Shown in pieces: positions 1 to 64,000 of a stretch of 64,000 nucleotides of DNA. A program made the translations under genes and the position numbers. Origin of the DNA: Gammaproteobacteria bacterium (GTDB lineage Bacteria > Pseudomonadota > Gammaproteobacteria > Pseudomonadales > JADFDG01); assembly GCA_018262975.1 (NCBI GenBank), contig JADFDG010000016.1, positions 1-64,000 on the forward strand, given 5' to 3'. The first letter of the stretch is position 1. Every line of letters starts with the position of its first letter. The notes beneath the pieces were generated by a model, which did not search any database, was not told where the DNA came from, and worked only from the letters and a program-made list of their open reading frames with translations.

Positions 1-204
1 GAGCAGTGGCTGGCGCGCTTCGAGGCCTTGCTGGCGAAGATGTACTGGGTGAGCGCCACCGTGCACCTGCAGACGGAACTGTCCGGCAACCACACCTTCG
101 TCTACGAGCCCAAGGGCGGCACCCATCGCCCCGGCGACGGCCCGCTGGCCGTGCGCTGCGAGTGGGAACACGACGTGGTTTTCCGCCCGGGCCGGCGGGC
201 CTGA
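1..204 (+). CDS. C-terminal end of an unidentified protein (5' truncated by window edge)
   Basis: Frame 1 is open from base 1 to TGA at 202-204 (EQWLARFEALLAKMYWVSATVHLQTELSGNH...), followed directly by yheU-like gene. Confidence 0.55.
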   Translation, partial: EQWLARFEALLAKMYWVSATVHLQTELSGNHTFVYEPKGGTHRPGDGPLAVRCEWEHDVVFRPGRRA

Positions 205-209
205 CGCCC

Positions 210-464
210 ATGGTCGACCTGGTGGAAGTGCCCTGGGATGCCATCGCCGCCGACACCCTCGAGTCGTTGATCGAGGAATACGTGACGCGCGACGGCACCG
301 ATTACGGCGACAGCGAAGTGCCGCTGGCGCGCAAGGTCGCGCAGGTGCGCGAACAACTGCGCCGTGGCGAGGTGGTGATCGTGTTCGAGGAGGCCACCGA
401 AAGCGTGAACCTGCTGACGCGCCACGACCTGCGCGAACGCCTGCGCCTGGCGGGCGGGGACTGA
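210..464 (+). CDS. YheU family (UPF0270) protein
   Basis: VPWDAIAADTLESLIEEYVTRDGTDYGDSEVPLARKVAQVREQLRRGEVVIVFEEATESVNL matches the YheU pattern. Confidence 0.8.
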   Translation: MVDLVEVPWDAIAADTLESLIEEYVTRDGTDYGDSEVPLARKVAQVREQLRRGEVVIVFEEATESVNLLTRHDLRERLRLAGGD

Positions 465-467
465 GCC

Positions 468-1256
468 GTGCGCCGCCTGCTGGCCCTGTGCGCGTCGGCA
501 TGGCTGCTGCTGGCGACGAGCGCTATTGCTGCCGACCACGTCACCGAGGTGGTGAGTACCCAGCGTCCCGCGGAGGAACTGCTGCCGGTGCTGGAGCCCC
601 TGGGCGGTGACGACGTGTCGCTGCAGGCGTGGCGCGGCCAGCTGGTGATCAGCGGGCCGGCGGCGCGCGTGCAGGAAATCCTCGCTGTGCTCAAGACGCT
701 GGATGCGCCGTTGCAGAACCTGCGTATCAGCGTGCGCCGTGCCGGCGGCGGTGGTCAGCGCGGCGGCGCGGTGTCCATTGGCGTGCACCCGGACGATACC
801 CGCGTGCGCGTGCAGCAGGAACAGGTGGAAGCGCGCGGCACCGGGGAGCAGCAACTCACCGTGCTGGAGGGCACCGCGGCGTGGTTGTCGGTGGATCGCG
901 AGGTGCCGGTGCTGGTGGTGGCACCGGACGGGACGGTGTCAGGGGATTACCAGCCGCTGGGTAATGGCGTGACCCTGCGTGCCGCGCGCGCCGGTGAGCG
1001 CATCCGCCTGGACATCGTGCAGCGCGTGGCCGCCATGGATGACGGCAGCATCAGCGCGCAAAGCGTCAGTTCCGTGCTGCTGCTCGATCCCGGCACGTGG
1101 ACGCCGTTGGCCCGCGTCGCGCGCAGCGACGGTGCGCGTCGTGACGATACTGTCTGGCGCATCGGCCCTCAGGGTGCCGGCATCGACAGTCGCCGCGTGC
1201 GGGACACATCGGCGTGGACGGACTGGGAAGTGAAGGTCGACTGGCTGGCGCCCTGA
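468..1256 (+). CDS. exported protein with secretin N-domain-like region
   Basis: GTG start, signal peptide, 'QAWRGQLVISGPAARVQEILAVLKTLDAPLQNLRISVR' resembles a secretin/NolW N-domain. Confidence 0.6.
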   Translation: MRRLLALCASAWLLLATSAIAADHVTEVVSTQRPAEELLPVLEPLGGDDVSLQAWRGQLVISGPAARVQEILAVLKTLDAPLQNLRISVRRAGGGGQRGGAVSIGVHPDDTRVRVQQEQVEARGTGEQQLTVLEGTAAWLSVDREVPVLVVAPDGTVSGDYQPLGNGVTLRAARAGERIRLDIVQRVAAMDDGSISAQSVSSVLLLDPGTWTPLARVARSDGARRDDTVWRIGPQGAGIDSRRVRDTSAWTDWEVKVDWLAP

Positions 1257-1275
1257 CCGGTACGTCGCCGCACTG

Positions 1276-1671
1276 TCAGGCGAACAGCACCACGCGTACC
1301 AGCAACGCGAAGGCCAGCACCAGCGTGACCAGCCAGGTGATCAGCATGCCGACCTGCCGCCAGCGGTTGACGTTGCGCTTCTGGAACAGCCCGAACGCAT
1401 GCATGAAGCGGCCCAGCACCAGCGCCTCGCCCAGCGCATGCAGCCACCAGCCGCTGCCGCCGTTCACTTCCAGCAGGCACATCAGGATCAGCGCGATGGG
1501 GATGTTCTCCACCGCGTTGGCATGCACGCGGATGGCGGCGAGCATGGCCTTGTTGCCGCCGTCACCGATGGCCACGCCCTCGCGGATGCGCACGCGCACC
1601 ACCAGGAGGGCGAGCACGACGAGGAAGATGCCGAGGATGCCGGCGTACAACGCAGTAATCGGTGCAATCAT
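1276..1671 (-). CDS. MAPEG family membrane protein (YecN-like)
   Basis: Four predicted TM segments; 'RVHANAVENIPIALILMCLLE...LGRFMHAFGLF' MAPEG signature. Confidence 0.8.
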   Translation of the reverse strand: MIAPITALYAGILGIFLVVLALLVVRVRIREGVAIGDGGNKAMLAAIRVHANAVENIPIALILMCLLEVNGGSGWWLHALGEALVLGRFMHAFGLFQKRNVNRWRQVGMLITWLVTLVLAFALLVRVVLFA

Positions 1672-1692
1672 CAGACACTCCGTTTAACCGGT

Positions 1693-1787
1693 GTAGCGAG
1701 GGGCCATGCCCCCGACGCTCTTGCCCTTCGTAGAGAGGGGGCCATGCCCCCGATGTTTTCGGGTCGGGGGCATGGCCCCCTTTCTAC
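1693..1787. repeat. REP cluster A: three GTAG-type REP copies (1693-1715 +, 1730-1753 +, 1764-1787 -)
   Basis: GTAGCGAGGGG(G)CCATGCCCCCGA and its reverse complement TCGGGGGCATGGCCCCCTTTCTAC. Confidence 0.9.
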
Positions 1788-1808
1788 AGGACTCTACCAG
1801 ACCCTCGC

Positions 1809-3770
1809 TCATTCCTTGCGTCGCCGCTGCGCGCGCCACAGGAAGCGGGCCGGCCGCAGCGCATCGGCCACCTCGCGATCCACCGGCAACGGCTCGCCGT
1901 TGGCCTGCGCGGCAATCATCGCAGCGCCCAGCAGCGAGAAGGCAATGCCCTTGGCACCCAGCGCGGCCAGCACGTACAGGCCCGGCAACTCGCTGATCGT
2001 GCCGTCCTGTTCGCGGGCCAGCGGCCCGATCACCGGCAGGTAGTCGGGGGTCTGCGTGCGGAAGCCGGTGCGCCCGCCGGTGACCCTACAGGCGTCACCA
2101 CCCAGTGCCGCGTGCAGCGACGGGCAAGCGGCGGCGAGGTTGCCGATGTTCTCCTCATGGTCCGCATTCCGCACGCTGGGATCCGCATCGCGCGGCGCGA
2201 ACGTGGCGCCGACGCAGTGCAGCAGATCGCCGTGATCGTCACGCGCCGGTGTCACGTAACCTTCGTGGCAGACCACCGCGCGCAGGTCGCGCGAGGCGTC
2301 GGTGGCACGCACGTGCGTGACCTGGCCGCGCACGCGGCGCAGCGGTAACGACGTTGCGGGTGCAAAGGTGGTGGCCGCCAGCGCATTGGCAATCACCACG
2401 GCGTCGAACGACGTGCCGTCCACGCAGGGGCGGTCGCCGTCGTGGGTGATGTCCCGCACCTCCGTCTGCAGGCGCACATCGATGTTCGCGTGCATCGCCA
2501 GTGCCCGGCACAGCGCCGGCGGGTGCACCCAGGCGGCGCCTGCGAACCACAGGCCGCCCGCGGGCATCGATGCGCCGCACAGTGCGCCGGCTTCCAGCGC
2601 ATCGACATGGCGCAGCACGTCGCCGGGCCAGCGGCCAGCCGCCGCGATCGCGCGCAGCTTCGTGTCGTCCTCGTCGCTGGCCGGCAACTGCAGCAGGCCG
2701 CAACGCGACCAGGCGTGGCTGTCCGGCTCGCCGAGCAGTTGCGGCAGGCGGGCGAGGGCATGCAGGTAACTGTCACGGTACCAGCGGTTCTGTGGTGTTT
2801 CGTGCAGCGAGAATTTCGGGTACACGGCGCCGGCCAGGTTGCCGCTGGTCTCGCGGGCCAATTGCGCGTTGCGTTCGAACAACGTCACCTGCCAGCCGCG
2901 CCCGGCAAACTCGCGTGCCGCCGCGCAGCCGGCCAGCCCGCCGCCCACGATCGCCACCCGTCGCCCCGCACTTTGTAGCGAGGGGGCCATGCCCCCGATG
3001 TTTTTCTCATAGATCGGGGGCATGGCCCCCTCGCTACAGGAAGCAGCGCGGTGGCCGCGCAGCATGTCGCGCTTGCGGCCGAAGCCGGGGACTTTCCCTA
3101 CCGTGAATCCCGCGGCCGCCAGCCCGCGCCGCACGTCGCCGGCGGCGGTGAAGGTGGCGAAGGTCGCGCCGGGCGCGGACAGCCGCGCGATCTCGCCGAA
3201 CAGTGCGTCGTTCCACAGGTCACCGTTCTTCGCCGGTGCGAAACCGTCGAGGAACCAGGCATCCACCTGTGCCTCCAGTCGCGGCAGCAGCGCCGCGGCA
3301 TCGCCGAGCAGCAAGGTCAGCCGCACCCGCCCGTCGCACAGCGCGCGGTGGTGGAAGCCGGCCACCGCCGGCGGCATCGCGCTGCGCAGTTCGGCGGCCA
3401 GTCTGGCCAGCGAAGGCCAGTGCGCCTGCGCGCGCGCCAGGTCATCGGGCGCCAGCGGGAATTTTTCCGTCGACACGAAGTGCAGCACGCTGCCTGCCGG
3501 TGCCTGCGCGAGGAAAGCCTGTGCCGCCACCAGGAAATTCAGCCCGGTGCCGAAGCCGGTCTCGCCGATGGTGAAGGCATGGAAGCCGCCGGCGGCAAAG
3601 CGCGCCGGCAGGTCGTTGCAGTCAACGAATACGTGCGTGCTTTCCGCCACGCCGCCGTCCAGCGAAAAATACACGTCGCCGAAGGCGCGCGACACCGGCG
3701 TGCCTTCGCGCCAGTCGAGTTGCGCGGTGTCGACGCGGTCGGGGAACGGGGGCAGGGGCAGTCTGGACAT
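1809..3770 (-). CDS. mnmC: bifunctional tRNA 5-methylaminomethyl-2-thiouridine biosynthesis protein MnmC (methyltransferase + FAD oxidoreductase)
   Basis: N-terminal MnmC2-like domain (FGTGLNFLVA..., WFLDGFAPAKNGDLW) and C-terminal FAD domain (VAIVGGGLAGCAAA). Confidence 0.92.
   Translation of the reverse strand: MSRLPLPPFPDRVDTAQLDWREGTPVSRAFGDVYFSLDGGVAESTHVFVDCNDLPARFAAGGFHAFTIGETGFGTGLNFLVAAQAFLAQAPAGSVLHFVSTEKFPLAPDDLARAQAHWPSLARLAAELRSAMPPAVAGFHHRALCDGRVRLTLLLGDAAALLPRLEAQVDAWFLDGFAPAKNGDLWNDALFGEIARLSAPGATFATFTAAGDVRRGLAAAGFTVGKVPGFGRKRDMLRGHRAASCSEGAMPPIYEKNIGGMAPSLQSAGRRVAIVGGGLAGCAAAREFAGRGWQVTLFERNAQLARETSGNLAGAVYPKFSLHETPQNRWYRDSYLHALARLPQLLGEPDSHAWSRCGLLQLPASDEDDTKLRAIAAAGRWPGDVLRHVDALEAGALCGASMPAGGLWFAGAAWVHPPALCRALAMHANIDVRLQTEVRDITHDGDRPCVDGTSFDAVVIANALAATTFAPATSLPLRRVRGQVTHVRATDASRDLRAVVCHEGYVTPARDDHGDLLHCVGATFAPRDADPSVRNADHEENIGNLAAACPSLHAALGGDACRVTGGRTGFRTQTPDYLPVIGPLAREQDGTISELPGLYVLAALGAKGIAFSLLGAAMIAAQANGEPLPVDREVADALRPARFLWRAQRRRKE
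2975..3037. repeat. REP cluster B: convergent REP pair inside mnmC (2975-2998 +, 3014-3037 -)
   Basis: GTAGCGAGGGGGCCATGCCCCCGA ... TCGGGGGCATGGCCCCCTCGCTAC, within the mnmC reading frame. Confidence 0.95.
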
Positions 3771-3823
3771 GCGGACGGGGCGGGCCGATAGTGCGCGCAG
3801 TCTAGCAGCCGGGCGCGCAGCGC

Positions 3824-4708
3824 ATGTTCGACACCCTCCTGGCCATCATCGCGCCGGTGGTCATCTGTTCCGCCGTGGGTTTCCTGTGGGTGCGCCTGCG
3901 CCAGCCGTGGGACGGCGACTTCGTCGGCCGCCTGGTACTGACGGTGGCCGCGCCATGCCTCACCGTGTCCGCACTGGGCAAGGTGCGCCTGGGCACCGAT
4001 ACCCTGCTGGCCATGTCCGGCTACTGGGCAATCACCTTCGCGCTGATGCTCGCCGCCGGCTGGGCGCTCGCGCGGGCGCTGGGTGTTGATCGCCGCGCCT
4101 ACGTGGCCAGCCTGCTGTTCCCCAACGTGGGCAACATGGGCCTGCCCTTGTGCCTGCTGGCGTTCGGCGACCAGGGCCTGGCGCTGGCACTGGCCTGGTT
4201 CATGGTGAACTCGGTGGCGCATTTCTCCATTGGCCTGGTGGCCTTCAGTGGCGGCCGCGTGCACCGCGAACTGTTCACCAACCCGATGGTGTGGAGCGTG
4301 GTGGTCGCGGTGGCCATGGTGGTGGGCGACTGGCACCTGCCGCGCTGGCTGGCCAATACCCTCGACCTCATCGGCGGCGCCACCATCCCGCTGATGCTGG
4401 TGGCTATGGGCGCGGCGCTGGCCGGGCTGGACGTGCGCCTGTTCGGGCGCGCGCTGGTGTTCAGCGTGGCCCGGGTCGGCGGTGGCTTCCTGGCCGGCCT
4501 GCTGGTGGTCACGCTGTTCGGGCTGACCGGCACCGAGCGCGGCGTGGTGCTGATCCAGGCGGCCATGCCGGTGGCGGTGTTCAACTACCTGTTCGCCCAG
4601 CGCTACGGGCGCGCGCCGCAGGAGGTGGCCGGGCTGGTGCTGGTGTCGACCCTGCTGTCCTTCCTGACCCTGCCGCTGTTGCTGTGGTACGCGCTGCCGG
4701 CGGGCTGA
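3824..4708 (+). CDS. AEC family transporter (auxin efflux carrier-like permease)
   Basis: Multi-TM protein; 'LLFPNVGNMGLPLCLLAFGDQGLALAL' typical of the AEC family. Confidence 0.85.
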   Translation: MFDTLLAIIAPVVICSAVGFLWVRLRQPWDGDFVGRLVLTVAAPCLTVSALGKVRLGTDTLLAMSGYWAITFALMLAAGWALARALGVDRRAYVASLLFPNVGNMGLPLCLLAFGDQGLALALAWFMVNSVAHFSIGLVAFSGGRVHRELFTNPMVWSVVVAVAMVVGDWHLPRWLANTLDLIGGATIPLMLVAMGAALAGLDVRLFGRALVFSVARVGGGFLAGLLVVTLFGLTGTERGVVLIQAAMPVAVFNYLFAQRYGRAPQEVAGLVLVSTLLSFLTLPLLLWYALPAG

Positions 4709-4718
4709 TTCCCGGATA

Positions 4719-4742
4719 TCGGGGGCATGGCCCCCTCTCTAC
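4719..4742 (-). repeat. GTAG-type REP, single copy
   Basis: TCGGGGGCATGGCCCCCTCTCTAC just after the AEC stop codon. Confidence 0.9.
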
Positions 4743-4931
4743 GAAAGGCGGGTCGGGGGCGGCCCCGTCACCCCCCGTCAACGAAAATGAGCACTCCTGT
4801 CATTGCCCCGGTTGGCCATGTCGGCCACTCTTTCGCCCCGCTGTACCCCCGGGGGAGCCAACCGGCTGCCCCGGGACCGTTGGCCCGCCCACCGGCAGGC
4901 CCCATACGTCCCGTAACCCTGTGAGGACCCC

Positions 4932-6143
4932 ATGACCGAAGCCTTTATCTATGAAGCGCTCCGCACTCCGCGCGGCAAGGGCAAGAAAGACGGCTCGCTG
5001 CACACCGTGAAGCCCGTCGACCTGCCGATCACGCTGGTCAACGAGATGCGCAACCGCTTCCCGAACCTCGACGTCAACACGATCGATGACATCATCCTCG
5101 GTTGCGTGGGCCCGGTGGGTGACCAGGGTTCCTGTATCGCCAAGACCGTCGCGCTGAAGGCCGGCCTGCCGGATACCGTCGCCGGCGTGCAGCTCGACCG
5201 CTACTGCGCCTCCGGCCTCGAGGCCGTGAACACCGCCGCGCAGAAAGTGCGTTCGGGTTTCGACAACCTGATCCTGGCCGGCGGCGTCGAGTCGATGTCG
5301 CGCGTGCCGATGGGTTCCGCCGGTGGCGCCTGGGCCGCTGACCCGGAAACCAACTTCAAGACCGGCTTCGTGCCGCAGGGCATCGGCGCCGACCTGATCG
5401 CCACCCTCGAGGGCTGGAGCCGCGAGGACGTGGACAAGTTCGCGCTGGCCTCGCAGCAGCGTACCGCCGCCGCCTGGGACAAGGGCTACTTCAACAAGTC
5501 GGTCGTCCCGGTGAAGGACCAGAATGGCCTGACCATCCTGGCCAAGGACGAGTACTACCGCGCCAGCACCACCATGGAAGGCCTGGGCGCGCTGCAGCCG
5601 TCGTTCGCCGTGATGGGCGAGATGGGTGGCTTCGACGCCGTCGCGCTGCAAAAGTACCACTGGCTGGAGAAGATCAACCACGTGCACACGCCGGGCAACA
5701 GCTCGGGCATCGTTGATGGCGCGTCGCTGGTCATGATCGGCTCGGAAAAGGCCGGCAAGCAGAACGGCCTGACCCCGCGTGCGCGCGTGATCGCCACCGC
5801 CGTGTCCGGCGCCGACCCGACCATCATGCTGACCGGCCCGGCCCCGGCCGCCCGCAAGGCGCTGGCCATCGCCGGCCTGAAGGTCTCCGACATCGACCTG
5901 TTCGAGATCAACGAAGCGTTCGCCTCGGTTGCCATGCGCTTCATGAAGGACATGGGCATCTCGCACGAGATCACCAACGTCAACGGCGGCTCCATCGCCA
6001 TGGGCCACCCGCTGGGCGCCACCGGCGGCATGATCATCGGCATCATCCTCGACGAACTCGAGCGTCGCGGTCTCAAGCGCGGCCTGTGCACCCTGTGCGT
6101 GGGCGGCGGCATGGGCATCGCCACGATCATCGAGCGCGTTTAA
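4932..6143 (+). CDS. acetyl-CoA C-acyltransferase (thiolase)
   Basis: Thiolase motifs [31 protein letters not shown]. Confidence 0.93.
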
Positions 6144-6174
6144 TCGTCCGCAGCAGAATTCGAGGAATTGAGAA

Positions 6175-8340
6175 ATGACTGAACAGACTTCGATCCGCTG
6201 GGAAAAAGACGCGGACAACATCGTCACCCTGACGATCGACGACCCGACCCAGAACGCCAACACCATGAACGAGCTGTATGGCCGTTCCATGCTGGCCACC
6301 GTCGAGCGCCTGGCGAAAGAGAAGAATGAAATCGCCGGCGTGTACATCACCTCCGGCAAGGACATGTTCTTCGCCGGCGGCGACCTGAACGACCTGATCA
6401 AGGCCAAGCCGGAAGACGCCAAGAAGTTCGAGGACGGCGTTACCGAGATCAAGCGCCAGCTGCGCGTGCTGGAAACCCTCGGCAAGCCGGTCGTTGCCGG
6501 CATCAACGGCCACGCCCTCGGCGGCGGCCTGGAAATTGCCTTGGCCACGCACCGTCGTATCGCCATCAACGACAAGAAGACCAAGATCGGCCTGCCGGAA
6601 GTGAAGCTCGGCCTGCTGCCGGGTGGCGGCGGCGTCACCCGCGTCATCCGCATGCTGGGCATCCAGAACGGCCTGATGAACGTGCTGATGCAGGGCAACG
6701 AGTTCAACCCGGAGAAAGCCAAGGCCGCCGGCCTGGTTGACGAGCTCGCCACCGATCGCGCCGACATGGAAGCGAAGGCCAAGGCCTGGATCAAGGCCAA
6801 CCCGACCGCGCAGCAGCCGTGGGACGTGAAGGGCTACAAGATCCCGGGCGGCACGCCGTCCACCCCGGCGCTGGCCATGAACCTGCCGGCCTTCCCGGCC
6901 AACCTGAAGAAGCAACTGAAGGGTGCCAACTACCCGGCGCCGTTCAACATCATGTGTGCCGCCGTTGAGGGCGCGCAGGTCGATTTCGACAACGCGCTGA
7001 AGATCGAAGGCCGTTACTTCACCGAGCTGGCCGTGGGCCTGGTCGCGAAGAACATGATCAAGGCGTTCTTCTTCGACCTGCAGGCGATCAACAAGGGCGG
7101 TTCGCGTCCGAAGGGCGTGCCGAAGTACACCGCGAAGAAAGTGGGCGTGCTCGGCGCCGGCATGATGGGCGCGGGTATCGCCTACTCGTGCATGAAGGCG
7201 GGCATGGAAGTCGTCCTCAAGGACGTTTCCGTTGAAGCCGCCGAGAAGGGCAAGGCCTACTCCGCCAACCTGCTGGACAAGGCCGTGTCGAAAGGCCGCC
7301 TGACCCAGGAGAAGCGCGACGCGCAACTGGCGCAGATCAAGGCCACCGCTTCTGCTGCCGACCTCGCCGGCTGCGACCTCGTGATCGAGGCCGTGTTCGA
7401 GTCGCAGGAACTCAAGCACAAGGTGTTCCAGGAAATCCAGGACGTGGTCGCCAAGGACTGCCTGCTGGCTTCCAACACCTCCTCGCTGCCGATCACCGGC
7501 CTTGCCGAGGGCGTGAAGGACCAGGCCAACTTCGTCGGCCTGCACTTCTTCTCGCCGGTCGACAAGATGCCGCTGGTTGAAATCATCGCCGGCAAGAAGA
7601 CCTCGGAAGTCGCGCTGGCGAAAGCCATCGACGTCGTGCTGCAGATCAAGAAGGTGCCGATCGTCGTCAACGACGCCCGCGGCTTCTATACCACGCGCGT
7701 CATCGGCACGCAGATCAACGAAGGCATCGGCATGCTGGCCGAAGGCGTCCACCCGCAGTCGATCGAGCAGGCGGCCGCCCAGGCCGGCTACCCGGTCGGC
7801 CCGCTGGCCATCATGGACGAGCTGACGCTGACCCTGCCGCGCAAACTGCGCGAGGAAACCAAGGCCGCCATCGCTGCCGCCGGCGGCAAGTACGTCGCCC
7901 CGGCGTCGGATGCCATCGTCGACACCCTGATCGACAAGTTCGATCGCAAGGGCAAGTCCACCGGCAAGGGCTTCTACGACTACCCGGCGGGCGGCAAGAA
8001 GACGCTGGCCCCGGAAGTCATCAAGGAGTTCTGGAAGCCGGGCGTGAGCATCCCGATGGAAGACATGAAGGAGCGCATGCTCTTCATCGAAGCCATCGAG
8101 ACGATCAAGTGCTGGGAAGAGAACGTGATCCGCAACGCGGCCGATGCCAACATCGGCTCGATCATGGGTATCGGCTTCCCGGCCTGGACCGGCGGCGTCA
8201 TCCAGTACGTCAACAACTACCCGGGTGGCCTCAACGGCTTCATCGCGCGTGCACAGGACCTCGCGAAGAAGTACGGCGAGCGCTTCAACCCGCCGGCGCT
8301 GCTGCTGGAGAAGGCGAAGAAAGGCGAGATCTTCGAGTAA
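6175..8340 (+). CDS. 3-hydroxyacyl-CoA dehydrogenase / enoyl-CoA hydratase, FadB/FadJ-like multienzyme
   Basis: Crotonase N-terminus (INGHALGGGLEIALATHRRIA) and HAD domain (VGVLGAGMMGAGIAY, GLHFFSPVDKMPLVEII). Confidence 0.93.
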   Translation: MTEQTSIRWEKDADNIVTLTIDDPTQNANTMNELYGRSMLATVERLAKEKNEIAGVYITSGKDMFFAGGDLNDLIKAKPEDAKKFEDGVTEIKRQLRVLETLGKPVVAGINGHALGGGLEIALATHRRIAINDKKTKIGLPEVKLGLLPGGGGVTRVIRMLGIQNGLMNVLMQGNEFNPEKAKAAGLVDELATDRADMEAKAKAWIKANPTAQQPWDVKGYKIPGGTPSTPALAMNLPAFPANLKKQLKGANYPAPFNIMCAAVEGAQVDFDNALKIEGRYFTELAVGLVAKNMIKAFFFDLQAINKGGSRPKGVPKYTAKKVGVLGAGMMGAGIAYSCMKAGMEVVLKDVSVEAAEKGKAYSANLLDKAVSKGRLTQEKRDAQLAQIKATASAADLAGCDLVIEAVFESQELKHKVFQEIQDVVAKDCLLASNTSSLPITGLAEGVKDQANFVGLHFFSPVDKMPLVEIIAGKKTSEVALAKAIDVVLQIKKVPIVVNDARGFYTTRVIGTQINEGIGMLAEGVHPQSIEQAAAQAGYPVGPLAIMDELTLTLPRKLREETKAAIAAAGGKYVAPASDAIVDTLIDKFDRKGKSTGKGFYDYPAGGKKTLAPEVIKEFWKPGVSIPMEDMKERMLFIEAIETIKCWEENVIRNAADANIGSIMGIGFPAWTGGVIQYVNNYPGGLNGFIARAQDLAKKYGERFNPPALLLEKAKKGEIFE

Positions 8341-8390
8341 TCGACGGTCGATGCCGTGCACGCGCCTGATGGTGCGTGCATGCAGCCAAG

Positions 8391-8425
8391 AAAAAACCCG
8401 GTCGGGAACCCGACCGGGTTTTTTT
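8391..8425. terminator. Rho-independent terminator, possibly bidirectional
   Basis: AAAAAACCCGGTCGGGAACCCGACCGGGTTTTTTT: 10-bp perfect stem, A-run and T-run, downstream of fad genes. Confidence 0.9.
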
Positions 8426-8443
8426 GTGCCCGCGCGTGGCGTG

Positions 8444-9214
8444 CTAGGGGCTGGCCACGCCGCTGCCGTTGCCGCTACCGGTCAGGTCGTCGGCGGGGAG
8501 GTCATCCAGCGGGTTGCCGGTGGGCGACCCGTTGTTGCCAGGCGGGTTGCCCAGCGTCTGCTGCAGACGACGGGCCTGCTGTTGCAGGTCGGGGTCGCCG
8601 GTTTCGTTGGCGGCTTGCTGCAAGGCGTTCAGTTCGTTGTTGTTGATGCCCGGATTGCGGTTGCTCGGGTTGCCCCGGCCGTCGCGTGATACCGGTGGCC
8701 TGCCGTTGCTCTGCAGGTTCTGTCGCCTGCCGTCGCGGTTGTTGGTGTACTCCGCCGAGCCGCTCAGCAACGTGAAGTTCTCGCCATCGGTATCGGTGCT
8801 GGTGCCGCGGATGCCGATGGTGGCGGTGCGCGTGAGCAACTGCACCTGCTGGCCCGGCGGGCGCTTGCCCCACGCCGACAGCAGCGAGCCGGCGAGCAGT
8901 TTCACCTGGTCGGAAAAGCCGTTGCCGCCGCGGCGCAGTACCACCGCGCTGTTGGAACGCAACACGTGTGCATCGCCGCCGGCGGCAAACGCAATCATGC
9001 TGCGCGTGCCGGTGCGCACTTCGGCGCCCGGCGGGATGGGTGTGGTGCGCGAGGCTTTCTGGCCGTTCACGAAGGCCTGGCCCTTCAGCACGCTGATGGT
9101 TCCGGATTCGCGGCCGGCGGCCCGTACGTGGCCGGGCAGCGCCGGCAGCAGGGCCAGCACGCCGAAACGGGCGGCCAGGGATAGCAGGCGGCGGCGGGAA
9201 AGAGTGGCAGGCAT
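8444..9214 (-). CDS. FecR domain-containing exported protein
   Basis: Signal peptide (MPATLSRRRLLSLAARFGVLALL) and FecR-like 'GAEVRTGTRSMIAFAAGGDAHVLRSNSAV...TIGIRGT'. Confidence 0.75.
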   Translation of the reverse strand: MPATLSRRRLLSLAARFGVLALLPALPGHVRAAGRESGTISVLKGQAFVNGQKASRTTPIPPGAEVRTGTRSMIAFAAGGDAHVLRSNSAVVLRRGGNGFSDQVKLLAGSLLSAWGKRPPGQQVQLLTRTATIGIRGTSTDTDGENFTLLSGSAEYTNNRDGRRQNLQSNGRPPVSRDGRGNPSNRNPGINNNELNALQQAANETGDPDLQQQARRLQQTLGNPPGNNGSPTGNPLDDLPADDLTGSGNGSGVASP

Positions 9215-9468
9215 GGCGGTCAGTCCGGCAGGAAAGTGGCGTGGGCGCCCCACGCGGGAGGCGGTGACAGGCCATCTTGCATCAGCGTCCGCGCCTGTGC
9301 AGCCCCCGATCCCGGTGGTGGGGGGTGGCGGGCGCCCCAAAAAAGGGCGTGGCGAGCCGTCAAACCGGTACCAACGTACCGGCGAGTTTCGTATAGTCAG
9401 CCTCTGTCAGGAAACCCGGTCATCCGGGCTCCGTGGCTGGTTTCCCGTGCAACGACGAATGTCCAGGG

Positions 9469-10554
9469 ATGATGTACAGCGAAGATATCTACGCCGCGCT
9501 GACCGATGACGAGGTCTTCGCGGACCTGCCGCAGCGCCTGGCCGACCTCACCGGCGGCCGTTCCGCGGCCATCTACTGGCGGCACCCCTGCGGCGACGGC
9601 GAGGTGTTCGCCCACTCCTACTTCTCCGACGAACAGATCCAGACCTATGTCGGCAGTTACGCGCCACAGTCGCCCTGGCACCAGGCGGCGCTGAAGCCCG
9701 GCCGCATCAATCGACTCTGGCACATCAGCCAGGACGTTGCCGACCGTGCCGTGCTGGCCAGCGACGTCTGGAACGAGTGGATCCGTCCCAACGGTGACGA
9801 CACCTTCTACACCATCGGTGGCGTGTTCGACACGGCCTGGGGACGTGGTTCGGTGGGCATCAACCGCGGGCGCAGCCAGTCGGAGTTCGACGACACGGCC
9901 GTGGGGCGCCTGGTACAGGTCGGCGGCGACCTGCAGCGCATGCTGGCCATACGCGGCGAACTGGCCGCGCGCCGGCGCGAGTGCGGCGTACTGCGTGCCA
10001 CCCTCGACACGCTCGGTTACGCGGCACTGCACGTGCGTGCCGATGGCCGCGTGCTGGCGCTCAATGCCGCCGCCGAGGGCCTGTTGCGCCGTGGCGACGG
10101 GTTGCTGCTGGCGGCCGGCCGGTTGACCGCCCGGGAAGCGGAGTCCGCGGCGCGGCTGGCCGCGATTGTCAGTGCGGCGACCCGCGCACGCGATCCCGGG
10201 GCCGGTGCCACGCGCGTGTTGCGCCGTGATGGCAGCGTGGCCTGCCATGTCACGGCGACACCGCTGGTGGGCGTTTCCACGCCGTCGCGCGCCTTGGTAC
10301 TGCTGCGCGAACCGGTGCCGGCCGATACGTCGCTGGACCGGCGGCTGCGCGCGCTGTTTGACCTGTCGCCGGCCGAGGCGGGCATTGCCGTCGGTCTGGC
10401 CAGTGGCCTGACACCGCGCGAAGTCGCCGAGCAGCGCGGCGTCAGCGAGGGCACGGTGCGCAGCCAGGTGAAGACGCTGATGGCCAAGCTGGGCGTGCAC
10501 CGCCAGGCGGAGGTGGTCGCGCTGGTGGTCGGGCTGCCGCCCTTGCGCACCTGA
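9469..10554 (+). CDS. LuxR-type HTH transcriptional regulator
   Basis: C-terminal 'LSPAEAGIAVGLASGLTPREVAEQRGVSEGTVRSQVKTLMAKLGVHRQAEVV'. Confidence 0.85.
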   Translation: MMYSEDIYAALTDDEVFADLPQRLADLTGGRSAAIYWRHPCGDGEVFAHSYFSDEQIQTYVGSYAPQSPWHQAALKPGRINRLWHISQDVADRAVLASDVWNEWIRPNGDDTFYTIGGVFDTAWGRGSVGINRGRSQSEFDDTAVGRLVQVGGDLQRMLAIRGELAARRRECGVLRATLDTLGYAALHVRADGRVLALNAAAEGLLRRGDGLLLAAGRLTAREAESAARLAAIVSAATRARDPGAGATRVLRRDGSVACHVTATPLVGVSTPSRALVLLREPVPADTSLDRRLRALFDLSPAEAGIAVGLASGLTPREVAEQRGVSEGTVRSQVKTLMAKLGVHRQAEVVALVVGLPPLRT

Positions 10555-10629
10555 TTCCTGCTTGGAGCGGGCCGGCACTGGTCGTACCATGCCGCCCGCC
10601 CGTGCACGACTTTCCGAGGGGTCCGTCGC

Positions 10630-11352
10630 TTGCTGTACGCCTGGTACGCGCTGCGTTCGCTGGTTTTCTATGTCGGCTATGCCGTCATCATGGTCCTGCA
10701 GCCCCTGGTCGGGCTGCTGATCTGCAAGGTCGTGCCCGACCGCTGGTTGCAGGCGTGGTTGCTGTCGGCCTGCCGCGCGGCCGTGGTGTGGGCGCGCATG
10801 ACCTGTGGCATCCGCTACCGGCTCGAGGGCGTGGAGAACATTCCCGCCGGTGCGAGCGTGGTGCTGTCCAAGCACCAGAGTGCGTGGGAGACGCTGTTCC
10901 TGCAGGTCTACCTGCAGCCGTCGGTCACCGTGGCCAAGGCCGAACTGCTGCGCATTCCGTTTTTCGGCTGGGGCCTGGCACTGGCGCGCCCCATCGCCAT
11001 CGACCGCGACAAGCCGTCGCAGGCGCTCAAGGAGATCATCCGAAGCGGCCAGTTGCGCCTGGCCGCCGGTGATCGCGTGATCGTCTTCCCGGAAGGCACG
11101 CGCACGCTGCCCGGCGAGCAACGCGAATACTCCGCCGGTGGCGCCATGCTGGCGGTCAAGGCCGGCGTACCGGTGCTGCCGGTGGCGCTCAATTCCGGTG
11201 ACTGCTGGCCGCGTGGCACGCTGGTCAAGCGCCCCGGACTCATCCGCGTGCAGTTTGGCCCGTCCATTGCCACGCAGGGCGTCGGTGCCAAGGAAGTCAA
11301 CCAGCGCGCGCGCGACTGGATCGAGAACGCGCTGGTGCAACCGGTGGCATGA
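10630..11352 (+). CDS. 1-acyl-sn-glycerol-3-phosphate acyltransferase (PlsC family)
   Basis: Acyltransferase motifs SKHQSAWET and FPEGTRT; probable TTG start. Confidence 0.88.
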   Translation: MLYAWYALRSLVFYVGYAVIMVLQPLVGLLICKVVPDRWLQAWLLSACRAAVVWARMTCGIRYRLEGVENIPAGASVVLSKHQSAWETLFLQVYLQPSVTVAKAELLRIPFFGWGLALARPIAIDRDKPSQALKEIIRSGQLRLAAGDRVIVFPEGTRTLPGEQREYSAGGAMLAVKAGVPVLPVALNSGDCWPRGTLVKRPGLIRVQFGPSIATQGVGAKEVNQRARDWIENALVQPVA

Positions 11353-12272
11353 CGGCGCCCCTGCACGACATTCCGTTCAATCTCGTCACCGGCTACCTCG
11401 GTGCCGGCAAGACCACCTTGCTGCGCCACTTGCTGGCCACGCGTCCGGCTGGCGAGCGCTGGGCGGTGCTGGTGAACGAGTTCGGCGAAGTCGGCATCGA
11501 TGGTGCGCTGCTGGATGCCGACGGCGTGTTCGTCAAGGAAGTACCGGGTGGCTGCCTGTGCTGCGCCAACGGCGTGCCATTCCGCATCGCGCTCAACCTG
11601 TTGCTGCAGCGCGCGCGCCCGGACCGCCTGCTCATCGAGCCCACCGGCCTGGGCCACCCGCTGCAGCTGCTGGCGCAACTGCAGGCGGCGGAATACCGCG
11701 ATGTGCTGTCGCCGCGCGCCACGCTCTGCGTCATCGACCCGGTCGCCGCGCGCGATCCGCGCGTCGCCGAGGCGGAGTTGTTCTGGCAGCAGCTGGCCAG
11801 TGCCGACCTGCTGGTGTTCAACCACGCCGACCGCGCCGGTGACGACGACAGGGATGCGCTGCGCGCCTTGCTGGCCGCACGCGGCATGGCCGGCCTGCCC
11901 GCGGTAAGCGTTGCCCGCGGCGCCATCGATCCCGCACTGCTCGACACGCCGCCACTGGCGCGTGGCTGGTCGCTGCTGCCGCCGCCGGCGGACGCCAACA
12001 TGCATCATGCCGGCGCGCAGTGGCCGGCGGAGGTCTGCTTCCCGCACGACGATACGCTGGCGCTGCTGATGGCCTTGCCGGTAGAGCGCCTGAAGGCGGT
12101 CATCCACACCGACCGCGGCTGGCTGGAGGTCAACGCCACCGCCCGCGTCAGCGAATGCCGCCTGCGCGAGCCGGCGGCGGACAGCCGGGTGGAGGTCATT
12201 GCCCTGCGCAGTACCGGGCTGCCGGACCTGAAAAGCATTCTCGATACCCTGCGCGACGACGGCGCCGGGTAA
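11349..12272 (+). CDS. CobW/COG0523 family GTP-binding protein
   Basis: Walker A GYLGAGKTTLL, GGCLCC metal motif, 'VNEFGEVGIDG'; 4-bp overlap with upstream gene. Confidence 0.9.
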   Translation: MTAPLHDIPFNLVTGYLGAGKTTLLRHLLATRPAGERWAVLVNEFGEVGIDGALLDADGVFVKEVPGGCLCCANGVPFRIALNLLLQRARPDRLLIEPTGLGHPLQLLAQLQAAEYRDVLSPRATLCVIDPVAARDPRVAEAELFWQQLASADLLVFNHADRAGDDDRDALRALLAARGMAGLPAVSVARGAIDPALLDTPPLARGWSLLPPPADANMHHAGAQWPAEVCFPHDDTLALLMALPVERLKAVIHTDRGWLEVNATARVSECRLREPAADSRVEVIALRSTGLPDLKSILDTLRDDGAG

Positions 12273-12312
12273 ACTGGCTGATCATCCCAGACGTCACGGT
12301 GCCCATCCGCTC

Positions 12313-13215
12313 ATGGCCGTTGCGACCCTCACTCCAGAGAAAGCCCGCTGGCTGCGCCTGGCCAGTACGGCGTCCGTCGTCACCGCCCTGGTGCTCATCG
12401 GCCTGAAGGCCTGGGCCTGGTGGATCAGTGATTCGGTGGCTTTGCTGGCGTCGCTGATTGATTCGGTGATGGACTCGGCGTCGTCGATCATCAACTTCAT
12501 CGCCATCCGCTACGCGCTGATGCCCGCCGACGAAGAGCACCGCTTCGGCCACGGCAAGGCCGAGGCACTGTCGGGGCTCGGCCAGGCAGCGTTCATCGCC
12601 GGTTCGGCGGTCTTCCTGTTGATGCATGCCACCGAGCGGTTGTTCAACCCCGCGCCGGTCACCGACACCTCCATCGGTATCGCCGTGATGGTGGTATCGA
12701 TTGCCGCCACCGCAGTGCTGGTGGTGATCCAGCGCATCGCCATCCGCAAGACCGGCTCCACGGCGGTGAAGGCGGATTCGCTGCACTACGTCGGCGACTT
12801 GCTGGTGAACGCGAGCATCATTGTCGCCCTGGTGCTGGCCACCGCCGGCTACTACAGCGCCGACGCCTGGTTCGGCATCGGCATCGCCTTCTACATCGCC
12901 TGGAACGCCTGGGAGATCCTGAAGGAGGCCTTCAACCACCTGCTTGATCGCGAAGTGAGCGAGGACGTGCGCGCGGAAATCCTGCGCCTGGTCGAAGCGC
13001 GCCCGGGAGTGACCGGCGTGCATGACCTGCGCACGCGCCTGTCCGGGCAACACATGTTCGTGCAACTGCACCTGGAGATCGCGCGTGACACGCCGCTGTG
13101 GCGGGCGCACGAGATCGCCGAGGACGTCGAACTGGCCATCCTCACCCATTACCCGCACAGCGAGGCGATCGTGCACCAGGATCCGACCCCGCTCGAGGAG
13201 AGCGGAGCCGCCTGA
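12313..13215 (+). CDS. cation diffusion facilitator transporter (FieF-like)
   Basis: DSVMDSASSIINFIA, HRFGHGKAEALSGL, HYVGDLLVNASIIVAL typical of CDF. Confidence 0.9.
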   Translation: MAVATLTPEKARWLRLASTASVVTALVLIGLKAWAWWISDSVALLASLIDSVMDSASSIINFIAIRYALMPADEEHRFGHGKAEALSGLGQAAFIAGSAVFLLMHATERLFNPAPVTDTSIGIAVMVVSIAATAVLVVIQRIAIRKTGSTAVKADSLHYVGDLLVNASIIVALVLATAGYYSADAWFGIGIAFYIAWNAWEILKEAFNHLLDREVSEDVRAEILRLVEARPGVTGVHDLRTRLSGQHMFVQLHLEIARDTPLWRAHEIAEDVELAILTHYPHSEAIVHQDPTPLEESGAA

Positions 13216-14885
13216 TGGATCTCGGCCTGCTCGCCGCCCTGGACGGGTGGAGCCTGCTCGCGGGACTCGGCCTGTTCATGCTCGGCATGGACCAGCTGGA
13301 ATCCGGCGCCAACGCGGTGGCGGGCAACACCTTCCGCGCCATGTTGCGGCAGGCCACCGGGCACCCGTTGCTGTCGATCCTGTTCGGCATCGTCGCCACC
13401 GGCATCCTGCAGAGCAGTTCGATCCTCGGCCTGATGGTACTGGCCTTCGTCGGTGCCGGCATCCTGCCGATGCGCAACGCCATCGGCGTGATCCTCGGTT
13501 CCAATATCGGCAGCACCTTCACCGGCTGGATCGTCGGGGCCATCGGCTTCAAGCTCGACCTGGAGGCGCTGGCGATTCCCTTCATCGGGATCGGCGCCAT
13601 CGTGGTGGTGTTCGCGCATGCCGAGTCGCGCCTGCGCGCCTGGGGGTCGGTGCTGCTGGCACTGGGGTTGCTGCTGCTGGGCATGCAGTACATGGTCGGG
13701 GCAGCCGATACGCTGGCGCGCGGCTTCGACCCGGGGACGCTGGCCGATCATCCACCCATCGTGTTCTTCCTCGTGGGGATCATCGTGACGGTGATCGTGC
13801 GCACCAGCGCCGCGACCATCATGATGGCGTTGTCCGCCATGAGCGTGGGCATCCTCAACCTCGAACAGGCCGCGGCGATTGCCATCGGCGCCGATCTCGG
13901 CACCACCAGCACCATGGTCATCGCCGCCGTGAAGGGCGTGGCGGCCAAGAAGCAGGTGGCGCTGTTCCACGTGCTGTTCAACGTGGTCAGCAACGGCGTG
14001 GCTTTCGTGTTATTGCTGCCGCACGTGGGCGCCATCACCGCCTGGTACGGCATCGAGGACCCGCTGCTGGCGTTGCCGGCCTTCCACAGTACCTTCAACC
14101 TGCTGGGCGTGTTGCTGTTCTATCCGTTTGTCGGGCGCATCGGTGATTTCCTGGCCGCGCGCTTCCAGGGCGGCGAGGAAACCGTGGCGGTCCACCTGCC
14201 GCGCGTGCCGTGGTCGGAAAAAGAGGCGGCATTCACTGCCCTCGAGCAGGAGGTGCGCGGTCTGTACCGGCGCGTGCTTGCCCTCAACCTGCGTGCACTC
14301 AAACTCGAGCTGCCGCCGCTGGTGGCCGACGGCCGCCAGGAGGGCGGGGCGCTCGACGAGTGGCTGGGTCCGCGCGCGACCTTCGGCGACGAGTACGAAC
14401 TGGTGAAGCGACTGGAAGGGGAATTGTTCGATTACATCCGCCACCTGCAGTCGCTGGCGCTGTCCGACGAGGAGTCACGGCGGCTGGCGGTGCTGATGGT
14501 GGCGGCACGCGAGGTCGTGCAGGCGGCCAAGGGCGTCAAGGACATCCGCGAGGAACTGGTGGAGTTCCGCCACTCCTCCAACGCGTGGCTGGCGGCCTAC
14601 GTGGGCGAATACAACACGGCGTTGCGCGGCCACTACGCCGCGCTGGCCGACCTGATGCTGCGCCCGCACCACGAGGTGGCGATCGTCGATGCGCTCGAAC
14701 AGCTCACCCTGCAGGAGTCGAAACTGCACGACAGCATGAAACAGCGCGTGTATGCCGAAGACCTGCGCAGTGGCCTGTCCGACGTGGAGCTGTCCACCGT
14801 GCTGAACGTGTTGCACGAGATGCACGGGTCCAACCGCGCGTTGCTGCGCGGTGCGCGCGGCATACTGCGCAACGTGCTGGACTGA
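13215..14885 (+). CDS. Na/Pi cotransporter family protein with PhoU-like C-terminus
   Basis: Repeated SSSILGLM.../SAATIMMALSAM motifs, QSSS; ATG overlaps TGA of the upstream gene. Confidence 0.88.
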   Translation: MDLGLLAALDGWSLLAGLGLFMLGMDQLESGANAVAGNTFRAMLRQATGHPLLSILFGIVATGILQSSSILGLMVLAFVGAGILPMRNAIGVILGSNIGSTFTGWIVGAIGFKLDLEALAIPFIGIGAIVVVFAHAESRLRAWGSVLLALGLLLLGMQYMVGAADTLARGFDPGTLADHPPIVFFLVGIIVTVIVRTSAATIMMALSAMSVGILNLEQAAAIAIGADLGTTSTMVIAAVKGVAAKKQVALFHVLFNVVSNGVAFVLLLPHVGAITAWYGIEDPLLALPAFHSTFNLLGVLLFYPFVGRIGDFLAARFQGGEETVAVHLPRVPWSEKEAAFTALEQEVRGLYRRVLALNLRALKLELPPLVADGRQEGGALDEWLGPRATFGDEYELVKRLEGELFDYIRHLQSLALSDEESRRLAVLMVAAREVVQAAKGVKDIREELVEFRHSSNAWLAAYVGEYNTALRGHYAALADLMLRPHHEVAIVDALEQLTLQESKLHDSMKQRVYAEDLRSGLSDVELSTVLNVLHEMHGSNRALLRGARGILRNVLD

Positions 14886-14891
14886 GGGCGC

Positions 14892-15956
14892 TCAGGGGGC
14901 GCTGGTGGCTGCTGGCGGGTCCCGCCAGGGTTTGCCGGCGGCGTACGAAACCAGCCGCTCGAGGGTGGTGGCGAAGCGCGGGTCGCTGGTGCTGCCGATG
15001 CCGGTCAGTGCGCGCTTCTGCAGTGCTTGCGCTTCGCCGAAGTTGCCGCTCTCCGCTTGCGCGGCAGCCAGCGTGTCGAGCATCTGCACGCTCTGGTCCA
15101 TCACCGGCAGCAGCAACGCCACCGCGCGCTTGCCGTCTCGCTCGCTGTCCTGCGGACAGGTGGACAGCAGCCAGGCGAGGTTGTTGATGGCCGGCAGGTA
15201 CTGGCGCGCCGCCGCGCGTTCGAGCAGTTCCCGGGCCTTGGCGAAGTCACGCGGCATGCCCACGCCGCGGTAATGGAACGAGGCCAGCGTGTCCATGGCG
15301 GGTGCGTGCCCGGCGTTGGCGGACTTTTCCAGCCACTCGATCGCGCGCGGCAGGTCGCGCACGGTGCCGGCGCCCACCAGCAGCTTCTCGGCCAGCAGCA
15401 ATTGCGCGGCGGCATCGCCGGCCTCGGCGCGGCCCTTCACGGCACGGAAGTCTTCCTCGAGGGACAGTGCCCCGGGCTGCCCGGCGGCCGCGGCATTGCG
15501 CAGTGCCTGCAGTTCGCGCTCCAGTTCGGGGGCGGCGGCCTGCACCCGCGCGAGCACGCGCGCGGCCACCGCGCGGTCGAGTGATTCCGAGTAACCGGTC
15601 ACCGCGTTGCCGTGAGGGCCTTCCAGGGCGGTGCGGATGGCGTGAAGTTCGGCGGGCGCGAGGTTCGCCAGTTGTTCGTCCAGCAATGCGCTGCGCGCTG
15701 CTGGCCAGTCGGCATGCTCCTTCCAGAATCCGGCGAGGCTCTCCAGCAAGGGGCGGGCATCGGGATTGCGCTCGGCCTGGCGCAGCGTCAGTTCCTGCAG
15801 TGCCTGGTAGTAGCGCGCCTCGGCACCGGACAGCACCAGCAAGGCTTCGGCGTCCGCGCGGGCGTTGTCCTGCGGCGCACGGTTCGCGCAGCCGACCAGC
15901 AGCAGGGGAGCGGTCAGCAGCGCGGCGAGCACGGGGGCGGGGCATTTTGTCGGCAT
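14892..15956 (-). CDS. Sel1/TPR-repeat lipoprotein
   Basis: Lipobox LLLVGCANRA; Sel1 repeats 'AIEWLEKSANAGHAPAMDTLASFHYRGVGMPRDFAKARELLERAA'. Confidence 0.8.
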   Translation of the reverse strand: MPTKCPAPVLAALLTAPLLLVGCANRAPQDNARADAEALLVLSGAEARYYQALQELTLRQAERNPDARPLLESLAGFWKEHADWPAARSALLDEQLANLAPAELHAIRTALEGPHGNAVTGYSESLDRAVAARVLARVQAAAPELERELQALRNAAAAGQPGALSLEEDFRAVKGRAEAGDAAAQLLLAEKLLVGAGTVRDLPRAIEWLEKSANAGHAPAMDTLASFHYRGVGMPRDFAKARELLERAAARQYLPAINNLAWLLSTCPQDSERDGKRAVALLLPVMDQSVQMLDTLAAAQAESGNFGEAQALQKRALTGIGSTSDPRFATTLERLVSYAAGKPWRDPPAATSAP

Positions 15957-16082
15957 GGCGTGGGGCAGGTCCGTTCCGTCGGCCGTTTGCCTATGAAGGG
16001 TAGCACGAGGGTGCGCGGCCCGGCCGGGCCGGGTATTGTTGCCGTGAGACCGCTGCCTGCCGGCGGGATTCCCGGAGACGTC

Positions 16083-17981
16083 ATGGTCGTGTTCTTCCGC
16101 GTCGCGCTTGCGTGCCTGCTGCTGCTGTCGGTGTCGCCGTCGCGTGCCGACAGCGTGTTGCCGTTGCCGCCGGGCCACGTCGCGCTGGAACTGAACGACA
16201 GCCTGGCGTGGTGGCCGGACGCGCCGGCGGCCGCCGGCCTGGCGGAGGCGCGCGCCAATGCCGCGGCGTTCGTGCCGGCGCCGCCGGGGCCCGGCTATGG
16301 CGTCAACCGCGCGCCCACCTGGTTCCGCGTCGACCTGCTCAACGCCGGTGACCGGCGCGACCTGCTGCTTGAGGTCGCCTTCGCCAAGATCGACGCGCTC
16401 GATGTCTGGCTGGTGCATGCCAATGGCCGCGTCGATGCGTGGCACACCGGCGAGGCGCGCCCCTGGCAGGACCGCCCGTTGCCGGTGCCGCGCTACCTGT
16501 TCCCGTTGAGCATGGCCGCCGGCGAACCGGTGACGCTGTTCGTGCGCGCCGATGCCAGCGCGGTGATGAACCTGCCGCTGACGCTGCACGACGAGCGCAG
16601 TTACCTCGCGCGTGAAAGCGCCCTGCGCGCGTGGCTGGGTATTTTCTACGGACTGGTGCTGGGCGTGATCGGCTACAACGCCTTCCTGTTCCGCACCACG
16701 CGCGACCGGGCGTTCCTCAACTATTCGATCGCCAGCATCCTCGCGCTGGGCTATTTCGCGTCGGTCGACGGCTACGTGGCGCTGTGGCTGGCGGACTGGC
16801 CGCTGCTGGTGCAGCGGCTGCTGTTCCTGTGCGGCACCTTCTCGGTGACCTTTACCCTGTTGTTCGCCCGCGGCTTCCTCGACCTGCCGTCGCGGGCGCC
16901 ACGGCTGGACCGGGTGATGCTGGCGGTGGCGCTGGGCGCGGCGCTGGGCACGATACTCATCCCGTTCGTGCCGGCGGTCGTCGCCATGTTCTTCACCATC
17001 TTCTTCAGCCTGGCGATGGCGGTGCTGATGGCGGTGGCCGGTGTGCTGTCCCTGCGCCAGGGTTTCCGCCCGGCGCGCTGGTTCGTGTTCGCCATCGTCG
17101 TGCATCTGGTTGCGCTGTCGCTGGTGTCGGTGGGTGCGCTGGGCATCGTGCCCTGGCTGTTCGCCCAGGCCGACACCGTGCACCGCATCGGCTTCGTGCT
17201 CAACCTGGTGTGCTTCACGCTGGCGCTGGGCGAGCGCATCGCGCTGGTGGAGCAGGAGCGCCGCCTGGCCGAGGAGCGCGCTGCGCAGGCCGGGCTGGTG
17301 TTGCGGGCGCGCAACGATTTCCTGTCGCGCATGAGCCACGAGTTGCGCACGCCCATGACCGGTGTGCTGGGTATGGCGGAACTGCTTGATCGTACGGAGC
17401 TCGGCAGCACGCAGCGTCGTTACCTGTCGACGCTGCGTTACTCCGGCGAAATGCTGCTCAACCTGATCAACGACATCCTCGATCATGCGCGCCTGGAAGC
17501 CGGTCGCCTGCAACTGCACAACGCCGCCTTCGACCTGCTGCGCCTGCTCGACGATTGCCGACTGCTGTTCGAGCAGCAACCGCGTGGCGACGGCGTGACC
17601 TTGCGCACTGATCTGGCCGCCGGCGTGTCGCGCGTGGTATTCGGCGATGCGCAGCGCGTGCGCCAGTTGCTGGTGAACCTGCTGGCGGTGGCCTACCGGC
17701 GCAGCACGCGTGGTGCGATCGTGCTGCACGTGCGCCCGCTCGATGCGGCGCCCGGCTGGTTGCGTTTCGAAGTCGAAGATGGCGGTCCGCGCCTCGATGC
17801 GGCGGCCATGGCGCGCCTGTTCGATCCCGCGGCACCGGCCGCGGAAGCCGGCATGGGGCTGGCGATGTCGCGGCGTCTGTGCGAGGCCATGGGGGGGCGC
17901 ATGGGCGTGAACGCCGCCACCGGCGGTACTGGCGACGGCATCGTCCTGTGGTTCGAGGTGCCGCTGCACGCGGCCGGATGA
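16083..17981 (+). CDS. 7TM-DISM sensor histidine kinase (degenerate-looking ATPase domain)
   Basis: Signal peptide, DISMED2-like region, 7 TM, H-box SHELRTPMTGVLGMAELL; HATPase-like C-terminus. Confidence 0.82.
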   Translation: MVVFFRVALACLLLLSVSPSRADSVLPLPPGHVALELNDSLAWWPDAPAAAGLAEARANAAAFVPAPPGPGYGVNRAPTWFRVDLLNAGDRRDLLLEVAFAKIDALDVWLVHANGRVDAWHTGEARPWQDRPLPVPRYLFPLSMAAGEPVTLFVRADASAVMNLPLTLHDERSYLARESALRAWLGIFYGLVLGVIGYNAFLFRTTRDRAFLNYSIASILALGYFASVDGYVALWLADWPLLVQRLLFLCGTFSVTFTLLFARGFLDLPSRAPRLDRVMLAVALGAALGTILIPFVPAVVAMFFTIFFSLAMAVLMAVAGVLSLRQGFRPARWFVFAIVVHLVALSLVSVGALGIVPWLFAQADTVHRIGFVLNLVCFTLALGERIALVEQERRLAEERAAQAGLVLRARNDFLSRMSHELRTPMTGVLGMAELLDRTELGSTQRRYLSTLRYSGEMLLNLINDILDHARLEAGRLQLHNAAFDLLRLLDDCRLLFEQQPRGDGVTLRTDLAAGVSRVVFGDAQRVRQLLVNLLAVAYRRSTRGAIVLHVRPLDAAPGWLRFEVEDGGPRLDAAAMARLFDPAAPAAEAGMGLAMSRRLCEAMGGRMGVNAATGGTGDGIVLWFEVPLHAAG

Positions 17982-17988
17982 CGCACGC

Positions 17989-19041
17989 ATGGCCCGCCAC
18001 GTTGTCCCCGCGTCCATCCTGCAGAACCTCATCGAACTGGCGTTGCACGGCCGCCTGAATCTCGGCGAACTGTTCGATGCCGCGGGCATCGATGCCGACC
18101 TGGTCGGTCGCCCGGATGCGCTGGTGGATATCGACCAGCTCGATCGCCTGTTCACTCTGGCATTCGCCCGCACCGACGATGCGTTCTTCGGCCTGCACGC
18201 CGGCATCAACAATCACTACGCTTCGCTGGACCTGCTCGGCCGGCTGATGGCCACCAGCAGCACGCTCGGCGATGCCGCGCAGGAACTGCTGCGCTTCAAG
18301 GACCTGCTGGTGCCGTACCTGCGCTTTTCCCTCGAAATGCGCGGCGATATCGCCGTGCTGGCCTGCGCTCCGGACGGCAGCGTGCGCTTCGCCGAATCCC
18401 CGCACCACGACGACCTGGTGGTGGCCACCATCGTCGCTATCGGCCGCGCGCTGGCCGGCGGCCAGCTGGACGTGCGTGGCATCGCGCTGCGCCATGCAGT
18501 GCCGGCCGATGACGGCGAGTACCGGCGCCTGCTCGGCGACGTGCCGTATACCTTCGACGCACCGCGCAACGAGGTGCATTTCGCCGCCAGCGCGCTGCAG
18601 CAGCGCCTCACCACCGCCTACCCCCAATACCACCAGCGCGTCGAGCAGCAGGCCGAGCAGCAGTTGTCGCGCATCAGTCGCGGCCATGGCATGGCCGCGC
18701 AGGTGGAAGCGCACCTGGAGTCGCGCCTTGGCGAACAGCCGGTGGGCATCGACGACATCGCCGCGCTGTTCAACATGACCGCCCGCACCCTGCAGCGCCG
18801 GCTGCGCGAGGACGGCGTGGCCTTCGGCGACCTGCGCGATGCCGTGCGCCATCGGCGCGCCCGCCGCCTGCTGGCTGACCCGTCGGTCGCGATGGATGCG
18901 CTGGCCCAGCACCTCGGGTTTTCCGACACCGCCAACTTCTACCACGCCTTCCGGCGCTGGGAGGGGACTACGCCCGGGGCTTTCCGCCGGGCCTGTGGCA
19001 GCGGGCGGCCCCCCGACGGGGGCACGCCGGCCGGCGACTGA
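17989..19041 (+). CDS. AraC family transcriptional regulator
   Basis: C-terminal HTH 'DDIAALFNMTARTLQRRLREDGVAFGDLRDAVRHRRARRLL...LGFSDTANFYHAFRRWEGTTPGAFR'. Confidence 0.9.
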   Translation: MARHVVPASILQNLIELALHGRLNLGELFDAAGIDADLVGRPDALVDIDQLDRLFTLAFARTDDAFFGLHAGINNHYASLDLLGRLMATSSTLGDAAQELLRFKDLLVPYLRFSLEMRGDIAVLACAPDGSVRFAESPHHDDLVVATIVAIGRALAGGQLDVRGIALRHAVPADDGEYRRLLGDVPYTFDAPRNEVHFAASALQQRLTTAYPQYHQRVEQQAEQQLSRISRGHGMAAQVEAHLESRLGEQPVGIDDIAALFNMTARTLQRRLREDGVAFGDLRDAVRHRRARRLLADPSVAMDALAQHLGFSDTANFYHAFRRWEGTTPGAFRRACGSGRPPDGGTPAGD

Positions 19042-19162
19042 GGCCGCCGGCCGCGTTGCTGGCAGCCGCCGGGTACCCCCTCTATACTGAGCCCGGCTGT
19101 TTGCCGTCAGTCATTTTTCGCATAGCCGCCGTGGCGGGCCCGTAGGGACGGTTTTTCTGCGC

Positions 19163-20890
19163 ATGGAAATCCCGGGATACAAGATCATCCGCGAGCTCGG
19201 CCGTGGCGGCATGGCCACGGTCTACCTGGCCGAGCAGGAAAAGTTCGAGCGCCAGGTCGCCCTCAAGGTGATGGCGGCCTCGCTCAACAGTGATCCGAGC
19301 TTCAAGGAACGCTTCATCCGCGAAGCGAAACTGGTCGCGAAGCTCTCGCACCCGAACATCGTCGCCGTGTACGACGTCGGCGAGCATGGCGGCCACGTCT
19401 ACATGGCCATGGAATACCACACCGGCGGCGACCTGAAGGCGCGCGTCCGCGAAGGCATGTCGCCTTTCGACGCCGTGAAGGTCACCTGCGAGGTGGCGCG
19501 CGCGCTGGAGTTCGCGCATTCCAAGGGCGTGGTCCACCGCGACATCAAGCCGGACAACATCCTGTTCCGTTCCAACGGCAGCGCCGTGCTCACCGACTTC
19601 GGCATCGCCAAGCAGGGTGACGCGCAGACGCAGTTCACCCAGATGGGCATGGTCGCGGGCACGCCGAAGTACATGAGCCCCGAGCAGGCGCGCGGGCTGC
19701 CGCTGGATGCCGAGAGCGACCTGTACAGCCTGGGCATCGTCTTCTACGAAATGCTCACCGGCGACGTGCCGTTCAAGGCCGACGATTCCATCGCGCTGGC
19801 CATCAAGCACCTCAAGGACCCGTTGCCGCCGCTGCCGGCGCCGCTGCGCAAGTTCACCCCGTTCCTCGAGCGCATCTGCGCCAAGGAGCCGGGCAAGCGT
19901 TACCACCGCGGCGGCGAAGTGGCCACCGCACTGGAAGCGATCGCCGCCAGTGCCTCCATCCGCAACCTCAAGCCGCTGGTGGTGCCGCCCGCATCCGCCG
20001 CGCAGGAGTCCACGCAACTGCGCGCCGCGGTGACTGCGCCGCCGGCGCCGGCCGCCGCGGGTGGCAGCCGTGCCGGCATCGCCGCGACGGTGGTGGCGCT
20101 GCTGGCGGCCGGCGGTGGTGCCGGCTGGTATTTCCTGCTCGGTCCGGGCGCGCCGCACCCGGTGGTGGAACAACCGGCGCCGGTAGTGGCGGCACCCGAA
20201 CCTGCGCCGGTGGTGGAGCCGGAGCCCGTGCCGGAAGCGGAACCCGTACCGGTCGAGGAGCCGTTGGCCGAGCCGGTCGTCGTCGAAACGCCACCGCCGC
20301 CGCCGAAACCGGTCGGCACCACCGTCGACGTGGCCACGCTGCTTGCGCAGGGCAATGCCGCGCTTGCCGCCGACCACCTCGACACGCCGGCCGGCGAAAG
20401 CGCGGTGGATTATTTCCGCCTGGTGCTGGTGGCCGAGCCGTCCAACCGCAAGGCACGCGATGGCCTGCGCCGCGTGGCCGACCGCTTCGTGCAGTTGATC
20501 GATGAGTCGCTGGCGGTGGGCAATTTCACCCAGGCGCGCCAGTACCTGCGCGCCGGCGAACGGGTGCAGCCGAACTATCCGCCGCTGGCCGATGCCGCCA
20601 CGCGCATCCTCAACGCCGAACAACTGGCGGCCACACCGAAGGCTCCGGAGCCGGCACCGGAACCGGCGCCGGTGGTGCAGGAGGCCGCGCCGGCCGAAGC
20701 GCCGCTCGCCGATCCGTCAGCCGTGCGCAACCGCCTGCGCGCCAGCGGGCTGGCCAGCCGCGGCGCAACCTTGCTCAAGCAGGGTGACTACACCGGTGCG
20801 CGCAGCCTGTTCGACCAGGCGCTGGCACTGGACCCGGCGAACCAGGCCGCGAAGGACGGCCTGGCGAAGCTCAAGCAACTGGGGATCTGA
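19163..20890 (+). CDS. membrane-anchored serine/threonine protein kinase with C-terminal TPR-like repeats
   Basis: HSKGVVHRDIKPDNILF, DFGIAKQ, GTPKYMSPEQARG; TM then Pro/Glu-rich linker. Confidence 0.92.
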   Translation: MEIPGYKIIRELGRGGMATVYLAEQEKFERQVALKVMAASLNSDPSFKERFIREAKLVAKLSHPNIVAVYDVGEHGGHVYMAMEYHTGGDLKARVREGMSPFDAVKVTCEVARALEFAHSKGVVHRDIKPDNILFRSNGSAVLTDFGIAKQGDAQTQFTQMGMVAGTPKYMSPEQARGLPLDAESDLYSLGIVFYEMLTGDVPFKADDSIALAIKHLKDPLPPLPAPLRKFTPFLERICAKEPGKRYHRGGEVATALEAIAASASIRNLKPLVVPPASAAQESTQLRAAVTAPPAPAAAGGSRAGIAATVVALLAAGGGAGWYFLLGPGAPHPVVEQPAPVVAAPEPAPVVEPEPVPEAEPVPVEEPLAEPVVVETPPPPPKPVGTTVDVATLLAQGNAALAADHLDTPAGESAVDYFRLVLVAEPSNRKARDGLRRVADRFVQLIDESLAVGNFTQARQYLRAGERVQPNYPPLADAATRILNAEQLAATPKAPEPAPEPAPVVQEAAPAEAPLADPSAVRNRLRASGLASRGATLLKQGDYTGARSLFDQALALDPANQAAKDGLAKLKQLGI

Positions 20891-22786
20891 TCAGCGCGCG
20901 TAACCCGACGCGGCGGTGGTGCGCTTGAGTTCGGCGCGCCATTCGGCGTCGTCGGCGCGCTTGCGTTGCGCCACGCTGATGGCCAGCGCGTACTGCTGCG
21001 CGGCCTCGATCGGGTTGCCGTTGCCGGCCGCCAGCTTGCCGGCCGCCGCGAAGCGCTGCTCGAGGTGGCCGACCTGTTCAGCCAGCCGCTTGCCGATTTC
21101 CTGCGACGCCTCGTTGGACAGGCCGTTGAGGATCTCCACGTCGCTGGGCAGCGTGGCGGTTTTCGCCGGCAACTGGAACTCGCCCAGGTCCACGCCCTCG
21201 TTGCCCTCGGCGGTGAATTCGCGGCGCAGCGTCAGTGAATCGGTGTACTGCACCTTGCCGGTGGCGGCTTCCACCACGCGGAAGGCCACGGAGAAATAGG
21301 CCACCTTGCGCAGCGACGTCACGTTGTAGGACACGTCTTCCTGCTTGTCGCTCACCGTCTGCGGCACCGGCTGCGGCACGCTGCGGCGCTCGCGCTCGCT
21401 GAGTTTAAGCCACTCGTCGTACTTGGGATTGCGCACCATCACGTTGCGCGCGGTGACCACCCGCTGCGTCTTGCGCGTGGTGGATTCGTTGCCTTCCACG
21501 CGTGCCTCGTCGATGCTGCCGCTGATCACGTAGTCGAAGCTGGCGGTCTTGTTGTCCCAGGCGATGATGCGCGCGTCGTGCGGGATGTTCTGGAACAGGT
21601 GCTCGGTGATGCGCGTGGCGATGGCCGTTGAATAGTCGGCATTGCCGGCGGCGCTGGTGAACGGCACCACCGCGGCACTGCGCAGCGATGCCTTCGCCAG
21701 TTGCTCCTCGGCGGCGCGCACGTCGGCCGGCAGCGAAAGGCGCGACGGCTCGAACTCGTTGACCAGTTGCAGGTAGCCATACGCCAGGCCCCACAGGCCG
21801 GCGCCTTTCGCCGCGTCGTGGCCGCGCTGCATGCGGTCGACGAAGGCCTTTTCTTCGGGTACCGCCTCCACCTTGCCGTCGAGTTTCAGGCGCACGTTGC
21901 GCGCCTGGGCGAACCAGCGGTAGGCGTCGGCGATGTTGCCGATGGCGTTGGCGTTGGCGGCCAGTGCCACGAAATAGTTGGACATGTCGTTGCCGGTGGA
22001 ACCCAGGCGGGCCTTCACCTGCTCGAAGTAGGGCGACTTCGCCAGCGTGTCGAACAGCCGGTAGGCCTCGTCGGGATTGTCGTCGGCCAGTGCCTCGTTG
22101 AAGCGGCGCTCGAACAGGCGGGTCTGCAGCTCGATGCGGGTGGCATCGGTGTCGTCCTGCCTGGGCAGTTCGTCGAGCAGCACCAGCGCCTTCTCGAAGT
22201 CGTCGGTGTTGCGTGCCTGCTCGAACTGCGCGCGCACGCTGCGCAGCGTGGCCTCGCGCTGGTCACCGTAGCGGGTGTCGCCGGTGAGCGCCTGCAGTTG
22301 CGCCAGCGCGTCCATCTGCTTGCGGTAACTGGTGGGCGTGAGCTTGCCGAGGTAGGCCTGCACGTCGCGCACGGCCTTGTCGGTGTTGGCGGTCTCGCGG
22401 GCGATGTCCTTGTTGAACACGTCGTGGCGCGCCGGCTCCCAGGTGCGCATCGGTTCGCCGCCGGTCTTCGCCTCGGCCAGCACGTCCAGCGGTACCAGCT
22501 TGCTGTTGATCAGCCGTGCGTCCTCGATCTGCTTGCGCAGGCTGGCGTCCAGTTCGCTGGCCAGGCGGCGTCCGATGCCGTCCAGCTGCGCGAACAGCGG
22601 CGCGTCCTTCTTGTTGTTGCGGTCCTTGCCCACCAGTTCCGAACGCGCCTGGTTGTACAACTCGGCCAGGGTGCCGTTGGCTTCGGCGGTGGCCAGTTCG
22701 GTGGGCGTGACCAGCGGTTGCGGTGCGGCACAGGCAACCAGCAGGCCGGAGGCGAGGGCGAGGGCGGGCAGGTGATGCTTGGACAT
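20891..22786 (-). CDS. lipoprotein of unknown function
   Basis: Lipobox LASGLLVACAAPQ; long open frame with helical-repeat-like sequence. Confidence 0.7.
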   Translation of the reverse strand: MSKHHLPALALASGLLVACAAPQPLVTPTELATAEANGTLAELYNQARSELVGKDRNNKKDAPLFAQLDGIGRRLASELDASLRKQIEDARLINSKLVPLDVLAEAKTGGEPMRTWEPARHDVFNKDIARETANTDKAVRDVQAYLGKLTPTSYRKQMDALAQLQALTGDTRYGDQREATLRSVRAQFEQARNTDDFEKALVLLDELPRQDDTDATRIELQTRLFERRFNEALADDNPDEAYRLFDTLAKSPYFEQVKARLGSTGNDMSNYFVALAANANAIGNIADAYRWFAQARNVRLKLDGKVEAVPEEKAFVDRMQRGHDAAKGAGLWGLAYGYLQLVNEFEPSRLSLPADVRAAEEQLAKASLRSAAVVPFTSAAGNADYSTAIATRITEHLFQNIPHDARIIAWDNKTASFDYVISGSIDEARVEGNESTTRKTQRVVTARNVMVRNPKYDEWLKLSERERRSVPQPVPQTVSDKQEDVSYNVTSLRKVAYFSVAFRVVEAATGKVQYTDSLTLRREFTAEGNEGVDLGEFQLPAKTATLPSDVEILNGLSNEASQEIGKRLAEQVGHLEQRFAAAGKLAAGNGNPIEAAQQYALAISVAQRKRADDAEWRAELKRTTAASGYAR

Positions 22787-22852
22787 GGTTCGTCTTGTTC
22801 TTGTCGTGGACCCGGGCGGGTGATCGCCCGAGTGTACAGGCAGGGCGCGCGC

Positions 22853-23877
<1,025 letters not shown>

Positions 23878-23955
23878 CTATGATGGGGAAATACCCCGCC
23901 CGCGGCGGTGCCGGCCACTGCGCCGGTCCCGTCGGGCGCATTCTAAGGTAAGGCA

Positions 23956-25197
23956 ATGGCAAGCGTTCCGGATTTTCGTCGCGGCTGGCGGTTCCTGCGC
24001 GCGCTGGTGCGCGAGTACCTCGACACCGGCTGCGACGACAGCGCCGCCTCGCTCACCTACACCACGCTGTTCGCCGTGGTACCTGTGATGACGGTGGCGT
24101 TCGCCATCCTGCAGTTCACCCCGCAACTCGGTGGCTGGAGCGAGCGCATCGAGGCACTGGTGTTCGAGAACTTCGTGCCGGCTACCGGCGAGCAGGTGCG
24201 GCAGTACCTGGTGGCCTTCGCCCACCAGGCCTCCAACCTCACCAGCGTCGGCGTGGTGTTCCTGGTGGTCACCTCGCTGATGATGATGTTCACCGTCGAG
24301 CGCGCCTTCAACCGCATCTGGCGCGTGCACCGGCAGCGCCGCCTGTTCGCCAGCCTGATGGTGTACTGGGCGCTCATCACGCTCGGCCCGCTGCTGCTGG
24401 GCACGGGCCTTGCGGTGAGTTCCTACCTGTTCTCGGTGCGCGTGGTGTCCGATGCCGTCGGGCAGATGCACGCGTTCAGCCCGTTGCTGTCGTTGCTGCC
24501 GTTTTTGCTCGGCGCGGTGTTCTTTTCCATCGTGTATATCGCGGTGCCCAACTGCAACGTGCCGCTGCGCGAGGGCGTGATCGGCGGCGTGGTGGCCTCC
24601 GGCCTGCTCGAGCTGGCGCGCCACGCGTTCACCTTCTTCGTCACCCGCTTCACCTCCTACGAACTGGTGTACGGCGCCTTCGCGGCGGTGCCGTTGTTCC
24701 TGCTGTGGATCTACATCTCGTGGGTGATCACGCTGTTCGGCGTGGTGCTGGTGTATTCGCTGGCCAACTGGGACGACGAGGAAGTGCAGCCGGCCACCGC
24801 CTTCCCGGCGCTGCTGAAAGTGCTGGGGCTGTTCCGCCAGCGCCAGTTGCAGGGGCAGGTGGTCACCGACCGCGAGGCACGCCACCTGGCGCGCCATGCC
24901 GGCATCGACAACTGGCACGAACTGCGCGAGCGGCTGCTCGCCGAGGGCCTGGTCGAACGCTCGGAAACCGGCCATTTGCTGTTGGCCTGTGACCTGCACG
25001 AAACACGGCTGGCGGACCTGGCGCGCGTGCTCGACTGGGCGCAGGTGGACCGCCTGCCCGACAGCGGCCGCGAGCCGGACGAGTTTGCCCAGGCCGTGGC
25101 CGACCGCTTGCGTGAAGCCGTGGCCGCCTTCGACGCGCACCTCGACACGCCGGTGGCCGAGGTGCTCGAGCAACTGCCGCCGGGCGCGCTGCGCTGA
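23956..25197 (+). CDS. YihY/BrkB family inner membrane protein with C-terminal winged-helix-like extension
   Basis: 'DSAASLTYTTLFAVVPVMTVAFAIL', 'PNCNVPLREGVIGGVVASGLLELA'. Confidence 0.88.
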   Translation: MASVPDFRRGWRFLRALVREYLDTGCDDSAASLTYTTLFAVVPVMTVAFAILQFTPQLGGWSERIEALVFENFVPATGEQVRQYLVAFAHQASNLTSVGVVFLVVTSLMMMFTVERAFNRIWRVHRQRRLFASLMVYWALITLGPLLLGTGLAVSSYLFSVRVVSDAVGQMHAFSPLLSLLPFLLGAVFFSIVYIAVPNCNVPLREGVIGGVVASGLLELARHAFTFFVTRFTSYELVYGAFAAVPLFLLWIYISWVITLFGVVLVYSLANWDDEEVQPATAFPALLKVLGLFRQRQLQGQVVTDREARHLARHAGIDNWHELRERLLAEGLVERSETGHLLLACDLHETRLADLARVLDWAQVDRLPDSGREPDEFAQAVADRLREAVAAFDAHLDTPVAEVLEQLPPGALR

Positions 25198-25247
25198 CCA
25201 TTTTTCATTCGCCGGCTGCAACAGGCCGGCACGCTGGAGATCCTGCC

Positions 25248-26147
25248 GTGCAACAGCATCACCCCGTGCGTGAAAACGTGGTCACCGTCGGCGCGCTGCG
25301 CTTTCCCGTGCGCGAGGCCGGCCCCGAGGCCGGCGTGCCGGTGCTGTTGCTGCACGGTTTCCCCGATTGCCTGCACAGTTATGATCACCAGCTGCAGGCG
25401 CTCGCCGGCGCCGGTTACCGCGCCATCGCGCCGGCGCTGCGCGGTTACGCCGCCACCGCCATTCCCGATGACGGCGACTACTTCCTCACCACCATCGCCG
25501 GCGACGTCACCGCGCTGATGGATGCGCTGGACATCCCGCGTGCGCACCTGGTCGGCCACGACTGGGGCGCCGCCATCGGCTGGCTGGCGGTGGCGCAGGA
25601 TCCGCAGCGCTTCCTGACCTTCACCAGCATCGCCATCCCGCCTCTGGGTGGCCTGCTGGCAGCCATCGGCCGTTACCCGTCGCAGTTGCGCAAGAGTTGG
25701 TACATGGGCTTCTTCCAGTTGCGCGGCCTGTCCGATCGCATCGTTGCGCGCGATGACTTCGCGTTCATCGAGCGCCTGTGGCGCGACTGGTCGCCGGGCT
25801 GGCAATTCCCCGCGCAAACCATGGCGCAGGTGAAGGACACCTTCCGCCAGCCGGGCGTGCCGCTGGCGGCGCTGGGCTATTACCGCCACCTGTTCAAGTG
25901 GTTCGCGCCGCAGAGTCGCCGCGGCCAGCGCCTCATCCGCCAGCCGGTGGACGTGCCGGTGCTGGTGGTGCACGGCCGCACCGACGGCTGCATGGACGCG
26001 CGCCTGGCGGCGGCCGCCGTGGTGCCGTCGCAGTTCACCCGCGGCATCCGCGTGGAAGTGGTGGAGGGCGGCGGGCACTTCGTGCACCAGGAGCAGCCGG
26101 GCAGGGTGAACGGCTTGCTGGTGGATTTCCTGGCCGGGCACGGCTGA
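25248..26147 (+). CDS. alpha/beta hydrolase (epoxide hydrolase-like)
   Basis: LLLHGFPDCLHSYDHQ, LVGHDWGAAIGW nucleophile elbow. Confidence 0.88.
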   Translation: MQQHHPVRENVVTVGALRFPVREAGPEAGVPVLLLHGFPDCLHSYDHQLQALAGAGYRAIAPALRGYAATAIPDDGDYFLTTIAGDVTALMDALDIPRAHLVGHDWGAAIGWLAVAQDPQRFLTFTSIAIPPLGGLLAAIGRYPSQLRKSWYMGFFQLRGLSDRIVARDDFAFIERLWRDWSPGWQFPAQTMAQVKDTFRQPGVPLAALGYYRHLFKWFAPQSRRGQRLIRQPVDVPVLVVHGRTDGCMDARLAAAAVVPSQFTRGIRVEVVEGGGHFVHQEQPGRVNGLLVDFLAGHG

Positions 26148-26172
26148 CGCCGGATTCGGCGTTTCGACATGG

Positions 26173-26258
26173 TCGGGGGCATGGCCCCCTCGCTACTACG
26201 TCGCGCAATCGGGGGCATGGCCCCCTCTCTACATGTAGCGAGGGGGCCATGCCCCCGA
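26173..26258. repeat. REP cluster D: three copies (26173-26196 -, 26209-26232 -, 26235-26258 +)
   Basis: Consensus REP in both orientations; CTACATGTAG head-to-head junction. Confidence 0.93.
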
Positions 26259-26309
26259 CCCATTACAGGGTAGAATCTGCGCCCTCCCGCATCCCCCGAG
26301 GGCCGCCCC

Positions 26310-27824
26310 ATGACCGTCATCAAGCAGGATGACCTGATCCACTCCATCGCCGACGCGCTGCAGTACATCTCGTACTACCACCCGGTCGATTTCATCCAGG
26401 CCGTGAACCGCGCCTACGAAATGGAGGAGAGCCAGGCCGCCAAGGACGCCATGGCGCAGATCCTCATCAACTCGCGCATGAGCGCCGAGGGCCACCGCCC
26501 GATCTGCCAGGACACCGGCATCGTCACGGTGTTCGTGAAGGTGGGCATGGACGTGCGCTGGGACGGCGCCACCATGAGCGTCACCGACATGATCAACGAG
26601 GGCGTGCGCCAGGGTTACCTGAACCCGGACAACGTGCTGCGCGCCTCCATCCTTGCCGACCCGGCCGGCAAGCGCACCAACACCAAGGACAACACCCCGG
26701 CGGTCATCCACTACGAGATCGTCCCGGGCAACAAGGTGGACATCCAGATCGCGGCCAAGGGCGGCGGCTCGGAGAACAAGTCCAAGCTCGGCATGCTCAA
26801 CCCCAGCGACTCCATCGTGGACTGGGTGCTGAAGACCGTCCCGACCATGGGCGCCGGCTGGTGCCCGCCGGGCATGCTCGGCATCGGCATCGGCGGCACC
26901 GCCGAGAAGGCGATGATCCTGGCCAAGGAATCGCTGATGGACCCGGTGGACATCCAGGAGCTCATCGCCCGCGGCCCGCAGAACCGCGTGGAAGAACTGC
27001 GCATCGAGCTCTATGAAAAGGTGAACGCGCTGGGCATTGGCGCCCAGGGTCTCGGTGGCCTCACCACGGTGGTGGACGTGAAGATCAAGGATTACCCGAC
27101 CCACGCCGCCTCGCTGCCGGTGGCGATCATCCCCAACTGCGCCGCCACCCGCCACGTGCACTTCGAACTGGACGGCTCGGGCCCCGCAGAACTGGAAGTG
27201 CCGAAGCTGGAAGACTGGCCGCAGATCACCTGGGACGCCTCCAAGGCGCGCCGCGTGAACCTCGACACCGTGACCAAGGCCGACATCGCCACCTGGAAGA
27301 CCGGCGAGACCCTGCTGCTGTCCGGCAAGATGTACACGGGCCGCGACGCCGCCCACAAGAAGATGACCGACATGATCGCGAAGGGCGAGCCGCTGCCGGT
27401 GGATCTCAAGGGCAAGTTCATCTACTACGTCGGCCCGGTCGACCCGGTGCGTGACGAGGTCGTCGGCCCGGCCGGCCCGACCACCGCCACCCGCATGGAC
27501 AAGTTCACCCGCACCATGCTCGAGAAGACCGGCCTGATCGGCATGATCGGCAAGTCCGAGCGCGGCCCGACCGCCATTGCCGCCATCAAGGACAACAAGG
27601 CCGTGTACCTGATGGCCGTGGGCGGCGCCGCCTACCTGGTGTCCAAGGCCATCCGCAAGGCGAAGGTCGTGGGCTTCCCGGAGCTGGGCATGGAAGCCAT
27701 CTACGAGTTCGAGGTGCAGGACATGCCGGTGTCGGTGGCCGTGGACGTGAACGGCGAGTCCGTGCACGACACCGCCCCGAAGATCTGGCAGGCGAAGATC
27801 GGCAAGATCCCGGTCAGTAACTGA
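26310..27824 (+). CDS. class I fumarate hydratase
   Basis: 'GHRPICQDTGIVTVF', 'NCAATRHVHFELDGSGPAELEVP', 'GPTTATRMDKFT'. Confidence 0.93.
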   Translation: MTVIKQDDLIHSIADALQYISYYHPVDFIQAVNRAYEMEESQAAKDAMAQILINSRMSAEGHRPICQDTGIVTVFVKVGMDVRWDGATMSVTDMINEGVRQGYLNPDNVLRASILADPAGKRTNTKDNTPAVIHYEIVPGNKVDIQIAAKGGGSENKSKLGMLNPSDSIVDWVLKTVPTMGAGWCPPGMLGIGIGGTAEKAMILAKESLMDPVDIQELIARGPQNRVEELRIELYEKVNALGIGAQGLGGLTTVVDVKIKDYPTHAASLPVAIIPNCAATRHVHFELDGSGPAELEVPKLEDWPQITWDASKARRVNLDTVTKADIATWKTGETLLLSGKMYTGRDAAHKKMTDMIAKGEPLPVDLKGKFIYYVGPVDPVRDEVVGPAGPTTATRMDKFTRTMLEKTGLIGMIGKSERGPTAIAAIKDNKAVYLMAVGGAAYLVSKAIRKAKVVGFPELGMEAIYEFEVQDMPVSVAVDVNGESVHDTAPKIWQAKIGKIPVSN

Positions 27825-27844
27825 GTCTTTCGCCACACCGCCGT

Positions 27845-27895
27845 TGGGGGCATGGCCCCCCCTCGCTACATGTAGAGAGGGGGCCATGCCCCCGA
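27845..27895. repeat. REP cluster E: head-to-head pair (27845-27869 -, 27872-27895 +)
   Basis: TGGGGGCATGGCCCCCCCTCGCTAC ATGTAGAGAGGGGGCCATGCCCCCGA. Confidence 0.9.
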
Positions 27896-27899
27896 CCCC

Positions 27900-27926
27900 A
27901 AGGCCGGCAGCGATGCCGGCCTTTTT
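27900..27926 (+). terminator. Rho-independent terminator after fumarase
   Basis: AAGGCCGGCAGCGATGCCGGCCTTTTT: 9-10 bp stem and T-run. Confidence 0.8.
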
Positions 27927-28303
27927 ATTGCCTGCGTTCCGGGGCGCCGGCCTGCCGCCAAGGCTCCCTTTCATGATGCGCAAATAAAGGAATCATCATT
28001 AGTGCCGGCCCGTAAACCTGCTATCAACCCAAGCGGCAAATACCCAATTCATATGATCATTAAAAGATCATTAGCGCAAAACAGCCAATGAAGGACCGGA
28101 TGAACCACGGGCGAACGCACATCAAAATGTGCTTGTATCACTATGATAAATAACGAATCGCATGGGTGTTCGGAGACCTGCATTTCATGCTTATACGCTC
28201 AGATGATCAAAACATTGGGAGCCTGGTCGACCTCGAGTTGCTTTTTCCTGTGTCGCACACCTATTGACCAAATGATCAGGAGATCATTTGTACGATTCTC
28301 CCC

Positions 28304-28397
28304 GTAGCGAGGGGGCCATGCCCCCGACACCGTTGATCTTCGACCGGCTGGGGCAACTGCAAAGGCAAGAGCGTCGGGGGCATGGCCCCCTCGCTAC
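28304..28397. repeat. REP cluster F: pair (28304-28327 +, 28374-28397 -)
   Basis: Two exact consensus copies in opposite orientation, 46 bp apart. Confidence 0.93.
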
Positions 28398-28505
28398 CTG
28401 GGGTGGCGGGGCGGCGGCGGCATTAAATAGAAATAGGAATATACATTTACATAATGGGAGCCGCGTGCTTGAATCCCTCGCACCTTCCACTACCCCGGAG
28501 CCCCC

Positions 28506-29237
28506 ATGTCCAAGCCCCCGGCCTTTTCCGAAGCCCTGTTCCGTGAAGCCGTCGCCAGGCCGCGCCTGAAGCAACCGGTACCCGAGTTCCTCTCCGGTAA
28601 CCGCGGGGCGGGCAAGGTGCGCACCCTGCAGGAGCCGGAACTGCAGGCCATGACCAATCGCTGGTTCGACGAGTTCGAACTGAAGATCCGCTATTACCGC
28701 CAGCACGGCCTGGAGATCGGCTGGATGATGGACTGGGCGAAGAAGTACTGGTGGAGCTGGCTGATGCGCGACATGTCGCTCAACCACGAGCTGTACACCC
28801 CGGACATCGAGTACATCGACCCGACCGCCTTCGGCCACGTGATCAAGGGCATGGACGAGTTCGTGGCCTACAACTTCGCCTTCTTCGATGCCATCCCCGA
28901 CTGGCGCTACGACCCCATCCCCGGACAGGTCTACATCGACGTCACCCCGGAAGGGAACCTGCGCACCCTGGTGCGCTACTACGGCAGCGGTCATTTCTCC
29001 GGCAGCCTTAAGTTCTACCCCTACGACGACAGCGCCCCGGTGCTGCACGGCAACGGCACCTTCGTGCAGTGCGTGGCCATCGACCGCTACCACTTCAACA
29101 AGGACGGCCTGATGTACGAAGGCGAGACCCTGTGGGACTTCATCGACGCCACCCAGTCGGCCGGCATCATGCCGTCGGCGGACAGCTGGGTGTTCCGCGC
29201 GCTGATGGGCACCTCGAAACTCACCCGCTATCTCTGA
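28506..29237 (+). CDS. nuclear transport factor 2 (SnoaL-like) family protein
   Basis: NTF2-like pattern 'MSLNHELYTPDIEYIDPTAFGHVIKGMDEFVAYNFAFFDAIPDWRYD'. Confidence 0.65.
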   Translation: MSKPPAFSEALFREAVARPRLKQPVPEFLSGNRGAGKVRTLQEPELQAMTNRWFDEFELKIRYYRQHGLEIGWMMDWAKKYWWSWLMRDMSLNHELYTPDIEYIDPTAFGHVIKGMDEFVAYNFAFFDAIPDWRYDPIPGQVYIDVTPEGNLRTLVRYYGSGHFSGSLKFYPYDDSAPVLHGNGTFVQCVAIDRYHFNKDGLMYEGETLWDFIDATQSAGIMPSADSWVFRALMGTSKLTRYL

Positions 29238-29270
29238 CCTGGCGATTCGCACTTCGCCCCTCGCTACATA

Positions 29271-29366
29271 TCGGGGGCGTGGCGCCCTCTCTACATGTAG
29301 AGAGGGCGCCATGCGCCCGATCGAGGGTGGCAGGAAGGGAGATCGGGGGCATGGCCCCCTCTCTAC
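29271..29366. repeat. REP cluster G: variant pair (29271-29294 -, 29297-29320 +) plus consensus copy (29343-29366 -)
   Basis: 29297-29320 is GTAGAGAGGGCGCCATGCGCCCGA, a paired substitution relative to consensus; a fragment CCCCTCGCTAC lies just upstream. Confidence 0.88.
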
Positions 29367-30658
29367 ATACTGGTTGGGGAGCGGAGCCACGCTTGTGTGG
29401 CGCGCCAGGTTTCCGGGGTTGCCTCGACGTTGCCCGCGCATTTCAGTTCCCGGATGCGCCAGCCGTTGCCGGCACGAGCGATCGCCAGGGTTGCGCGCTC
29501 GGGCGCCAGCACCCGGTAGACGGCCACCTCGCCGCTGGCCACCAGCGGGCCGTAACTGCCAACGCAGTGCTGCATGACGATGCCCTCCACCCTGAGTTCG
29601 TCCTCGGTGCAGAGGCCCTGGATGGTGGCGGTATCGGTGAGCGGGGGAGGCGGCAGCAACAGCGGTGCGCGCGGCGTGGCACCGGGTTCCCGGTGCATGC
29701 GGGCCACGAGATCATCGTGAAACGCCACCAGCGCCGCGCGTGACCGCAGGCCGCGCAGCTGGCCCGCCGGTTCGCCGAGTGCCGCCAGCATGCGCAGGCA
29801 GTCCTGCAGGGTCATGGCGCTGCTTGCGTAGTTTTCTTCGTTGCGGTCCGGGCTGGCGCCCGACAGCGGGCAGTTTCCCTCGACGGCGATGTCGAGCAGC
29901 AGGGCGTGGCTGGCCACGGCCCGTAACCCGGGATCGGCGACCACGCGAATCACGCCGGGATTCAGCACTGGCAGATGGGTCAGGCGCTTCAGTGCTGGCG
30001 GATCGCGCAAGGCATCGCGTAGCGCGAGCAGGCTGTTCACGGTCACGCAGCGCGCGGGAAGCTTGCGCAGTTGCCGGCGCGCGCTGTCGGTGGCGGGGAA
30101 GTCCAGCCAGGCGAGGATGTCGCGCTGGGTCTTCCCCGGGGCAAGCAGCCGGCGCACTGAACGCATGGGGTCGCGAACCGGGTTGCCCCGGAATACCCAG
30201 CTCGAGGCCAGCGCCCAGGCCAGCGCCGGATTGGCGTGCATGAGGTCCACGGCCGGCTTGCCGCAGCGCGCGGCCATCGACAACAGGTGCCAGTGGCGGC
30301 TGCCGTAGGCGGCAACCGCCTCACGCACGTCGCTCGGAATCTGTGCGCTCCAGTGTCGCCATGGATCGTGCGCCAGCAGGCAGTCGCCGTCGCCGCGCCG
30401 GCAGTGTGCGGAGCGTTCCATGGTGCCGCTCAGTGCGCATGCGCCTGCGCATGCCTGCGGGTCCTGCAGCGATGGCTTGCCACAGTCCGGACGCAACATC
30501 TGCCACTGCGGCTGGCGCGCGCTGCGCTTCCAGGCCAGCAGGCGCGGCCAGCCGGCCATCACCGTCACCGAGGTTTTCGTGTAGCAGTAGTACTTGCCAT
30601 CGCGGAAGGCGTGGTGGCCGGTGGCGTGGGTGAATGTGTCGGGGGATGAGGCGGTCAT
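29363..30658 (-). CDS. PcfJ-like domain protein (copy 1)
   Basis: 'EGIVMQHCVGSYGPLVASGEVAVYRVLAPERATLAIARAGNGWRIRELKCAGN' PcfJ-like motif; Cys-rich N-terminal region. Confidence 0.75.
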   Translation of the reverse strand: MTASSPDTFTHATGHHAFRDGKYYCYTKTSVTVMAGWPRLLAWKRSARQPQWQMLRPDCGKPSLQDPQACAGACALSGTMERSAHCRRGDGDCLLAHDPWRHWSAQIPSDVREAVAAYGSRHWHLLSMAARCGKPAVDLMHANPALAWALASSWVFRGNPVRDPMRSVRRLLAPGKTQRDILAWLDFPATDSARRQLRKLPARCVTVNSLLALRDALRDPPALKRLTHLPVLNPGVIRVVADPGLRAVASHALLLDIAVEGNCPLSGASPDRNEENYASSAMTLQDCLRMLAALGEPAGQLRGLRSRAALVAFHDDLVARMHREPGATPRAPLLLPPPPLTDTATIQGLCTEDELRVEGIVMQHCVGSYGPLVASGEVAVYRVLAPERATLAIARAGNGWRIRELKCAGNVEATPETWRATQAWLRSPTSM

Positions 30659-30736
30659 GCACGGACTCCGGGGGAGGACCGGGAGTGTGCGGTGGTTGTC
30701 CGACGGTATGTGTCGCGGGAGCGTCGATACGGGCGA

Positions 30737-32107
30737 CTATGTGGAGTGCTGTCGTGACAACCAGGAGGTGAACTCCGATGGGCGCAATCCGTAGCGTGAC
30801 AGTACGCCCTCGTGCAGCCGTCGCAGTTCGTCGATCGCCAACGCGGTGATACTTTCCCGGTCGACGCCCAGTTCATGCCGTGACAGGCACTCGGCGATGA
30901 CCTCGAGTGGCGGCCGCGCCGGTTGCCGTACCACCTCCCGAACCGATTCACGGATGACTTCGCGCCACGCCAGCCGCAGCGGGTCCGGCTCGACCAGATC
31001 CTGCCGTATGGCGAGGTATTCCTGCGTCGAGCGCTCGTAGGCCCAGAGATATAGATCGCGCAGCAACTCCACCCTCGTGAGCTCATACACACCGAGTACT
31101 GCGCGGGCGTAGGCCTGCTCCGGGACATCGAGGAATGTCAGCGGGCAGAGGTTGGCCCTGATCAGCGGCAGATTGGCCGCCAACCGCGAGGTGCGCTTGT
31201 TGATGTCGGCGAAGGGCTGCAGGTAGGGCAGGTGGACCATGACGAAAAACGATTGCTCGAACGGGTCCTCGATGCGATTCGCCTTGTCGAGCAGCAGGTC
31301 GAGCATTTCCTCGAGCTGTGCCGGTACGGCCAGGGGTCGGTAGACGCTTTTGCCAATGTCTACCCCGTGCTGCCGCAAGCGGCCTTCGTCTGCAGGATTT
31401 GGAAGCAGGTTTTCCGCGAGCGCGCCGTGCAGGTTGAACAGCGTGTAACGGTTGAAACCGAGTGTGGTTGCGTTCTCGACCAGCAATTCGATGGCGGCCT
31501 TGTGGTTCAGGATCATCTGTGTTTCGAGGGCGCCCTTGCCCTGCGCGGCCCGGCCATGCTCTATCAGTTCGCGGGTATCCAGCCGCGAATACGTATTGCC
31601 CTCGAGGTGGCTTGATGCCCACGACAGATCGATCAGCAGCCGGTTGAGTACGGCGCGGCCGTAGGTGCCTGCCGGCAGACGCGTCTGGCCGGTATCTCCC
31701 ATCTGCCGCAATTGCCGGCGCATGGGTGCCGGCAGGTACCAGGTGCGGTTGGGCTGGTAGGACGCCAGGAAGTCGCGCTGGTAGCCCACCGGCTTTCTGG
31801 CCGTCAGTGGTTGGTCGATGTACGCCAGGATGTCCTGGCTGTCCGCGGATAGCGGTATGCCGTTGAAGGTTGCCTGCTCGCCAAGGCCGGCTGGTGTGGT
31901 TGCAACGATGTAACGGCGGCCACGTCCGGCGCCCATGGCATCCAGCCGGCCCGTGGCCACCAGTTCATTCAGCCAGCGCTGGGCAGTCCGGCGGGCAAGG
32001 CCGGGATGGCGGCCGAGGATCTCCGATACCGACATGCCCCCGGGGGCAGAGCGGATGTCTTCGAGAAGGGTCTCGGAGGAGGTCATGGGTGTCGTGGCGC
32101 GATTCAT
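30737..32107 (-). CDS. Fic/DOC family protein with N-terminal Fic_N/HTH, noncanonical motif
   Basis: 'WASSHLEGNTYS' and 'VHLPYLQPFADINKRTSRLAANLPLI' (Gln at the usual catalytic His position). Confidence 0.85.
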   Translation of the reverse strand: MNRATTPMTSSETLLEDIRSAPGGMSVSEILGRHPGLARRTAQRWLNELVATGRLDAMGAGRGRRYIVATTPAGLGEQATFNGIPLSADSQDILAYIDQPLTARKPVGYQRDFLASYQPNRTWYLPAPMRRQLRQMGDTGQTRLPAGTYGRAVLNRLLIDLSWASSHLEGNTYSRLDTRELIEHGRAAQGKGALETQMILNHKAAIELLVENATTLGFNRYTLFNLHGALAENLLPNPADEGRLRQHGVDIGKSVYRPLAVPAQLEEMLDLLLDKANRIEDPFEQSFFVMVHLPYLQPFADINKRTSRLAANLPLIRANLCPLTFLDVPEQAYARAVLGVYELTRVELLRDLYLWAYERSTQEYLAIRQDLVEPDPLRLAWREVIRESVREVVRQPARPPLEVIAECLSRHELGVDRESITALAIDELRRLHEGVLSRYGLRPSEFTSWLSRQHST

Positions 32108-32117
32108 CGTGATAGAC

Positions 32118-32164
32118 GGCGCAATTGTGGCGCATATTCCTGAATTGCGCCACCTGTGTGGCGC
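32118..32164. promoter_or_regulatory. candidate operator between divergent Fic and WYL genes
   Basis: 9-bp IR GGCGCAATT (32118-32126)/AATTGCGCC (32143-32151) and 7-bp IR GCGCCAC (32147-32153)/GTGGCGC (32158-32164); extra GTGGCGC at 32127-32133. Confidence 0.5.
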
Positions 32165-32252
32165 GCTTTACTGGCAAAGGAAGCCCTCGTCCATGCCCTG
32201 AAGCCAGGATTGATTATTCTCACGGCACCGAAGGACAGGTCGGGGATGCGAC

Positions 32253-33434
32253 ATGAAGAAAAGTGCCCAACTCGTCGAGGAGCGCCGTCGCCAGTTGGCG
32301 AGAGCGCTGCTGACGCTATCCCGGCGGCAAGGTGCCCTGCGCGCGCCGCTGACCGTATCAATCGCGGCCGGCAGCCCTTCGATAGCCGGGCTATACCTTG
32401 ATAGCAAGGGCGACCCGCTTGCAGGCACCGCCTTGGAGAAGATGTTCCGTGATGACCGGAATAACCTCGAAGAGCGTGGCTGGCTGACCATTGAGCGGCA
32501 ACGCAAGCCCCATGTGATCGCGATTACCCAGAAGGGGCGGCTGGCCGTTGCCGGCGCACCGCCTTCGCCGCTGGTTGCAGCTCTGGGTTATCGCCTCGCG
32601 CTGGCCTACGCGCCGGACGATGTCCGGACACAACTGGAGGACTATTACCTCTGGGCCAAGGAACAGATGGTGGGGCGAGGGAAGCCGGTTGCCGAGCCAC
32701 AGGCTGCGGATACCATCCGTGACAACGTCGAGGTGATCCAGAAGGGATTGCGGCTGCGGGATCCTGATTACCAATTCCGTGCCGATACGCTCGAACCTGC
32801 AAGGAGATTGCCGGCACTGCTCGAGGCTTTGTACCCGGCCATTGCAGGCCGTACCCAACTGCAAATCACCTACATCCCCAAGCGGGCGCGTGGATTGCCG
32901 GGTAAGGCGGCAGTGCATGAAGTGCAGCCGCTCTCTCTGGTATTCAGGCATCCGAAGGCCTATCTGGTCGCCCGGCACCTGCGCGAACCGCCGGAGTCGC
33001 CGTTGGTGCGCGAATACGCGTTGAACCGCGTACAGGATATCCATGCGCGTACGTTCCAGCCGTTCGAGCGGCCGGCGGGGTACACGCTCAGGCAACGCCT
33101 CGACGAGCGTGGTATCGAGAGCGACACCTTCCGGAACTCACCGCGCAGGCTCGAGAAACTCCAACTGCGCCTGTACCCGGACGCCTACCCGGGTTTTCCC
33201 GACTCACGGATTGCCGACGACATCCTGGAGTCACTCCCCGTCAGTGAAAAGCAGCAAATCGTACAGGAACTTGCTGACGGCAGTTTCCGGGTGATCATTG
33301 GCGGCATCCGGGATACGCTCGAGCTTCGCCAGTGGCTCTACTCGCGTCTGCCGACCCTGGTGGTGGAAGAGCCTGCAGACCTGCGAACGGACATGGTTTC
33401 TGCGACCAGGGTCTGGCTCGAGCGGTTGGCATGA
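32253..33434 (+). CDS. WYL domain-containing transcriptional regulator (copy 1)
   Basis: 'LQITYIPKRARGLPGKAAVHEVQPLSLVFRHPKAYLVARHL...EYALNRVQDIHARTFQPFERP'. Confidence 0.75.
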   Translation: MKKSAQLVEERRRQLARALLTLSRRQGALRAPLTVSIAAGSPSIAGLYLDSKGDPLAGTALEKMFRDDRNNLEERGWLTIERQRKPHVIAITQKGRLAVAGAPPSPLVAALGYRLALAYAPDDVRTQLEDYYLWAKEQMVGRGKPVAEPQAADTIRDNVEVIQKGLRLRDPDYQFRADTLEPARRLPALLEALYPAIAGRTQLQITYIPKRARGLPGKAAVHEVQPLSLVFRHPKAYLVARHLREPPESPLVREYALNRVQDIHARTFQPFERPAGYTLRQRLDERGIESDTFRNSPRRLEKLQLRLYPDAYPGFPDSRIADDILESLPVSEKQQIVQELADGSFRVIIGGIRDTLELRQWLYSRLPTLVVEEPADLRTDMVSATRVWLERLA

Positions 33435-33442
33435 CTCAGCAC

Positions 33443-33703
33443 TCAAATGACTGAAAACCGGCCATTCGGGTGCTGGAGGAATTCCGCGCGAAGACCGGCA
33501 TTCACGTGATTCCCGTTTATGCCGTCCCAGCCGATCCGTCTGTTGTGGACGTTGGTTCGCAGGCTCTTCTCGGCATACGAGCGTTGTCCTACCTGGATCC
33601 GCCCTGGCCCCGCCGCCGGCAAGCTGAGCAGTTGGTCGATGGTGAACTGTTCCGGCAGGTGTCCTTTCATGACTGCGATCTTGATGTTCTCTCCCAAGCT
33701 CAT
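33443..33703 (-). CDS. small hypothetical protein
   Basis: 86-aa ORF MSLGENIKIAVMKGHLPEQFTIDQLLSLPAAGPGRIQVGQRSY; fits between flanking genes. Confidence 0.4.
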   Translation of the reverse strand: MSLGENIKIAVMKGHLPEQFTIDQLLSLPAAGPGRIQVGQRSYAEKSLRTNVHNRRIGWDGINGNHVNAGLRAEFLQHPNGRFSVI

Positions 33704-33805
33704 GGTTGTTTCTCCTCATTTGTGACGCCAGTCTAGCGAGCAGATCCGACAATTCCTGTCGCACCGCAGTCCCATCATGGCAGTCCCCCACCGAAGAGGA
33801 TTCCC

Positions 33806-35689
33806 ATGACCGATCCCAACCCGCCCACTATCGACCTGAACACCCTCCTGCCATCCGTGATCGACGCCGTCCGTGCCGGCGGCACCCTGTTGCGTGACGA
33901 GTTCCACCGGCCACAGGGTCCGCGTGGTGCTGGGAGCAAAGCCGATGTCGACGAAGAGATCGAGAACCTGCTGCGCAACCGCCTGCTGCCATTGCTGCCC
34001 GCGATCTGGCATGGTGAGGAGACCGCATGGCTGCCCGCTGCGGAGGGTTACGGCGAGTGGTGCTGGCTGGTGGACCCGCATGACGGCACTTCGGCGTTCC
34101 TGAGGGGCTTCCGCGGCTCCGCGGTGTCGGTAGCGCTGTTGCATCGTGCGGTGCCGGTGCTCGGGGTGGTCCATGCGCCCTTGAGCCCGGATCGCGGTGA
34201 TGACCTCATTGCCTGGGCGGAGGGCTGCGGGTCGGTCATGCGCAACGGGGTGGCCGTCGAACGCTCGCTGGAAGGCCGGCGGATAGCGCACGGCGATATC
34301 GTGTTCGTCAGCCAGGACGCGCCGTCGCGCCCGGCCACCAACGCGGCGTTGTGCGCGCCGGCACGCTTCATCGCGCTGCCCAGCATTGCCTATCGTCTGG
34401 CGCGGGTCGCTGCGGGCGACGCGGTGGCCGGCGTTTCGCTGAGCGGGCCTTGTGGTTACGACTACGCTGCGGGCCATGCGCTGTTGCGTGGAGCCGGTGG
34501 CGTGCTGCTGGACGAGCGCGGTAACGACGTGGTCTACACGAACGACGGGCGCAGTTTCGTGGGCAACCACTGCTTTGGTGGTGCCCGCCAGGCCGCAAGG
34601 TACTTGTCAGCGCGTGACTGGCGTGCCGTGCGCACGGGCAAGGAGCAGAAGCAGCCGCCGCGTGTGCGCCTGCATTGGCCGCGTGCAAATGACGCCGCGC
34701 TGTTGTCACGCGCTTCCGGCGTACTGCTGGGTCAGTGCATCGGTGACAGCCTGGGCTCGCTGGTGGAGTTCTCCTCGGCTGCCGAAATCGCCCGGCGTTA
34801 CCCGGCCGGGGTGCGCAACCTCACCGACGGTGGCTTCTGGAACACCATCGCCGGCCAGCCCACCGACGATTCGGAGCTGGCGCTGGTGTTGGCTCGCGTG
34901 CTGGCCGGCAGTGGCAAGTACGACGAGGAAACCGTGGCCGTGGCGTATGCGCAGTGGCTGGAATCGGGCCCGTTCGATATTGGAAATACCACCGCGCGTG
35001 CACTAGACGCTGCCCTCGATGCCATTGCCATGGGAAGCCCGGTGGCCGAAGCCTCGCGTCAGGCCGCTGTCGACGGCAATCCCGCCAACGGCTCGCTGAT
35101 GCGCGTGTCGCCCATCGGTGTATTGGCGGCGGGGGATCCGCAGCGTGCTGCGGTGCTGGCCAGGCAGGACTCGCTGCTGACCCATACACATCCGTTGTGC
35201 GTGGAAAGTTGCGCGGCCTATGCGGCTGCCATCGCGGCCGGCGTGGCGGGTCTGCCCCGTGGCGCAATGCTCGATGCGGCGGAGCGTGCGCTATCGGAAG
35301 ATATTCCTGGCAATGAAGTGCGCGAGGTTCTGCGTAAGGCCGCGCGTGGGGAGTTTCCGGTGGCGGATGGCCGGAACCAGGGATTCGTGCTGGTTGCACT
35401 GCAAATCGCGTTTCGCCAGTTGCTGCACGCGGCTTGCGTCGAAGATGCGCTGGTGGAGGTGGTTGGGCTGGGCGGGGACACCGATACCAATGGCGCGATA
35501 GCCGGTGCGTTGCTGGGGGCGTTGCATGGCCGCGACGCTTTCCCGGCGCGCTGGGTGCTGCCTTTGCTGGCGTGCAGGCCGCTGGGCGGGCGGGCGAAAC
35601 ACCCGCGGCCGGTGGAATTGTGGCCGGACGATGTATTCGAGCTGGCCGAGGCGCTCCTCGGTGCCCGCAAGCAATCCTCAAGGAGGTGA
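33806..35689 (+). CDS. fusion protein: N-terminal inositol monophosphatase/CysQ-like phosphatase + C-terminal ADP-ribosylglycohydrolase (DraG/ARH) domain
   Basis: IMPase motifs HGEETAW, VDPHDGTSAFLRG, GPCGYDYAAGHALLRGAGG; ARH motifs GQCIGDSLGS, QPTDDSELALVLA, NGSLMR, GLGGDTDTNGAIAGALLGALHG. Confidence 0.85.
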   Translation: MTDPNPPTIDLNTLLPSVIDAVRAGGTLLRDEFHRPQGPRGAGSKADVDEEIENLLRNRLLPLLPAIWHGEETAWLPAAEGYGEWCWLVDPHDGTSAFLRGFRGSAVSVALLHRAVPVLGVVHAPLSPDRGDDLIAWAEGCGSVMRNGVAVERSLEGRRIAHGDIVFVSQDAPSRPATNAALCAPARFIALPSIAYRLARVAAGDAVAGVSLSGPCGYDYAAGHALLRGAGGVLLDERGNDVVYTNDGRSFVGNHCFGGARQAARYLSARDWRAVRTGKEQKQPPRVRLHWPRANDAALLSRASGVLLGQCIGDSLGSLVEFSSAAEIARRYPAGVRNLTDGGFWNTIAGQPTDDSELALVLARVLAGSGKYDEETVAVAYAQWLESGPFDIGNTTARALDAALDAIAMGSPVAEASRQAAVDGNPANGSLMRVSPIGVLAAGDPQRAAVLARQDSLLTHTHPLCVESCAAYAAAIAAGVAGLPRGAMLDAAERALSEDIPGNEVREVLRKAARGEFPVADGRNQGFVLVALQIAFRQLLHAACVEDALVEVVGLGGDTDTNGAIAGALLGALHGRDAFPARWVLPLLACRPLGGRAKHPRPVELWPDDVFELAEALLGARKQSSRR

Positions 35690-35692
35690 CTG

Positions 35693-35887
35693 ATGAGCAA
35701 TCAAGAGCAAGATTCTCGCTGCAGCAGCGACGATGAAACGCGAGCGACCGAAGCGCAGATCCGTGCCGTGCTGGCCTTCATGGGGCTGGAGCCTGGCTCC
35801 GATGACTACCGGATGATGCAGGTTTCGCTGCGGGCGCTGAAGCAATCAAACCCTGCCCAGTACTGGAAGGCGGTCAGTCTGGATTGA
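35693..35887 (+). CDS. small hypothetical protein, possibly coupled to the upstream fusion gene
   Basis: 64-aa ORF starting 3 nt after the fusion gene stop; AAGGAGGTGAC RBS upstream. Confidence 0.6.
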   Translation: MSNQEQDSRCSSDDETRATEAQIRAVLAFMGLEPGSDDYRMMQVSLRALKQSNPAQYWKAVSLD

Positions 35888-35896
35888 GGCTGTGCT

Positions 35897-36490
35897 TCAC
35901 AGTTCGGCAACCCGGGGGTCCCTGGCGGCGACGCGTTCACGGATCCTCGTGGAAACCGTGCTGAATTCTTCGTCGAAGTCGAAGGCCAGTAATGCGGCAG
36001 CGTCGTCGAAGCGGCCGAGCTCGCGCATGATCTCGGCCTTCTGAAGTCGCTGTTCTTCATCCTCGCTGTCGAGCAGCCTGGCGAGTGCCTCGAGGTTGAC
36101 GACCTCTTCGGCGGAGAGGGGCAGGGGCGCGGTGTCCTCGCGGCGAGGGTGGTTGCCGGCCCACCACAACTGCTGGCGCAGGTAGGTCTTCTTGGTCCGG
36201 GACAGGGGGCGCTTGCGGAGCAACTCGTGGAGTCGCTCCGGTGATGGGGCCTCACCGTGCGGCGCGTTTGCCTCGCCGTCGCTCTGTTTTTCGGGCAACT
36301 CGTCGATCCACGCCAGCGTGCGGCAATGCGGGCATTCCACCAGCCACGGCAGGATCGGCAGCATGGGGGCGCGACGGAAGCCATCGGTCCACAGCCGGGC
36401 GCCGAAGCTATTGCCCGAGCACAAGGTGGCCTGGGTGATGAGGTCGTGGCATTGCGTACAGATGCGCAGGATGTTCGGTCCGGGAAGCAT
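35897..36490 (-). CDS. hypothetical protein with zinc-ribbon-like Cys pairs
   Basis: 'ILRICTQCHDLI' and 'LVECPHCRTLAWID'. Confidence 0.6.
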   Translation of the reverse strand: MLPGPNILRICTQCHDLITQATLCSGNSFGARLWTDGFRRAPMLPILPWLVECPHCRTLAWIDELPEKQSDGEANAPHGEAPSPERLHELLRKRPLSRTKKTYLRQQLWWAGNHPRREDTAPLPLSAEEVVNLEALARLLDSEDEEQRLQKAEIMRELGRFDDAAALLAFDFDEEFSTVSTRIRERVAARDPRVAEL

Positions 36491-36559
36491 GTCGGTCTCC
36501 GATCTTGGGGCAGTATCGATGACTCGTGGACACACGCCGTCGGCCAGGGTTCAAGTCAT

Positions 36560-37213
36560 TTAGCCCTTGTCGTGCGTGTCCTTGGCCAAGGCTGTGTTCG
36601 CCGGAGAATTCTCGAACAGTACCAGTTCCAGCACGCGGAGCGGTGGCGCATCTGCCAGCACCGGGATCTCCCTTTTCATTTCTCGCACCCTGGTCATGAT
36701 CAGGTCATCCGTAAGCCAGTCAGCGAGTGCCTTGCGGTATGTCAGGTACCGCGGGATCTGGTTGGCATCCGATATCCCGGTCCAGTAGAAGCTGTCCGCC
36801 ACCCGTTTGTCCCAGATCGGACAGCGGTTCGGAGCGAGGAAGTGCAGTAGCTTCGACGCTCCGATGATCGAATTGTTGCTGAATCGCTTGAGCAGGAGGA
36901 GCTCATCTTCGTCCGGAATGGTCCCGCCATTTCTTACGCGGTTGAGCGATTCGACGATTAGCGCCTGCTCGTTCGTCGTGAGCGCGTACGATTGCCCGAG
37001 ATCGGGGATCGTGGGCATCCAGCTGTAGGCCAGGTGCAACGCAATGATCACATCGTCCCAGGTGAGTGGGGCGGATTTTGCGAGGTGTCGCGTTATCGGA
37101 CCCCAAGCCTTGATGTACGGGTCGGCTTCAATGGCCTTACGGATCTCGGGCAGGCGTGACCGCTCCAGCCAGCGGGCAGCGGTCATCTGATGGGTCCTTT
37201 TCTGTTTGGCCAT
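36560..37213 (-). CDS. hypothetical protein
   Basis: 217-aa ORF; 'SNNSIIGASKLLHFLAPNRCPIWDKRVADSFYW'. Confidence 0.65.
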   Translation of the reverse strand: MAKQKRTHQMTAARWLERSRLPEIRKAIEADPYIKAWGPITRHLAKSAPLTWDDVIIALHLAYSWMPTIPDLGQSYALTTNEQALIVESLNRVRNGGTIPDEDELLLLKRFSNNSIIGASKLLHFLAPNRCPIWDKRVADSFYWTGISDANQIPRYLTYRKALADWLTDDLIMTRVREMKREIPVLADAPPLRVLELVLFENSPANTALAKDTHDKG

Positions 37214-37316
37214 GGGAATCCTCCGCTCGATGTCGAATTACTATAGCTGTGCGGTCCGACACATATCGTCGCAGGCGGCCAGCATCATGGAGTGACAGTC
37301 AAAGGAGCAGCCGCCC

Positions 37317-37580
37317 ATGACCGATATTCCCGGCAATAACGTTATCCCCTTCAACCGCCCGGACACTGCCTGCGCCCTCGAACCTTGGGAGCTCGCCGCC
37401 CTCGACGACGGCAACGACACCCTCGATCGGCACCTTGAGGCGGTGTCTGCCGGTCGCGTTCAGGACCTGGACGGACGTGACGGCGTCTTTCGCCTGGCCT
37501 GGCGTTCCCGCAACGTGCACCTGATTCGCCGCTGGCAGGCCACGGCCGGTCCGACCGGTGCCTTGTTCGACGACGCGTGA
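37317..37580 (+). CDS. small hypothetical protein
   Basis: 87-aa ORF MTDIPGNNVIPFNRPDTACALEPWELAALDDGNDTLDRHLEAV with upstream AAAGGAG. Confidence 0.5.
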   Translation: MTDIPGNNVIPFNRPDTACALEPWELAALDDGNDTLDRHLEAVSAGRVQDLDGRDGVFRLAWRSRNVHLIRRWQATAGPTGALFDDA

Positions 37581-37596
37581 GGCATAGCCGCCAACG

Positions 37597-38667
37597 CTAC
37601 GGTGCCGCGCCTGCGGATGTTCCGGCCACTTTTGTGGGCTGCGCCCGTAACCACCGCCCCACCGTATCGTGGGTTTCCCGGCAGACCTGCCGGTTGCACG
37701 CGCCGCGCAGCTCCCGCGCACACCAGCCCCCCATGCCATCCTTGCCCACATAGAGCGTTGCGCGTTCCGGGCGATGCACGCGGTAAACATAGCCGTGCCC
37801 TTCAATGATCCGCTGCGCGTAGGTAGCCACGCAGTGGTGCATCAGCTTGCTTTCGCAGCGCAACTCGGCCAGCGAGGTGATGGGCTCGATGTTGTCGTTG
37901 CCCGGTATCGGAGGGTCCGGCCACGGCCTGTTCTCGAGTTCGCTGTCGGAGGACTCGGTCCAGAGATGACCGTTCACCTCGATGACGCGCTGGTGGACGC
38001 GCTGAATGTCCTCGAGTGTCCGGCAGCGTTCCAGGTGTTGCACGAGCGTCGCGCAGATCGCGGCTTGGCCGGGTTCGTTGCGCACCCACGGCCCCCCGAA
38101 ATCAACCAGCCGCAGGGTTTCGGTGATTTCCTCGATCACGCGCCGCACGTAAGGCTTGCCCCAGTATCCGGCCAGTTCCTCAACGCCCGGAAACTCACCG
38201 CGGCGGTTGCGCGCTTGCGGGTCGTGTTCCATCACGGCGTCCAGCGTGTGGGTGGCTGCAGCCCGGCGCTCGGAACGCACGCGGGAGAGCAGGCCGAGGT
38301 GAGGCCGCCGGCTGTGTCGTGCCCAGGGCGGCAGTGGCTGCCTTACCAGCGCTCGCAGTACCTGTTCAGCCTCCGCGTCGAGGTCGTGGTACGCCATGCG
38401 ACGCAGGAAGCGCTCGGTGGATGCGGATGCGTCGCAGCCCAGTGCGGCGAGCAGGTCCACCCGCGGCAGTCTGGCCAGTGCGTTCAACTGAGCAACGGTC
38501 ACGCCAGGTTGCCGGCCGAAGCGTACCAGCAGGAAGAAGAGCATGGCGTTGCCGCCGGCGAGTTCGGCGGTCCAGCGGTCGCCATCCACCAACTGGCGGG
38601 CGATGCGGCGATCGGTGCTGGCGATGGCGTGAAGTACCGGTAATGGTGCGGGACGTGACTTGTCCAT
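37597..38667 (-). CDS. PcfJ-like domain protein (copy 2)
   Basis: 'CESKLMHHCVATYAQRIIEGHGYVYRVHRPERATLYVGKDGMGGWCARELRGACN' parallels copy 1. Confidence 0.75.
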   Translation of the reverse strand: MDKSRPAPLPVLHAIASTDRRIARQLVDGDRWTAELAGGNAMLFFLLVRFGRQPGVTVAQLNALARLPRVDLLAALGCDASASTERFLRRMAYHDLDAEAEQVLRALVRQPLPPWARHSRRPHLGLLSRVRSERRAAATHTLDAVMEHDPQARNRRGEFPGVEELAGYWGKPYVRRVIEEITETLRLVDFGGPWVRNEPGQAAICATLVQHLERCRTLEDIQRVHQRVIEVNGHLWTESSDSELENRPWPDPPIPGNDNIEPITSLAELRCESKLMHHCVATYAQRIIEGHGYVYRVHRPERATLYVGKDGMGGWCARELRGACNRQVCRETHDTVGRWLRAQPTKVAGTSAGAAP

Positions 38668-38768
38668 CCAGACTCCTTGTTGGCTGGTGGACATTCTTGC
38701 CGGCGCGTGCGCCATTACGTGTCGGAGGCGACTGGAATACTTGCCAGCCTGTTCAAAAGGGAGGCTTA

Positions 38769-39158
38769 TTGCCTGTGAGCTGGTACTGGTTGCGCGTTGC
38801 GTCACGCCGGGAATTGCTGGATGCCCATGCGGCCGGACGCAGTGTGCTCGCGTCGCCGGCCTGGCACCGGCTCGACCTGGTTGCTTCGCCTGGCGTGATT
38901 GCCAACCTGCAATCGCTTGCGGTGAGCCTGTTGTCAGGACAGTGGGTGGCCGGCGGGCTGGTGGGTGAGGGTGAATGTGCCGCGGTACTCGAGTACGTCC
39001 AGCAGGCCTATGAAAGCGCCGATGAATGCGCGGATGCCGCGCGCCTGAGCGAGTGGCTGGTGATGCATTTCGATGTCGATGAACCCTTGGTCATCGACTT
39101 TTACGAGCCGGCCCTGCACCCGGGCGAGGAGTTCGGGTGGACGCAGCCATTTGACTGA
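38769..39158 (+). CDS. hypothetical protein (TTG or GTG start)
   Basis: 'SWYWLRVASRRELLDAHAAGRSVLASPAWHRLDLV...' open frame; TTG 38769 or GTG 38775. Confidence 0.45.
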   Translation: MPVSWYWLRVASRRELLDAHAAGRSVLASPAWHRLDLVASPGVIANLQSLAVSLLSGQWVAGGLVGEGECAAVLEYVQQAYESADECADAARLSEWLVMHFDVDEPLVIDFYEPALHPGEEFGWTQPFD

Positions 39159-39174
39159 CGGTGAAACACGTCAT

Positions 39175-39199
39175 AGGCGGGCATGGCCGGCTCCCTACA
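39175..39199 (-). repeat. degenerate REP-like remnant
   Basis: AGGCGGGCATGGCCGGCTCCCTACA resembles TCGGGGGCATGGCCCCCTCGCTACA. Confidence 0.5.
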
Positions 39200-39245
39200 G
39201 GAAGGCAATGGGGGCACTTTGCCGTGATGGTGCTGGTTTGCGGGA

Positions 39246-39995
39246 CTACTTCTCCGCCAACCCCACCACTACCTCGCGCGTCACGCGGATGTCCTCGCCG
39301 GAGATGTCCAGGGTGTCCCAGCTCGCGCGCACGACGATCGTGCCCTGGCCTTGCTCGCGCAGGACCTTGAGCGTCCCGGCCGTGCGGTCGGCGCCGCGGC
39401 GATCGCCATCGACCCACTGCGTGCCCTCGTGGAAGAACAGGTCGTGCGTGACGCCGAGGCGCTGCAGTTCGTCGAGACCGCGGCGCACGTCGGGACCGTT
39501 GGTGGCGTGGGCGATGAGCGGGGCGCGCAGCTGGCGGGTGGACCATTCCACCTCGCCACGCTCGTCGGTGTCCTCGTCCACGCCGATCACCTCGCGCAGG
39601 CTGGCAAGCGTGTCGGCCCAGCGCAGTTCGGCGCCCAGTTCGCGGCGGGCCTGCCGGCGTTCGGCGGCAGTGTCGCGCGGCCGGGTGGGCTGCACGTCGG
39701 CGTCGGCCAGCACCATGTAGCCGAACTCCTCCTCGTCTGTACCGCCTTCCTGCTGGCAGAAGCGCTTCCAGAGGTCGGGGGCGTTGCGCAGGGTGTGGCT
39801 GTCCCACTCGAGGGTCAGCATCTGCTTGCCGTCGGGCAGGTCCTCGATCTCGGAGACGATGCCCACCCAGCCGGCCAGGGACACGTCGTCCCACCAGCCG
39901 CCCTTGCTGTTCACGTACTCGATGTCCGGGTCGTCGACGCCACGGCGTACCTTCACGGCGTCGCCGATGTCGTACTGGGGCTGCTGGTCGGTCAT
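39246..39995 (-). CDS. hypothetical protein
   Basis: 250-aa ORF MTDQQPQYDIGDAVKVRRGVDDPDIEYVNSKGGWWDDVSLAGWVG. Confidence 0.65.
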   Translation of the reverse strand: MTDQQPQYDIGDAVKVRRGVDDPDIEYVNSKGGWWDDVSLAGWVGIVSEIEDLPDGKQMLTLEWDSHTLRNAPDLWKRFCQQEGGTDEEEFGYMVLADADVQPTRPRDTAAERRQARRELGAELRWADTLASLREVIGVDEDTDERGEVEWSTRQLRAPLIAHATNGPDVRRGLDELQRLGVTHDLFFHEGTQWVDGDRRGADRTAGTLKVLREQGQGTIVVRASWDTLDISGEDIRVTREVVVGLAEK

Positions 39996-40153
39996 GGCAG
40001 GTGCCTCCGGGTGGGGAGCGAGGGGCTCCGGGGAGGCTATGGTGGGGTTGGGGAGGGACGGGATGTGTCGTGCGTGGACAAGCCCAGCCCGTCGGGGCAT
40101 CCCACGGCCTTCAGGCCGACCTGCTGAAGCCGAGTCGTGATGGGTATTCGGAG

Positions 40154-41170
40154 TCAGGGCGCTATTCGACCGTTCTGGACTATGTAGTTGCGCACGGCCT
40201 TCCCGCTCTCTGCGTCCATGCCGAACATGGTGCTCATAAATACGTAGTTGGTGCCGGTGACCTGCTTGATCTCGGCAGCAGACATGGGAGGATTCACGCG
40301 CTGGAAACGATTGAGTTTCATGGCGTATTCCTCGTCAGCATCTTCGGGGTTGCCTTGATAGGGGAGCTTCATAATCTTGCCGTCTGCCTCGCCAAACGCG
40401 ACGATGCCAACACCTGACTGGTACAAGAAGACGACGTCGCCTTTCTGCAAGCGTTCGATCTTGTACTTCCACGGGTCGTAGTACGCCGCAGCCTTACCTT
40501 CAGACAGCATCGCGTGGTGGTCGACTTCGCTGTTGCCGATGTTGGTATTGAGGATGTAATAGCCCTCGGAATAGTCCTCGTAGGGGTTGTCGGTGACCCT
40601 GAACGGAGACATTTCCAGAAGCATCTCGTCCGTCCCGCCGGCATAGATCCTGTAAACCCATGGGCGAGTATCCAAGCCTGCTTGCCGCCAGTACTGGATA
40701 ACTTCACGAGTCTTGCGGTCAATGCCATTCGTCATTACGACGAAGATCTGCTTCCGGTTGTAGTTGGCTTCGCTGAGCTCCACCCCAAACTTGGCCTTAT
40801 GCGCTGCCTTGAGCTCGTGAGACTGCCCAAAGGAGCGGCGATAGATTCGATCAAGGTCGGCATAACTTGAGCCGCCAAAGATCTGGCCGTACCTGAGGAC
40901 CTGTAGCAGATTTGAACTGTCGGCCTCCCATGCCTTCAGTTCGAAGATAAACAGGTCTCCGTCCCGGTTGAGGGCCATCAAATCAGGCTCTTCCTGCCAG
41001 TGGCGCGATTGCATGAGTAGCAACAGCTCATCTTCGGGAAATAGCCGGTCCATGGTCTTGAACAGAACGTCCTGCAGGCCGCGCTCATCAAAGCCGAAAT
41101 CTTGAAGGCGCTTTGCGCGACGCTTTTCAGCTTGGCCAGACTTGGTGTTCACATTCAGTAGCATGATCAA
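40154..41170 (-). CDS. PD-(D/E)XK nuclease-like protein with C-terminal EVE/PUA-like region
   Basis: 'EEPDLMALNRDGDLFIFELKAW' nuclease motif; C-terminal 'KYKIERLQKGDVVFLYQSGVGIVAFGEA'. Confidence 0.65.
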   Translation of the reverse strand: MIMLLNVNTKSGQAEKRRAKRLQDFGFDERGLQDVLFKTMDRLFPEDELLLLMQSRHWQEEPDLMALNRDGDLFIFELKAWEADSSNLLQVLRYGQIFGGSSYADLDRIYRRSFGQSHELKAAHKAKFGVELSEANYNRKQIFVVMTNGIDRKTREVIQYWRQAGLDTRPWVYRIYAGGTDEMLLEMSPFRVTDNPYEDYSEGYYILNTNIGNSEVDHHAMLSEGKAAAYYDPWKYKIERLQKGDVVFLYQSGVGIVAFGEADGKIMKLPYQGNPEDADEEYAMKLNRFQRVNPPMSAAEIKQVTGTNYVFMSTMFGMDAESGKAVRNYIVQNGRIAP

Positions 41171-41201
41171 CTCCAGTGAGGACTAAGCTTCATCCGCCGG
41201 G

Positions 41202-42281
41202 TCAGAACCAGCCGTAGCTGCGTGTCGCCGTCGATCCCCACGTACCAAGAGCCTTTGACTTGGCAATCACCTCGGCGGCTTCACTCTCGCGCTCGATAGA
41301 AAGCTTGAGTCTGCCCATTTGGGTAACGCGGATTACCAAGACGCCTTTGTGGGACCTCTTTGCCCATGCCGCACGTGGAACCTCCAGGCCGACATTCAGT
41401 CGCCACATGTTGTTGGCGCCGTACCATCCAAAGGCCAGATTGCGAGTGGTGTCGTCCTGGCATATAAACGCCAGGTCCTTCTGTGCCGTCCTCTTGGTTC
41501 CGGTCAGGTTTGCCAGCCGCTCGCCAACAGCCTTCGGAAACTCAACCTGATACTGCCCGTCATTGCCCGTATGGGACTCCAGGCCAACCCAGATCGTCTT
41601 TGCCCGTTCTGAGCTGAGGGCTGGGTTCTTCGGGGTGAAGGTCCTCGACTTCTTGCGCTTTTTGCCAGAAGCTCCGCCCGAGCTGACAGTATCCTGATCA
41701 CCCCCAGTTGTGCTCACGTCATCGATGTTGGACAAATCCTCGAGGGTCCGTCGCTGCATGATCTCCGTGAACTTGTCTTCATAGGTCGATATTGCTGATT
41801 GCGTTGCCTTGTCGGACAGTGCCCAGAGTGTTGAAAACGCGTTCGCTGACTGCTTGACGATCGATGTATCTTCAGTCGTCAGGCCGACCTCAAGATTCTT
41901 GCGCAAACCATTGCCAGTGAAATTTGCGGATCCGAGATATGCAACAGATGGGGTCTTGATGGCGCCTGCTGAGGTAAATGCGGATCCTGCAACCATCATT
42001 TTCGGGTGGAAAATGTACTTGCCGTGCGTCGCTAGCCGAACATTCCACCCGGCATCGACGAGCAATCGGATGGCTTGCGGATGGCTTACCCAGCCAGAAA
42101 GTCCGATCACGATTCTCTTTTCGCCACGGCTCTTCTTGAACAGATTCATCAGGGCAAGAGCGCCATCCCGGGTAACGTAGGCGGAGGCAATGGCCAGTGC
42201 GCCGTGCTTCTTGCTGACAACGGCGCTCCGGAAGTGATCCTCAAAAGTGTCGTGAATCCCACTGATAACTACGGAAGACAT
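41202..42281 (-). CDS. phospholipase D-like nuclease domain protein
   Basis: 'GKYIFHPKMMVAGSAF...YLGSANFTGNGLRKNLEVGL' (HxK...GSANF). Confidence 0.75.
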   Translation of the reverse strand: MSSVVISGIHDTFEDHFRSAVVSKKHGALAIASAYVTRDGALALMNLFKKSRGEKRIVIGLSGWVSHPQAIRLLVDAGWNVRLATHGKYIFHPKMMVAGSAFTSAGAIKTPSVAYLGSANFTGNGLRKNLEVGLTTEDTSIVKQSANAFSTLWALSDKATQSAISTYEDKFTEIMQRRTLEDLSNIDDVSTTGGDQDTVSSGGASGKKRKKSRTFTPKNPALSSERAKTIWVGLESHTGNDGQYQVEFPKAVGERLANLTGTKRTAQKDLAFICQDDTTRNLAFGWYGANNMWRLNVGLEVPRAAWAKRSHKGVLVIRVTQMGRLKLSIERESEAAEVIAKSKALGTWGSTATRSYGWF

Positions 42282-42296
42282 GGTTCAACTCCTTCC

Positions 42297-44237
42297 TTAG
42301 ATTGAAATGACGCGGGGTATTCCTGCCTGCTCAAGCGCCAAGGTCAAATTCGCCTTTGCGACATCGTCTCTAAATGCTGAGTCCAGGAATACAACACAGG
42401 TCTCTACTGCGGCGTCGTTCTCGTTCCGCCAGCGAATGATTTCGCCGGAGATTGCATCAGTTTCTGCAGGGTCTATGGGTGCTTCGAGGCAGGCAATCAG
42501 CACGCCATTCGCCACGTTGAATACGGTCTTGCCGCCGCAATCCCTGCTTTCCACGCGCGTTGTCAGGGGAATCCCGAGCTTAAGCAGGAGCTCACTGAGA
42601 ATATCGTCTTTGGAGCGGCCTTCGACGATAGGCGTTGAATGGTCAAGGAGCGACGCAGCGATATCCTTTGCGACCGGATTCCAGGCCTTGATGTTGCTGG
42701 TGTCGAGTCGATAGGCCTTGAAGCCCCAGTCGCGCCCTGGGGTCGAATCCCGCGCACGCATATGCCCGGATGCCAGCTTCAGGCGCTCCCGAGTCAGCGC
42801 GGCAATGCTCAAGGGCAGTCCATGGGACTGCAGGTATCGGGCGGCAACGTCGTGTTCCTTGTCATGCGGGTCTATGGGCTCTGGAAGCTGGACAAGGATG
42901 AAGCGCCGGTTGTGACCGTCCTCCAGATTCTTCTGCCAGACTGCGTGTCCTGTCGTTCCGGAGCCGGCAAAGAAATCCAGGACAATGTCATTTTCCTGCG
43001 TGCAACTACCGATGAGATACTTCAGCAGGCTGATTGGTTTCGGGTACTTGAACACGGCGGCGCCGAACAGCTCCCGAATTTCGGTCGTCGCATTCTCGTT
43101 TGTGCCTACGCCAACGTTCTCGTCAATCAGGTTGGGCAGCGCCTCGCGGCCATAGCTGGCCTTTTCGTAGCTTGGCAAGAGGCGACGCGTCGATATGCGG
43201 ACCATCACGCCGTTCGCCATCTGTTCTTCGAGGTATGCCTGGCTCCAGCGGAACCTTGCCTTAAGGCGGACAGGCCTGATGAATTGCCCGGCCTTTACCT
43301 CGGTCTGCTCGAGCAGCTCGACACTGTAGCTGTCTGAACCATACATCCCGGGTTCGAGAACGCCGTCTTCAATGCCGGTTGCCAGGCCTGCTGGAAACTC
43401 CAGCACAGAAATCGCATTGGGCTGGTTGAGCAGCGTGTTCGCGCTTTGGGCTGGCTTCTCAATACCCAGTAGTGGTCGGGCTGTGCGCTGCCTTTCATAG
43501 CAAAGCACGTACTCGGTGACTGTCTTGGTCTTGACAGACAGTGCGGCAGGTGTCCTGGTGCGTACCCAGGAAAACAGTTCAACGAAATTCTCTTCCCCGA
43601 AAATCTCGTCGCAAATCGCCTTGAGATTCGAAAGCTCTCCCTGGTCGATGCTGATGAATATCACACCATCCGGATGCAGCAGCGAGCGTGCCAGACGCAG
43701 TCGCGGGTACATCATGTTGAGCCAGTTTGTATGAAACCGGCCGCTCTTGTCAGTGTTGGTGTCGATCCGGGCGCCATCCTCGGTCTGCCCGGTCAGCCTG
43801 AGATAGTTGTGCAGATTATCCGAATAGTCGTCCGGATAGACGAAGTCCTTGCCGGTGTTATATGGCGGATCGATGTAGATCAGCTTGATCTTTGAGCTGT
43901 ACGCCTTCTGCAGAAGCTTCAGGACCTCAAGGTTGTCGCCATCGATAACGAGGTTTTCAGACGTTTCAGAGTCCAGGCCGTGGTTGGTCAGTGGACGCAG
44001 GGTGCCGGTCGATGGGGTCAGCGCGAGGCGGCGGGCATTCCTTTTCCCGTGCCAGTTAAGGCCGAAGCGTTCTTCTGCCTGGTCCGTCGCCAGCCCCAGG
44101 GATGCGCGCAGGGCATCGATGTCGAGCTGACCATCGGCCAACGCCTCCGGAAAGCGGTCGCGAAGCCACTGAGCATTCTCGGCAACAAGATCAGCCGACA
44201 GGGACTCGGGATCATTCAGGTTGATCCGTTGGATCAT
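42297..44237 (-). CDS. type III restriction-modification DNA methyltransferase Mod (copy 1)
   Basis: Motif IV DPPYNTGKDFVYPD preceding motif I DFFAGSGTTGHAV (beta-class order). Confidence 0.9.
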   Translation of the reverse strand: MIQRINLNDPESLSADLVAENAQWLRDRFPEALADGQLDIDALRASLGLATDQAEERFGLNWHGKRNARRLALTPSTGTLRPLTNHGLDSETSENLVIDGDNLEVLKLLQKAYSSKIKLIYIDPPYNTGKDFVYPDDYSDNLHNYLRLTGQTEDGARIDTNTDKSGRFHTNWLNMMYPRLRLARSLLHPDGVIFISIDQGELSNLKAICDEIFGEENFVELFSWVRTRTPAALSVKTKTVTEYVLCYERQRTARPLLGIEKPAQSANTLLNQPNAISVLEFPAGLATGIEDGVLEPGMYGSDSYSVELLEQTEVKAGQFIRPVRLKARFRWSQAYLEEQMANGVMVRISTRRLLPSYEKASYGREALPNLIDENVGVGTNENATTEIRELFGAAVFKYPKPISLLKYLIGSCTQENDIVLDFFAGSGTTGHAVWQKNLEDGHNRRFILVQLPEPIDPHDKEHDVAARYLQSHGLPLSIAALTRERLKLASGHMRARDSTPGRDWGFKAYRLDTSNIKAWNPVAKDIAASLLDHSTPIVEGRSKDDILSELLLKLGIPLTTRVESRDCGGKTVFNVANGVLIACLEAPIDPAETDAISGEIIRWRNENDAAVETCVVFLDSAFRDDVAKANLTLALEQAGIPRVISI

Positions 44238-44247
44238 GCTGTAAACC

Positions 44248-47235
44248 TCAAACGTGCTTCATCAGGTCGGCGGTATCTGTCGCGACCACGTATCGTGCTG
44301 GATTCTCGCCAATGGACAGGGCTTCAAAATGTGCACGTCCGCAGGCGATCCTTGCTGCTTCCTTGGTTCGCAGGTCCTGTACCAGCAGGCTACCCTTGGT
44401 TTCCACTACGAAGTAGAGACGCTCCTCGCCTTCCTTCTCAACCAGTACGGCCCAGTCCGGGTTGTAGGTGCCGAGTGGGGTAGGGATCTTGAACCAGTCC
44501 GGCAGCTTGGCGTACACCTTCACGGCGCTGTTGGCTTCCAGTTCCTCCGCGAACTTGCGCTCGATGCCACCGGAGTCGTAAACGACGTGCTCGTACACGC
44601 ACTTTTCCACGGCGAGCATGTTGGACAGATAGCCGGAAAGCTCCTTCTCGACAAAGAGTTCCTGAGCCCAGTAGGCGTGGTCGCCGATACGCTGGTACTT
44701 GATGCCATCGACCAGCGCCAGGCGCCGGGCGGCATTGATGGCGTCCGCGGCCTGTTCGATGAACTGTTGGGGGTTGCGCCGGAAGTCATCCAGACGTCCG
44801 CACTCCAGCAGGATCTTCACCAGACTGCGGCGGGTCAGCTGAGTTTTGTCCTGCAGGTCGGTTAGTACGTCCGGCAGCTCGATGGCATCGTCATTCAGCG
44901 TCACGGGAGCATCGGTCCTGGCAGTTCCGGCCTCCACGCCACCACGTCCGATCGCGAGGTCGGCCTTGCGCCAGGAGAGGCGGGTACGGTTGATCGGTGG
45001 CGAGTGACGAATGGCGTCGATGCAATCGCGGATAAGCTTGTCGTTGTCGAAGTTGACCCGATAGGTGGTGTGGTGCTTGATGCGGTCCCACAGGGCCTTG
45101 AACTCGGCACTCTGCAGTCGCGCTTCGCGCGTATGAACCACCTTGCGCTCGTCGGCGTTGCGAACCTCGAGGCGGCCGGCGACCTTGCGCAGCAGTTCGC
45201 GAACCTGCGGCAGCAGGTCCTTGTACTGGTCGGGCAGGGACAGCGTGTTGTTCTTCATGGCGGCACGCAGGCTGTCCTGGACCCGCCCGGCTGCATCGAC
45301 GAGCTGTTGGTCCTTGAGGTAGTTCCAGATCGCCTCCGAACCCTGGGCGCCCAGTGCGTGGGCAGTGCTTTGAGCATCGCGGGTCTGGATGGCGGCAAAC
45401 AGGTGCTTCTCGACGATGCCAAAGCGGATGCCGGTATCTGCCTCGATTTCCTTCTGCAGGTTCTCGGCAAACTTCTCGTAGCTCTCGGTGGCAATAACCG
45501 TCAGCGTATTGATATCCGTCCCACGTACCCGTTCGCCGTTCTGGTTGACGCACAGGCGCAGGCCGCGGCCAATGGTCTGGCGCCGCTTGCGCTCGGTATT
45601 CATGTCGCGCAGGACGCAGATCTGGAAGACGTTCGGGTTGTCCCAGCCTTCGCCGAGTGCGGAGTGCGAGAAGATGAACTTCAACTTTGTGTCGAAGCTC
45701 AGCAGGGCCTCCTTCTCCCGCATGATCAGGTTGAAGGCGCGTTCGGCATTCTCGCGCCCGGAAGCATTTCCTTCATCGGTATCGGTCAGTCGGCCGCGCT
45801 TGTCGATGGAAAAGTAGCCCTCGTGCACGGCAGGGGCTTCTACCGACAGGTCAATCTCTTCAAAGAGGCTCTTGTACTCCGGTAGCTTGGCAGCGCGCTG
45901 GTACTCCTCCTCAAAGATCCGGGCCAGCCGGCCCTTGGTGGCATTGCCGTCATCGTCGTACTGGCGGTAGTCGTGTACGGACTTGATGAAGAACAGGCTG
46001 AGCACCTTGATGCCCTGAGGCCCGCGCAGCTTCTCCTTTTCGAGGTGCTCCTTGATGGTGCGGCGAATCATCTGGCGGTCCAGCTCGTCCGGGTTGACGC
46101 CGCCATGCACATCGCCGGGGCGCATCATGAGCTCGCCGCCCGGGTAACGGAGCTCCATGAGCTGTTCTGCACGTGACGCGCGCAGATCGCCAACGCGGTA
46201 TTCGGCGTAGATGGCACGGTTGGTTTCCTGTTCGAGCAGGTCGCCGGACTGGACCTCGATTTCGACCGGCTCAGGCCCGTTGCCACGGTCGCGGTGAACA
46301 ATGATCCGGGCGCGGATGGCGCCGCGCTTGTTGGTGACGGATACCAGCTCCACGTAGGGCTTGTTGAAATTGCCGTCGATGCTGGCCGAGGCGACCTCGA
46401 TCTGCTTGACCAGGCGGCGCTCGTAAGCATCTACCGCGTCCAGGCGGTAGACCATGTGGTGCTTCGGGTTGGGCACGTGCGTTGCCGAATAGCGCAGGGT
46501 GCAGAGCGGATTCATTTCGTCCAGGGCCTTTTTGCCCTGGCCTTCCAGGCCGCCGTCAACGGATTGCGGCTCGTCCACGATGACGATGGGGCGGGTCGCC
46601 TTGATCAGGTCAATGGGGCGCTCGCCGCCGGTCTTCTCGGAGTCCTTGTAGAGGTTGTTGACGTCCTTCTTGTTGATGGCGCCGACGGTGACCACCATGA
46701 TCTGGATGTTGGGGCTGGTGGCAAAGTTGCGCACCTTGCCGAGCTCGGACGAGTCGTAGACGAAGTACTCGAACGGCACGTTGGCGTACAGGCTGCGCAG
46801 GTGGTCGTTCGTCATGTCGATGGTCTTGTACACGCCCTCCTTGATGGCAACGGAAGGGACAACGATGACGAACTTGGTGAACCCGTAGCGACGGTTCAGT
46901 TCGAATATGGTGCGCAGGTAGACGTAGGTCTTGCCGGTCCCGGTCTCCATTTCGATGGTGAAGTCGCCGGACGCCAGGGTGTCTGATGGCCGCAAGCCGT
47001 TCTCCAGCTGGATGGCCTGCAGGTTTTCCAGGATCTGGTCGTCCAGCAAGGACAGCCGGTTGCCGATACCCAGGCTGCCTTCGGCGAAGGCATCCATCTG
47101 TGGGCCACCGGTGTTGTGGGTGACCGTGAACTCGGTGCGGCAGATCTCCTGCCCGCGAAACAGGCCGCACACCGACTCGATGGCGGCCTGCTGGTAGTCG
47201 AGGCTGGACTCGAAGTGGATCTTCATCGTGGCCAC
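44248..47235 (-). CDS. type III restriction endonuclease subunit Res (DEAD/DEAH helicase + PD-(D/E)XK)
   Basis: METGTGKTYVYLRTI, VDEPQSV, SALGEGWDNPNVFQICVLRD; C-terminal 'YNPDWAVLVEKEGEERLYFVVETKG'. Confidence 0.92.
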   Translation of the reverse strand: MATMKIHFESSLDYQQAAIESVCGLFRGQEICRTEFTVTHNTGGPQMDAFAEGSLGIGNRLSLLDDQILENLQAIQLENGLRPSDTLASGDFTIEMETGTGKTYVYLRTIFELNRRYGFTKFVIVVPSVAIKEGVYKTIDMTNDHLRSLYANVPFEYFVYDSSELGKVRNFATSPNIQIMVVTVGAINKKDVNNLYKDSEKTGGERPIDLIKATRPIVIVDEPQSVDGGLEGQGKKALDEMNPLCTLRYSATHVPNPKHHMVYRLDAVDAYERRLVKQIEVASASIDGNFNKPYVELVSVTNKRGAIRARIIVHRDRGNGPEPVEIEVQSGDLLEQETNRAIYAEYRVGDLRASRAEQLMELRYPGGELMMRPGDVHGGVNPDELDRQMIRRTIKEHLEKEKLRGPQGIKVLSLFFIKSVHDYRQYDDDGNATKGRLARIFEEEYQRAAKLPEYKSLFEEIDLSVEAPAVHEGYFSIDKRGRLTDTDEGNASGRENAERAFNLIMREKEALLSFDTKLKFIFSHSALGEGWDNPNVFQICVLRDMNTERKRRQTIGRGLRLCVNQNGERVRGTDINTLTVIATESYEKFAENLQKEIEADTGIRFGIVEKHLFAAIQTRDAQSTAHALGAQGSEAIWNYLKDQQLVDAAGRVQDSLRAAMKNNTLSLPDQYKDLLPQVRELLRKVAGRLEVRNADERKVVHTREARLQSAEFKALWDRIKHHTTYRVNFDNDKLIRDCIDAIRHSPPINRTRLSWRKADLAIGRGGVEAGTARTDAPVTLNDDAIELPDVLTDLQDKTQLTRRSLVKILLECGRLDDFRRNPQQFIEQAADAINAARRLALVDGIKYQRIGDHAYWAQELFVEKELSGYLSNMLAVEKCVYEHVVYDSGGIERKFAEELEANSAVKVYAKLPDWFKIPTPLGTYNPDWAVLVEKEGEERLYFVVETKGSLLVQDLRTKEAARIACGRAHFEALSIGENPARYVVATDTADLMKHV

Positions 47236-47236
47236 C

Positions 47237-49192
47237 TTACAGGCTCCGGATGTTGGTCAGGCCATGCTGCTCGAGGATGGCCACCAGGTTGCTCTTGGTG
47301 ACATCGTCGGCAAAGGCGCTGTCGCGGAAGACGCATGTTGTTTCAGCGGAGGGAGAAAGTTCACGGTGCCAGTCGATGATTCCTTGGGTCAGCGGCTCCA
47401 CCTGTTTGCGGGCAATTTGCTCGGCAAGGCAGGCAAATAGCACACCTCCACCTACCGCGCATACCTCAAGGCTCGTGATATTGCGCTGCTCGATGGGCAC
47501 ACATAAATCAAGACCAAGTTTGAGGAGGAGCTCGTACAGTACGTCAGACTCAGAGCGTCCCTCGACCAAATGATCTTGGTTGCCGAGCAGCGAGCGCTCC
47601 ATGTTCGCAGGGTCTGGGTTCCAGACACAGATATTCGAGTGGTCAAGCTTAAAGGCGCGGAATCCATGGTCGCATTTCGCCTCAGGAAATTCCGCTCGGA
47701 TAGCGTTTGCTGAAAGCCTTAATCGATCCCTGCAAATGTCGCCGATTGTGCTGTATCCGGCCCTATATGCCTCGGAGCTACTCAAGCATGGTTCGGGAAA
47801 TTGCACCAGACCGAAGCGCCTATTTGAGCCGGTGCGCGCGTTCAGCTCCATTACGGCATGCCCAGTCGTTCCAGATCCAGCAAAGAAATCGAAAATCAAA
47901 TCATCTGGTCCTGTAAACCAAGACACTAGGTCCCTCAGCATGACCGGACTTTTCGGAGTTTCTAGCGGCGGGGAAGGAAGGCCGAAAAGGGCGGCTAGCT
48001 CTGTCGAAATTTCTCCCTGCATGCCCCAGCGCTGGACGGTGGGCGGCGTGAAGACGCCGCGCTCTTTTGTAATCTTTAGCTTACCAGTGGCCGTGAAGTA
48101 GAACTCAACTACGCGCTGCCCTCGACTATCTACAAGAGTGCTGCGATCCCCGTAGAAGTACTGCTTCATTTGGTTCGCTTGTGTAAATGCCGCCTCAAGA
48201 ACTACATCTTCTTTTAGGACTCCGTTATCCGAGATCATTCGCCCTTTCTTCAGGTGGACCTTTTCGGCGTCCCCCCATGAATCTGTAAGCTCAGTTCCAT
48301 GTGGGGCATCAAATCTCGTGCCTTTTGGAAAAGTGAATTCTTGCATTGGGTGACGCGCGGACTCCTTTTTCATCGCGCCAGCCTCGAAATCTTCTGCCTC
48401 CGGCGCTTTCGGTGGGGCGATGAGGTCCGCATTGCGCGCATAGATCAAAACATACTCGTGATAGACCTTAAAGATTCCAGCTTGAGCGCTATGATTTTTG
48501 TCCCATATAAGTTGCGCAAGAAAGTTTTCTTCCCCAAAAATTTCGGACATCACTGCCTTGAGACTGTGTTGCTCCTTATCGTTAATTGAGACGCATATCA
48601 CTCCGTTCTCGGCCAAGAGTGCTCTGGCCAACTTCAACCTTGGATACATCATGTTTAGCCATTCGGTGTGAAACCGACCGCTAGCTTCAGTGTTGCTGCT
48701 GATCCTTTGGCCTCCATCCAGCTGCCCAGTCAGTTCAAGATAATTCCTGATGTTGTCCTGGAAGTTATCCGGGTACACGAAGTCCTTGCCGGTGTTGTAC
48801 GGCGGATCGATGTAGATCAGCTTGACCTTTCCCGCATAACTCTTCTGCAGCAGTTTTAGGACCTCCAGGTTGTCGCCTTCGATCATGAGGTTCTGCGTGG
48901 TGTCCCAGTCGACGCTCTCCTCCGGGCAGGGGCGTAACGTTCCGGTTGACGGTGTCAGGGCGAGTTGGCGTGCACGGCGTTTGCCGTGCCAGTTGAGGCC
49001 ATATTTTTCATCGGCGTCGGTCACCGTCTTGTCGCCGACCAGGGCTTTCAGCACGTCGACATTGACCGCGGTGCCAGTCGGACCCTCGGTAATGAGTTCC
49101 GGGAACAGGGCCTTGAGGCGCTCGATATTCTCGGTGACAAGGTCTGCCGATCGGGCCAGAGGATCATTAACCTCAATCTTGCGGATGGTCAT
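47237..49192 (-). CDS. type III restriction-modification DNA methyltransferase Mod (copy 2)
   Basis: DPPYNTGKDFVYPDNFQDN, DFFAGSGTTGHAV; N-terminus closely parallels copy 1. Confidence 0.9.
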   Translation of the reverse strand: MTIRKIEVNDPLARSADLVTENIERLKALFPELITEGPTGTAVNVDVLKALVGDKTVTDADEKYGLNWHGKRRARQLALTPSTGTLRPCPEESVDWDTTQNLMIEGDNLEVLKLLQKSYAGKVKLIYIDPPYNTGKDFVYPDNFQDNIRNYLELTGQLDGGQRISSNTEASGRFHTEWLNMMYPRLKLARALLAENGVICVSINDKEQHSLKAVMSEIFGEENFLAQLIWDKNHSAQAGIFKVYHEYVLIYARNADLIAPPKAPEAEDFEAGAMKKESARHPMQEFTFPKGTRFDAPHGTELTDSWGDAEKVHLKKGRMISDNGVLKEDVVLEAAFTQANQMKQYFYGDRSTLVDSRGQRVVEFYFTATGKLKITKERGVFTPPTVQRWGMQGEISTELAALFGLPSPPLETPKSPVMLRDLVSWFTGPDDLIFDFFAGSGTTGHAVMELNARTGSNRRFGLVQFPEPCLSSSEAYRAGYSTIGDICRDRLRLSANAIRAEFPEAKCDHGFRAFKLDHSNICVWNPDPANMERSLLGNQDHLVEGRSESDVLYELLLKLGLDLCVPIEQRNITSLEVCAVGGGVLFACLAEQIARKQVEPLTQGIIDWHRELSPSAETTCVFRDSAFADDVTKSNLVAILEQHGLTNIRSL

Positions 49193-49973
49193 GCGCGTTT
49201 CCCTTGATGCACTGCGTCAGGCGGGCCAGGTCGGCCTCGCGTTGTTTGATTGCCAGGTTGAGTTCCACCCGGCGACTCATCTGTGTTTCCCTGGCTGCGC
49301 TGGCGCGCAGCGTGGCGATTTCCCTTGCCAGTTGTCCGTGTCGCTCCATGGCCTCCCGGCGGGCGCCGGCGGCTTCGGGGCTGGATGGCAAGCGGAATTC
49401 CCCGCACACCCAGCTGGCATTCAGCGCCTCGATGGCCTCCAGCCACCCCTGGTAAAGGGCATAGAGGTTGGCCTGGGGTTGCCTGGCCAGCGGCAGGCTA
49501 GCAAGGAAAGCGGTGACGCGGGTATCGGCAGTCGTGGCCAGGGGAGGGGTGGTCACGGGGCTGCCCTCCAGGACTTTCCGCTCGGCCTCACCGAGGGAGG
49601 TCCGCTTGTGGGCGACCGACAGCGTTAGTGTGTCGCGCTGCTCGCTCAGCAGCAGGACCGGATGAGGCACGGTGCGATGGACGATTTCCGCCAGCCGTGC
49701 GGACTTTGCGGTATCGCGCAGGCGCAGGCCGATGACGGCAATTTCCACATAGGCTCGCCCCGTGTCCTGGTAGGTCGGTACGCCGACATTGGTGGGCTTC
49801 AGCGAGGCGAGCCAGAGCATTTCCTCCAGGCCGTCCTGGATCAGGCGGCGGTCAGCGGCGGTCGGCATGCCCTGTTCGAGCAGCAACTTCTTGGGTACCC
49901 GCGGCTGATCTGGCCTGGTGCTATCTGGCAGGCCGAGCGTGGCCATCAGGGTATCGATCGACAGCCGGCTCAT
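49173..49973 (-). CDS. DUF4391 domain-containing protein
   Basis: 'LLLEQGMPTAADRRLIQDGLEEMLWLASLKPTNVGVPTYQDTGRAYVEIAVIGLRLR'; overlaps both neighbours. Confidence 0.75.
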   Translation of the reverse strand: MSRLSIDTLMATLGLPDSTRPDQPRVPKKLLLEQGMPTAADRRLIQDGLEEMLWLASLKPTNVGVPTYQDTGRAYVEIAVIGLRLRDTAKSARLAEIVHRTVPHPVLLLSEQRDTLTLSVAHKRTSLGEAERKVLEGSPVTTPPLATTADTRVTAFLASLPLARQPQANLYALYQGWLEAIEALNASWVCGEFRLPSSPEAAGARREAMERHGQLAREIATLRASAARETQMSRRVELNLAIKQREADLARLTQCIKGNAHDHPQD

Positions 49974-52900
49974 GCGGCAGAGGCATCCCGGGCGGGCAGA
50001 ACCACGAGGAATGCCACGACCTCGAAGTCATGGGTGCCTGAGAACTCGCCTTTCAGTGCATGGCTGCCGGCGGGGTTGAACAGGCTGGCTACGGCGCGCT
50101 CCTGGCTCTTGCCGACGATGGAGGCAACGGCAGCAGCAAGAAGGCGTTGCGCCATGGCCATGTCGTCGCCCTTGCGCGTTGCCTTGTCAAAACGCTGGCA
50201 GGCGCCGGCGTCCGGCAAGTCGCGCCCGACCGTGGTGCGCTTGAGGCGATCGAGGATGCGCTTGGTCTGCGTGTACGGCAGCAGTACCGTGCCATCCTCG
50301 CTGACATGAACCAGGTAGTGGGGCGCCAGCGGATAGCCTGACTCGCCGGACTGGGCGGCGCCCGATGCCGCGCGCAGGCAGAAGAGCATACCGGGCGGCA
50401 CCTCGGCATCCACGGCCGTGGTCACGGCAAAGGTGCCCGGGTGCATGGATTCCAGCACGCCCGGGTTTGCCTTCAGGTATTGGGCGAGATCGATCCGGAA
50501 GTCGGTCAGTGTCAGGTCGGTGATCGAGACGCCCGAGGACAGGTCTTCGATGTCGATGACGGCATCCTGCAGCTTGAGCAATTGCTTGCGCCGGTATTCC
50601 AGGTCGTTCATCTGGTTGCCGGACTGCTGCTCGATCAGGTTTTCTTCTCCGGTGGCAGAAACATCCAGCAGTACCATGCGGCCGCTGACGCGCTGCTCGA
50701 GGTTGATGTACTCCTCCAGCTCCATATTCGGCCAGAAATTGACCAGCTGGATCTTCTCGTTGGGCGAGCCGATGCGATCAATTCGGCCAAAGCGCTGGAT
50801 GATGCGTACCGGGTTCCAGTGAATGTCGTAATTGATCAGCCAGTCGCAATCCTGCAGGTTCTGGCCTTCGGAAATGCAGTCGGTGGCAATCAGCAGGTCC
50901 AGTTCGCCTTCGCTGGCGAACTCCGCCGGGCGCTCTTTCGACCGCGGCGAGAAGGCCGTGAGGATCGAGGCCAGATCCCGACGCAAGCCCGGCAGCGTAG
51001 CCTGGTTGCCGCCGGATCCTTTCACCAGGGCGGTTTCGATCTTGAGCGTCTCCTTGGCCCAGGGCGCCAGGTTTTCGTACAGATAGGTGGCCGTGTCCGC
51101 GAACGCGGTGAACACAATGATCTTGCGGTTCCCCGGGTTGGTGGGGTGGTCGAGCTTGTGACGGATGACCTCGCGCAGGTTGGCGAGCTTGGCGTCGCGA
51201 TCGGCATCGATCTGCTCGGCGGCTGCATAGAGCGTGGCCAGCCGGTTGCGGTCCTCGATCAGGTCCTGCTTCCAGCGGATCAGGTCCACGTCGGACATCA
51301 GCACCTTGACCTTGCGGCCGACCAGCAGGCTTTCCACCAAGGGATCCTCGAGGTCGATGTCGGCGATGTCCAGCTCCTCGAACTCCTTGTCGTGTGCCTC
51401 GATCCGCGCCAAGGTGGCCTCCACGTCCTGGAGTTGGCGGCGGATGGTCAGCGCAAAACTGTTCACTGAGCTTTCCATGCGCTTGAGGATATTGACGCGC
51501 AACAGGTGGATCAGGCTCTCCTCGCGGTCGATCTGCCGGAAGAAGCCGGTGCCGCCTTTTACTTCGGTGCTGTACTTGGCGTTGTACGCATCCTGTTTGT
51601 GCGGCAGCACGTACTTGAGAGGCGCATATGCCGCCAGGTTGAGCTTGCGGATCTCGAGGTTGATTTCCCGGATAGAACGGAATTGCCCGGCACGATCGAC
51701 GTCGGACTTGATGTTGACGGGCTTGAGTCGTGCCGGGAAGCGGCCGGTCTCGCTGGTTCCGTAGTAGCGCTCGATGTGCTTGCGTGAGCGGGCAATGGTC
51801 AGGTGGTCGAGCAGGGTGAAGTAGTCAAAGCCCAGCATCTCGATCAGGCGCGTCGGTGTGCGCTCGGCATCGTCCAGGTCCAGCCAGCGGTTGAACTGCT
51901 TCTGTGCGAGACGGGTGGTGGTATCGATGCTGTCAATGCCGTAGTCCGCAAAGGCCGTGTCATTTCCCTCGGTAGCGAAGGCGATCTGGTTGCGCAGGTC
52001 GGCGAGGCGGTTGTTGACCGGTGTAGCCGACAGCATCAGGACGCGGGTGCGCACGCCTTCCTTGATGATCCTGCGCATCAGGCGGTCGTAGCGAGTTTCC
52101 TTGCCGGCGCGTGGCGTCTTCTTGTTCCGGAAATTGTGTGACTCGTCGATCACGACGAGGTCGTAGTTGCCCCAGTTGATATGGGCGAGGTCAATGTCCC
52201 CGGAGGACCCTGCGTCGCGGGAGAGGTCCGTGTGGTTCAGTACGTCGTAGTTGAAGCGATCGGCGGCCAGGATGTTGCGCTTGTCATTGGCCTTGTAGAT
52301 GGTCCAGTTGTCCCGGAGCCGCTTGGGGCACAGCACCAGCACGCGATCGTTACGCAGTTCGTGGTACTTGATGATCGCGAGGGCTTCAAAGGTCTTTCCC
52401 AGACCGACGCTGTCCGCAATGATGCAGCCGCCGAACCGGTTGAGCTTGTCGATGGCGCCCACCACGCCGTCGCGCTGGAATCGGAACAGCTTCTTCCAGA
52501 CAACGGTATTCCGGATACCTGTCGCAGACTTGATGATCTGCTCTTCATCCAGCGTGTCCGCGCTGCTGCTGAACAGGTGGTGCAGTACCAGGTGGTAGAT
52601 GAGTGCGGGGGCCTTGTGCCCATGAATCGACGCCAGCTGGGTCAGCAAAGAGGCCTTCGCTTGTGCGGATGCCGGCAGGGAGTTCCAGAGGCGATCGAAC
52701 CACCCCTGATAGGTGGCTGCCTCTTCCCGGACTTCCGATCGCTGGACCAGGCTCAGGGCGGGCGCCGGTGTGATTCCCAACCCGTCCGTGGTCAGAGGGC
52801 AGTCGCCCACCCAGGCGTGGGCGGAGGCCTTGTCGGCATCGGTCAGTGCAATCAGGGACTGGTTCACGGCGGACCCGGCGTCCCGGATCTCCACGTTCCG

Positions 52901-53176
52901 GGAAATCCATTCCGCGCAGGCGTGCGCCAGGGCATGGGCCTGCAGGCGGTTGCGGAAGTGGCGGTCAGCTTCTGAACCCAGAAGGCCCAGATCCGCATCG
53001 GTGCTGGCCGGCAGGATCAGACGGCACGCGCCCGCCTTGCGTATGGCGTCCTGCAGCTCGCCGAAGGCGAACAGCGAGAAACGGGGCGACACCACGTCAA
53101 GATGTGCATGCGGCAAGACCTGACGTACCAGATCGTCCAGTACACGTTCATTGCCGCGGTTGTTGATCAGTCGCAT
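49970..53176 (-). CDS. SNF2-type DEAD/DEAH helicase with N-terminal PLD-like region
   Basis: GGCIIADSVGLGKTFEALAII, VIDESHNFRNK, CISEGQNLQDCDWLINYDIHWNPVRIIQRFGRIDRIGS. Confidence 0.9.
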   Translation of the reverse strand: MRLINNRGNERVLDDLVRQVLPHAHLDVVSPRFSLFAFGELQDAIRKAGACRLILPASTDADLGLLGSEADRHFRNRLQAHALAHACAEWISRNVEIRDAGSAVNQSLIALTDADKASAHAWVGDCPLTTDGLGITPAPALSLVQRSEVREEAATYQGWFDRLWNSLPASAQAKASLLTQLASIHGHKAPALIYHLVLHHLFSSSADTLDEEQIIKSATGIRNTVVWKKLFRFQRDGVVGAIDKLNRFGGCIIADSVGLGKTFEALAIIKYHELRNDRVLVLCPKRLRDNWTIYKANDKRNILAADRFNYDVLNHTDLSRDAGSSGDIDLAHINWGNYDLVVIDESHNFRNKKTPRAGKETRYDRLMRRIIKEGVRTRVLMLSATPVNNRLADLRNQIAFATEGNDTAFADYGIDSIDTTTRLAQKQFNRWLDLDDAERTPTRLIEMLGFDYFTLLDHLTIARSRKHIERYYGTSETGRFPARLKPVNIKSDVDRAGQFRSIREINLEIRKLNLAAYAPLKYVLPHKQDAYNAKYSTEVKGGTGFFRQIDREESLIHLLRVNILKRMESSVNSFALTIRRQLQDVEATLARIEAHDKEFEELDIADIDLEDPLVESLLVGRKVKVLMSDVDLIRWKQDLIEDRNRLATLYAAAEQIDADRDAKLANLREVIRHKLDHPTNPGNRKIIVFTAFADTATYLYENLAPWAKETLKIETALVKGSGGNQATLPGLRRDLASILTAFSPRSKERPAEFASEGELDLLIATDCISEGQNLQDCDWLINYDIHWNPVRIIQRFGRIDRIGSPNEKIQLVNFWPNMELEEYINLEQRVSGRMVLLDVSATGEENLIEQQSGNQMNDLEYRRKQLLKLQDAVIDIEDLSSGVSITDLTLTDFRIDLAQYLKANPGVLESMHPGTFAVTTAVDAEVPPGMLFCLRAASGAAQSGESGYPLAPHYLVHVSEDGTVLLPYTQTKRILDRLKRTTVGRDLPDAGACQRFDKATRKGDDMAMAQRLLAAAVASIVGKSQERAVASLFNPAGSHALKGEFSGTHDFEVVAFLVVLPARDASAA

Positions 53177-53367
53177 CGTGGAATTCAGCCGCTCCTGAGC
53201 GCCGGCTGGGGAGCAGCGGGCAATCCTTTACTTGCTGTTCTGCATGGGCCGTCCATGCCCCACCAAGGCTGGCGGGGGCGGCTAGTAATAATTCCGTAGG
53301 CGGACTGGATGGTCAAGGCAGTGATGGGGCTTGCCGCTCGCGCGGGACAGGATGTGTCCCATCCCGC

Positions 53368-53607
53368 TTACGCGTCCTTTCCCCCGATGCGCACGTTGCC
53401 CAGTTCCATCGTCCAGGGCTTGCCGTCCTCGAAGTCCTTGGCCAACTTCTTCAAAGCCTTGGCCGGTGTCTTCCCGAATCCGGAGCGGCCTTCCTGGAGG
53501 TTCTCCCCGACCATGGCGCACCACATGTTCCCGTCGGGGAAGAAACGGATCAGCAGCACGTCAGATGGACTGTCAATGATGTCTTTCTTCTTGCGGCTCT
53601 TGGGCAT
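53368..53607 (-). CDS. small hypothetical protein
   Basis: 79-aa ORF MPKSRKKKDIIDSPSDVLLIRFFPDGNMWCAMVGENLQEGRSGFGKTPAKALKKL. Confidence 0.6.
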   Translation of the reverse strand: MPKSRKKKDIIDSPSDVLLIRFFPDGNMWCAMVGENLQEGRSGFGKTPAKALKKLAKDFEDGKPWTMELGNVRIGGKDA

Positions 53608-53628
53608 GGTCGTGTCCCTTGTCAGTTG

Positions 53629-55116
53629 TTATTTGGAAAGGGTGCTTCCGCACTCAAGGTACTCTGCCACCCTCACCATCGCCAGCGAATCCAGACGGCA
53701 GTAATCCAGCAGCTCCTGACGCAGCGCGGCCCGCGTCTCCGGCGGGGTCTCCGAGTCGATCATCTGCATATACGCCGCCTGCGCGCTGTCCCCGTCCTTC
53801 ACCAGCTTGAATCCCTTGTAGGAGAGGTCCGGCGCCACCGTCGGCAGCACCTTCTTGATCGACCACGAACCGTGCATGTCCGGGTGGTAGTAGTAATCCC
53901 CGGCGATCTTGCACAAGTCGACCAGCCGCTCGCGGATGGCCTGCAGCGGGCCGGCGAGGTCCGGCAGCCACTGTTCTGATTTCTTCAGGACTGTCTGCTC
54001 ATAGCTCGAGTAGACGAACACGGGGCCCTCGCGGCCGATGGCTTCGATCAGGTGTTCCATCGTCGCCCGCACCGGGAAGCTGTCGTCCGGGTGCAGGTAT
54101 TCGAGGGGCACCGGTTTGGCGCCGGGTGAGGGGATCACGTGCATCGCCCACTGGCAGGCCACGTGGGACTCCTTCGAGCGCATCCCTGCCCAGCGCGGTA
54201 CTGCCAGCGCGATGGTCTCGAAATCCAGGAAATAGCGCGGGTAGCCGAACTGTCGCATGACTTCGCGTACGGTCGGGTCGAGTTGTGCTTGCCCGGTAAG
54301 GCAGGCCTGCTGGATGCGGCGATGGCGTGCGTCGGTGAGTCGAGCCGGCGGGATGTCGCGGATGTCCTGGATGCCTTCGGCGCGCAGTTCCTTGACCAGT
54401 TTCAGCTTGCCGCTGCTGGGCAGGTCGGTAAGAGGGTATTCGGCGGGATTGGCAAGCTTTTCGCAGTAGCCGGCGAACGCGCAGGTCCACGGGTCCTTGC
54501 ATTGCTTGCCCATCGGCGTGTCGGGTTCAGCACCGTCGAGCATGGTGCGCAAGGCACTGAGTTGCGCGGCAACCTGGGGCTGGGCAATGAGCGTTTCGCT
54601 GCTCAGATCCTCGTCCACCAGTAATCCGCGATAGTCGCCGTCGCCGCGGTAGATGAAGGTGTCGTTGGTGTGGCGCAGCAGCGTGTGCGCCGGCGGGTAG
54701 CCTGATCCGGTGAGTACCCAGGTCTGCAGGGCGAGGTCGTGCCTGTGGTAGGGCTTGGCTTCCGAGGAGGCCTTCACCTCGACCAGCGTGAGTTGGCCGT
54801 TGGTCTTTTCGAGGATGTCGGCCATCACGAAGACGCCGTCGTGGCGGAATGCGGCCTCGAACAGCACGCAGTCCTCGTCGCTGGCCAGGGCCTCGCGCGT
54901 CCGCTGGATGCTGCCCGGTTTGTCGTTGTGGTCGCCGACGAGCCGGCCATGCGGATACAGACGCTGCGCGACCTCCCCGATGGCGCTGCCATGCGCAATC
55001 GCGATGGGCGATCCGGTCTTCTCGGCGAGCTCCGGTCGATGCGTGGCCAGCCAGAGGCGGCGAGGGCAGAGGCATCCATCGACGTAACGTGACTTGGAGA
55101 GGAAATGGGTGGTCAT
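53629..55116 (-). CDS. DUF2779-type protein: Cas4-like PD-(D/E)XK region + DEDD exonuclease-like region
   Basis: CLCPRRLWL, 'QLTLVEVKASSEAKPYH', CKDPWTCAFAGYC; 'YFLDFETIALAVPRW...LLDYCRLDSLAMVRV'. Confidence 0.8.
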   Translation of the reverse strand: MTTHFLSKSRYVDGCLCPRRLWLATHRPELAEKTGSPIAIAHGSAIGEVAQRLYPHGRLVGDHNDKPGSIQRTREALASDEDCVLFEAAFRHDGVFVMADILEKTNGQLTLVEVKASSEAKPYHRHDLALQTWVLTGSGYPPAHTLLRHTNDTFIYRGDGDYRGLLVDEDLSSETLIAQPQVAAQLSALRTMLDGAEPDTPMGKQCKDPWTCAFAGYCEKLANPAEYPLTDLPSSGKLKLVKELRAEGIQDIRDIPPARLTDARHRRIQQACLTGQAQLDPTVREVMRQFGYPRYFLDFETIALAVPRWAGMRSKESHVACQWAMHVIPSPGAKPVPLEYLHPDDSFPVRATMEHLIEAIGREGPVFVYSSYEQTVLKKSEQWLPDLAGPLQAIRERLVDLCKIAGDYYYHPDMHGSWSIKKVLPTVAPDLSYKGFKLVKDGDSAQAAYMQMIDSETPPETRAALRQELLDYCRLDSLAMVRVAEYLECGSTLSK

Positions 55117-55119
55117 GAT

Positions 55120-55608
55120 TCAGGCCTCCGTGCCGGCTGGCTCCGATGTTACCCCGGCATGCCTGCTCAGCTGGAAGTGGGCATGGAAGGCATTGATCGC
55201 TGCCGCCAAGTTCCCGCCCTGACGCGACGTTTCCTCGATCACCAGTCTCAGCCCGAGCAGAAAGGTCTGGCGCGAATCCGCCGGCAGCGCGGCGATCCAA
55301 ATCAGCAGCACATAGCCATTGCCCTGGTTGGCGAACGCTGATTCCACCCTGGCCGGTATCTCGAGATCGGGATATCGGTTTTTCAGGGCCTGCAGAGGCT
55401 GGCGGTTGGCCGTTGGAGGAAGGTTCCGGTATTCGTCGCCGTAGAGGGTCAGGATCAGCGCCCGGTCGAATTGCTGGCGCTCGATGGCGGCCAGGTACAG
55501 TCCGCGTGCGTGCAGCTGATGCATGATCAGGCCGGCCAGCAGCGCAAGTACGAGCAAGCCGGTTATTTGCTGCAGGGGCGGGCGTAGGCGGAATTCGGTG
55601 AGATGCAT
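55120..55608 (-). CDS. hypothetical membrane-anchored protein
   Basis: N-terminal TM 'ITGLLVLALLAGLIMHQL'. Confidence 0.5.
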   Translation of the reverse strand: MHLTEFRLRPPLQQITGLLVLALLAGLIMHQLHARGLYLAAIERQQFDRALILTLYGDEYRNLPPTANRQPLQALKNRYPDLEIPARVESAFANQGNGYVLLIWIAALPADSRQTFLLGLRLVIEETSRQGGNLAAAINAFHAHFQLSRHAGVTSEPAGTEA

Positions 55609-55889
55609 GGCTGGCCTCCTGGGAGGATTGCAGGATGGCGCGGGGGTGAGACGGGATGTGTCGCGCATGTGGCTTGCCTCGCCGCTGAACGTCGCCGCGA
55701 CAGTCCGTGTTGCGTGCCCGGGTTTCTCTTGGGGACTTCCAATGGCAATGCCCTTGTGAGGCGGGGAATCATATGAGTGCAATGTGAACTGGAGGCGGAG
55801 GGCATCGCACCTTCAGTAGGAGCGGCCAGCGTGCGTGGGCGACCAACTGTGTCGCGCATCGAGGCGATGCTGGGGCATGACTACCGGGA

Positions 55890-56111
55890 ATGATTGCCAT
55901 GCCTGTCATGCAGATTCGCTGTCTTGCGTGTGAAGCCTGTTGCTGGAAGGCCGTCTGGCAGGGCGCCGACGTCGTACTGGTGGGTACCGGAAGTTGCCCC
56001 GCCTGTGGCGGAAGGCTGCGCTTCCGCGGCGCGTCATTTCGCGAGCGCGTCAACCCGCTGTACCGCCTGAATGCTCTGAGGCTGCGGTCGTATAGGGCCG
56101 GGGGGCGCTGA
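55890..56111 (+). CDS. small zinc-ribbon-like hypothetical protein
   Basis: Cys pairs CLACEAC and CPACGG. Confidence 0.45.
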   Translation: MIAMPVMQIRCLACEACCWKAVWQGADVVLVGTGSCPACGGRLRFRGASFRERVNPLYRLNALRLRSYRAGGR

Positions 56112-56113
56112 CA

Positions 56114-56326
56114 ATGGCGACGGCGACGTTTGTGCTGCTCTTTCTCTCGATTGCGCTCAGGCGGCCGGATCTGGCGCTACTTGTCTACTTTCTGCACTGG
56201 GCGTTCTGCCGAGCCCTTGGCCGGCCAACCGTCTTTGACCGGCTTGATCGTTGGTTGGGCCGGGTGGTCGCGGCCTTTCGCCAAGCCTCCACCGACACGC
56301 GGGACCAGGGGAATGGCAAGGGGTAA
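56114..56326 (+). CDS. small hypothetical membrane protein
   Basis: 70-aa ORF, hydrophobic N-terminus, adjacent to previous ORF. Confidence 0.4.
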   Translation: MATATFVLLFLSIALRRPDLALLVYFLHWAFCRALGRPTVFDRLDRWLGRVVAAFRQASTDTRDQGNGKG

Positions 56327-56428
56327 ACATATTAATTATCCATGTATATCGGTAGAACGGCTTTAGGGTATGGACGACTAGGAAGAAATTGTGGATAACT
56401 GCCAAATCTCGAATGGACTCGATGAACG

Positions 56429-57346
56429 ATGAGTGCCGATACCCCCTCAACCTTGCGCCGCCAATGGCATCTGCTGCAGCGGATCCCCCGTCACAACTGG
56501 ATCGGAACGATCGATCTGCAGCGTGCGCTTCAGCGTGAGGGAATCGACGTCACGCTCCGTACCATCCAGCGTGACCTGAACGCGCTGTCCGGGTCATTTC
56601 CCCTCGAGTCGAACAACCTCAATCCTCAGGGTTGGCGCTGGAAGAAGACCGCGCCGTCGATGGACCTGCCGCATATGACGTCCAGCCAGGCGCTGACCTT
56701 CCTCATGGTGGAAGAGCATCTGCGCCAGCTGACCCCGGCCAGCATCCTTGATGAGCTGAAGCCCTATTTCGACACGGCTCGCCGCGTGGCGAGAGCGGGG
56801 GCACCGCGTGGCTCGCATTGGGTCGACAAGGTGCGCGTGGTGCCGGCGACCCAGCCGCTGATTCCGCCGACGATTGATCCCGAGTGCTTGCGTACCGTGC
56901 AGGAAGCCCTACTCACCAACCGCCGGCTCGAGGTCGTTTACGACAGCCGTAGCAAGAAGGAGCGGGTGGACGCAACGATCGACCCGCTGGGATTGGTGCA
57001 GCGCGGCCCGGTGATCTACCTGATTGCCGGGCGTGAGGGGGCGGAGCAAGTCCGACGCTTTGCAATGCATCGCGTGAGCAAGGCCTGGGTGCGCGAAGAG
57101 AAAGTGCGCAAACCCGCCGGATTTGATCTCGACAGCTATCTCGCCAAGGGCGGGATGGGCTTCGGTAACGGCGGCAAGATGAAGAAATTGAAAATCGTTC
57201 TGTCCCGAGAATCCGGAGAACACCTGTATGAGTCCAGGTTGAGTGACGATCAGGTGATTCGAGAGCTGCCGGACGGGCGGTTGGAGGTTACGGCGACGGT
57301 GGCGGATACGCCGCAGTTGGCGTGGTGGGTTAAGGCGATTGCGTGA
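56429..57346 (+). CDS. WYL domain-containing transcriptional regulator (copy 2)
   Basis: N-terminal wHTH 'IDVTLRTIQRDLNALSGSFPL'; WYL-like 'RLEVVYDSRSKKERVDATIDPLGLVQRGPVIYLIAGREG'. Confidence 0.88.
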   Translation: MSADTPSTLRRQWHLLQRIPRHNWIGTIDLQRALQREGIDVTLRTIQRDLNALSGSFPLESNNLNPQGWRWKKTAPSMDLPHMTSSQALTFLMVEEHLRQLTPASILDELKPYFDTARRVARAGAPRGSHWVDKVRVVPATQPLIPPTIDPECLRTVQEALLTNRRLEVVYDSRSKKERVDATIDPLGLVQRGPVIYLIAGREGAEQVRRFAMHRVSKAWVREEKVRKPAGFDLDSYLAKGGMGFGNGGKMKKLKIVLSRESGEHLYESRLSDDQVIRELPDGRLEVTATVADTPQLAWWVKAIA

Positions 57347-57391
57347 TTCAATGGCGAATTCGAAGGTCGCCAAACATTTGGATGGAAGATT

Positions 57392-58345
57392 ATGGGAATC
57401 GGTAGGCGACTCGATGTCGGGCAAGAAGGCGTTCCGGCTGAATCTGGGGATGCTCGCTCGGACGGAGAGTTATTCCGTGTATCGGAATACACGTTGAGCG
57501 ACTTGATATTGCCGGGCAGAACGATGTCCTCGCTGCTGGATTTTCTTTCTTACAAGAAGAACGAATCTATTGTCTTTGAGCAATGGGGTCTCAAGGATAC
57601 GCATAAGAGGGGGCGACATAATGCAATTAATTTTTATGGACCTCCCGGAACAGGAAAGACCATGGCCGCGCATGCTGTGGCTCACGAGCTTGGCCTGCCG
57701 CTCATAGTTGCCAACTACGCCGAGCTTGAATCAAAGTATGTTGGCGAGACGTCGAAGAACATCACAAAGCTGTTTGCCCGGGCTGCCGAATCTGGAGCCG
57801 TTCTCTTTTTCGACGAGGCGGATGCAATCCTGAGTCGGCGAGTTACGAATATGACCCAGGCAACCGACGTGAGTGTCAATCAGACCAGATCAGTTTTGCT
57901 GGTCTTGATGAACAGTCATCCCGGGCTGGTCATATTCGCGACGAATTTCATTGAGAACTATGACCCCGCGTTCATGCGGAGAATAGTCGCTCATGTCGAC
58001 TTTGAATTGCCTGATGAGGAGTGTCGGAGAAAGCTGTGGGAGAAGTATGTTCCTGCCAATATGCCTTTTGATGGCGATATTGGAATCCTCGCCACTTCTT
58101 CCGAGGGCCTTTCGGGGAGTGATATTTCAACCTGTGTTCTCAAGGCGGCAATGTCGGCTGCAAGGTCGGCCTCGCCAGTGGTTCGTAGTGAAAATTTTTT
58201 TCAGGCTATCAACGAGATCAGAAAGAGCAAGATGGCAAATTCTGGCTCAGGCGGTCGTCGGGAAGATGTTCGTGTCAGAGATGTTCCTGAGTCGTATGTT
58301 GTTGAACAGATTGGAAATTCTGCCGTGGAGGCTTTGAGGTCATGA
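57392..58345 (+). CDS. AAA+ ATPase (FtsH/SpoVK-like core)
   Basis: Walker A FYGPPGTGKTMAAHA, Walker B AVLFFDEADAIL, sensor 1 VIFATNF. Confidence 0.9.
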   Translation: MGIGRRLDVGQEGVPAESGDARSDGELFRVSEYTLSDLILPGRTMSSLLDFLSYKKNESIVFEQWGLKDTHKRGRHNAINFYGPPGTGKTMAAHAVAHELGLPLIVANYAELESKYVGETSKNITKLFARAAESGAVLFFDEADAILSRRVTNMTQATDVSVNQTRSVLLVLMNSHPGLVIFATNFIENYDPAFMRRIVAHVDFELPDEECRRKLWEKYVPANMPFDGDIGILATSSEGLSGSDISTCVLKAAMSAARSASPVVRSENFFQAINEIRKSKMANSGSGGRREDVRVRDVPESYVVEQIGNSAVEALRS

Positions 58346-58698
58346 TACCTGTTGCATATCTCGTTGGTGCGGCAATCGTAACTGCCGTGGTGGTTGGCGT
58401 CTTCTGGAAAGAAATTTCCGCCTGGATAAAGAGGATCTGGGAGAAGTTGCCGGAGTCCGTAAAGGCGAATCTTCAGGGCGCAAAGGCATTCGTAGAGAAG
58501 ATTGGAAGTACTGCCAAGAACATAATGGCCTATTACTCATATAACAAGGATACCGACAAGTGGAATGAGACCATTGTTACCAAGGAGGTTTCAATGAGCG
58601 AAATTCCGGATGACATTCGAAAGAAAGTGGAGCGCTCCGGTGGCAGGGCCGAGATTACGGAAGAGCTTGAGAAGAAGCTTGAGCTGAGCATGAGTTGA
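58342..58698 (+). CDS. small membrane protein of unknown function
   Basis: N-terminal TM 'VAYLVGAAIVTAVVVGVFW'; 4-bp overlap with the AAA+ gene. Confidence 0.75.
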   Translation: MIPVAYLVGAAIVTAVVVGVFWKEISAWIKRIWEKLPESVKANLQGAKAFVEKIGSTAKNIMAYYSYNKDTDKWNETIVTKEVSMSEIPDDIRKKVERSGGRAEITEELEKKLELSMS

Positions 58699-58705
58699 GG
58701 TGGAT

Positions 58706-59134
58706 ATGAAAGAGAAAATTATGAACATGGTCATCGACCATCTCAAGAAGAGTCCTGTGCTGCAGTCTGCCAAGTCGGCTGTGGAGACGGCACTGGATCA
58801 CATCAATGATAACCTCCGATTTGAGCCGTTGGAGTTGTCGGCATTGGCGGAAAGGTTGTCGCCGGCGACGGATCAGTTGATTTTGGAGACGGAGCAATCG
58901 GAGCGAGCACAGTATGTTGGCGGAAGACTTTCGGCAATTTATTCAAAGGATTCCGGGGATGATTTCGTTCTGCTGCTGAAGCTGTACTTCAAGGGCGGCG
59001 GGGAAAGGATCTTTGTCAAGGAGGTGTCCAAGACGTTGCCCGCATTTCTTCTGGCGACGGCATCCTTGGCTGAATTGAACGCCAAGGGCGAGATTTCCTA
59101 TGAGGTTGACCCCCCGGCGAAGGGTGGAGCCTGA
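58706..59134 (+). CDS. hypothetical protein in AAA+ operon
   Basis: 'MKEKIMNMVIDHLKKSPVLQSAKSAVETALDHINDNLRFEPLEL'; alternative GTG start at 58700. Confidence 0.75.
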   Translation: MKEKIMNMVIDHLKKSPVLQSAKSAVETALDHINDNLRFEPLELSALAERLSPATDQLILETEQSERAQYVGGRLSAIYSKDSGDDFVLLLKLYFKGGGERIFVKEVSKTLPAFLLATASLAELNAKGEISYEVDPPAKGGA

Positions 59135-59162
59135 CTGAACGTGGATTGCGCCTTCTTCTTCC

Positions 59163-60197
59163 GTGGAGATTGTCCCCGTGGTTCCTGAGAAAGTGCTGAA
59201 GATTGTGGTGGGCTATAAGTCAAAGGACTATTTTCCTATTGGCCGGATTCCCCAGGAAAAGCTTCAGAATGCCCGGGATGTCTATTTTCTGGATCCCGAT
59301 GACGAGGCGGTGGCCTTGATTGATGCCACAATCTTCGGTTCTGCCAAAAAGGGAATGGTCATTGGCATTAATGGCGTCTATTGGCGGAATGAGGACGGAG
59401 AAGATACCGGTCCTCACTTTATTTCATGGGACCGTTTGGCAGTCGGCAAGAAGAGCATTACTACAGCCTTTTCGGGAGTCGCTCTTGGTGCTGAGGGAAA
59501 GTTTGACCTCACGTCATGCCAAATGGACAAGAAGTTACTTGTTAAGCTGCTTTCTGAGCTTGTTTCCCTTCATCGCCAATCACCCATTGATGACGCTCCT
59601 GTTGATGAGCGAACCTTGATGCCTGGTGCCAGAGAGCTATTTGTAGCTCGCGCGGCATTGCGTGATGCGAACGCGAAAGTGCTCGATGTTGAGAATAGGC
59701 TGGCTTTGATCGATGCCAAGAAGCCTCCTTCCTACTGGATCGACGGTTGGAGAGGAGTGCTGGTCGAGCTTTTTGCGTGGCCCATTGCCTTTCTTGTTTA
59801 TTTTTTGTTCGCGGGCTTGCATTGGCTGATTGGTCTGATTGCGGGGCTGCTGGCGTTAGGCGTTTATTCGAATTTGATGGGTGCCCGTGGCCGTAAGAAA
59901 TTGCAGCCAGGTTTGGCGTCATTGATTGCTCAGCGTGATCAGATTCAGGAGCGACTTCTGCGTATGGCGCAGGGGGTTGTTCCGGAGATTCATGGTCTTG
60001 GCATGGCAACCCTGGAGGACGTCATGGTCAAGACGTCGGCCGGGGGACTTGGGGTCAAGGAGACCCGCCGGCTGCTGGAGGGGGAGGTCAGGGAGGGAAG
60101 GCTTGAGAAGATATCCTTGTTCGAGGGAAAGATTCTCTATAAGAGTCATTCTCCGCAGGCTGACAAATACGAGACTACCGAGCTCACGATCGATTAA
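59163..60197 (+). CDS. membrane protein with N-terminal PH-like region and C-terminal winged-helix-like region
   Basis: 'GSAKKGMVIGINGVYWRNEDGEDTGPHFISWDRL' bacterial-PH-like; two TM helices 'AWPIAFLVYFLFAGLHWLIGLIAGLLALGVYSNLMG'. Confidence 0.75.
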   Translation: MEIVPVVPEKVLKIVVGYKSKDYFPIGRIPQEKLQNARDVYFLDPDDEAVALIDATIFGSAKKGMVIGINGVYWRNEDGEDTGPHFISWDRLAVGKKSITTAFSGVALGAEGKFDLTSCQMDKKLLVKLLSELVSLHRQSPIDDAPVDERTLMPGARELFVARAALRDANAKVLDVENRLALIDAKKPPSYWIDGWRGVLVELFAWPIAFLVYFLFAGLHWLIGLIAGLLALGVYSNLMGARGRKKLQPGLASLIAQRDQIQERLLRMAQGVVPEIHGLGMATLEDVMVKTSAGGLGVKETRRLLEGEVREGRLEKISLFEGKILYKSHSPQADKYETTELTID

Positions 60198-61869
60198 GTG
60201 TCTTGCTTGTGGTGACTTGGTTTCCGGAGAACCAGTTGTTGAGCTTATCCGCCACCCTCTCACTCACCACCAACGCCAGCCCGGAGCGCGCCCTCGTCAT
60301 CCCCGTATACAGCCTGTTGATCACCGCCGGCGTGATCTCCTCGAAGTCGATCTCGGCGTAGATCACCGCGGCGGCCTGCAGGCCCTTGAAGCGGTACACG
60401 GTGTCCACGCGCAGTTCGCCGGTGGAGTATTTCTGGCGGCCGTCCTCGTAATCCTGCAGGAAGCGGCGGGTGGTCCAGGGGCCGATGCGGTCCTGCTGGA
60501 CCAGGCGTGAGCGTTGCAGGCCGGCGTCGCTGATCACGGCGATATCCGTCGGCAGGTAGCCGCGGTTGACCAGCTGGCGGACCTGGCGGGCGACCACCTC
60601 GACCACGTCTTCGCCCTCGCGCAGCACGACCAGCTCGGGCATGTCGCCCTGGGTGGCGCTGGCGGCGATGTCCGGCGGATCGAGGCGGAGCAGGGTGTTG
60701 GTGTAGTCCACGATGGCGCGACCGCAGCGCCAGTTCTCGCGCAGGTCCATGCGAACGGTGGTCTCGAGTGCGGCGGTGTCGTCGCGACGCTGCAGGCGCT
60801 GGCGGGTGTCCTCCATCCAGATCACGCGCGCGTCCGGCGCCAGCAGGTGTTCGACGAAGGCGGCTTGCTGGGTGGAGAAATCCTGGCCCTCGTCCACGAT
60901 CAGCGCGTCGAACTGCCATTCCGGTATCGGGGGCGCGGCCAGTGCCGCCGCGCGCAGGGACTCGAATCGGGCGTTCATGTCCGAGCGGTCCTGGTCGGGG
61001 CCATCGGCCTCCATGTACAGCTCGGTGAGGTGGTCCACGGTGGCGACCACGCCACCCCGGGGCAGGATGCCCGCGAGTCTTTCGGCCAGCGGTCGGTTGA
61101 AGCACACGTAGAGGGCGCGCTTGCCCTCGCGCAGGGCGCGGCCGTGCAGGGCGGCGGCGAGCTGGGTCTTGCCGGAACCCGCGCTGCCCTGCACATGCAG
61201 GCGCCAGGGGGCGAAGGAGAGTGTCTGCACGAACTGCGCGAGGCGGCCGCCGTGCGCGCGGTAGACCTTGTCCTGGTTCTCCAGCGAGGCGCCGATGTCC
61301 AGGGTGAGGGCAAGCTGGCTCTCCAGGAAGGCTTGCACGCGCTGCTGCTTGTCGAGGTTCACCGGGTGGCGGGCGAGGATCTCCTCGAGCAGGGCCGGCA
61401 ACTCCTTGGCGCGGCTGGCATCCACCAGCTGCATGCGCTCCAGTTGCAGCGACGCCACGTTCTCCACGCGGTGGTCAGGCAGGTACATGAGGGTGGTGAG
61501 GTAGGGCGGCTGGACCTGTTTGCCGTAGGCATCAGTCCACTGCTTCAGGAAGGCCGTGAACGAGTGGCGCAGTTGCTGGCCGACGGACTTTTCCTTGGTG
61601 CCGTAGGCCTTCTTGAGTTCGCCGGCGTCGTTGACGAACAGCGCGCCATTCTTCTGTTCGATGAGCACGGCGTCCCCGGACGGGCCGACCACGATCAGGT
61701 CGATCTCGCCGTACACCGGCACGCCGTTCTGTTCGCGCGAGGCCCATTCCACGCCGGCCCAGATCACGTAGTCATCGCTCATCGCATCGGCCAGCCAGCC
61801 GATGGTTTCCTTTTCGCCGTCGTGCAGGTAGGCGCTGTGCAGCCAGTCCTGAGGGTAAACCTGTGCCAT
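60184..61869 (-). CDS. NERD-domain SF1 (UvrD-like) helicase
   Basis: N-terminal 'YGEIDLIVVGPSGDAVLIEQKNG'; VQGSAGSGKTQLA, VDEGQDF, VYRFKGLQAAAVIYAEI, YTGMTRAR. Confidence 0.88.
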   Translation of the reverse strand: MAQVYPQDWLHSAYLHDGEKETIGWLADAMSDDYVIWAGVEWASREQNGVPVYGEIDLIVVGPSGDAVLIEQKNGALFVNDAGELKKAYGTKEKSVGQQLRHSFTAFLKQWTDAYGKQVQPPYLTTLMYLPDHRVENVASLQLERMQLVDASRAKELPALLEEILARHPVNLDKQQRVQAFLESQLALTLDIGASLENQDKVYRAHGGRLAQFVQTLSFAPWRLHVQGSAGSGKTQLAAALHGRALREGKRALYVCFNRPLAERLAGILPRGGVVATVDHLTELYMEADGPDQDRSDMNARFESLRAAALAAPPIPEWQFDALIVDEGQDFSTQQAAFVEHLLAPDARVIWMEDTRQRLQRRDDTAALETTVRMDLRENWRCGRAIVDYTNTLLRLDPPDIAASATQGDMPELVVLREGEDVVEVVARQVRQLVNRGYLPTDIAVISDAGLQRSRLVQQDRIGPWTTRRFLQDYEDGRQKYSTGELRVDTVYRFKGLQAAAVIYAEIDFEEITPAVINRLYTGMTRARSGLALVVSERVADKLNNWFSGNQVTTSKTLNRS

Positions 61870-61920
61870 GGTGGTCGCGAATCCGTATGCAAAGCCGAAG
61901 GCTAACCCGCACCACCGTTT

Positions 61921-62011
61921 GTAGCGAGGGGGCCACGCCCCCGATATGTGACAAGGGGCCACGCCCCCGATTCATATGGCCAACCAATCGGGGGCATGGC
62001 CCCCTCGCTAC
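61921..62011. repeat. REP cluster I: 61921-61944 (+), truncated 61951-61970 (+), 61988-62011 (-)
   Basis: GTAGCGAGGGGGCCACGCCCCCGA, ACAAGGGGCCACGCCCCCGA, TCGGGGGCATGGCCCCCTCGCTAC. Confidence 0.9.
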
Positions 62012-63102
62012 ATGGGTGCCGGGGTGGTGGTGTAGCGGGCTACCATCTTTTCGGCGGTGCTGCGCATCTGTTCGCGCAACTCGGCCGGGGCCAGCACGTC
62101 GACATTTTCGCCAAAGCCCAGCAGCCACCAGCCGAGCTGGTTGGTGTCGGGGACGGTGGCGCGCACTTCCAGCACGCCGTTGCCCAGGTCCTGCGCCTGC
62201 TGGTCCTGCGAGAGCGGGGTTTCCAGCAGGTGCTGTCCCACGCCGTTGTGGAAACGCAGGTGCAGTGCGATGTCGCCGCGGCCGGTAGCGAAGCCCAAGC
62301 CGTTCTGCCCGGCCAGCCAGCCATCGAGGTCGAAGCCGTCCGGCACCAGCACGCGGGTCTCGTCCTTGTGCGCGCGCTCGAAGCGGTGCAGCGGGTACAG
62401 GCGCACGTCGGTGTAGGTCCACACCGTGGCCACCAGGTAGGTCACCGGACCACGGATCACCAGGCCCAGCGGGTTGAACGTCATTTCGCGTGCTTCGGCG
62501 GCGCCGCGGCCGCGGTACCAGCCCGTGAACTGCGTGCGCGTGGCCAGCGCCAGGTAAATGGCGTCGCGCACGGCATGCTTCACCGGCGGGCGCAGCAACG
62601 GTTGCGTGGGCTGGACCACGTGCACGGACTTGCCCCAGTGCTTCAGGCCGGTACCCCCCATGCCGGGGGCGCTGCGCAGGCGCTCGGCGGCGCGCGCGAA
62701 CTGCGCCGCCAGTGCGTCGGTGACCATCGGCGGCAGCATGTCCTCGAGGTGGTCGCGCACCATGGTGAAGGTGAAGGCCTCGATCTCGGTCATGCCCGAG
62801 GCCATCACGCTGGTGCTGCGCATGGGCCAGCGCCAGGCATAGGCCAGCGGCTGGCGCTTGCCGTCGGCCTCCGCCTCGGTGTCGCCCACGCGTTCGAAGC
62901 CGAAGCGGGCGGCCAGCCGGTTGAGATCCCGCACCACCGTGCGGCGGTCGACTTCATAGCCCAGTGCCTCCAGGCGCTTGTGCACCTGAGCTGTCGACAT
63001 GGACAGCGGCGCCCTCGGCAGGACCGACATCATGTCGATCAGCCGCTCCACGGTGCGCGAGGTGTCCGGGCGGGTGTTGTCGGCAGGGGATGAGCGGGGC
63101 AT
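62008..63102 (-). CDS. WYL domain-containing transcriptional regulator (copy 3)
   Basis: HTH 'YEVDRRTVVRDLNRLAARFGFE'; WYL region 'TGWYRGRGAAEAREMTFNPLGLVIRGPVTYLVATVW'. Confidence 0.88.
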   Translation of the reverse strand: MPRSSPADNTRPDTSRTVERLIDMMSVLPRAPLSMSTAQVHKRLEALGYEVDRRTVVRDLNRLAARFGFERVGDTEAEADGKRQPLAYAWRWPMRSTSVMASGMTEIEAFTFTMVRDHLEDMLPPMVTDALAAQFARAAERLRSAPGMGGTGLKHWGKSVHVVQPTQPLLRPPVKHAVRDAIYLALATRTQFTGWYRGRGAAEAREMTFNPLGLVIRGPVTYLVATVWTYTDVRLYPLHRFERAHKDETRVLVPDGFDLDGWLAGQNGLGFATGRGDIALHLRFHNGVGQHLLETPLSQDQQAQDLGNGVLEVRATVPDTNQLGWWLLGFGENVDVLAPAELREQMRSTAEKMVARYTTTPAPM

Positions 63103-63192
63103 GGGGGGGCTCCGGGCTGGGGCTGACGATGGTGACTGTATCGCCTGCATGCGACAGGTAGCGTCGCACTCCCGGTGCTTGCGCATCCGCAT

Positions 63193-63256
63193 GTAGCGAG
63201 GGGGCCATGCCCCCGATTTATTGGTCGACCGGTCGGGGGCATGGCCCCCTCGCTAC
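63193..63256. repeat. REP cluster J: convergent pair (63193-63216 +, 63233-63256 -)
   Basis: Two exact consensus copies in opposite orientation. Confidence 0.93.
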
Positions 63257-63352
63257 AAGGCGGGGGGGATCTGGGTGCGACACGATCTGACGGGTTGGCT
63301 TGCGAGGATGGTCGCCCGATCCAGCAGGGGTCCATCCCCGGGAGTGAGCACC

Positions 63353-64000
63353 ATGCGCCGATTCCGCCCTGTCCCCGGTAGCACTGTCGAACCCGGTGTC
63401 GAGTACGACTACGCGCGCTGGATGGCGCTGCGGGCGCTGTCCAGCGACGGTCGGTTCCGCAAGGCATTCCGCGACAGCTTTACCCGCCCCGACGGTGCTC
63501 GGCCGGAGGATGTCGGCGAGTGGACGCTGGAGGCGGACTCCGACGAATCGGTGGCCTGGTTGCAACTCTTCGGAGCGAAGAAGCCGGCGCGCGTGACATC
63601 GGCGCAATTGCGCCGCGCGGTAAAGGCGGCCGCGCGCGCCGCCGCGCCCACCCGGCCGGTCACCGCTTTCCGCCAGACCGTTGGCTGGCTGGGTGGGATT
63701 ATCCGCCTGGATGCGGTGGATTGCGCACTGCTCGAGTTGTTGCTGGTAATGCATCACAACGACGGGCTGCTGCGCCTGGTCGACCAGTTGGTTGGCAAGA
63801 CGCTGCGCGAGGATTGCGAGTTGCTTGCCGACCTGCTCGGCGTGACGGTGCTCGACGTCAACCGTGCGCTCGGTCGCCAGGGCAATCTGCAGAAATATGG
63901 TTTCCTGCGCTACGACCATTTCTACGAGAACTTCCTCGCGCGCATCGAGATGCCACGCGAACTGGCAGCGAAGCTGTCGCACCCGTTCGAAACGGAGGGC
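63353..64000 (+). CDS. N-terminal part of an unidentified protein, truncated by window end
   Basis: Frame open from ATG 63353 to base 64000 (MRRFRPVPGSTVEPGVEYDYARWMALRALSSDGRFRKAF...). Confidence 0.75.
   Translation, partial: MRRFRPVPGSTVEPGVEYDYARWMALRALSSDGRFRKAFRDSFTRPDGARPEDVGEWTLEADSDESVAWLQLFGAKKPARVTSAQLRRAVKAAARAAAPTRPVTAFRQTVGWLGGIIRLDAVDCALLELLLVMHHNDGLLRLVDQLVGKTLREDCELLADLLGVTVLDVNRALGRQGNLQKYGFLRYDHFYENFLARIEMPRELAAKLSHPFETEG

Follow-up and report, generated by a model that had tools for sequence, protein, structure and literature searches.

An in-frame pair of GTAG-class REP sequences between the two catalytic domains of MnmC in a gammaproteobacterium

The 64,000-nucleotide stretch of DNA that we analysed (the window) contains mnmC, a gene for a bifunctional tRNA-modifying enzyme, within which two exact copies of a 24-bp REP sequence lie in opposite orientation and are read in frame as part of the linker between the two domains of the protein. 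We consider it probable that this pair, belonging to the GTAG class and to a RAYT-linked family, was inserted into the inter-domain linker of MnmC and is tolerated there.

The mnmC gene and the REP pair within it

Judging by its sequence, the mnmC product is a bifunctional MnmC, predicted to act in mnm5(s2)U34 formation: both of its domains match family models above the curated cut-offs, the full-length protein scores 678 bits against NCBIfam NF002480 (bifunctional MnmC, cut-off 540), and it matches the Pfam families DAO and Methyltransf_30 as well as the PDB entries 3awi, 3ps9 and 3pvc (E about 1e-106). The features of the locus, in window positions, are as follows.

1809-3770, minus strand: mnmC, bifunctional tRNA mnm5(s2)U34 methyltransferase / FAD-dependent oxidoreductase, 653 aa (ORF list, NCBIfam, Pfam, PDB)
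3048-3770, minus strand: N-terminal MnmC2 (SAM methyltransferase), residues 1-241 (NF033855, 237.6 bits, cut-off 136, residues 25-241)
1809-2960, minus strand: C-terminal MnmC1 (FAD oxidoreductase), residues 271-653 and the stop codon (TIGR03197, 361.6 bits, cut-off 174.2, residues 271-650)
2974-3038, minus strand: perfect 26-bp inverted pair with a 13-nt spacer, MnmC residues 245-266, long mRNA hairpin predicted
2975-2998, plus strand: REP copy 1, GTAGCGAGGGGGCCATGCCCCCGA, with the GTAG head; forms the downstream part (..IGGMAPSLQ) when read on the mnmC strand
3014-3037, minus strand: REP copy 2, same sequence as copy 1, inverted; read as CSEGAMPP on the mnmC strand

The sequence and the open frame bear out the preliminary description, according to which two exact, oppositely oriented REPs lie inside the 653-codon gene with neither a stop codon nor a frameshift. 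On the plus strand the perfect inverted pair reads TGTAGCGAGGGGGCCATGCCCCCGAT (2974-2999), then the spacer GTTTTTCTCATAG, then ATCGGGGGCATGGCCCCCTCGCTACA (3013-3038). By codon arithmetic, the pair encodes MnmC residues 245-266, CSEGAMPPIYEKNIGGMAPSLQ, and this peptide falls between the end of the methyltransferase match (residue 241) and the start of the FAD match (residue 271), which agrees with the earlier assignment of the repeats to the inter-domain linker. The pair is situated away from the N-terminus, the flanks are coding on both sides of it, and the codon usage of both flanks favours the mnmC frame. Shortly past the stop codon of mnmC (window 1695-1787) there are three more REP copies, one of them degenerate.

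An artefact of sequencing or assembly at the repeat might be suspected in a 29-contig draft genome with hundreds of near-identical REPs, but we regard it as hardly credible. The consecutive domains of MnmC stand in one frame on both sides of the pair, an arrangement that misjoining at a dispersed repeat would not produce, and several other genes of the genome display the same in-frame REP pattern. Besides, the 65-bp pair is shorter than an ordinary sequencing read.

On the mnmC strand each REP copy provides an ATG in frame, and the upstream one is preceded by the purine-rich GAGGGGG. This central ATG of the REPs could theoretically serve as an internal start yielding a separate FAD domain in addition, a case of gene fission. 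We find this very improbable: the ATG is buried in the stem of the palindrome, and the mnmC frame is continuous.

The REP family and its RAYT

The 15-base core GGGGGCATGGCCCCC has 21 matches in the window at up to two mismatches, against 0.61 expected from shuffled sequences. Throughout the 3.3 Mb genome the 24-base REP occurs in 292+274 (~566) copies at up to three mismatches, while the reversed control pattern gives 0 copies in the same 3.3 Mb. In the 1.58 Mb sampled for clusters, 82 of the 190 REP clusters are plus-minus pairs. The unit thus has the properties that define the GTAG class: a palindrome within 20-40 bp, a GTAG end, dispersal, high copy number and many inverted pairs. The genome has a single detected RAYT gene (Y1 transposase, PF01797; 46.7 bits, cut-off 23) at G000:C25:134513-134851, which is bracketed by inverted REP pairs at 134341/134386 and 134932/134977 (region G000:C25:134341-135000). 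When 391 other genomes of the order were searched, the REP had matches in only two, each a single copy with two mismatches, and therefore the family appears to be private to this lineage within the genomes compared. In the sampled genome stretches (e.g., L147:3213-3236), the gene preceding a REP often ends in frame with the TAG of the GTAG head, which seems to serve as the stop codon of that gene; other REPs supplying the stop codons of preceding genes are reported in PMC3733652.

REPs inside genes are not new. High-copy GTAG palindromes, many of them in inverted pairs, were described by Di Nocera et al. in 2013 (PMC3733652), who found some of them, in several species, entirely within genuine ORFs. 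In the account given there, more than half of the intragenic inserts are dimers or groups that encode 20-30 residues, the targets include tRNA pseudouridine synthase genes, and tolerance of such inserts in linkers or loops is proposed. The mnmC case resembles these in being a GTAG palindrome pair placed in frame in a genuine ORF, namely in a tRNA-modification gene; it differs in the REP family, the genome and the targets (mnmC and, as shown below, mnmE), although the full list of targets in that paper may include mnmC. Since intragenic GTAG REPs have already been described (PMC3733652), ours is clearly a fresh example of a phenomenon first catalogued in 2013.

A better-known in-frame case is that of the Rickettsia palindromic elements (RPEs), inserted in unrelated functional genes (PMC10969869). 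RPEs are about 150 bp long and comprise several families, and shorter R. conorii elements have CGTC ends (PMC3733652). The mnmC repeat is likewise a palindromic repeat in frame within a functional gene; unlike RPEs, it is 24 bp long, has a GTAG end, is mostly intergenic in its genome and has a REP-flanked RAYT there. Its identity with RPEs is ruled out, given a 24-bp GTAG unit against a CGTC end or a length of about 150 bp.

The inter-domain linker: insertion or replacement

The AlphaFold2 model of MnmC, built with 31 aligned sequences, has a mean pLDDT of 91.3, and the values drop below 50 only at residues 1-6 and 249-264, the latter segment being within the REP peptide. The linker is accordingly predicted to be disordered, and its variability is seen in its length of 26-51 residues among relatives. 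In E. coli MnmC the linker was called "one of the most divergent segments"; the enzyme has two independent catalytic domains, whose active sites are about 45 A apart (PMC3648344). By analogy, a disordered insert between the two independent domains should be tolerated. As in the E. coli and Yersinia proteins (3awi, 3ps9, 3pvc), there are two domains in the same order joined by a divergent linker; unlike in those proteins, the linker of the window MnmC is REP-derived.

When measured from ML to GGG, this linker has 43 residues, against a median of 41 (26-51) in 55 distant relatives. Its length is therefore ordinary, and length alone proves nothing. The nearest MnmC in the order is 50% identical to ours, and the best named relatives about 45-47%. 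A contig search with the MnmC alignment recovered only relatives of about 37-47% identity, a contig search with the single MnmC protein gave no matches, and a search of viral contigs returned distant MnmC copies only. As the nearest relatives are only about 50% identical, a letter-for-letter empty site is lacking, and the ancestral linker length is deduced from the comparison below.

In a tree computed without the linker, the neighbour of the window MnmC is a family with an Alcanivorax sequence among its members (FastTree support 0.947, UFBoot 75), and we treat this placement beside a sister family as moderately supported. Of the 17 sequences of this family, 15 have linkers of 26-31 residues and the other two of 37; the REP peptide is found in none. 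The preliminary description expected about 22-24 residues to be missing elsewhere; this is roughly true with respect to the likely sister family and fails with respect to the distant relatives, in view of their median of 41. A deletion after VIGPL is common to the window MnmC and all sister-family sequences, while the other relatives shown are without it.

The REP pair could also have come together with the loss of a part of a linker of about 40 residues, including its P-W motif. The 43 residues are close to the median of the 55 relatives, the PW[FY] motif common in relatives' linkers is missing here, two sister-family members have 37-residue linkers, and taking out the 21 REP codons would leave a linker of about 22 residues, a little less than the observed minimum of 26. 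Nonetheless, we judge such a replacement unlikely, because most sister linkers are short, the full motif is mostly missing from them too, and the VIGPL deletion is shared; moreover, the MnmE REP of the same genome, discussed below, is an addition. Insofar as the sister linkers are mostly of 26-31 residues and the deletion is shared, it is more likely that about 21 residues were inserted into a short linker than that a part of a long one was replaced.

Other in-frame REPs in the same genome

REP-bearing genes were counted in stretches totalling 1.58 Mb out of 3.3 Mb. A REP was regarded as in frame only when the full ORF was stop-free and coding on both REP sides, as short flanks would mix in intergenic REPs. 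Within this 1.58 Mb, six confident genes, mnmC included, have an internal in-frame REP, and one more has it at the C-terminus. Besides mnmC, they are as follows (positions in the sampled stretches).

L155:7093-8499 (G000:C4:67093-68499), REP L155:8156-8179: MnmE, RGEGAMPPT in the G-domain loop between the NKAD and ISA motifs
L159:609-1532, REPs 922-1021: alpha/beta hydrolase, three in-frame REPs adding about 34 residues
REP L152:18958-18981: DUF1214 + sulfotransferase protein, REP between the two domains
REP L185:15720-15743: E2 acyltransferase, at or beside the lipoyl-domain linker
REP L202:9341-9364: RND pump, in a loop
REP L160:7428-7451: polysaccharide-biosynthesis family protein (the seventh gene), near the C-terminus

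An in-frame REP is thus not special to mnmC, being present in other genes of this genome and published for other species (PMC3733652). In MnmE, an earlier enzyme of the tRNA U34 modification pathway that includes MnmC, the REP-bearing segment has 39 aa against 23-30 aa in 29 relatives, all of which lack a REP, so that by sequence comparison the REP is a clean addition of residues. In MutS, a degenerate REP-like stretch with four mismatches occurs in frame near the C-terminus (L205:1658-1681; G000:C29:101658-101681); it is doubtful and may be due to chance. A match in an MsbA-like gene (C3:31074, four mismatches) was dropped as probably fortuitous, and that at C4:246 was excluded from the count, since the acyl-CoA dehydrogenase-like protein encoded there probably starts only downstream of it.

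In six of the seven REP-carrying genes, the peptide encoded by the leading REP is (R/C)(S/G)EGAMPP. Since one REP is stop-free in five of the six reading frames, the bias has p = 0.0004 under equal use of these five, a value that is post hoc, comes from seven cases and presumes frames that may be unequally available. The REP family may represent a mobile element compatible with coding, by which protein linkers and loops are lengthened time and again, mostly in this one reading, either because the peptide is harmless and flexible or because of insertion-site preference; we put this forward tentatively, as a rather doubtful generalization.

The preliminary description also spoke of an exapted linker peptide, which implies a selected role. 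Either the peptide or the mRNA hairpin might indeed be under selection, e.g., for domain spacing or for ribosome slowing during co-translational folding. The pair is placed precisely between the two domains, its 26 bp can all pair in the predicted fold of the 126-nt region (-88.5 kcal/mol against -52.3 +/- 4.0 in shuffles), and the recurrent (R/C)(S/G)EGAMPP reading would be in line with selection too. The hairpin may possibly affect translation between the MnmC domains. However, such a very stable hairpin is not specific to mnmC, because any inverted REP pair forms one; the linkers of relatives, 26-51 residues long, are unrelated, and the frame bias is subject to the above reservations. Exaptation seems to us improbable, the more so as a tolerated insertion suffices.

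Proposed origin of the MnmC linker and its significance

As to the course of events, the insertion would most likely have begun with a REP pair of the resident family, mobilized in trans by the only RAYT of the genome and landing in the region that encoded a short inter-domain linker of MnmC. As a single REP is stop-free in most frames and the frame was kept, about 21 residues would have been added to the linker. This insert, rich in Gly, Pro and Ala and predicted to be disordered, has left both independently folded catalytic domains intact, and full-length MnmC should be made despite the REP. The insertion would be near-neutral and would persist simply by being tolerated, without any need for a selected role.

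The mnmC REP provides a clean example, in a known structural context, of a dispersed palindrome that became coding sequence between two catalytic domains. The six genes with internal in-frame REPs, among which MnmC and MnmE belong to one tRNA U34 pathway, make up a small natural set for studying which sites of proteins accept insertions and which REP frame is retained. If the coding-compatible reading of the REP family is true, REP mobility would be a source of variation of protein linkers under frame-specific selection.
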